From positions 1-22,128 of the IMG/VR virus record IMGVR_UViG_3300021963_000725: DNA of 22,128 nucleotides; one strand, given 5' to 3'. The stretch's first letter is position 1. Every line of letters starts with the position of its first letter. Source of the DNA: a virus. The translations under genes and the position numbers were made by a program. The notes below the pieces were generated by a model. The model saw nothing but the letters and a program-made list of their open reading frames with translations. It was not told the origin of the DNA and did no database searches. Positions 1 to 22,128 of the stretch are shown here, piece by piece.

Positions 1-565
1 ACACAACCGCAACATTCATACCAAACAAAACCATTGCTTTAAAAACATCGGAATCGTTGCCATCTGCGGCAGAGAATGTCAAGTGGTAGTTAGGAATATC
101 TTTAACTTTACGACCAAGAATCTTGGTGTAGTCATAGAATTGGATATCAGGGAAAGCGGCAAAAATATTTGAATAGGTTTGACCGTTACGATTCACTTCG
201 TATTTTTCGAAAGAGAGGTCGCTGGTACCGTTCAAGCGAAAAACGGGAATCAGATTTTTCTTGGCGGACTGTTTAATCGCCAATTCAATATCGGCAACAA
301 GTAAACGCATAAATTCAATGCGGTCTTCAAAAAACATTTTTGTTTTGCGAATCCGTGCTTTTTGAATGACATTGGTATTCTCACCTTTTTTGAACATACC
401 ACCACGACCGGCAGTATTCAAACAAGCGGCGGTGCAACCAGTAGTTCTTTTGGGGCAAGTTTCGTAACCAGAAAGATTGGCGGGTGCAAGATGTAAGATA
501 TAAGTATTATATCCTTTTTCTAGACCCTTTAGAATTTTTGGATTTCCTGTAGAAAGTAATTTCAT
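1..565 (-). CDS. GP88/DUF7227-like phage protein, 3' end cut by window edge
   Basis: The reading frame is open from the ATG at 563-565 to the left edge, giving 188 codons without a stop. The N-terminus MKLLSTGNPKILKG, followed by a Cys cluster (C37, C44, C48; C-x6-C-x3-C) and a Gly/Arg patch (AGRGG), resembles the phage family known as Gene product 88 or DUF7227. Its biochemical role is unknown. The Cys spacing suggests metal binding or a structural cluster, which is inference only. A ribosome-binding site AAAGG lies about 9 bases before the ATG, and a consensus sigma70 promoter with a conserved leader drives it, so it is probably an early gene. The family name is from memory of the motif; the frame is certain. 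Confidence 0.85.
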   Translation of the reverse strand, partial: MKLLSTGNPKILKGLEKGYNTYILHLAPANLSGYETCPKRTTGCTAACLNTAGRGGMFKKGENTNVIQKARIRKTKMFFEDRIEFMRLLVADIELAIKQSAKKNLIPVFRLNGTSDLSFEKYEVNRNGQTYSNIFAAFPDIQFYDYTKILGRKVKDIPNYHLTFSAADGNDSDVFKAMVLFGMNVAVV

Positions 566-596
566 ATCAAAGACCTTTATCAACTATTCAAACTAC

Positions 597-625
597 AGTA
601 TAGCACAAGGTTTGCCGATTGTCAA
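597..625 (-). promoter_or_regulatory. Sigma70 promoter for the GP88-like gene
   Basis: The minus strand reads TTGACA, 17 bases, TATACT: a perfect -35 box and a 5/6 -10 box at ideal spacing. The 31-base leader to the ATG at 565 begins GTAGTTTGAATAGTTGATAA, which is nearly identical to the leaders at 8498-8528, 9474-9505 and 10024-10052. Confidence 0.85.
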
Positions 626-641
626 GTGCTATTTTTAGACG

Positions 642-661
642 GTGTTGCGTAAAAACAACAC
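642..661. promoter_or_regulatory. Dyad GTGTTG-N8-CAACAC, copy 1
   Basis: The sequence GTGTTGCGTAAAAACAACAC is an inverted repeat, extended by one G/C pair on each side. It ends 15 bases downstream of the ferritin-like gene and begins 16 bases upstream of the -35 box. Its centre is at about -61.5 relative to the predicted start of the 597-625 promoter. It lacks a U-run in the minus direction, so a simple terminator is not clearly supported; an operator or activator site is an alternative. Confidence 0.7.
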
Positions 662-676
662 CCCAAATGCTTGATT

Positions 677-1048
677 TTACTTGAGGTTTTTCAGTTTATA
701 TAGAGTAGAATTGATTAAGTCTTTGATTCCATCAAGTGTATTTTTTAATTCTGAATTTGGCGCAAGCATAACTTCTGCCTCATTAACGAATTTCTGTAGG
801 CCCTCAAAATATGAGATTGGTTCTGTAGCACCCATATAGATTTCAGGATACGCACGAATGATTCCATAGATGCCTTGATACGATTCAACATAAGTATCAA
901 TCAACTCACCAATACCATTATAGTATTCTCCTAGCGCCATATGCTTTGAGAATGAATCTGTTTGAAGATGCATTAAATGTGACAATGTTCTACTGTGTAA
1001 TAGTGAAACTACAAACGCTCCAGTATCTTCTTCATAAGGTAAGGCCAT
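677..1048 (-). CDS. Ferritin/Dps-like helical protein (DUF5856 type)
   Basis: The protein has 123 residues from MALPYEED. This start is chosen because TTAGGAGATACC stands directly before the ATG; an in-frame ATG 13 codons upstream has no such site. The sequence is almost all helix, with repeated His and Glu residues in LLHSRTLSHLMHLQT and ALGEYYNGIGELIDTYVESY, as in small phage ferritin-like four-helix proteins of the DUF5856 type. Known Dps proteins bind iron and DNA; whether this one does is not shown. A TATAAATA box lies 24 bases upstream of the start, so expression may be late. Confidence 0.82.
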   Translation of the reverse strand: MALPYEEDTGAFVVSLLHSRTLSHLMHLQTDSFSKHMALGEYYNGIGELIDTYVESYQGIYGIIRAYPEIYMGATEPISYFEGLQKFVNEAEVMLAPNSELKNTLDGIKDLINSTLYKLKNLK

Positions 1049-1071
1049 GGTATCTCCTAAAGTTTTTTTAT

Positions 1072-1079
1072 TATTTATA
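1072..1079 (-). promoter_or_regulatory. Possible T4-type late promoter TATAAATA
   Basis: The minus strand reads TATAAATA, the exact T4 late promoter box, directly after the stop codon of the 33-residue gene and 24 bases before the ATG of the ferritin-like gene. The short distance and the intergenic position support it, but an 8-base AT motif in AT-rich DNA can occur by chance. Confidence 0.5.
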
Positions 1080-1080
1080 T

Positions 1081-1182
1081 TTACCAATCATGAGTTCCAT
1101 ATACACCCCACCTACGAATGCAAATAGTGACACACAAACTAATAACAATGAATGTAACAATTCCAATTAGAAAGTAAAGCAT
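1081..1182 (-). CDS. 33-residue single-pass membrane peptide
   Basis: The frame starts MLYFLIGIVTFIVISL, forms one continuous hydrophobic segment of about 20 residues, then turns basic (RRW) and ends HDW. It fills the gap between the ferritin-like gene and the gene upstream, and its ATG overlaps the end of that gene by 16 bases, which suggests coupled translation. No strong ribosome-binding site is visible, only GAAG 11 bases upstream. The function is unknown. Confidence 0.6.
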   Translation of the reverse strand: MLYFLIGIVTFIVISLCVTICIRRWGVYGTHDW

Positions 1183-1712
1183 AATTGTTTGTCTTCGTTA
1201 AATTTATCTATTGCAATCTGCAACACATGCTCGACATACTGGTTAAGTGTCATGTCTGCCTTATGAGCGAGTTCCATCAAACGGTACAATTCTTCTTTAT
1301 CAAGAGTTAATGGCATCTCAATGCGAGTATCATAATCACTCTCATCAACAATCGATGTTGCTTTTTGAATGAAATCTTCTTCGGTCTCTAAATCAATATA
1401 CTTGAAATCATCATAAGCATAATCATATGAAGATTCTACGCCATTATCAATCGCATATTTTTTTGCCGCTTGGCGATAGTCAGGATGAATCCAACGATAG
1501 GCTCTAATCTCTCCATGAATTACATCTGCTTCAAATACTTGTTGTGTCAATCGATTATAAACTACATGAGATGAAATTTCTTGCCCGCCGTGTTTTTGAT
1601 TCCAATATGTGAGAGAATACATCTCATCTCGGTCACCATAACAACTCCAGCAATAATTATCACCCTCTGTAATTCTACCTTCTACAACATCCAACCAATC
1701 TTTTAGAACCAT
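1167..1712 (-). CDS. Hypothetical phage protein with a C-terminal ribbon-helix-helix-like segment
   Basis: This 181-residue protein follows GGGAGAGTGAG, a strong ribosome-binding site. The N-terminal half contains Trp/Tyr-rich segments (CWSCYGDRDEMYSLTYW) of no family I can name. The C-terminal part, from about residue 133 (MPLTLDKEELYRLMELAHKA, then MTLNQYVEHVLQIAI), has the strand-helix-helix look of ribbon-helix-helix or HicB-type DNA-binding or dimerisation segments. A regulatory role is therefore possible but unproven. It lies 15 bases downstream of the large virion-like gene and probably shares its transcript. Confidence 0.8.
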   Translation of the reverse strand: MVLKDWLDVVEGRITEGDNYCWSCYGDRDEMYSLTYWNQKHGGQEISSHVVYNRLTQQVFEADVIHGEIRAYRWIHPDYRQAAKKYAIDNGVESSYDYAYDDFKYIDLETEEDFIQKATSIVDESDYDTRIEMPLTLDKEELYRLMELAHKADMTLNQYVEHVLQIAIDKFNEDKQLCFTF

Positions 1713-1726
1713 CTCACTCTCCCATT

Positions 1727-2767
1727 TTAAAGTTTAGAAAAATCTACATCTCCGTATGTAACTTCAGGTTCAATCTCAAAGAAGTCCATCACATTACGAA
1801 TGCCACCTTTTAAGTATTCATACACCTTACGAAATAGTTCGGTAAAGAATGTCTTGATACGATTAATTATACCTGTTAGTAATCCTTCAGTCAACATTAA
1901 ACCACGATGCTCTTCAATCTCTTCCTCAAGTTTTTTTACACCCAAGGCAATTACAGTCCAGTAACGATACTGGCCAGTTTTCTCTCCCTTTGATTTTACG
2001 GAAGTAGATTTGAATCTTACAGTAACATCAGTTTTACTTGCAACTTTATCTAGAAAAGATTTGTCTGTTGCTTTATGAAGATTAACAGAATCACCTTTCT
2101 TGTCTGCTGATAAAACATACTCGGCATACGCTTTTGTTGTTTTACCAAACTTAACTTCACCTGTCATTGCCTCTTTTACAAATGCTCTACGAAAATCTGC
2201 ATTGTTAGCAAAGATATCTTTCATCAACTTCTTTACTTCATTGTTGGTATCGTTTGCTTTCTTTAGAAATTCATCCTTGCCCGCTTTCAACTCTTTGTCT
2301 ACTTGCCCTGCCGCAACGGAACTTCTTGTTAGATTGTCTAATTTGTCATGCGTAGATTTAATGATATCATCTTCAAGGGATTTTAAAGATTTCATGGCCG
2401 CATAGTATGTTGCTTTTGATTCATTGATGCCACCAGACATTAATTGTGCGGCACCCATCTTTAAAGAGATGCGAGTATCACCAATTAGAATATCTGTCTT
2501 TGGAGTTTTTGTAGAACCAGGAACACTATCAGGTCTCCAAAATTGAGACCAGTCTTTTGTAACATCAACACCTTTTGTGGGAAGTTTAGATGCCTTACCT
2601 TTTAGACCTTGCGCCTTTAGATAGGTAACAACTTTCTTTCCAGCATCAGGAGAAATTTCTTTTGTGTCAGGAGGAGTTTCACCATTCCATGTAGCAATGA
2701 TTACCTCTTCGAATACTGCACCCTCTGTTGCGTCTTCTTTTAGAAATAGATTAGAATAAGTTTTCAT
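1727..2767 (-). CDS. Virion-associated-type protein with PD-(D/E)XK-like motif
   Basis: The 346-residue protein is the largest of the left half. After the start MKTYSNLFLKEDATEG, a helix with E20 and E21 precedes TD-ILIGDTRISLK, where D92 and S101-L-K103 match the D...(E/S)-x-K core of PD-(D/E)XK nucleases. A long charged helical middle (about 120-200) and an amphipathic C-terminal segment (LLTGIINRIKTFFTELFRKV) follow. Similar proteins occur in T4-like phages, where I recall them as conserved or structural proteins. The nuclease reading is inference from a short motif. The ribosome-binding site AAAGG and a late-type box lie just upstream. Confidence 0.85.
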   Translation of the reverse strand: MKTYSNLFLKEDATEGAVFEEVIIATWNGETPPDTKEISPDAGKKVVTYLKAQGLKGKASKLPTKGVDVTKDWSQFWRPDSVPGSTKTPKTDILIGDTRISLKMGAAQLMSGGINESKATYYAAMKSLKSLEDDIIKSTHDKLDNLTRSSVAAGQVDKELKAGKDEFLKKANDTNNEVKKLMKDIFANNADFRRAFVKEAMTGEVKFGKTTKAYAEYVLSADKKGDSVNLHKATDKSFLDKVASKTDVTVRFKSTSVKSKGEKTGQYRYWTVIALGVKKLEEEIEEHRGLMLTEGLLTGIINRIKTFFTELFRKVYEYLKGGIRNVMDFFEIEPEVTYGDVDFSKL

Positions 2768-2785
2768 GTTAACCTTTTTTATTTT

Positions 2786-2793
2786 TATTTATC
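2786..2793 (-). promoter_or_regulatory. Possible T4-type late promoter GATAAATA
   Basis: The minus strand reads GATAAATA, one base from TATAAATA, immediately after the TAG stop of the upstream gene and 19 bases before the start of the large virion-like gene. A late promoter would suit a virion gene. Confidence 0.45.
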
Positions 2794-3126
2794 CTATTTC
2801 ATAGCGTAATGGAGTATGTATTCATACACTCGTTCTTTACCTTCTTCTCCACTATCAAAAACTTCTCTTGGTGTTTGACTATCGAAACCTAAGTTTTTTC
2901 CTGTCCACCATTTCTCAATCAACTCATCTTTACCCAACAAAGCTTTTAAAAACAAATCACAGTTTTCTTTTGTAATAACTTGTTTATATGGTGAACCGTA
3001 GCACAAGCATGCGGCAAACTCAGGGCATGTTTCATCGATTGCTAGAAAGTCCCATTCAGGGCAGTAATGCTTATATGCACCACTCAAACTAGCCATTCGG
3101 TTTTCTTCGGCATCATTTTTTTTCAT
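2794..3126 (-). CDS. Small protein with MbcA/ParS (DUF2384)-like C-terminus
   Basis: The 110-residue protein has Cys and acidic residues in its N-terminal half. Its C-terminal 40 residues follow the pattern W..G.NLGFD.QTPREVFDSGEEGKERVYEYIL. The order Trp, Asn-Leu, Thr-Pro, then Gly and a final helix matches the toxin-binding domain of MbcA/ParS/Xre antitoxins (DUF2384). No toxin gene is adjacent, so it need not be an antitoxin; phages carry such stand-alone domains. Its ATG overlaps the stop of the 42-residue gene upstream (ATGA). Confidence 0.82.
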   Translation of the reverse strand: MKKNDAEENRMASLSGAYKHYCPEWDFLAIDETCPEFAACLCYGSPYKQVITKENCDLFLKALLGKDELIEKWWTGKNLGFDSQTPREVFDSGEEGKERVYEYILHYAMK

Positions 3127-3251
3127 TTAACATTTTCTTTAATATAGACCTTTGCGTTTTCAACTTGACGGTCAACAAAACTTGCGAGACTACTTACACC
3201 AACTGTTGCAACTACAATGCCTAAAATAAATGCTACAAGATGTGAAATCAT
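3123..3251 (-). CDS. 42-residue membrane protein
   Basis: The protein MISHLVAFILGIVVATVGVS has one hydrophobic segment (about residues 4-24) and then an amphipathic basic tail (FVDRQVENAKVYIKEN). Both ends overlap its neighbours as ATGA, typical of coupled phage genes, and it fills the gap between them exactly. It is probably an inner membrane protein with a cytoplasmic tail. No family was recognised. Confidence 0.75.
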   Translation of the reverse strand: MISHLVAFILGIVVATVGVSSLASFVDRQVENAKVYIKENVK

Positions 3252-3481
3252 TTTATATCCCCTTTAAGGTTTTTCAATACTTCTTTTGCGTCAGTAAACT
3301 TTTCATCAATCATATCTTCTAAAATCTCTTGTCTCACAAGTTCCATTAGTGTATCAACCAATTGTGCATTTTCAAGAGATAGTGTTGAGCGCCATTCTTC
3401 AAATTGGTCAACATCAGGAAAGTTCCAAATAATATCTAGAAGTTTAACTTGTTGTTTAGTGAGGCCGCCGATTGAAATCAT
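3248..3481 (-). CDS. Conserved phage hypothetical protein
   Basis: This 77-residue acidic helical protein begins MISIGGLTKQQVKLLDIIWN and is rich in Leu and Glu (LVDTLMELVRQEILEDM). Similar short proteins are common in T4-like phages, but I know no function. It overlaps the genes on both sides by 4 bases (ATGA), so it is translated from the same message, most likely from the 3733-3761 promoter. Confidence 0.85.
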   Translation of the reverse strand: MISIGGLTKQQVKLLDIIWNFPDVDQFEEWRSTLSLENAQLVDTLMELVRQEILEDMIDEKFTDAKEVLKNLKGDIK

Positions 3482-3705
3482 TGTGCATACCTTTGCAATT
3501 CTAATTTTGCTTGAGTAATACTGTTAGTCTTAACATTATTTATTTTAATGTTTCGATTATGCACAATGACGCATTGAATACCAGGAACAGTTAATGTGTA
3601 ATTATCTTTTGTTTTAACTACAGTAACTCGTTCACCTGTAGCAAAAAACATAGTATCAAACAACTCGTCTTTTGTTATCTTGCGTAAAAAATGAATATTT
3701 GCCAT
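3478..3705 (-). CDS. Small hypothetical phage protein
   Basis: The protein is 75 residues long from MANIHFLRKITKDELFDTMF. This start is preferred over an ATG 9 codons upstream because TTGGAGAAC stands 10 bases before it. The sequence is mostly beta-like (GERVTVVKTKDNYTLTVPG, CVIVHNRNIKI) with a short C-terminal helix. It has no recognised domain. It is the first gene after the 3733-3761 promoter. Confidence 0.82.
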   Translation of the reverse strand: MANIHFLRKITKDELFDTMFFATGERVTVVKTKDNYTLTVPGIQCVIVHNRNIKINNVKTNSITQAKLELQRYAQ

Positions 3706-3732
3706 AATATAAGTTCTCCAATCAATAATCAT

Positions 3733-3761
3733 AGTGTATCAACAAACTCACCAAAAGTCAA
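3733..3761 (-). promoter_or_regulatory. Sigma70 promoter with upstream stop codon inside the -35 box
   Basis: The minus strand reads TTGACT, 17 bases, TACACT (5/6 and 5/6 matches with ideal spacing). The TGA stop of the 47-residue gene (3758-3760) lies within TTGACT. It would drive the genes from 3705 down to 2794. Confidence 0.7.
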
Positions 3762-3901
3762 TCAGAATTTAAGTCCCACTCTCTTTTCTTCCATTGACTG
3801 TGGTGCCGATTATACCAAACGCCTTTTAGATTCCAAATGGCAATCTTAATATGTCTTTTAAAGTGTTGCCAATAATATTTTCTATATGTAATGGAAGACA
3901 T
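3758..3901 (-). CDS. 47-residue basic hypothetical protein
   Basis: The frame MSSITYRKYYWQHFKRHIKI, continuing through WNLKGVWYNRHHSQWKKREW, is very rich in Trp, Tyr, His, Lys and Arg and has no membrane segment. It fills an otherwise empty 190-base gap and ends in the -35 box of the next promoter. The upstream sequence has no clear ribosome-binding site. It may bind nucleic acid because of its charge, which is only inference. Confidence 0.6.
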   Translation of the reverse strand: MSSITYRKYYWQHFKRHIKIAIWNLKGVWYNRHHSQWKKREWDLNSD

Positions 3902-3925
3902 TATTTAAATCACAAAAAACCATTT

Positions 3926-4111
3926 TCATTTTAATTCACTCCTTTTTTTTACACACTCTTCTTTTACTTTGATAGGATAGTCAGGGTGCCAACTTGCATC
4001 ACGGCAATCGTATCGAACAGTTCTATTGCTCGTAAAAATATGAAAGAGAAAAAATAATGCGAAAACACCTACCCAAAAAAGAACAACAAATCTAAGTATA
4101 AAATCTTTCAT
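3926..4111 (-). CDS. Single-pass membrane protein with two Cys outside the membrane segment
   Basis: The 61-residue protein has one strong membrane segment near the N-terminus (FVVLFWVGVFALFFLFHIF) after the basic start MKDFILR. The tail has C36 and C54 and the motif RYDCRDASWHPDYP. Such small phage membrane proteins are common; the Cys pair would form a disulphide if the tail lies in the periplasm. It lies 3 bases downstream of its neighbour. Confidence 0.82.
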   Translation of the reverse strand: MKDFILRFVVLFWVGVFALFFLFHIFTSNRTVRYDCRDASWHPDYPIKVKEECVKKRSELK

Positions 4112-4114
4112 ACA

Positions 4115-4465
4115 TTAATACCAGGTTCTATGTTTCTCTGCAATGTGTTCACGACCATCATACTCTTCAACTTGCCATTCAATGTTATCAGGAATATCAA
4201 TAACTTTTAAACTTGAATAGTTGTTGTTTGCTAATTGTCCAAGTTCTTCGACAACCGCAATTAAATCTGCCTCACTTCGATTATCATAAAAATCATATTC
4301 GGACAAATAGTAGTCATTGTCATTCATATGCCCCTTACGATAGTAGTGTGACATGCATGCCTCTTCTTTTTTTTCAAACTCAATACCTTTGCGTTGCAAA
4401 AGTTTTTCAAATGCAAGGTCGGATAATCCAAACCCACCAAAACAAGTATTGATTACGACTTTCAT
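4115..4465 (-). CDS. Conserved phage hypothetical protein (MKVVINTCFGGFGLS type)
   Basis: This 116-residue protein opens with MKVVINTCFGGFGLSDLAFE and closes with WQVEEYDGREHIAEKHRTWY. Both ends are well known to me from many unrelated phages, but no function has been assigned. The middle is acidic and Tyr-rich. Its start overlaps the stop of the gene upstream (ATGA). Confidence 0.87.
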   Translation of the reverse strand: MKVVINTCFGGFGLSDLAFEKLLQRKGIEFEKKEEACMSHYYRKGHMNDNDYYLSEYDFYDNRSEADLIAVVEELGQLANNNYSSLKVIDIPDNIEWQVEEYDGREHIAEKHRTWY

Positions 4466-4656
4466 TTCTTAGCCCTTTTTCTTTTAACTGGTTCAATTTC
4501 TTCCAATTCTTTCTTTTCCAACTCTTTTACAAAAGCATCATGACCAGCACACAGTTTTTTATATTCTTCTTCGGTAACGACTTTATCGTTCCACTTATAA
4601 GTCCAATCGTCATTAGGTTCAATCACAACGGTTGCTTTTGTTTGCCGAGCAGTCAT
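4462..4656 (-). CDS. Small charged hypothetical protein
   Basis: The 64-residue protein begins MTARQTKATVVIEPNDDWTY, with a short acidic helix (TEEEYKKLCAG) and a Lys/Arg-rich C-terminus (PVKRKRAKK). It overlaps both neighbours by 4 bases (ATGA). No domain was recognised, and the basic tail is the only functional hint. Confidence 0.75.
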   Translation of the reverse strand: MTARQTKATVVIEPNDDWTYKWNDKVVTEEEYKKLCAGHDAFVKELEKKELEEIEPVKRKRAKK

Positions 4657-4937
4657 TCTTCTTCCGATGTTGTTTCACTTAGGTCAATAAAGTTATCAAA
4701 GTTGCCGGCACCTCGTCTTAGATACACCGGTCCGCCATCGACAAAAATCTCACCACATTTACAAGTAACGAAATCATGCCTATACTTCGATTCAATCACA
4801 TCTTCGCATAGTCTACATTTTGCTTTATTCGTAGTAATCATTTTCTTTCCTTTCTCAATAATTTCACAAAGGTTGCTCCGCCGGCTAAACCGCCGTTCCA
4901 TCAACTCCAAGATTTGCCGTTTGCGCCAACCAGACAT
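4653..4937 (-). CDS. Zinc-ribbon-like protein with an internal second start
   Basis: The frame encodes 94 residues, but two pieces are visible. Residues 1-32 (MSGWRKRQILELMERR) resemble a stand-alone small phage protein. Residue 33 is a Met at 4839-4841 with AGAAAGGAAAG directly before it, a good internal ribosome-binding site. From there CRLCEDVIESK...C-K-CGEIFVDGG gives two Cys pairs (C-x2-C and C-x-C), typical of a small zinc-binding phage family. Either a fused protein or two products are made. The first ATG overlaps the stop of the gene upstream (TAATG), which supports its use. Confidence 0.75.
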   Translation of the reverse strand: MSGWRKRQILELMERRFSRRSNLCEIIEKGKKMITTNKAKCRLCEDVIESKYRHDFVTCKCGEIFVDGGPVYLRRGAGNFDNFIDLSETTSEEE

Positions 4938-5032
4938 TAAGAGTTTCTCTCAAAGTAAATAAACAAAGCCGTAGCAAAGAGCGCCAGAGGTAAGTTCATA
5001 AATGCTAGAACAATAATTAGTATCCAATGCAT
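4937..5032 (-). CDS. 31-residue membrane peptide
   Basis: The frame MHWILIIVLAFMNLPLALFA, ending FIYFERNS, is almost one continuous membrane segment. Its TAA stop overlaps the next ATG (TAATG), and it fills the gap between two genes. No strong ribosome-binding site is seen; it starts 11 bases after the 20-residue frame upstream, so re-initiation is likely. Confidence 0.55.
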   Translation of the reverse strand: MHWILIIVLAFMNLPLALFATALFIYFERNS

Positions 5033-5043
5033 ATGTTTAACTT

Positions 5044-5106
5044 TCAACCTTTTGAAATCCACTCATTAATCCAATCGGCCGCTAAGATAATTCCTACAAT
5101 CCACAT
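5044..5106 (-). CDS. 20-residue peptide with strong ribosome-binding site
   Basis: The frame MWIVGIILAADWINEWISKG is preceded by ATAAGGAGTTAC, an excellent ribosome-binding site. It lies 11 bases downstream of the MSGGHFQYK gene and 11 bases upstream of the next peptide. The first 10 residues are hydrophobic and the rest amphipathic. It is very short, so it could also act as a leader that couples translation. Confidence 0.5.
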   Translation of the reverse strand: MWIVGIILAADWINEWISKG

Positions 5107-5117
5107 AATGTAACTCC

Positions 5118-5393
5118 TTATAGTTTTTTCAAATCATGTTGCAATCGTCTATGGAATGAATCTTCTCCATCATCACCACAGACTAACCAATCAATGCGTT
5201 GAGCATAGACATATGCTTGTCTCAATATACTCAAACCCTTTTTAAATTCTTCAATCGTTTCAGGTGTAAAGCGAGGCTCTTCAAGTTGAAAGAATTCTTG
5301 CAAGAGAACTTCATTGTTCAAAATCAATTGCTCAATCTCATCGGCAATGTAATTAATTTCCCATTGTTTATATTGAAAGTGTCCACCACTCAT
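5118..5393 (-). CDS. Conserved phage hypothetical protein (MSGGHFQYKQ type)
   Basis: The 91-residue protein begins MSGGHFQYKQWEINYIADEI and ends with AQRIDWLVCGDDGEDSFHRR. This pattern is widespread in phages and prophages of many hosts, always without an assigned function. It is mainly helical. GGAG stands 8 bases before the ATG, inside the 17-residue frame upstream, whose stop overlaps this start (ATGA). Confidence 0.88.
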   Translation of the reverse strand: MSGGHFQYKQWEINYIADEIEQLILNNEVLLQEFFQLEEPRFTPETIEEFKKGLSILRQAYVYAQRIDWLVCGDDGEDSFHRRLQHDLKKL

Positions 5394-5443
5394 ACTACAA
5401 ACTCCATAATGAGAATAAAAATCGCTACAGCAAGACTAGTCAT
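5390..5443 (-). CDS. Possible 17-residue hydrophobic leader peptide
   Basis: The frame MTSLAVAIFILIMEFVV follows AAAAGGTGAAAAA, a plausible ribosome-binding site, and ends ATGA at the start of the MSGGHF gene. It may be a tiny membrane peptide or a leader for coupling. Its small size keeps confidence low. Confidence 0.4.
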   Translation of the reverse strand: MTSLAVAIFILIMEFVV

Positions 5444-5447
5444 TTTT

Positions 5448-5753
5448 TCACCTTTTGTTTCTTTTCTTCATGAATTCATCATAACCTTCTTGAGTGCCGA
5501 TACTGTATCCTTTATCACCAGCGTGAATCTCTGCACCTGCTTTAAGGTTTTCGATTTCTCCAACTCCGAAATGTTGTTTCAATTTCTCACTTACCAAATT
5601 AGTGCCATTATCTTCGTCATTAACCCATTGGTCTGCCACACGGCCACATTCCTGAACAATCAACTCGGCGAATTTTTCAAATACCCATTCGCAATCAGAA
5701 AAATCTCCATCAGGATTAGATTTTAGCATTAGTTCTTTAATTCGCTCGTTCAT
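5448..5753 (-). CDS. Conserved phage hypothetical protein (MNERIKEL type)
   Basis: The protein is 101 residues from MNERIKELMLKSNPDGDFSD. I chose this ATG because it overlaps the upstream stop as ATGA and because the family usually begins MNERIKEL; an ATG 5 codons earlier is possible. Residues WVFEKFAELIVQECGRVADQ and KLKQHFGVGE are typical of this common small phage family of unknown role. Confidence 0.82.
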   Translation of the reverse strand: MNERIKELMLKSNPDGDFSDCEWVFEKFAELIVQECGRVADQWVNDEDNGTNLVSEKLKQHFGVGEIENLKAGAEIHAGDKGYSIGTQEGYDEFMKKRNKR

Positions 5754-5941
5754 AATGCAGGTCCCCAATATTGATATTTCAAAAGTTTAGCAGTATCTTC
5801 ATCATACAGCCAAGTTAATGCACACCACACACTATACTCGACATTGTAATATTCACGATAGCGAGTATACCAGTTCTTGAACCGGTTTTCATCACCACGA
5901 GCCTCAGCATACTTCTCAGCACGAATCAGATAATCCATCAT
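5750..5941 (-). CDS. Small hypothetical protein, aromatic-rich
   Basis: The protein of about 63 residues starts MMDYLIRAEKYAEARGDENR, with TTTGGAG placed 5-8 bases before two adjacent ATG codons, so the start could be 5941 or 5938. It is helical and rich in Tyr and Trp. No family was recognised. It is the last gene before a gap of about 200 bases and runs into the MNERIKEL gene with a 4-base overlap. Confidence 0.75.
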   Translation of the reverse strand: MMDYLIRAEKYAEARGDENRFKNWYTRYREYYNVEYSVWCALTWLYDEDTAKLLKYQYWGPAL

Positions 5942-6015
5942 AATTACTCCAAATGTGTTCAACTTTATAACTCAAAAAATATTCCAAAAAAAAATTTGAT
6001 AATCCGTGTTAGCAA

Positions 6016-6030
6016 AAAACTTTAAGTTTT
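6016..6030 (-). terminator. Weak AT-stem terminator-like hairpin
   Basis: On the minus strand AAAACTT-A-AAGTTTT is followed by TT, giving a run of six T. The stem is AT-only, so termination would be weak. Confidence 0.3.
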
Positions 6031-6071
6031 CATAGCGGACCTTTTTGCCAACTTTGAATGAGAGAGAAGGA

Positions 6072-6103
6072 CCGTGCGACTACTATACTACTCCGCTACA
6101 CGG
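6072..6103. other. GC-rich hairpin in the gap
   Basis: CCGTG and CACGG frame a 22-base loop that carries the direct repeat ACTACT-AT-ACTACT. On the minus strand an inner GCG/CGC pairing is also possible. It is not followed by a T-run, so it is more likely an RNA structure or protein site than a terminator. Confidence 0.35.
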
Positions 6104-6125
6104 CATCGGGTTTCTTTTTATATAG

Positions 6126-6136
6126 CCCCCCCCCCC
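6126..6136. repeat. Homopolymer run of 11 C
   Basis: Eleven consecutive C bases stand 10 bases downstream of the stop codon at 6147-6149 (read on the minus strand as G11). Such a run is unusual in this AT-rich DNA and is prone to replication or sequencing slippage, so its exact length is uncertain. Confidence 0.8.
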
Positions 6137-6146
6137 TTGGGTCAGG

Positions 6147-6308
6147 TCAAATCAGTTCAAGTTCTTTTCTCAGTTCTCTCTGAAACTCCTTGCGTTTTGC
6201 CTTTTCGCTTTTTTCATGCGAACCTGCTTTTCGAAATAAAGATTCTCTCACAAAATAATTGCGAGGTTTCTTTGATTCTAACTTAAAATGGAATGTCTTC
6301 GAATTCAT
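6147..6308 (-). CDS. 53-residue basic phage protein
   Basis: The frame starts MNSKTFHFKLESKKPRNYFV and continues with RESLFRKAGSHEKSEKAKRK, then a charged helix. The pattern K-P-R-N-x-F-V followed by RKAGSH-x-KS-x-KA-x-R matches a common family of very small basic phage proteins without assigned function. It overlaps the gene upstream by 26 bases in another frame, and its ribosome-binding site is weak. The length and composition convince me that it is real. Confidence 0.7.
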   Translation of the reverse strand: MNSKTFHFKLESKKPRNYFVRESLFRKAGSHEKSEKAKRKEFQRELRKELELI

Positions 6309-6495
6309 CACTTAATTTTCTCACTTCGTTCCATTGCTCATCTAGACTTTGCTCTTGAAATGCAAAAGAAATATTGTTTGCCAATCGGTCTGCGACCTTA
6401 GGGAATTTGCTCACAAGAGTTTCAACAAACGACTGCATTTGTTCTTCACTTAATGCCTTTATCGATACCGCTAGACTAAATGCCTGAATGCTCAT
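6283..6495 (-). CDS. Small acidic hypothetical protein
   Basis: The protein has 70 residues from MSIQAFSLAVSIKALSEEQM, with GGGAGTTAAA directly before the ATG and an ATGA overlap with the upstream stop. It is helical (MQSFVETLVSKFPKVADRLA) and ends DEFEDIPF. The function is unknown. Confidence 0.82.
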   Translation of the reverse strand: MSIQAFSLAVSIKALSEEQMQSFVETLVSKFPKVADRLANNISFAFQEQSLDEQWNEVRKLSDEFEDIPF

Positions 6496-6695
6496 TTTAA
6501 CTCCCAATAGAAAAGACCATCACAATCATTAGCACCCTCGTCTGCATCAGGACCATAGAATCTAGGGTCCGCAAGCATACGCTCTATGCACTTAAACTCA
6601 TCTTCTTCTAGCATGTCTGCATAGTCTGCCATACGCATCTCTGCGTCTTCTATAGCAATCTCAGCACACAAACTGTTCAGTTCTTCAAGGGTCAT
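6492..6695 (-). CDS. Small acidic hypothetical protein
   Basis: This protein of 67 residues begins MTLEELNSLCAEIAIEDAEM and ends DCDGLFYWELK. It is strongly acidic. An ATG three codons upstream is possible, but the MTLEEL start is more usual and has GAGTG upstream. It lies downstream of a strong hairpin terminator (6716-6764), so its own transcription source is not obvious; read-through is likely. Confidence 0.75.
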   Translation of the reverse strand: MTLEELNSLCAEIAIEDAEMRMADYADMLEEDEFKCIERMLADPRFYGPDADEGANDCDGLFYWELK

Positions 6696-6715
6696 AATAT
6701 ACACTCAATAAAAAA

Positions 6716-6764
6716 GCACTAGAAAACGACCAGCCTCAAGGCGCCATCGTATATTTTCTAGTGC
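6716..6764 (-). terminator. Strong intrinsic terminator overlapping a gene end
   Basis: On the minus strand GCACTAGAAAA pairs perfectly with TTTTCTAGTGC (11 base pairs), with an additional inner CGA/TCG pairing, followed by six T. The stop codon of the 48-residue membrane gene (6736-6738) lies in the loop, so the last nine codons are inside the structure. Confidence 0.75.
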
Positions 6765-6882
6765 CAAAAAACATCAGTAAGAGACCGATTCCTGCGACTG
6801 CAAGAATGTAGATAATGGGGGTTTCGGGACTCGCATCAACAGCACCCATACACAACAATAAACCGGCAATAAATCGAATCAT
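6736..6882 (-). CDS. 48-residue phage membrane protein
   Basis: The protein MIRFIAGLLLCMGAVDASPE has two hydrophobic segments, residues 3-15 and 23-39 (IIYILAVAGIGLLLMFF), joined by a short polar loop, then GTRKY. The start MIRFI-GLLL-MGAV is familiar from many phage putative membrane proteins of unknown role. It is driven by a TTGACA/TATAAT promoter whose leader ends at its ATG, and a terminator hairpin covers its 3' end, so it may form a single-gene transcription unit. Confidence 0.78.
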   Translation of the reverse strand: MIRFIAGLLLCMGAVDASPETPIIYILAVAGIGLLLMFFGTRKYTMAP

Positions 6883-6915
6883 TTTTTAGTCTCTTTTCTC
6901 AATCTCACAAACTTC

Positions 6916-6943
6916 ATTATACACGATTCTCGGTAAATGTCAA
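6916..6943 (-). promoter_or_regulatory. Consensus sigma70 promoter for the 48-residue membrane gene
   Basis: The minus strand reads TTGACA, 16 bases, TATAAT: both boxes are perfect. The leader GAAGTTTGTGAGATTGAGAA is a diverged form of the leader shared by the four other dyad promoters. Confidence 0.88.
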
Positions 6944-6958
6944 GTTCTAAATTTTGCC

Positions 6959-6978
6959 GTGTTGTATAAAAACAACAC
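6959..6978. promoter_or_regulatory. Dyad GTGTTG-N8-CAACAC, copy 2
   Basis: GTGTTGTATAAAAACAACAC is a 7-bp inverted repeat. It lies 15 bases upstream of the -35 box of the 6916-6943 promoter, with its centre at about -59.5. It is 84 bases away from the nearest upstream gene, which argues against a simple gene-end terminator. Confidence 0.72.
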
Positions 6979-6981
6979 TAA

Positions 6982-7050
6982 GGGGCACTCTGGACGCCTC
7001 CCGGAGTTCGCTGTTATTTAAGAGTAGGCGGACGGACCCGCTCACTCCCC
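6982..7050. other. GC-rich, potentially structured non-coding segment
   Basis: This segment is much richer in G and C than its surroundings. GGGG at 6982-6985 can pair with CCCC at 7047-7050, enclosing GAGT-ag-GCGG-(6)-CCGC-tc-ACTC (7022-7047) and an ACTC/GAGT pair around CTCCCGGAG. It could be a terminator complex for the lipoprotein gene on the minus strand or a small structured RNA. It contains no gene and does not fold as a tRNA. Confidence 0.45.
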
Positions 7051-7062
7051 CATTCGTAATCT

Positions 7063-7401
7063 TTAGTTCTTAAATTTGGGACCGCAAATCACATCAACAA
7101 TAACCTTGGTTTCAAAATTGTTGATTTTTGCTGGAATACGCACAGCCAAAGGTCGCAAATCTGCCTCTTTACATTCCTGTATTGCAACAATGATTTCCTC
7201 TCGGCTCATGCGGCGAATTTCCTTGTCAAGTTTCAGCGGCATGTTTGGCTCAGATAACATCACATCTTTCGATGGGTCTTTCTGCCCGTAATATGCCTTC
7301 ACTTCTACAGGGTCAATCTTTTCATCTTTTGCAAAAGGACCGTTGGTTGCACATCCAGTAGCAAGTAATGCCATTGAGGCAACAACTAGCAACTTTCTCA
7401 T
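7063..7401 (-). CDS. Phage-encoded lipoprotein
   Basis: The protein has 112 residues from MRKLLVVASMALLATGC. The basic start, hydrophobic core and LATGC lipobox with C17 mark a lipoprotein signal processed by signal peptidase II. An earlier in-frame ATG is rejected because AAGGAAAATAAT precedes the chosen one and the signal then starts correctly. The mature part (KDEKIDPVEVKAYYGQ...) has no recognised domain. It follows the HTH-like gene by about 10 bases and shares its promoter. A superinfection or envelope role is possible but not shown. Confidence 0.82.
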   Translation of the reverse strand: MRKLLVVASMALLATGCATNGPFAKDEKIDPVEVKAYYGQKDPSKDVMLSEPNMPLKLDKEIRRMSREEIIVAIQECKEADLRPLAVRIPAKINNFETKVIVDVICGPKFKN

Positions 7402-7411
7402 ATTATTTTCC

Positions 7412-7741
7412 TTATTCAGTTTCAACTTCACTAGTAACTTCATCAGCAACTTCCGTGACTGTAGCAGGCACTAGTGCAACACCAGTGATTTTCTGCGACA
7501 TTGGCACGGTCATCTTGACCAACTTGTAACCCATGACTTTCTTACCTTCACGGATTGGCACAATCGCTTGCTTTGAATACTTCTTAATGTCATACATGTA
7601 AGTGGAAAGGCGATACATCTTAATCTCGTCTCCCAACTTTTCTTTAATCTCAGCAACCATCAAGGTATCACTACCCATACTCTGAAACAAGTCCAGAATC
7701 TTTTCGTATTGCTTTTTCTCACCAGTTTTAACTTTAGCCAT
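7412..7741 (-). CDS. Winged-helix-like phage regulator candidate
   Basis: This 109-residue protein starts MAKVKTGEKKQYEKILDLFQ, after the strong site AAAGGAGAAG. The order helix, VAEIKEKLGDEIKMYRLSTY, MYDIKKYSKQ, then IVPIREGKKVMGYKLV resembles a winged-helix fold in which the final strand pair follows the recognition helix. The same pattern is found in small phage proteins thought to bind DNA. The C-terminus is an acidic low-complexity tail (VADEVTSEVETE). It has a promoter of its own and could control the repeated dyads nearby; that link is speculation. Confidence 0.78.
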   Translation of the reverse strand: MAKVKTGEKKQYEKILDLFQSMGSDTLMVAEIKEKLGDEIKMYRLSTYMYDIKKYSKQAIVPIREGKKVMGYKLVKMTVPMSQKITGVALVPATVTEVADEVTSEVETE

Positions 7742-7804
7742 AATCAACTTCTCCTTTGTGTGTGTGTTAAATACTACTCTTCATTATCAAGGGACTACAC
7801 CCAT

Positions 7805-7833
7805 ATATTAACGCATGTTTTATCGCATGTCAA
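7805..7833 (-). promoter_or_regulatory. Sigma70 promoter with a stop codon in the -35 box
   Basis: The minus strand reads TTGACA, 17 bases, TAATAT (6/6 and 4/6). The TGA stop of the upstream gene (7830-7832) is part of TTGACA. The leader before the ATG at 7741 is about 50 bases long and carries a CA-dinucleotide tract and AAAGGAGAAG. No dyad precedes it. Confidence 0.75.
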
Positions 7834-8072
7834 GTAGTCTCCTTATTCTTTTCCGCATTCTTAATGGCAAACTTAAAGTCTGCTAGAACACTTGCCAAAT
7901 TTTCATCGCTGTCACATGCCAGCGCCATCAATTGTGATTCTAGAAATCCAGCGAGATAAGCATAACTAATTGAACCATCTTTAGTATTCAGTTCGGTTAG
8001 TTTCTTCATCTGCTCTTGGAACAAGGCACGCCGCCCTGCTCGTCTATTCATTTCAATCACAAATTTATTCAT
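7830..8072 (-). CDS. Small hypothetical phage protein
   Basis: The 80-residue helical protein begins MNKFVIEMNRRAGRRALFQE and ends in Lys/Glu-rich sequence. Its ATG overlaps the upstream TAA (TAATG), and its stop lies inside the next promoter. No domain was recognised; it is co-transcribed with the MAYVSQD gene from the 8529-8557 promoter. Confidence 0.78.
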   Translation of the reverse strand: MNKFVIEMNRRAGRRALFQEQMKKLTELNTKDGSISYAYLAGFLESQLMALACDSDENLASVLADFKFAIKNAEKNKETT

Positions 8073-8497
8073 TACACTACCTTGTAAGGTTTATTCCATT
8101 TTCCAATATTGATATCGACATAGTAAGCGGTATCAAAATAATCTATTTGAGCATCAGAACGGTCATACCAATCTGCGGACTTCATCGCTGGCATAACTTC
8201 ACTAAGGAATTTCTTAGCGACACCAGAAAAGTGGTCTTGAAACCAGTAGGGGTTCACATCAATCGCTTGATTCTTACGGAGATACGCAATCATGTCGGGT
8301 GACATTTTATTGGCGGCAACTTTGTTCATATCGGTGCCAATGTAGTTCTCAACGAAATCAATCGGACCAGACTTGATATTCAATGAAATCGTAGAATGAT
8401 TACGGACTGCAAATGTCGCTTTGATTCCGTATTTTTTAAGAATCGGTTTAACTGCCGCAACAATCTTCGCTTTTCGGTCTTGGGATACATACGCCAT
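8072..8497 (-). CDS. Conserved phage/plasmid hypothetical protein (MAYVSQ type)
   Basis: The protein of 141 residues starts MAYVSQDRKAKIVAAVKPIL; GAGAAAGG lies about 9 bases before it. Residues KKYGIKATFAVRNHSTISLN and, near the end, DYFDTAYYVDINIGKWNKPY are strongly conserved in a family found in many phages and mobile elements, to my knowledge without assigned function. It is the first gene after a dyad-type promoter and is therefore likely expressed early. Confidence 0.86.
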   Translation of the reverse strand: MAYVSQDRKAKIVAAVKPILKKYGIKATFAVRNHSTISLNIKSGPIDFVENYIGTDMNKVAANKMSPDMIAYLRKNQAIDVNPYWFQDHFSGVAKKFLSEVMPAMKSADWYDRSDAQIDYFDTAYYVDINIGKWNKPYKVV

Positions 8498-8528
8498 AAT
8501 GAATACCTTTCTCAACTAATCAGACTAC

Positions 8529-8557
8529 AGTATAACAAACAATTCCGTATTTGTCAA
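8529..8557 (-). promoter_or_regulatory. Consensus sigma70 promoter for the MAYVSQ gene
   Basis: The minus strand reads TTGACA, 17 bases, TATACT. The 31-base leader GTAGTCTGATTAGTTGAGAA is 31 bases long, as in the 597-625 promoter, and differs from that leader at only a few positions. Confidence 0.88.
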
Positions 8558-8571
8558 GGGTTATTTTCCGT

Positions 8572-8591
8572 GTGTTGTATTTTTACAACAT
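8572..8591. promoter_or_regulatory. Dyad GTGTTG-N8-CAACAT, copy 3
   Basis: GTGTTGTATTTTTACAACAT contains a perfect 7-bp inverted repeat (TGTTGTA/TACAACA). Its left arm ends 14 bases from the -35 box of the 8529-8557 promoter and its centre is near -59.5. It overlaps the last codons and the TAA stop of the 47-residue gene. Confidence 0.72.
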
Positions 8592-8726
8592 CTCGTCATA
8601 AGTCTCAGCAATCTCAATTACTTCTTCGACTGACATACCGAAAACATCTGCCACATAAGAGTAGTTATTTCCACTAGCAACTAATAGTTCTAAAATTTCA
8701 ATTATTTGATTTTTAATCTTTCCCAT
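8583..8726 (-). CDS. 47-residue helix-turn-helix-like protein
   Basis: The frame MGKIKNQIIEILELLVASGN continues with YVADVFGMSVEEVIEIAETY. A helix, then V-A-x-x-F-G-M-S-x-x-E-V, then a helix is what a minimal helix-turn-helix looks like (as in sigma region 4 or small transposase N-termini). It begins 2 bases after the upstream stop, so it is translationally coupled. Its end is embedded in dyad copy 3, which could let the dyad act on its own message. Confidence 0.7.
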   Translation of the reverse strand: MGKIKNQIIEILELLVASGNNYSYVADVFGMSVEEVIEIAETYDEML

Positions 8727-8728
8727 AT

Positions 8729-8974
8729 CTACACCATATCTACTTGGACTTCAAATCCGTTTTCCCTACACCCCAAACCAACCGGAGCAATCTTTTCAAC
8801 TCGGCGCATTATCGCCAACTTCATCATAGCATTCCAAACTGCAACCCTCTGGTCGGTTTGCCCGAACAGATTGAATGCCATATCTTTTACAGTAGTGTAA
8901 ATTATTACACCGTTCAAAATCACACGAAACTTTTGTGAATTCTTAAAACCATCAATAATAACTTTAGTTCGCAT
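8729..8974 (-). CDS. Small conserved phage hypothetical protein
   Basis: The protein has 81 residues from MRTKVIIDGFKNSQKFRVIL. This start is preferred over one 5 codons earlier, which would extend further into the upstream gene. The first 35 residues look like beta strands (VILNGVIIYTTVKDMA) and the rest like helices with many Met and Arg. It resembles small T4-like phage proteins of unknown role. It overlaps the upstream gene by 11 bases. Confidence 0.76.
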   Translation of the reverse strand: MRTKVIIDGFKNSQKFRVILNGVIIYTTVKDMAFNLFGQTDQRVAVWNAMMKLAIMRRVEKIAPVGLGCRENGFEVQVDMV

Positions 8975-9185
8975 ACACACGCTCCACATATTTGTTTTCT
9001 AACAGGACTCGGTCTCGCTCTGCACCATACACATTGATAGGTGCATCAAGAACAACTGTATGCACGACTTCGCCGCCATACTTTACTCGACTAGATTCTA
9101 CACGACCAGCGACTGCGATATCGCCCATGTATTTCCCTTCGACTTTCAAACCTTCTAAATCCCACATAGTGATTCTTTCAAACAT
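8964..9185 (-). CDS. Small beta-rich phage hypothetical protein
   Basis: The protein of 73 residues starts MFERITMWDLEGLKVEGKYM; MWDLEG at 9167 is an equally good start because neither has a strong ribosome-binding site. The longer in-frame extension upstream is rejected because it overlaps another gene and has Cys/Arg-rich non-protein-like sequence. Residues VAGRVESSRVKYGGEVVHTV match a small T4-like phage family I recall, with a predicted beta fold and no function. Confidence 0.76.
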   Translation of the reverse strand: MFERITMWDLEGLKVEGKYMGDIAVAGRVESSRVKYGGEVVHTVVLDAPINVYGAERDRVLLENKYVERVYAN

Positions 9186-9384
9186 AGAAATCAGTTTTAA
9201 AACCGAGGGCATCATAGACACACTCTCGCACGACTGTATCGGTCGCTTCACCAAAACACGCCACCCGTGACAGGTTGCACAACTGTTGGTAGGTCTCGAG
9301 CCAGCAAAGATTCTTTTCTTTAGCACTCTTAACAATTTCAGCAACGGCGGCATTGCCAGCATCAGAGAACATTCCGTAATACAT
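9178..9384 (-). CDS. Small hypothetical phage protein
   Basis: The protein of 68 residues from MYYGMFSDAGNAAVAEIVKS is helical and ends TVVRECVYDALGFKTDFYV. Two ATG codons (9393, 9390) precede the chosen one, but only 9384 has a G-rich site (GGGA) 8 bases before it. Three Cys residues are scattered and suggest no metal site. It overlaps the next gene by 8 bases. Confidence 0.74.
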   Translation of the reverse strand: MYYGMFSDAGNAAVAEIVKSAKEKNLCWLETYQQLCNLSRVACFGEATDTVVRECVYDALGFKTDFYV

Positions 9385-9389
9385 AATCA

Positions 9390-9473
9390 TCATCCCAAGG
9401 TTGTAACTTTAGAAGAAACTGCGGCACCAAAAAGCACCATCACCGTAAAAATCACTAGAATCGTCATCAACAT
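9390..9473 (-). CDS. 27-residue membrane peptide
   Basis: The frame MLMTILVIFTVMVLFGAAVS, then SKVTTLG, is one membrane segment. Its ATG ends the conserved leader of the 9506-9533 promoter, where GAGAAAGAGAG serves as ribosome-binding site, so it is the first gene of that transcript. Its TGA overlaps the next start region. Confidence 0.6.
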   Translation of the reverse strand: MLMTILVIFTVMVLFGAAVSSKVTTLG

Positions 9474-9505
9474 TTTTTGCTCTCTTTCTCAACTCTTCAG
9501 ACTAT

Positions 9506-9533
9506 AGTATATCACAATGGGCAAAAATGTCAA
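9506..9533 (-). promoter_or_regulatory. Sigma70 promoter for the 9473-8583 operon
   Basis: The minus strand reads TTGACA, 16 bases, TATACT. The leader ATAGTCTGAAGAGTTGAGAA is one of the best copies of the shared leader. Confidence 0.85.
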
Positions 9534-9548
9534 GCCTTTATTTGCCGA

Positions 9549-9568
9549 CTGTTGTATTAATGCAACAC
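9549..9568. promoter_or_regulatory. Dyad CTGTTG-N8-CAACAC, copy 4
   Basis: CTGTTGTATTAATGCAACAC keeps a 5-bp perfect stem (TGTTG/CAACA) with a symmetric ATTAAT in the centre. It ends 15 bases from the -35 box, and its centre is near -59.5. The TAA stop of the 81-residue gene lies in its middle. Confidence 0.68.
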
Positions 9569-9802
9569 TTCTCGCATTGCCCCCATCACCGCTTGACGGA
9601 TGACCTGCATTTCACTATCTGAAATCTGCTCTAAGTAGGGAATTTGACTATCAAGGTTTCGGACAACATTTCGGACAACTGCGGAAACATCGGAACTTCC
9701 GATTCCCTCACCTTCAGGCCAATCTCCAAAAGTCCATTCAACTTCACTTTGAACAACTCCCATGATATGTTCAATACCAAAACGGGAAAAGATATCGCTC
9801 AT
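9557..9802 (-). CDS. Small hypothetical phage protein
   Basis: This 81-residue protein begins MSDIFSRFGIEHIMGVVQSE and has an acidic Gly-rich loop (FGDWPEGEGIGSSD) followed by helices. It overlaps the upstream gene by 4 bases (ATGA). Its final codons and stop lie within dyad copy 4. No domain was recognised. Confidence 0.78.
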   Translation of the reverse strand: MSDIFSRFGIEHIMGVVQSEVEWTFGDWPEGEGIGSSDVSAVVRNVVRNLDSQIPYLEQISDSEMQVIRQAVMGAMREVLH

Positions 9803-10023
9803 ACTCGTTCCTTCATAGTTTCAAAAAGCATAAACTTAGCAATGTTCAACTGCTTGCGGATATAATCTTTATCATACCCCATCTCAAGCAACTCTTGGCA
9901 ATCGCTCAACACGCCGGCAATTGTCATTTCAACACCAGACAACTTCGTAGTAAGACTGTCCAGGTACTGTTCACGGACTGCCGACTCTGGCATTCCGTAG
10001 CAATTCTTCTCAAATTCTGTCAT
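9799..10023 (-). CDS. Conserved small phage hypothetical protein
   Basis: The 74-residue helical protein contains LTTKLSGVEMTIAGVLSDCQ and ELLEMGYDKDYIRKQLNIAK, a pattern I know from many phage proteins of unknown function. GAAGG lies before the ATG at the end of a conserved leader. It is the first gene of a two-gene unit driven by the 10053-10081 promoter. Confidence 0.85.
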   Translation of the reverse strand: MTEFEKNCYGMPESAVREQYLDSLTTKLSGVEMTIAGVLSDCQELLEMGYDKDYIRKQLNIAKFMLFETMKERV

Positions 10024-10052
10024 ATAGAATCCTTCTCAACTGTTCAGACTAT

Positions 10053-10081
10053 AGGTTAACATAGTATTGGCAACTTGTCAA
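10053..10081 (-). promoter_or_regulatory. Sigma70 promoter for the 10023-9557 unit
   Basis: The minus strand reads TTGACA, 17 bases, TAACCT. The -10 box is weak (4/6), but the leader ATAGTCTGAACAGTTGAGAA matches the shared leader closely, which makes the promoter credible. Confidence 0.75.
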
Positions 10082-10093
10082 GGGAAAAGAAAA

Positions 10094-10119
10094 GGGGTGT
10101 TGTTTTTACGCAACACCCC
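10094..10119. terminator. Dyad copy 5 and probable intrinsic terminator
   Basis: The core GTGTTG-N8-CAACAC (10097-10116) is extended to a 9-bp stem, GGGGTGTTG/CAACACCCC. On the minus strand it is followed by TTTTCTTTTCCC, so this copy looks like a true terminator of the 10161-10463 gene. Its core lies 15 bases upstream of the -35 box at 10076-10081, the same spacing as in the other copies. It also lies between two divergent promoters. Confidence 0.72.
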
Positions 10120-10124
10120 CAAAC

Positions 10125-10153
10125 TTGACAATTTCCGAAAAATATGATATAAT
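10125..10153 (+). promoter_or_regulatory. Plus-strand consensus promoter, antisense to its neighbour
   Basis: The plus strand reads TTGACA, exactly 17 bases, TATAAT: a perfect sigma70 consensus. Transcription would start near 10160 and run antisense through the 10161-10463 gene. No plus-strand gene follows, so the likely product is an antisense RNA or interfering transcription. Confidence 0.7.
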
Positions 10154-10160
10154 AAAAGGT

Positions 10161-10463
10161 TTATATTTTTCGCTGTAGTCCTTCGCTGTTTCTAAACTTG
10201 GTCGCTTGCACATACTCTGCACGACCTAGCGGTATCTCATAGTCTACATGATAATTAGCATTTGACCAGCGCCATGCATATTCATAGTCTAGTTCAATAG
10301 TCTGTCTGCTCTCAAACATATCATCCGAGAATACAACGACAATCTTAGCGCCCTCTGCGTTTTCTCTGCGAGGCACTTGGCGCACTTCTCCAGTATACTC
10401 AGCGCCTGTTCGGTCGACTACTTTGACGATATTAAAATTTGTTGGGTTGGCGATTAACTCCAC
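10161..10463 (-). CDS. Hypothetical phage protein with GTG start
   Basis: The protein has 100 residues. The start is read as GTG at 10461-10463 because AGGAG lies 5 bases before it; the GTG two codons earlier overlaps that site. The sequence (VELIANPTNFNIVKVVDRTG, then VVVFSDDMFESRQTIELDYE) is mostly beta-like, with an aromatic segment YAWRWSNANYHVDYE. No family was recognised. It is covered by the antisense promoter and its 3' end is followed by dyad copy 5. Confidence 0.8.
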   Translation of the reverse strand: MELIANPTNFNIVKVVDRTGAEYTGEVRQVPRRENAEGAKIVVVFSDDMFESRQTIELDYEYAWRWSNANYHVDYEIPLGRAEYVQATKFRNSEGLQRKI

Positions 10464-10491
10464 GGTCACTCCTATTCTTTCCTCTATTTTT

Positions 10492-10499
10492 TATTTATT
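10492..10499 (-). promoter_or_regulatory. Weak late-promoter-like box AATAAATA
   Basis: The minus strand reads AATAAATA, one base from the T4 late box TATAAATA, 29 bases before the GTG start. The first base differs and the region is AT-rich, so this is a weak call. Confidence 0.3.
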
Positions 10500-10528
10500 G
10501 TGTTTGCTTAGTGTTTCTGTGAGTTTTG

Positions 10529-10558
10529 CCCCACTATACCCCACACTACCCCACTTTA
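10529..10558. repeat. Three tandem 10-bp repeats, CCCCACTWTA
   Basis: CCCCACTATA, CCCCACACTA and CCCCACTTTA follow one another without gaps. The period of 10 bp puts each CCCC on the same face of the helix. They lie upstream of the 10463 gene and may be binding sites for a protein, or on the minus strand (GGGG runs) may form a G-rich structure. Confidence 0.7.
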
Positions 10559-10626
10559 TTTCCCTTGTCACCTTTTATCACTATCTGAAATTTCCCAGCC
10601 TGTTGTTTTATAAGGGTTTGAGGATA

Positions 10627-10818
10627 CTATTGTCTCTTTACTTCTATGACCATCTCTTTGTTTATCATATCAATTATCTTATTAGTCAATGATATCTCTG
10701 CTTGTAGGTATTTCATTTTGTCATGAAGTTTTTCTAATTCTTCAGTATAATACTGTAATTCTTTTATTTTCTTTGCTCTCATATCTAAGAGGTCTGATAT
10801 TAATAGAATTTCTGCCAT
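10627..10818 (-). CDS. Small coiled-coil phage protein
   Basis: This 63-residue protein starts MAEILLISDLLDMRAKKIKE and is one long amphipathic helix with heptads (LQYYTEELEKLHDKMKYLQA). Similar short coiled-coil proteins beginning MAE-LLI-DL are common in T4-like phages; their role is unknown. AGAGAAAGTC precedes the ATG. It overlaps the 38-residue gene upstream by 19 bases. Confidence 0.82.
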   Translation of the reverse strand: MAEILLISDLLDMRAKKIKELQYYTEELEKLHDKMKYLQAEISLTNKIIDMINKEMVIEVKRQ

Positions 10819-10916
10819 GACTTTCTCTTATGTTCCTTATATTCTCTTATGCCTTCTGCTACTGCTAGAAATATTGTGAAAATGTATGATACGACTGCTT
10901 TGAGTTTAGTTACCAA
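10800..10916 (-). CDS. 38-residue membrane protein with TTG start
   Basis: The frame reads (M)VTKLKAVVSYIFTIFLAVA, then EGIREYKEHKRKSWQKFY. It has a membrane segment of about 18 residues and a strongly basic tail. No ATG is available; a TTG at 10914-10916 stands 6 bases after GGGAG, a strong ribosome-binding site. It overlaps both neighbours, which supports coupled expression. Confidence 0.58.
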   Translation of the reverse strand: MVTKLKAVVSYIFTIFLAVAEGIREYKEHKRKSWQKFY

Positions 10917-11247
10917 ACTCTGCTCCCTGTAGTTTCATGCCTGTTATTTTTTGTATTAGTTGCCATGCGTCTTTTGTTTTCTTTGCTTGTATGAGTTTCT
11001 TTAGTTCATTCTTTTCTGCTTCTTTTGCAACTTGATAGAATTTGAAGAGTTCCATGGCGCCGATGTTGCCTTTGTATTCTGCTTCAACTGTAAGTGATGA
11101 ATTCATTTTTGATATTGAATCAAGCATTTGCTCTGTGATTTCTTCAAATGGGAGTTTTTGACCAGGCGTCTTGTTGACCTTGTCTCGCACATCTTCGTCC
11201 GTGCCCCACTCTGTGTATTCTTTAAATGTTTTAATATTTGACACCAT
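10906..11247 (-). CDS. Hypothetical phage protein, helical
   Basis: The protein has 113 residues from MVSNIKTFKEYTEWGTDEDV. The in-frame extension upstream is rejected because it overlaps the oxygenase gene and the family starts near this Met; AGAAAG lies before it. It contains a conserved-looking core (TPGQKLPFEEITEQMLDSIS) and a Lys-rich helix. A similar protein occurs in T4-like cyanophages as far as I recall. Function unknown. Confidence 0.78.
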   Translation of the reverse strand: MVSNIKTFKEYTEWGTDEDVRDKVNKTPGQKLPFEEITEQMLDSISKMNSSLTVEAEYKGNIGAMELFKFYQVAKEAEKNELKKLIQAKKTKDAWQLIQKITGMKLQGAEFGN

Positions 11248-11779
11248 ATTTGCTTTCTGTTCTAATATTGAATGACATTGTATATCTCTCTTCATCACTT
11301 GTATGATGAGGTATGCTGTGCGCTAACCATGTTGGAAAGATTATCATCAAACCTTTTTTTGCTTCTTGTATATAGTATTCATCATCACCATTGTGATTAC
11401 CTACCCTCGGGTCATAGAATATTGTCTTGCCAATATTGTCCAAATAAAGAATTGCGGCGAACCCATGTGCGCCATGGCGATGCCAATGATAGTAAGTATT
11501 TCGTGGCATGATGTTGACCCAAGATTCTTCAATATAGAATTGCCCCGTATGATTTGAACGAATCGATTGCAATAGGTTTGTATGAATGTAATTTAACTCT
11601 GTTGTAAAATCCAATTTGTTTGTCTGTATGTGCGAACAATAATACTCATCAACATAACTCTTGGGATTTTCAATGCGATATACATTTAATTGTTTTTTCG
11701 CCACATCAATAATATTGTCATGTATTTGAAACTTATAGATTTTAGTAGGAAATATATCTTCACAAATCATATCAAACAT
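11231..11779 (-). CDS. 2OG-Fe(II) oxygenase family protein
   Basis: This 182-residue protein matches the small phage 2-oxoglutarate/Fe(II) oxygenase group (Pfam 2OG-FeII_Oxy_5 type). The core is NTYYHWHRHGAHGFAAILYL (H100 and H102 are candidate iron ligands), then IFYDPR, then GLMIIFPTWLAHSIPHHT with the distal His (H154), and ERYTMSFNIR with the Arg that binds oxoglutarate. Such enzymes hydroxylate proteins, nucleic acids or small molecules; the substrate is unknown. Neighbours do not reveal it. The start MFDMICEDIFPTKIY is typical for the family. Confidence 0.88.
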   Translation of the reverse strand: MFDMICEDIFPTKIYKFQIHDNIIDVAKKQLNVYRIENPKSYVDEYYCSHIQTNKLDFTTELNYIHTNLLQSIRSNHTGQFYIEESWVNIMPRNTYYHWHRHGAHGFAAILYLDNIGKTIFYDPRVGNHNGDDEYYIQEAKKGLMIIFPTWLAHSIPHHTSDEERYTMSFNIRTESKYGVKY

Positions 11780-11792
11780 AATGTTTACCTTC

Positions 11793-12023
11793 TTACGCTA
11801 GTAACTTACCTAATTCAAATACATTCGTAACTAGATTTTCGGCGGAAGTTCTCATGTCTTCTTTTCGAATTGCCTCTGTCTCTGTAAGTAGAAAATCATA
11901 TTCTACCTTTGTAATCTCTCCACGCTGATATTGTAGATGGAATTCTAGAATCAGTCTGGCGATTTCTGCTTCTACTGACTGCCCAACGGCGATTGCCTGT
12001 AATTGTTCGATTGCATTTACCAT
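11793..12023 (-). CDS. Small hypothetical phage protein
   Basis: The 76-residue acidic helical protein begins MVNAIEQLQAIAVGQSVEAE and has LILEFHLQYQRGEITKVEYD. GAAGG lies about 14 bases before the ATG, and the start overlaps the stop of the lipoprotein gene by 7 bases. It lies directly downstream of the probable lysis genes. Function not recognised. Confidence 0.8.
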   Translation of the reverse strand: MVNAIEQLQAIAVGQSVEAEIARLILEFHLQYQRGEITKVEYDFLLTETEAIRKEDMRTSAENLVTNVFELGKLLA

Positions 12024-12415
12024 CTGTTTTTATACACCTTCTCTAATAGTTCGAATCTCTGCTCAGTTAACTTAATGTAATTCTGGCAGACCAGTGTGCT
12101 TTTTGTCGCTTTTGCTTTGTCTAGATTATCTTTGATTGCTTTGATGTTAGCGGCGTTATTGTCCGCTCTTGTGTCTGCATAGATTTGTAACTTCGCAACT
12201 GCTTGATATGCATTGCTCCACTCTTCTTTTCTATCACAATTCAACTTACCAAACTCATATCTCGCTTCTACATAATGAGAAACCAAACTACCATCGTGCT
12301 TTTGAGGTATGACACCGCAACCTGATGTTAGTAGTAGGAGTGCAATTAAAAAAACTCCCAACGATATTTCTAAAAGTCTTTGTCTTAAAGTATAGGTGGG
12401 AGTTTTTTCGTTCAT
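12017..12415 (-). CDS. Phage lipoprotein near the holin
   Basis: The protein is 132 residues long from MNEKTPTYTLRQRLLEISLG. A hydrophobic stretch (VFLIALLLLTSGC) ends at C33 with TSGC, close to a lipobox although Thr at -3 is unusual. The mature part is helical and Lys-rich with two further Cys (C59 and C109). Its place beside the holin suggests an outer-membrane part of lysis, such as a spanin, but no Rz/Rz1 pattern can be shown. No strong ribosome-binding site is visible; it is probably coupled to the 38-residue gene upstream. Confidence 0.76.
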   Translation of the reverse strand: MNEKTPTYTLRQRLLEISLGVFLIALLLLTSGCGVIPQKHDGSLVSHYVEARYEFGKLNCDRKEEWSNAYQAVAKLQIYADTRADNNAANIKAIKDNLDKAKATKSTLVCQNYIKLTEQRFELLEKVYKNRW

Positions 12416-12416
12416 G

Positions 12417-12533
12417 TTATTTTTTCGCAATAATTGATTGTATTTTCTCTTGTATCATCTTTGCCCAAAAGGGTTGTGGAAGATTCCACCCAACAAAAGC
12501 GCCTACTGCTATCCAAAAAAGTGTGTCTAACAT
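12417..12533 (-). CDS. 38-residue membrane protein near the holin
   Basis: The frame MLDTLFWIAVGAFVGWNLPQ, then PFWAKMIQEKIQSIIAKK, follows TAAGGAGATGAA, a strong ribosome-binding site. It has one membrane segment, a Pro-rich turn and a basic amphipathic helix. The same short protein occurs next to holin-type genes in T4-like cyanophages, as far as I remember. It may help lysis or be a second membrane partner. Confidence 0.75.
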   Translation of the reverse strand: MLDTLFWIAVGAFVGWNLPQPFWAKMIQEKIQSIIAKK

Positions 12534-12542
12534 TTCATCTCC

Positions 12543-12950
12543 TTATGCAAAAGGTTTTGCTATCGGTGGTGCAACTACAGGTACCGTTGGTGCGGGTGCT
12601 GTTGCTGGCGCTGTAAATGGTGATGCTGTTGCGACTGGCATCGGTGCACCTGTTACTGCTGGCGGTGGTGTTGCTGTAGATGCCGCCGCAACTTTCTCTT
12701 GAGTTCTACCAAATGCGGCGATACCTAACACGGCACCCATTGCCACATGGAATAAACCTGCGCCTTGTAGCGTTAGAGGATTCCATTGTGTGACTGACTG
12801 CCCCATTGTTGCTTGTAGTATGCTCCAAAGAATTGGAAATATTGCCATATCTAAAAAGCAAATAATCATATATGTCCAACCCATTGCCGGACGCCATTTC
12901 TTTTGCATCCAGTCTTCGGCGGGTTTTTTTACTTCTGTTTCTTCTGCCAT
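12543..12950 (-). CDS. Three-helix holin-like protein with a Pro/Ala-rich tail
   Basis: The protein has 135 residues. After a charged start come membrane helices at about 21-45 (MGWTYMIICFLDMAIFPILW) and 60-80 (GAGLFHVAMGAVLGIAAF), joined by QWNPLTLQG. The pattern RPxMGW-Y..IC..D....P and QWNPLTLQGxGLFH-xMGAVLG matches the GTA_holin_3TM family, whose members make holes in the inner membrane at the end of infection. The last 45 residues are a low-complexity Ala/Pro/Val tail that is unusual for a holin. AAGGAAACATC precedes the ATG. Confidence 0.85.
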   Translation of the reverse strand: MAEETEVKKPAEDWMQKKWRPAMGWTYMIICFLDMAIFPILWSILQATMGQSVTQWNPLTLQGAGLFHVAMGAVLGIAAFGRTQEKVAAASTATPPPAVTGAPMPVATASPFTAPATAPAPTVPVVAPPIAKPFA

Positions 12951-12971
12951 GATGTTTCCTTGTAATAATTG

Positions 12972-12991
12972 TTTTGTGGAACATCACAAAA
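12972..12991. terminator. Hairpin between structural and holin genes
   Basis: TTTTGTG and CACAAAA form a perfect 7-bp stem with a 6-base loop. On the minus strand the stem is followed by CAATTATT, a poor T-run, so partial termination or RNA processing is more likely than full termination. Confidence 0.45.
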
Positions 12992-13001
12992 ATTGTATCA
13001 A

Positions 13002-13388
13002 TTAGAGGTCTGGATTCACTCCAGGAGGACCATCGTAGCCACCTACTTTAGATAACTTAATGATTGCTGTTGATTCGACCGGCATATTGTAATCAATATC
13101 GAAAGTGTTTTGGCGCTTTAATGGTGGGTTGTTCGAATAGATATCATACTTTGTAAACTGCCCATCTGCCCACAATTTAAAAATCTGCTCTGAGTTTCTA
13201 GTGATTGTTAATGATGCCTGTAGGCCTGCAAGTCCAATCTCATTAATGTTAACGGTTTGGGTTGCCTGTAGTGTTTCATTAGCAAGTTTACAATCTGTTT
13301 GTAAATCGATTGTTCCTGTACCTGAACCTTGTAATAGCACAACGGTTTCAAAGTGTGTATTAGCAAGAATTGTCTTTGTGACTGCCAT
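13002..13388 (-). CDS. Probable virion structural/decoration protein
   Basis: This 128-residue protein starts MAVTKTILANTHFETVVLLQ and is rich in Thr, Asn and beta-like segments (GTGTIDLQTDCKLANE, VNINEIGLAGLQASLTITRN). Such MAVTKTIL proteins in T4-like marine phages are annotated as structural, which fits its place between DUF6433 and holin. The evidence is composition, the opening motif and context. It is preceded by GAGGAG. Confidence 0.78.
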   Translation of the reverse strand: MAVTKTILANTHFETVVLLQGSGTGTIDLQTDCKLANETLQATQTVNINEIGLAGLQASLTITRNSEQIFKLWADGQFTKYDIYSNNPPLKRQNTFDIDYNMPVESTAIIKLSKVGGYDGPPGVNPDL

Positions 13389-13391
13389 GGA

Positions 13392-13853
13392 TTACTCCTC
13401 TTTTTGTTTTTCTGATTTTTTTGGTTCTTCTGGTAGCAAACCAGGAAATGCTTCTTTCACCAAAATGCGTGACATTCCACGATATTTATCTGCCAACTTT
13501 CCATCTTTAATTGCGATTAGTAACTCTGCCTCTGTCCAATGTATGCCTTCGCAAATCTCAATGAAGATTGATTCTTTGCGAATTTTAGGCAATGGGTCAT
13601 TCTTTAAACAACGCTTAACACGGCGCAACTCATTATAGAGGTCTGTCTCACTCATTCCAACTGGCACGGTTTTGTCTGCTTTATATGGTGGGTCACCCTC
13701 AGGTAAATCAAACTCTGCCGCTTTATCGTATGCTAACTTCAAAAGTTCTTTCAATGGAACATTGTTTTGATACTTTTGCAAGACTTTAATCTTGTCCGCT
13801 TTATGTTCAACTTTAGATACTTCCATCAAAACTTCATGCAAATTCAAACGCAT
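13392..13853 (-). CDS. DUF6433-like phage protein
   Basis: The 153-residue protein begins MRLNLHEVLMEVSKVEHKAD, then has NVPLKELLKLAYDKAAEFDL-PEGDPPYK, a signature of the DUF6433 family of T4-like phages. The C-terminus is Lys/Glu-rich. Its role is unknown; the neighbouring virion and lysis genes suggest late expression. AAGGAG lies upstream and a late-type box precedes it at 13891-13898. Confidence 0.84.
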   Translation of the reverse strand: MRLNLHEVLMEVSKVEHKADKIKVLQKYQNNVPLKELLKLAYDKAAEFDLPEGDPPYKADKTVPVGMSETDLYNELRRVKRCLKNDPLPKIRKESIFIEICEGIHWTEAELLIAIKDGKLADKYRGMSRILVKEAFPGLLPEEPKKSEKQKEE

Positions 13854-13890
13854 TTTATCTCCTTAAATCATCAAAATAATGTGATACACA

Positions 13891-13898
13891 TATTTATG
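13891..13898 (-). promoter_or_regulatory. Possible late promoter CATAAATA with adjoining hairpin
   Basis: The minus strand reads CATAAATA, one base from the T4 late box, 38 bases before the DUF6433-like ATG. Immediately upstream, CAAGT-GAAA-ACTTG (13899-13912) is a 5-bp hairpin with a GAAA loop that overlaps the stop codon of the previous gene. Confidence 0.45.
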
Positions 13899-13905
13899 CA
13901 AGTTT

Positions 13906-14076
13906 TCACTTGACGGAACCACCATAAATCTGTGCCTCAAGTTCACGAATTTTACTGTATAATTCGGAGATTTTATGATGAAGGTCTTCGTTTCGTTTTA
14001 ATAATTCTGAATTCTGTCTGCGTAGTTCTCCGCAAAGCAAATCAAGTTCTACAAACTCTTCATCGTATGGCATCAT
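13906..14076 (-). CDS. Small coiled-coil protein
   Basis: The protein has 56 residues from MMPYDEEFVELDLLCGELRR. The ATG at 14076 overlaps the upstream stop (ATGA) and follows AAAGGTG; a second ATG directly after it is equally possible. The rest is one coiled coil (NSELLKRNEDLHHKISELYS) ending in Gly-Gly-Ser. No function is known. Confidence 0.74.
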   Translation of the reverse strand: MMPYDEEFVELDLLCGELRRQNSELLKRNEDLHHKISELYSKIRELEAQIYGGSVK

Positions 14077-14456
14077 GTCACCTTTGGAGATAGTGGGCAT
14101 TTTGTATCAAAACAAGTGGCGGTACCTAATTGCTCTCTAGTCAAACCACACACATAACATTTGTCACTCAAGAAATTTTCTCTCAAGAACGGAAAAGGTT
14201 TATTTCTGTCGGTATCGTAATATGAAGGACTGTGACCCACCTCATCTTCATAATGCTCTTCGGCGGGTTCAAATTTGGGGCAATACTCGGACTCATCTTC
14301 ATCTCTAATGAAGTCTAAAGTGCCAGATGTTTGAAAACCAGAACCTCTCAGAAAAAAATGAAATTGTTCTAAAATTGTTTCTAATGTATCGGCAGTAAAC
14401 TCTACTGTGGTCTCTGACGGAGTATAGGTGTCGATTTGTTTAAATATGTATTTCAT
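14073..14456 (-). CDS. Hypothetical phage protein with a C-terminal zinc-knuckle-like motif
   Basis: The 127-residue protein has an alpha/beta N-terminal part (VEFTADTLETILEQFHFFLR) and a C-terminal CYVCGLTREQLGTATCFDTKC. The C-x2-C and C-x5-C pairs suggest a zinc site. Similar proteins occur in T4-like cyanophages. Its start overlaps the upstream stop by 4 bases. Confidence 0.82.
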   Translation of the reverse strand: MKYIFKQIDTYTPSETTVEFTADTLETILEQFHFFLRGSGFQTSGTLDFIRDEDESEYCPKFEPAEEHYEDEVGHSPSYYDTDRNKPFPFLRENFLSDKCYVCGLTREQLGTATCFDTKCPLSPKVT

Positions 14457-14752
14457 TCTTTATCTCCTCCATAACTAACAACTGTAAAGAAAACATTTTT
14501 CTTGTGTTCATCATTCCAAACCTTGGCATAATCATTATCTTTATCACATAATTGTAATGCCTCTGCCTCTGTAATTTCTCTTGTGCTTACAATTTCTTCA
14601 CCCACATGTTTTTGTGAGAATTCTTTAAACTCACTTTCAGCACCGCCTGTAGTATTGAATACTACTGTGTCATTCGCATGCTCCTCTGATTTGCAATCAA
14701 TAACATAACGCTGGCGAAAAATTGAAACTGTCTCTACTAGATATAATGGCAT
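14453..14752 (-). CDS. Conserved T4-like phage hypothetical protein
   Basis: This protein of 99 residues begins MPLYLVETVSIFRQRYVIDC and has ISTREITEAEAL-type acidic helices. The opening MPLYLVETVS-FR-RYV is one I recall from many cyanophage genomes, always without function. It overlaps the zinc-motif gene (ATGA) and lies 1 base after the stop of the large gene upstream. Confidence 0.84.
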   Translation of the reverse strand: MPLYLVETVSIFRQRYVIDCKSEEHANDTVVFNTTGGAESEFKEFSQKHVGEEIVSTREITEAEALQLCDKDNDYAKVWNDEHKKNVFFTVVSYGGDKE

Positions 14753-14753
14753 G

Positions 14754-15560
14754 TTACACCCACAATGATTTACGAATTTTAATTAAACGAATCAACATCT
14801 CTGTATCTTCTTTCTCATACTGCTGTTCAAGCTCAAAACATTTTTTGTGAATTTCACTAGTATCATCTTGATTATCGTCATCTAGCAAATCTTGACCGCT
14901 ATCTCTTTTTCTTTTGCAGTATTCTGTCCAACCACCTGCATCATGAGGGTCTGGTCGTTTTGGTCGAATTTTTTTCCACCATTTGTATAGTTCAAATGCC
15001 TCTTCGGCACACCAAGGTTGCGAACCTTCTTTTGCTTTACCATTCTCAACATAAGATTCTTCATAGTGTTTGCTGTATGGCTTTGCAAGTTTAGCACACC
15101 AACGCAAGTAGTTTAATCCGTGTTGAACATTTCTTGTTTCTGGTCTGAAGAAACGCAAAATTGGAACATGATTCCACAACTCAAGTAATTTATTATCTGT
15201 GCTACGACCAAACCCGTATGTCGCAAGTTCAACTTCAACATAATCAACAAGTGTTTCAAAGTTAGAGTGAAGAATCAAAGTATCTTTGTCCATCCATTGA
15301 TAGCGATTCAATTTAGAATCTGCCATCCAAGGGCGACTGATAAATCGACAACGAATGCCGTAGAAAAAATCAGTTACAGGATTCACAATCCACCAATGAA
15401 TTCTTGTATCGATATAATCAATAATGTTAAACACCGCATGTGTTAGCGGTGCTTTATTTTTATATTCTTCATCATGTCTGCGCCAACCACTCCAAGTTTC
15501 TGCTGTGGGTGTTGGAATACCAGCACGATTTTTTAGATAGTTTTCAATCTTCTTTAGCAT
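14754..15560 (-). CDS. Conserved phage hypothetical protein, 268 residues
   Basis: The protein is unusually rich in Trp (about 14) and Arg. Conserved-looking blocks are PLTHAVFNIIDYIDTRIHWW, RPWMADSKLNRYQWMDKDTL, WKKIRPKRPDPHDAGGWTEY and a C-terminal helical segment. T4-like and other phages carry similar proteins; no domain or enzyme motif is visible. It overlaps the AbrB-like gene by 17 bases. Function unknown; its size suggests an intracellular, perhaps nucleic-acid-linked protein. Confidence 0.84.
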   Translation of the reverse strand: MLKKIENYLKNRAGIPTPTAETWSGWRRHDEEYKNKAPLTHAVFNIIDYIDTRIHWWIVNPVTDFFYGIRCRFISRPWMADSKLNRYQWMDKDTLILHSNFETLVDYVEVELATYGFGRSTDNKLLELWNHVPILRFFRPETRNVQHGLNYLRWCAKLAKPYSKHYEESYVENGKAKEGSQPWCAEEAFELYKWWKKIRPKRPDPHDAGGWTEYCKRKRDSGQDLLDDDNQDDTSEIHKKCFELEQQYEKEDTEMLIRLIKIRKSLWV

Positions 15561-15987
15561 TTTGTTGTCTTTGCTCTCTAGATATGTTTCTAATCTCGAC
15601 TTGTTTGTTCTCTGTTAATGTATACTGTAATGAATCACCAGCCCGCCAGTCCATCTCTTTCATTTTTTCTTCAGGCAACTGAATGATTGCCTCACCTGTC
15701 TCAGGGTCTTCTTCAACCATACAAGAAAATTTTGTGTTTGGTTCTGATTCTTCTAAGATAGAATCAACAATTATTCTGAGACAAGATTCAAATTCAGATT
15801 TGATATCATTCAGTTCTTTGATAGAATCATCACCAAAACCTTTTACATCATCTATATAGTTACGGACAAGGTCACGCAAAAATACTTCACCAAAATTATC
15901 ATCGCTAAAATCGGGGTCAACAGGAACTACCTCAATGACCGCCGCATCTTGAAAGCGCAATTCAACACCTGTTTCAATTTTAATCAT
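15544..15987 (-). CDS. AbrB/MazE-like C-terminal domain protein
   Basis: The 147-residue protein has an acidic N-terminal part (about 1-90) of unknown type. The C-terminal 45 residues, from DPETGEAIIQLPEEKMKEMD to WRAGDSLQYTL and VEIRNIS, follow the AbrB/SpoVT swapped-hairpin pattern: strand, I-LPEE helix, W-x-GD, strand. Such domains bind DNA as dimers. The ribosome-binding site GGTGAGATAA precedes the ATG. A transcription-factor role is possible; its targets are unknown. Confidence 0.82.
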   Translation of the reverse strand: MIKIETGVELRFQDAAVIEVVPVDPDFSDDNFGEVFLRDLVRNYIDDVKGFGDDSIKELNDIKSEFESCLRIIVDSILEESEPNTKFSCMVEEDPETGEAIIQLPEEKMKEMDWRAGDSLQYTLTENKQVEIRNISREQRQQNAKED

Positions 15988-16302
15988 TTATCTCACCATC
16001 ATGTTAATCAAACCAATAGTATCTATTGTAGTCAATAACAAATAATTTGCAAGCATTCCAAAGGAATTTCTACTCCATGCCGCCCAAGAATATAGCGCAC
16101 ATCCGGCAATCCAAACAGGATAAAGAATCAATAGCGGAGGATTCGGAACAGTCAATGCCATTGTAATAGAACAACCAATGCTAAGAATCCACGCTAAGAT
16201 TTCAATCAAAAATCTAACCGGATGAGATTGATAGTCTCTCATTGCCCATATGAGAGCGTCTTCAATGCCTGTGTGAATTTTATCTACAACTTTTAAAATC
16301 AT
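15988..16302 (-). CDS. Conserved T4-like phage membrane protein
   Basis: The protein of 104 residues starts MILKVVDKIHTGIEDALIWA and has two to three membrane segments: about 35-55 (EILAWILSIGCSITMALT), 57-75 (PLLILYPVWIAGCALYSW) and 80-102. The motif AMRDYQSHPVRFLIEILAWI is one I recall from cyanophages. The ATG is 1 base after the GGATGA overlap region of its neighbour. It lies among other membrane genes. Confidence 0.84.
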   Translation of the reverse strand: MILKVVDKIHTGIEDALIWAMRDYQSHPVRFLIEILAWILSIGCSITMALTVPNPPLLILYPVWIAGCALYSWAAWSRNSFGMLANYLLLTTIDTIGLINMMVR

Positions 16303-16303
16303 A

Positions 16304-16657
16304 TCATCCAATCAAATGCTGTGCCAACACCATACAACTAATCCACGCCCATAGTGTATTGAAACCTACAAGTGTCGGCAACAATTTTTTGTTGCTTGCC
16401 CAAATTAATGTTAAACTTGTAAAAAGTGTTAGAAAATACAACCACCAAATACTGATTCCAAAAATCAAACCTGGCACAATAATAATTGCTTTTGCTGTCC
16501 AAGAAAGAAATTCTACTGTGTTGTAATCAGTCCAATATTCTTTTTTTGTCCACATCAAATAACAATCACGAATTTTTTCAAATCCACTATGCCTGTATAC
16601 AATCGCTATCATTATAAGCCAAGCAACTGTAGCAATAACTATTTGTTCTATGCTCAT
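16304..16657 (-). CDS. Multi-pass membrane protein
   Basis: The 117-residue protein has an N-terminal segment (IVIATVAWLIMIAIVY), a polar loop, and three closely spaced hydrophobic stretches to the C-terminus, so four membrane helices are likely. The start MSIEQIV overlaps the upstream stop (TAATG) and follows GGGAG. Unknown family, probably an inner membrane protein. Confidence 0.82.
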   Translation of the reverse strand: MSIEQIVIATVAWLIMIAIVYRHSGFEKIRDCYLMWTKKEYWTDYNTVEFLSWTAKAIIIVPGLIFGISIWWLYFLTLFTSLTLIWASNKKLLPTLVGFNTLWAWISCMVLAQHLIG

Positions 16658-16833
16658 TACCAACTCCCGTCATCTACAATTATACGAATAACAATAGGAC
16701 CTAGATTCACTACAACCCCATAAAGTTTAGGGTTTAGTTCATCTGGTCTAATTGTGTCTGCTCTCATCTGCCAGTGAAGAGGATTAACAACAACTGTAAT
16801 CCATACACCAGAATACTTCAACCACTTAATCAT
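16657..16833 (-). CDS. 58-residue phage hypothetical protein
   Basis: The frame MIKWLKYSGVWITVVVNPLH, then RPDELNPKLYGVVVNLGPIV and ending VDDGSW, is clearly protein-like: hydrophobic beta strands separated by a polar loop. I recall matching short proteins in cyanophages with the same WITVV-NP-HW and final DDGSW. It overlaps both neighbours (ATGA and TAATG), so its frame is well supported. Function unknown. Confidence 0.8.
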   Translation of the reverse strand: MIKWLKYSGVWITVVVNPLHWQMRADTIRPDELNPKLYGVVVNLGPIVIRIIVDDGSW

Positions 16834-17312
16834 AAACCTAATTGTTTTAACTTCTCAATTGTATCTTTTGCATTTTTATGTAATACTGCATTACCATTTG
16901 CTTTTTTGAATCCATCAATAACATCTGGTGTATCATCAATTAATACAACCTTAGGTGATGCATACTCTGCTTTCAATTTACGACCTGCTACTATGTTTGG
17001 TTTGTATGCTATACCATTTTTCTTTAACCAAACTTTCTTTTGAGTTTCGACTTCACTATGAAATTTTTTACCACCACTTGAAGATAAAATTTCAACAGGA
17101 ACATTTAGTTTTTTGATATAAGATAGTAGTTCTTGTCCACCCTCGTACCAATCAAGTTTTTCAAAGTTCTTGTCTTTGATAAAATTTTCCCAATCGCCAC
17201 TAAATTCTTTTTTGTCTCTCGACTTTAGTGGTGTTCGACCAAAAACATCAAACCATCGTTTGTCAAAGTCGGCGATTACGCCATCCATATCTAAATAAAT
17301 TTTTTCAATCAT
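16830..17312 (-). CDS. HAD-family 5'(3')-deoxyribonucleotidase-like phosphatase
   Basis: The 160-residue protein has the four HAD motifs in order: YLDMDGVIADF (nucleophile D8, acid D10), ILSSSGG (S77-S79), basic K113 in AGRKLKAEYA, and LIDDTPD (D126 and D127). The layout and length fit the 5'(3')-deoxyribonucleotidase group that removes phosphate from deoxynucleotides; phages use them in nucleotide metabolism. The substrate is not proven. It overlaps the next genes by a few bases and lies near RNase H, suggesting a role in DNA metabolism. Confidence 0.88.
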   Translation of the reverse strand: MIEKIYLDMDGVIADFDKRWFDVFGRTPLKSRDKKEFSGDWENFIKDKNFEKLDWYEGGQELLSYIKKLNVPVEILSSSGGKKFHSEVETQKKVWLKKNGIAYKPNIVAGRKLKAEYASPKVVLIDDTPDVIDGFKKANGNAVLHKNAKDTIEKLKQLGL

Positions 17313-17521
17313 TAACTTGCCTTGCTTTTAATTGTAATACTCTTATCAAAGATATAAGCGAGAACGGATGCAGCTAACCATGTCTCAAGTGTGTATGGGA
17401 TAGATAGCGCAAACAATGTATTGATTGACCAGACAATCGCCCAAGGAAAACCAATAATAAAAATTGCTACTAAAATAATAGCAATCAGCATCGCCCACCA
17501 AGGCAACAAAGTAATTTTCAT
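17312..17521 (-). CDS. Small membrane protein
   Basis: The 69-residue protein has two to three membrane segments (MLIAIILVAIFIIGFPWAIV, then FALSIPYTLETWLAASVLAY) and a basic tail. AGGAGTTTTAA, a strong ribosome-binding site, precedes the ATG directly after the RNase H stop. The role is unknown; it is transcribed with RNase H. Confidence 0.82.
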   Translation of the reverse strand: MKITLLPWWAMLIAIILVAIFIIGFPWAIVWSINTLFALSIPYTLETWLAASVLAYIFDKSITIKSKAS

Positions 17522-18370
17522 TTAAAACTCCTCTAAAACTTCTATCAACATTTTCATTCTCTTGGCAATGAAAAGATTCAGTAATTTTTCACGACCACCT
17601 TCAATCATATTACCATTATATTTGCTAAGAATTTGCTGTTTGATTTCATCAGGCACTTCACGCAAATCAATAAGTTTTTTGTTTCTATCATAATTGATTC
17701 GATTAACACTACCCAATAAACTATCTAAGTCTGAAACCCATTTTGCAATTTTATCTTTACGAATCGGTTTCTGTCTTTTATCTTCACTAACGATAGCATC
17801 ATCATCTGATAGAATATTAGGAACTCCATCACCGCTGTCACCTGTAATGATATGTTCAATCAAAAATGTTTCTGCATTATCGCAAGCAATAAACTTTTTT
17901 AGAATAGGCGAATACTGTTTAATGTTATCATAGATTTGCAATTGCTGAAAGTCTTTATCGCCGGACAAAATAAGAATTGGTTCTTCTCTTACTGTGTGTG
18001 ATATTGTTCCGATAATGTCGTCTGCCTCTGCATGTTCAATCTCAATAACAAGATATGGCGAGTATTCTTTAATCTCTCTCTTGATAGTATTCAAACATTC
18101 GAAAATAAGATTCCAATCGAATCCAGATTCATCTCTAGTCTTCTTTCTGTTTGCTTTGTAATAAGGGAAATATTTTTTGCGCCAGTAGTCTTTATTGTCA
18201 CAACAAATAATCATTCGACCAAACTCTTTGCCGAATTTAACTTTGTATGACCTAAGGGCATTGAACACCATATGGCGAATTAAGTCTGGCGACAATTCAA
18301 CATCGGTGCGTGAATTAATCTGTTGCATCAGGTTGGAAATCATAACCTGATTCAAGTCTACAAGAATCAT
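17522..18370 (-). CDS. rnh: T4 RNase H-like 5'-3' exonuclease / flap endonuclease
   Basis: The 282-residue protein matches phage RNase H/FEN (T4 Rnh, about 305 residues). Metal-binding acids appear in the expected order: D5 (ILVDLNQ), D58 in CCDNKDYWRKKYFPYYKANR, D117-D118 in HAEADDIIG, D138 and D140 in SGDKDFQQL, and D178/D181 in GDSGDGVPN. The enzyme removes RNA primers and flaps during phage DNA replication. It is the first gene after a consensus promoter (18401-18429), so replication genes may be expressed early here. Confidence 0.94.
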   Translation of the reverse strand: MILVDLNQVMISNLMQQINSRTDVELSPDLIRHMVFNALRSYKVKFGKEFGRMIICCDNKDYWRKKYFPYYKANRKKTRDESGFDWNLIFECLNTIKREIKEYSPYLVIEIEHAEADDIIGTISHTVREEPILILSGDKDFQQLQIYDNIKQYSPILKKFIACDNAETFLIEHIITGDSGDGVPNILSDDDAIVSEDKRQKPIRKDKIAKWVSDLDSLLGSVNRINYDRNKKLIDLREVPDEIKQQILSKYNGNMIEGGREKLLNLFIAKRMKMLIEVLEEF

Positions 18371-18400
18371 AATGTGTCTTTCTAAAATTTAATTAGTTCA

Positions 18401-18429
18401 AGTATATGTAGTCTTGGTGTTTTTGTCAA
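18401..18429 (-). promoter_or_regulatory. Consensus sigma70 promoter for RNase H, with stop codon in the -35 box
   Basis: The minus strand reads TTGACA, 17 bases, TATACT. The TGA stop of the upstream gene (18426-18428) is inside TTGACA, preceded by ACTACT, exactly as at 7828-7833. No dyad is present. Confidence 0.85.
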
Positions 18430-18722
18430 GTAGTTTTTGTAATTTCTTTGGCAAATTCAATCGCCATGATTTCCGAATTAAAAAGAACTGTGGTAATGTT
18501 TTTTACTTCTTCAAGTAAGACATAAAAAACATTGGTTGAATTATTTGATTTATATACTTTACAAAATTTTTCGGCACCTTCAAATATGGCAATTAGTTTA
18601 TCACCAACATCTTCCATTTTCAATGATTCAACTCTCAACTGAATGTTATTGGTCAAAGGATGATATGTTATGTCATCAACATCAAAAGCAAATCCTTTCT
18701 CTTCGGATACTCGTAATTTCAT
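18426..18722 (-). CDS. Small hypothetical phage protein
   Basis: The protein has 98 residues from MKLRVSEEKGFAFDVDDITY. This ATG overlaps the upstream stop (ATGA), so the longer frame beginning 8 codons earlier is not used. It is mainly beta with a final helix. No family was recognised. It ends inside the RNase H promoter. Confidence 0.78.
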   Translation of the reverse strand: MKLRVSEEKGFAFDVDDITYHPLTNNIQLRVESLKMEDVGDKLIAIFEGAEKFCKVYKSNNSTNVFYVLLEEVKNITTVLFNSEIMAIEFAKEITKTT

Positions 18723-19078
18723 TTGACCACCGGAATATAAATGCATTGTGTGTTGTATGTTGCTTGAGGACCGACAATTGCAGGACCAACTCGCTCACCA
18801 ACTTTGGCACCAACAACAGGACCAGCAATGGCGGCAAGAGTGGCGGCATCGCCTGTTCTACCAAGTGTCGCTAGTGTTCCTAGTGTTGAACCGATTCTCG
18901 CAAACTCACCACGCTTTTCATTAAAAACTTCATAGCATCTTTGTTCATATAATTGTTTATTATCTGCCGCAAATGATGGAGTGACAAGACAAAATATTCC
19001 TGCAATGATAAGCAAGAACCATCCGATAGTAGATGACCAATTGGCAAAAAATACTTTCATTTTAGTAATAGGGCACAT
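18719..19078 (-). CDS. Secreted or membrane glycine-zipper protein
   Basis: The protein has 119 residues from MCPITKMKVFFANWSSTIGW. The start is set by AAAGGAG 7 bases before the ATG and by overlap with the upstream stop (TGATG); an ATG 6 codons earlier is not favoured. Residues 17-37 are hydrophobic and end SFA-AD, a signal peptidase I site. The mature part has a glycine-rich zipper (TLGTLATLGRTGDAATLAAI, GPVVGAKVGERVGPAIVG) that could pack in a membrane. Role unknown. Confidence 0.77.
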   Translation of the reverse strand: MCPITKMKVFFANWSSTIGWFLLIIAGIFCLVTPSFAADNKQLYEQRCYEVFNEKRGEFARIGSTLGTLATLGRTGDAATLAAIAGPVVGAKVGERVGPAIVGPQATYNTQCIYIPVVK

Positions 19079-19299
19079 CAAAATACTCCTTTCCATTCCA
19101 ATTCTACTTTAGCAAAAAATTCTTGTGCTTGTTTTTCTGTAGCGAAAAATTGGCAAATTGAAACATTAGCAAATGTTCCGTTGCCTTTTAATGGTTTACC
19201 TGAAACTCTGTATGGTAGTCCATAGACCTTGATTTTTTTGCCGTTTTCTTCAATAAGCATAGCGGTATCTCGCTTCGCCAGTTTTTCAATTCTAAGCAT
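19078..19299 (-). CDS. Small hypothetical phage protein
   Basis: This 73-residue basic protein begins MLRIEKLAKRDTAMLIEENG and has an alternating strand and helix pattern (KIKVYGLPYRVSG, TEKQAQEFFAKVELEW). TAGGAG precedes the ATG. It is the first gene after the 19328-19356 promoter. Confidence 0.8.
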   Translation of the reverse strand: MLRIEKLAKRDTAMLIEENGKKIKVYGLPYRVSGKPLKGNGTFANVSICQFFATEKQAQEFFAKVELEWKGVF

Positions 19300-19476
19300 A
19301 ACAACTCCTATTTAATTTAACATGCTCAGTCTAACATAATTTTTGAAATTTGTCAAGTGTCTTGTAAGTGCTTGATTTTTAAGTGGAAAATGAGTGCGGA
19401 ATCGTTGTTTTTTAGTCAAAATTGAGCGAAATCCAAGTCATTGCTACCCGCATATTTCACATTATGAAATCTTATT
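19300..19476. other. Non-coding gap with promoter
   Basis: This gap of about 177 bases carries the 19328-19356 promoter. Upstream of its -35 box the minus strand repeats CACTT at 12-16 base spacing, and ATTTCA/TGAAAT (19453-19470) forms a small dyad. No gene is convincing here. Confidence 0.55.
19328..19356 (-). promoter_or_regulatory. Sigma70 promoter for the 19299-18426 genes
   Basis: The minus strand reads TTGACA, 17 bases, TAGACT (6/6 and 4/6). No GTGTTG dyad is present upstream. Confidence 0.75.
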
Positions 19477-20373
19477 TTATTCATCTTTCTTCAATTGCGA
19501 TGGTCTACGAATTGTCTCACTAAATGATTTAAACTTATTCCAAACTCTTGTTGGATTAACTGGCGTTTGTTCAACCTCTTCAGTAATGTCTTCTACAGGT
19601 TGCTCTATAATGGGTTCAACAATATCATTCACATGAACCGCTCTCATGTTTTTTGGTAATGATGCTTGTATTGCTCGGTCTTCGTTTTCTACATTTTTTC
19701 TTACTGTTTGATTTGCGGCAATTAATAATAAAATTGCAAGAGGGTCAAACACAATGATGATTGTGAATATAACTAATCTAACTGCTTTATCAATAAATGA
19801 TGGGTCTTCTTTATCAAACATTGCTTCGGCAATATACTTGATAGGACCAATCTCTGCCGTTAGTTTATTTTCTTCCGACATTAAAGGAAGTTTTTCATTG
19901 GCAATTCTTTTCAACTCTGACTGTGTTTCTTGAATCTGTCTATCAATTCTGTTTGATGCTGTGGCAGGGTCACCTGCTCTCTGTAATAGATAATTCAAAC
20001 GCTCTTTAGCAATCTTCTCTTGTGTCTCTAGTGTTTTTAACTGAACACTATTGGCACCTATAACAACATTTGAATCTAAGTGTGCTTTCGATAGATAACC
20101 AAAGATACCCATTGATGTTATGCCCATCAACAAAATAATGGCAATAACAAAATAGTATTTCATGATTCGTGCCGTTTCTTTCCAATTGTTATACAACCAC
20201 GAAACGGTTACAAGTTTAGATGCCTCAAGAACTGAACCCATTATGATAACTGGCCAGTATGAACCAGGAAATATCTGCGCTAAACCAATGACAGAATAAA
20301 ACGCCGCAATCGCCGATAAAGCAATTGCGGTGATGAAGGGCAATATCACTTGTGCATCGTATTTTCTACTCAT
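19477..20373 (-). CDS. Membrane protein with central coiled coil
   Basis: The 298-residue protein has an N-terminal membrane domain with three segments (about 10-32, 37-56 and 70-94), a charged helical coil (about 110-175, including QEKIAKERLNYLLQRAGDPA and IDRQIQETQSELKRIANEKL), a fourth membrane segment (about 190-215, LVIFTIIIVFDPLAILLLIA) and an acidic tail. Phages of the T4-like marine group carry similar coil-containing membrane proteins beside PhoH. It may form a complex at the inner membrane; function unknown. The start overlaps the upstream TAG by 8 bases. Confidence 0.84.
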   Translation of the reverse strand: MSRKYDAQVILPFITAIALSAIAAFYSVIGLAQIFPGSYWPVIIMGSVLEASKLVTVSWLYNNWKETARIMKYYFVIAIILLMGITSMGIFGYLSKAHLDSNVVIGANSVQLKTLETQEKIAKERLNYLLQRAGDPATASNRIDRQIQETQSELKRIANEKLPLMSEENKLTAEIGPIKYIAEAMFDKEDPSFIDKAVRLVIFTIIIVFDPLAILLLIAANQTVRKNVENEDRAIQASLPKNMRAVHVNDIVEPIIEQPVEDITEEVEQTPVNPTRVWNKFKSFSETIRRPSQLKKDE

Positions 20374-20728
20374 TTAACTTTTGTCCTGTTTTTTTCTCAT
20401 ACCATACTTCTGCCCTATAACGCAAAAGTTTTGGATATTCTTCTATTAACGCTGTATTATAACTCTCTAACTTTTCTTTGTCAACTAATTCTGTAAATGG
20501 AAAAGAATTTTCTTTTGACTGATAGACTTCTGCCATATTGCTGTGTAGTCTCTCGCAAATATATTTAAACTCTTCATTGGCAACCATTCTCACATTGTGT
20601 TGTTCGTATAGATAACTTATCATTAAATACACACCACAAATTCTATCCATAGAAAAAACATTCCAAAACTTGACAACTTGCTCCCAACGATTTGGTTCAG
20701 TTATAACTTCTCCCTGATAGTAATTCAT
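20366..20728 (-). CDS. Hypothetical phage protein next to PhoH
   Basis: This 120-residue protein (MNYYQGEVITEPNRWEQVVK) is helical, rich in Tyr and Glu, with WNVFSMDRICGVYLMISYLY as a hydrophobic helix that is probably not membrane-spanning. GAGGAAAAC precedes the ATG, which overlaps the PhoH stop (ATGA). No family was recognised. Confidence 0.8.
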   Translation of the reverse strand: MNYYQGEVITEPNRWEQVVKFWNVFSMDRICGVYLMISYLYEQHNVRMVANEEFKYICERLHSNMAEVYQSKENSFPFTELVDKEKLESYNTALIEEYPKLLRYRAEVWYEKKTGQKLNE

Positions 20729-21495
20729 AAGTTTTCCTCTGTATCTTCGTAGTGCATTCTTGCTAGAATGTAATCCTTCACCAATGATGAACGCACAATA
20801 TCGTCTGCGCTAAATTCAATTCTAGTAAATGATTTCATATGTTTTGCAATATCAAAGAATTTTAAAATTCCTGATTTATCGTTGTTCTTTCTTAAATCTG
20901 TTTGTCTGTAGTCTCCACACCAGATAATCTTAGAGCGATAACCGACACGGGTCATTACAGTATCAATCTCTTCGAAATTCATATTCTGCATTTCATCTAC
21001 TATGATGATAGCATCATCAAATGACATACCACGAATGAATGATGTGCTAATAAATTCTATATGCCCTTGTTCATCTAGTCTTTGATAAGCATCTGCTCTA
21101 CCAAACAGAGTGTGACAAATTTGTTGATATGGTTGTCTAAAGATACTCATTTTTTCATCAACATCTCCAGGCAAGTGGCCCATGTCTCTAGACTGAACTG
21201 ATGACCTAACAACAATGATTTTATTGAAAGGATTTGCTTTATCTAAGACTTCTTCGAGTGCTTTGTATAGTGCAATAAATGTTTTACCTGTTCCTGCTAC
21301 TCCGTGTAATGCGATAAAATAATCTTGTCTTTTATATGCCTCATAAAATTTTCGTTGGTTTTCTGTAAGAGGTTCAAATGTTTTTAGATGGTCAATCTTT
21401 ACTCTTAGTGCGTTTAGATTTGTTTCCCTTTTCTGTGGACTCTGTTGCGCTGGTTGGTCTTGCTCTACCTGTTGCTTCACTGGTCTTCTGGCCAT
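20725..21495 (-). CDS. phoH: PhoH-like P-loop ATPase
   Basis: The 256-residue protein has Walker A GVAGTGKT (65-72), a Walker B IIIVDEMQN (163-171), the PhoH signature CGDYRQTDL (193-201) and the segment VRSSVQSRDMGHLPGDVDEK. PhoH-like proteins are common in T4-like marine phages; the ATPase may act on RNA or with nucleases, but its role in phages is unsettled. Its N-terminal 34 residues are low-complexity (Gln/Pro/Lys) and overlap the end of the resolvase gene by 104 bases. AAAGGAGAAGTAG supports the start. Confidence 0.93.
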   Translation of the reverse strand: MARRPVKQQVEQDQPAQQSPQKRETNLNALRVKIDHLKTFEPLTENQRKFYEAYKRQDYFIALHGVAGTGKTFIALYKALEEVLDKANPFNKIIVVRSSVQSRDMGHLPGDVDEKMSIFRQPYQQICHTLFGRADAYQRLDEQGHIEFISTSFIRGMSFDDAIIIVDEMQNMNFEEIDTVMTRVGYRSKIIWCGDYRQTDLRKNNDKSGILKFFDIAKHMKSFTRIEFSADDIVRSSLVKDYILARMHYEDTEENL

Positions 21496-22033
21496 CTACT
21501 TCTCCTTTGTTTATTGATTCTCCGTATCTACTAATGTAATACGCATCAATAATGTCGGTTACAGGATTCTTTAGAATTTTATGTTCAAAGGCATCCTGTA
21601 AATTTACTTTCACCAATTTGGTAAAAGCGTCAAACATTGCTTGTTTATCTGCGTTGCCTTTTCCTGTAGCAAACTTCTTTATTTGTGTTGGTGCTACAAC
21701 TGAAAATTTAACTCCGTGTCTCCACAACTCATGTTTTAAATGTCCTGTGTTTTCTCCTATGTTAAAAATTCTACCTTTAGCTCCAAAAGCATAGTCTTCA
21801 ATGTATACACTATCTATATTAGATGAAACAATAATGCCGGTCGCCCACAATGAAATTTTGTGGTGACGCTCTTCTTCACATTCATATGTAGGATATTTGG
21901 TAGATTCGAATTGCCAACCTTTGTATTCCCAGGTCTTGAACTCTTTACCGAGATAGAAAAATCTGTTATCAAAACAAATTGCTGGTGATGTTAGTGAGTA
22001 GTCTATACCTGCTGTTTTAATTATCTTCGTCAT
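21392..22033 (-). CDS. RuvC-like Holliday-junction resolvase
   Basis: The 213-residue protein has an RNase H fold: TAGIDYSLTS with D11, VYIEDYAFGAKGRIF with E79, and VTDIIDAYYISRYG with D160/D163, plus PTQIKKFATGKGNADKQAMF. These acids match RuvC-like resolvases, which cut branched DNA before packaging or in repair. The catalytic domain ends near residue 175; the last 35 residues are a low-complexity Thr/Lys/Ser tail that lies inside the PhoH gene in another frame. The start overlaps the upstream gene by 17 bases. Confidence 0.88.
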   Translation of the reverse strand: MTKIIKTAGIDYSLTSPAICFDNRFFYLGKEFKTWEYKGWQFESTKYPTYECEEERHHKISLWATGIIVSSNIDSVYIEDYAFGAKGRIFNIGENTGHLKHELWRHGVKFSVVAPTQIKKFATGKGNADKQAMFDAFTKLVKVNLQDAFEHKILKNPVTDIIDAYYISRYGESINKGEVDGQKTSEATGRARPTSATESTEKGNKSKRTKSKD

Positions 22034-22128
22034 CTACAAAATTATCTTCATCTAGTTTATCGCCACAAAATGGACAGTATTCAATATGCCAGTAATCTGA
22101 GTCCATATCGTGTTTTATTTTAAAATCT
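22017..22128 (-). CDS. C-terminal part of a CPFCG zinc-ribbon protein, cut by window edge
   Basis: The frame is open to the right edge and ends WHIEYCPFCGDKLDEDNFVD, then DEDN and a TAA stop. CPFCG is half of a zinc ribbon; the other Cys pair would lie upstream outside the window. The upstream part could begin at the internal Met of HDMDSDYW (22104-22106) or further out. It overlaps the resolvase start by 17 bases. Confidence 0.75.
   Translation of the reverse strand, partial: DFKIKHDMDSDYWHIEYCPFCGDKLDEDNFVDDEDN

Follow-up and report, generated by a model that had tools for sequence, protein, structure and literature searches.

Are the dyads that stand upstream of promoters in the virus record IMGVR_UViG_3300021963_000725 terminators, operators or both? 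The stretch of DNA that was analyzed, which we call the window, is a linear virus fragment of 22,128 bp with 36.9% G+C, and its convincing ORFs are mostly on the minus strand. Judged from a fragment of only 22 kb, the gene content is T4-like (T4 RNase H C-terminal domain, PhoH and 2OG-Fe(II) oxygenase), and close relatives at the DNA level were not found among isolate phages. Five perfect copies of TGTTG-N8-CAACA occur in the window, compared with a mean of 0.09 expected from shuffled windows, and none of 100 shuffles contained five copies. The copies are as follows:

643–660, minus strand: dyad copy 1, TGTTGTTTTTACGCAACA on the minus strand, without a T-run
6960–6977, minus strand: dyad copy 2, TGTTGTTTTTATACAACA, without a T-run
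8573–8590, minus strand: dyad copy 3, TGTTGTAAAAATACAACA, enclosing the TAA at which the preceding ORF stops
9550–9567, minus strand: dyad copy 4, TGTTGCATTAATACAACA, with the TAA stop of ORF 9557–9802 inside
10098–10115, minus strand: dyad copy 5, TGTTGCGTAAAAACAACA on the minus strand

Copies 1 and 5 form a 24-nt perfect inverted match to each other. A known RNA element was not found at the dyads in Rfam, and relatives of the gene upstream of copy 4 were not found.

Each copy is followed by a promoter on the minus strand. The TTGACA boxes are located at 625, 6943, 8557, 9533 and 10081, and the dyads lie 17, 16, 15, 16 and 16 bp upstream of them, respectively. A further promoter diverges from the far side of copy 5.

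597–625, minus strand: promoter 1, TTGACA-17-TATACT, drives the GP88-like gene 2–565, which runs off the window
6916–6943, minus strand: promoter 2, TTGACA-16-TATAAT, 12/12 consensus, drives a small ORF from 6882
8529–8557, minus strand: promoter 3, TTGACA-17-TATACT, drives gene 8072–8497 (phrog_10415)
9506–9533, minus strand: promoter 4, TTGACA-16-TATACT, first ORF from 9473
10053–10081, minus strand: promoter 5, TTGACA-17-TAACCT, drives the ORF from 10023
10125–10153, plus strand: divergent perfect promoter, TTGACA-17-TATAAT, antisense to ORF 10161–10469

Four of the five dyad promoters score 11/12 or 12/12 against the consensus, and all five are probably early promoters. The promoter sequence is similar among the dyad cassettes of the window. 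The preceding stop codon is ~16 bases from copy 1, ~85 from copy 2 and ~45 from copy 5, and it is overlapped by the dyad in copies 3 and 4. The preliminary description, which had given 15 and 84 bases for copies 1 and 2 and an overlap for copies 3 and 4, is thus correct to within 1–2 bases. Its contrast between a near-constant distance to the -35 box and a varying distance to the stop also holds, with 15–17 bp for the former and anything from overlap to ~85 bases for the latter.

Stem-loops next to the early promoters of T4-type phages have so far been taken as terminator cassettes. In the T4-type phages RB49 and phi1, the promoter-early stem-loop (PeSL) combines an early sigma70-like promoter with an effective terminator stem-loop, and these modules are shuffled by recombination. 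PeSLs are mentioned second-hand in PMC4503421. If the dyads were ordinary PeSL cassettes as in RB49, they would be intrinsic terminators of the upstream genes. The layout agrees with this explanation: a strong sigma70-like promoter adjoins the stem-loop-capable dyad in all five copies, just as terminator hairpins stand directly upstream of early promoters in RB49; the dyads are likewise repeated between small non-core genes; and a stop codon is often found at the dyad. However, direct inspection of RB49 revealed early-promoter hairpins with differing stems followed by T-runs (e.g., AGCCGACCTTAGCGTCGGCT-TTTTTATTTC), whereas in the dyads of the window both the sequence and the 8-nt spacing are fixed and a T-run is usually missing. 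The motif TGTTG-N8-CAACA was not found in RB49.

An intrinsic terminator is recognized by a G+C-rich stem and a subsequent U-run, and this combination is present in copy 5 and absent from copies 1–4. On the minus strand, a T-run (TTTTCTTTT) follows copy 5 only, and copy 5 is the sole dyad listed by a terminator scan of the window; in this copy, the RB49-type terminator and the dyad coincide:

10084–10120, minus strand: copy 5 with its extended stem, a 10-bp stem plus TTTTCTTTT tail, resembling an intrinsic terminator

Both the lack of T-runs in copies 1–4 and the terminator-like character of copy 5 had been noted in the preliminary description, and both are borne out. The RNA hairpin energies of copies 1–5 are -11.6, -8.6, -7.0, -4.1 and -17.1 kcal/mol. 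Four copies fold better than nearly all of their shuffles, as most dyads would, and the hairpin of copy 4 is no better than its own shuffles. Judged by sequence, the effective terminator of a PeSL is missing from copies 1–4, which do not appear to be intrinsic terminators, and is present in copy 5. A Rho-dependent or other factor-dependent stop may occur at the dyads.

The same dyad was followed in relatives that were picked by two neighboring genes, regardless of the dyad (159 loci, 2.3 Mb). These loci contain 244 distinct TGTTG-N8-CAACA sites, a count that does not equal the number of independent events because the contigs share ancestry. By comparison, other 5-bp arms at the N8 spacing give at most 28 sites each, letter permutations of the TGTTG arm give 1–13 sites each, and the TGTTG/CAACA arms at spacings other than 8 give at most 17 sites each. 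A promoter is within reach at 209 of 245 sites; nearly all of these dyads are just upstream of it, and almost none overlap it or lie downstream. Approximately 140 independent copies are situated just upstream of sigma70-type promoters. The 799 strong promoters of the relatives are bimodal, with perfect dyad arms at 141 and one mismatch at 38. These single mismatches always fall at half-site position 1 or 4, and positions 2, 3 and 5 (G, T and G) are mismatch-free among the 38 sites.

The pairing of the arms in RNA leaves no comparable trace. Compensatory changes are found in none of the 28 two-mismatch dyad sites of the relatives, and an RNA-only hairpin is rejected on this result. The extension of the stem past the 5-bp arm declines geometrically, at the level of chance. 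The sixth pair is pyrimidine-purine, with the mispaired C-A in 51 clusters, T-A in 51 and C-G the rarest at 11. Among 144 independent sites, a T-run follows 10 (7%), and an extended stem and a T-run occur together at one site only. The preceding stop is a median of 2 bases from the dyad, mostly at it or overlapping it, a placement typical of terminators, although short intergenic gaps would also explain this proximity; we give the median no weight for or against either reading. Despite the layout and the strong stem and T-run of copy 5, the missing T-runs in copies 1–4 and in most relatives, the shuffle-level hairpin of copy 4, the absence of compensation and the fixed sequence and loop length make it very unlikely that the dyads are ordinary terminator cassettes.

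A hairpin under selection as RNA keeps its pairing and frees its sequence and its loop. In the dyads, the half-site sequence and the spacing are fixed independently of RNA pairing, and this points to an operator. Therefore, we consider the dyads to be copies of one operator upstream of early promoters, which a symmetric dimer probably recognizes at the DNA level, and we assign this reading a probability of about 0.78.

The dual-use element suggested by the preliminary description, in which every cassette would terminate the previous unit and serve as the operator of the next, survives only in part. Copy 5, with its strong stem and T-run, suits both roles and plausibly combines operator and terminator, and the 10 T-runs among the 144 sites of the relatives are in keeping with some such cases. 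As a general rule, dual use is not supported by copies 1–4 or by most relatives, in which stem extension is at chance and the two terminator features meet just once, and we regard it as improbable that every cassette has both functions.

The operator reading is also favored by the position of the dyad relative to the promoter. In the relatives, the gaps between the dyad and the -35 box form clusters at 6–7 and 12–17 bp and a lesser group at 24–27 bp. Their periodicity of ~10.5 bp was stronger than that of a smoothed null in every one of 5000 trials, a statistic that may be inflated by promoters shared through ancestry. The pattern is also plain in individual genomes: G002 mostly uses 2–3 bp, G006 uses 12–13 bp, and G010 uses 6–7, 14–20 and 26–27 bp, with one variant site at 39. 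With the start of TTGACA set at -36, the dyad centers calculated from the -35 position are located at approximately -48 to -51, -57 to -61 and -71. The preliminary description had preferred a protein site to a terminator, and the fixed sequence, fixed 8-bp spacing, helical phasing and lack of compensation in the relatives strengthen this preference.

According to the mechanism that we propose, the operator would be the 18-bp sequence TGTTGY-W6-RCAACA, with TGTTG as the half-site. Immediately upstream of a strong early promoter of the sigma70 type, a symmetric dimer would occupy it, preferentially on one helical face. At approximately -51, -61 or -71, such a dimer could touch the alpha C-terminal domain or sigma region 4 of RNA polymerase, and contact with the polymerase seems most likely, rather than a steric block of the promoter. 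Copy 5 would have acquired its intrinsic-terminator tail in addition.

The sign of the effect can be predicted only tentatively. The operator may repress early genes, shutting them off after the first minutes of infection, and this outcome has somewhat less than an even chance. A boost of the early genes is possible too, with a slightly smaller chance. We slightly favor repression or damping because the dyad promoters of the relatives are nearer to the consensus than the dyad-less promoters. A 16-bp spacer is present in 61% of the dyad promoters versus 20% of the dyad-less ones.

Several known systems share parts of this arrangement. The dyad resembles the sites of class I activators and of phi29 p4 in that it is upstream of the promoter and phased with it. 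At a promoter whose -35 box is poor, the p4 protein acts as an activator, and at early promoters it acts as a repressor that impedes isomerization (PMC3100819). The p4 sites differ from the dyad, as they read CTTTTT-15-AAAATG and overlap the -35 elements of the early promoters. The early promoters of T4 (UP / -35 / TGn / -10) are, like the dyad promoters, strong, of the sigma70 type and preceded by A-rich sequence (PMC2988021); a sequence-specific dyad of such kind is not described for them in the sections consulted. An A-rich stretch is often present between the dyad and the -35 box.

The late-promoter sites of P2 Ogr and P4 Delta are also dyads near -55 upstream of phage promoters. TGTTG-N8-CAACA resembles an Ogr/Delta site of the form TGT-N12-ACA near -55. 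Activation through the dyad by a zinc-finger protein of this type would agree with the similar position of the annotated P2 activator sites, which are centered at approximately -55 to -58. However, the three annotated P2 sites contain neither TGT-N12-ACA nor the dyad, their sequence and spacing are different, and no match to Ogr_Delta (PF04606) above the cut-off was found in the window or in 18 related records. We therefore reject this link, which has scarcely any probability left.

A host regulator might instead bind the operator and boost the phage early promoters by class I activation. With their helical phasing, the centers near -61.5 and -71.5 are reminiscent of the positions of class I activators, and the A-rich stretch that often separates the dyad from the -35 box is compatible with such an activator. 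However, the promoters are already near the consensus, and 300 genomes of the Cognatazoarcus order contain only 8 promoter-linked matches, with at most one per genome. No chromosomal dyad regulon was seen in these 300 genomes of one betaproteobacterial order, which may not be that of the true hosts. We consider a host activator to be possible but rather unlikely.

The operator could also be read by a protein of the phage itself. In the first ORFs downstream of the dyad promoters, an obvious shared regulator was not found, and the candidate that we put forward is encoded elsewhere in the window:

7415–7741, minus strand: winged-helix protein family without a curated name, with its own promoter (7833–7805) without a dyad

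The family is represented by 95 loci among the relatives collected. The predicted structure (H1-S1-H2-H3-S2-wing-S3) has a core pLDDT of ~90, and among the solved folds closest to it is that of the BirA DNA-binding domain (Z ~8), a common fold; the protein is therefore predicted to be of the winged-helix DNA-binding type. At least two promoter-linked dyads are present in 15 of 16 long records with the family versus 2 of 19 without it, an association across 35 long records that is confounded by shared ancestry. Two exceptions speak against the candidate: record G019 has 10 dyads and no detectable homologue, and record G026 has the protein and no promoter-linked dyad. Among 40 relatives, a promoter of the winged-helix gene is recognizable in 38 and a dyad is present at it in 4, which leaves 36 dyad-free, whereas the gene behind copy 1 has a dyad in 35 of 67 relatives. 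A mostly dyad-free promoter is what would be expected of a regulator that is made before its targets, and it is not proof. On balance, we find it possible, but not probable, that this protein binds the dyad and switches the early genes; otherwise, the binder would come from the host or be some other protein of the phage. The complete scheme is more doubtful still: a winged-helix dimer of the phage, expressed from an early promoter that lacks the dyad, would bind TGTTGY-W6-RCAACA upstream of strong early promoters with 16-bp spacers and, by helix-phase-dependent repression or retuning through RNA polymerase, bring about early shut-off.

If the operator reading is correct, a PeSL-like layout here carries a sequence-specific operator that is common to many environmental phages, and it therefore predicts an undescribed regulator of early transcription. 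According to a review of T4, early shut-off persists without AsiA (PMC2988021); a dedicated operator would thus offer a handle on the question of shut-off in another lineage. Should the dyad switch act in this manner, it would be a dedicated mechanism of early shut-off, undescribed and widespread in environmental T4-like phages. A literature search on TGTTG-N8-CAACA found nothing, which is weak evidence of novelty. Moreover, the dyad motif may be a practical marker for the early promoters of uncultured phages. Variovorax phage V45v66 has five dyad sites, one promoter-linked and four in unrelated contexts, and was rejected as a five-site carrier because only one site is linked to a promoter. 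Across IMG/VR, the dyad-promoter pattern was found in at least 120 stretches, compared with 19 for the permuted-arm control, for which the scan was complete.

Among the IMG/VR matches to the dyad-promoter pattern that are listed (L005-L124, at least 120), a gap of 17 bp between the candidate operator, the dyad TGTTG-N8-CAACA, and the -35 box is almost missing, with 2 cases versus 40 at 16 bp and 13 at 18 bp. In three stretches from outside the window, dyads stand in tandem or abut one another by a single promoter (L035, at about 12440-12480; L183; L066), and this arrangement suggests putative cooperative binding.

Across 24 nt, the minus-strand sequence of dyad copy 1 is identical to the plus-strand sequence of copy 5. 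The following promoter adjoins copy 5:

10125-10153, plus strand: perfect consensus promoter, TTGACA-17-TATAAT

This promoter points away from promoter 5 (10053..10081, minus strand), and the ORF at 10161-10469 is antisense to it. On the minus strand, the sequence TATACTGTAGTCTGAxxAGTTGAGAAAG is conserved 3′ of the -10 box at window positions 577-605, 8509-8537, 9486-9514 and 10033-10061, and it is a putative early leader common to these four sites.

Three promoter-like TTGACA sites of the window have no dyad:

7833-7805, minus strand: site serving the winged-helix gene
18429, minus strand
19356, minus strand

In L212, L206, L245, L218 and other comparison stretches, the winged-helix gene promoter has its -35 box bracketed by an inverted repeat unlike the dyad (CGGCAAA...TTTGCC in some, CGGTA...TACCG in others), which is perhaps an autoregulatory site.

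In planctomycete chromosomes (L293, L295, L296 and L297), TGTTGYTTTTTTGCAACA or near variants of it lie 6-8 bp upstream of TTGACA-TATAAT, and the genes that follow have similar starts. The variant in L297 has the centre CTTTTT and precedes a histidine kinase/NtrC-like operon. Two contigs binned as Bacteroidetes MAGs (L289 and L299) carry two dyad promoters apiece, together with genes of the window's phage group; they are probably phage sequences misbinned into these MAGs.

A non-coding run of about 10-12 consecutive C at about 6126-6137 is unusual for this A+T-rich fragment.
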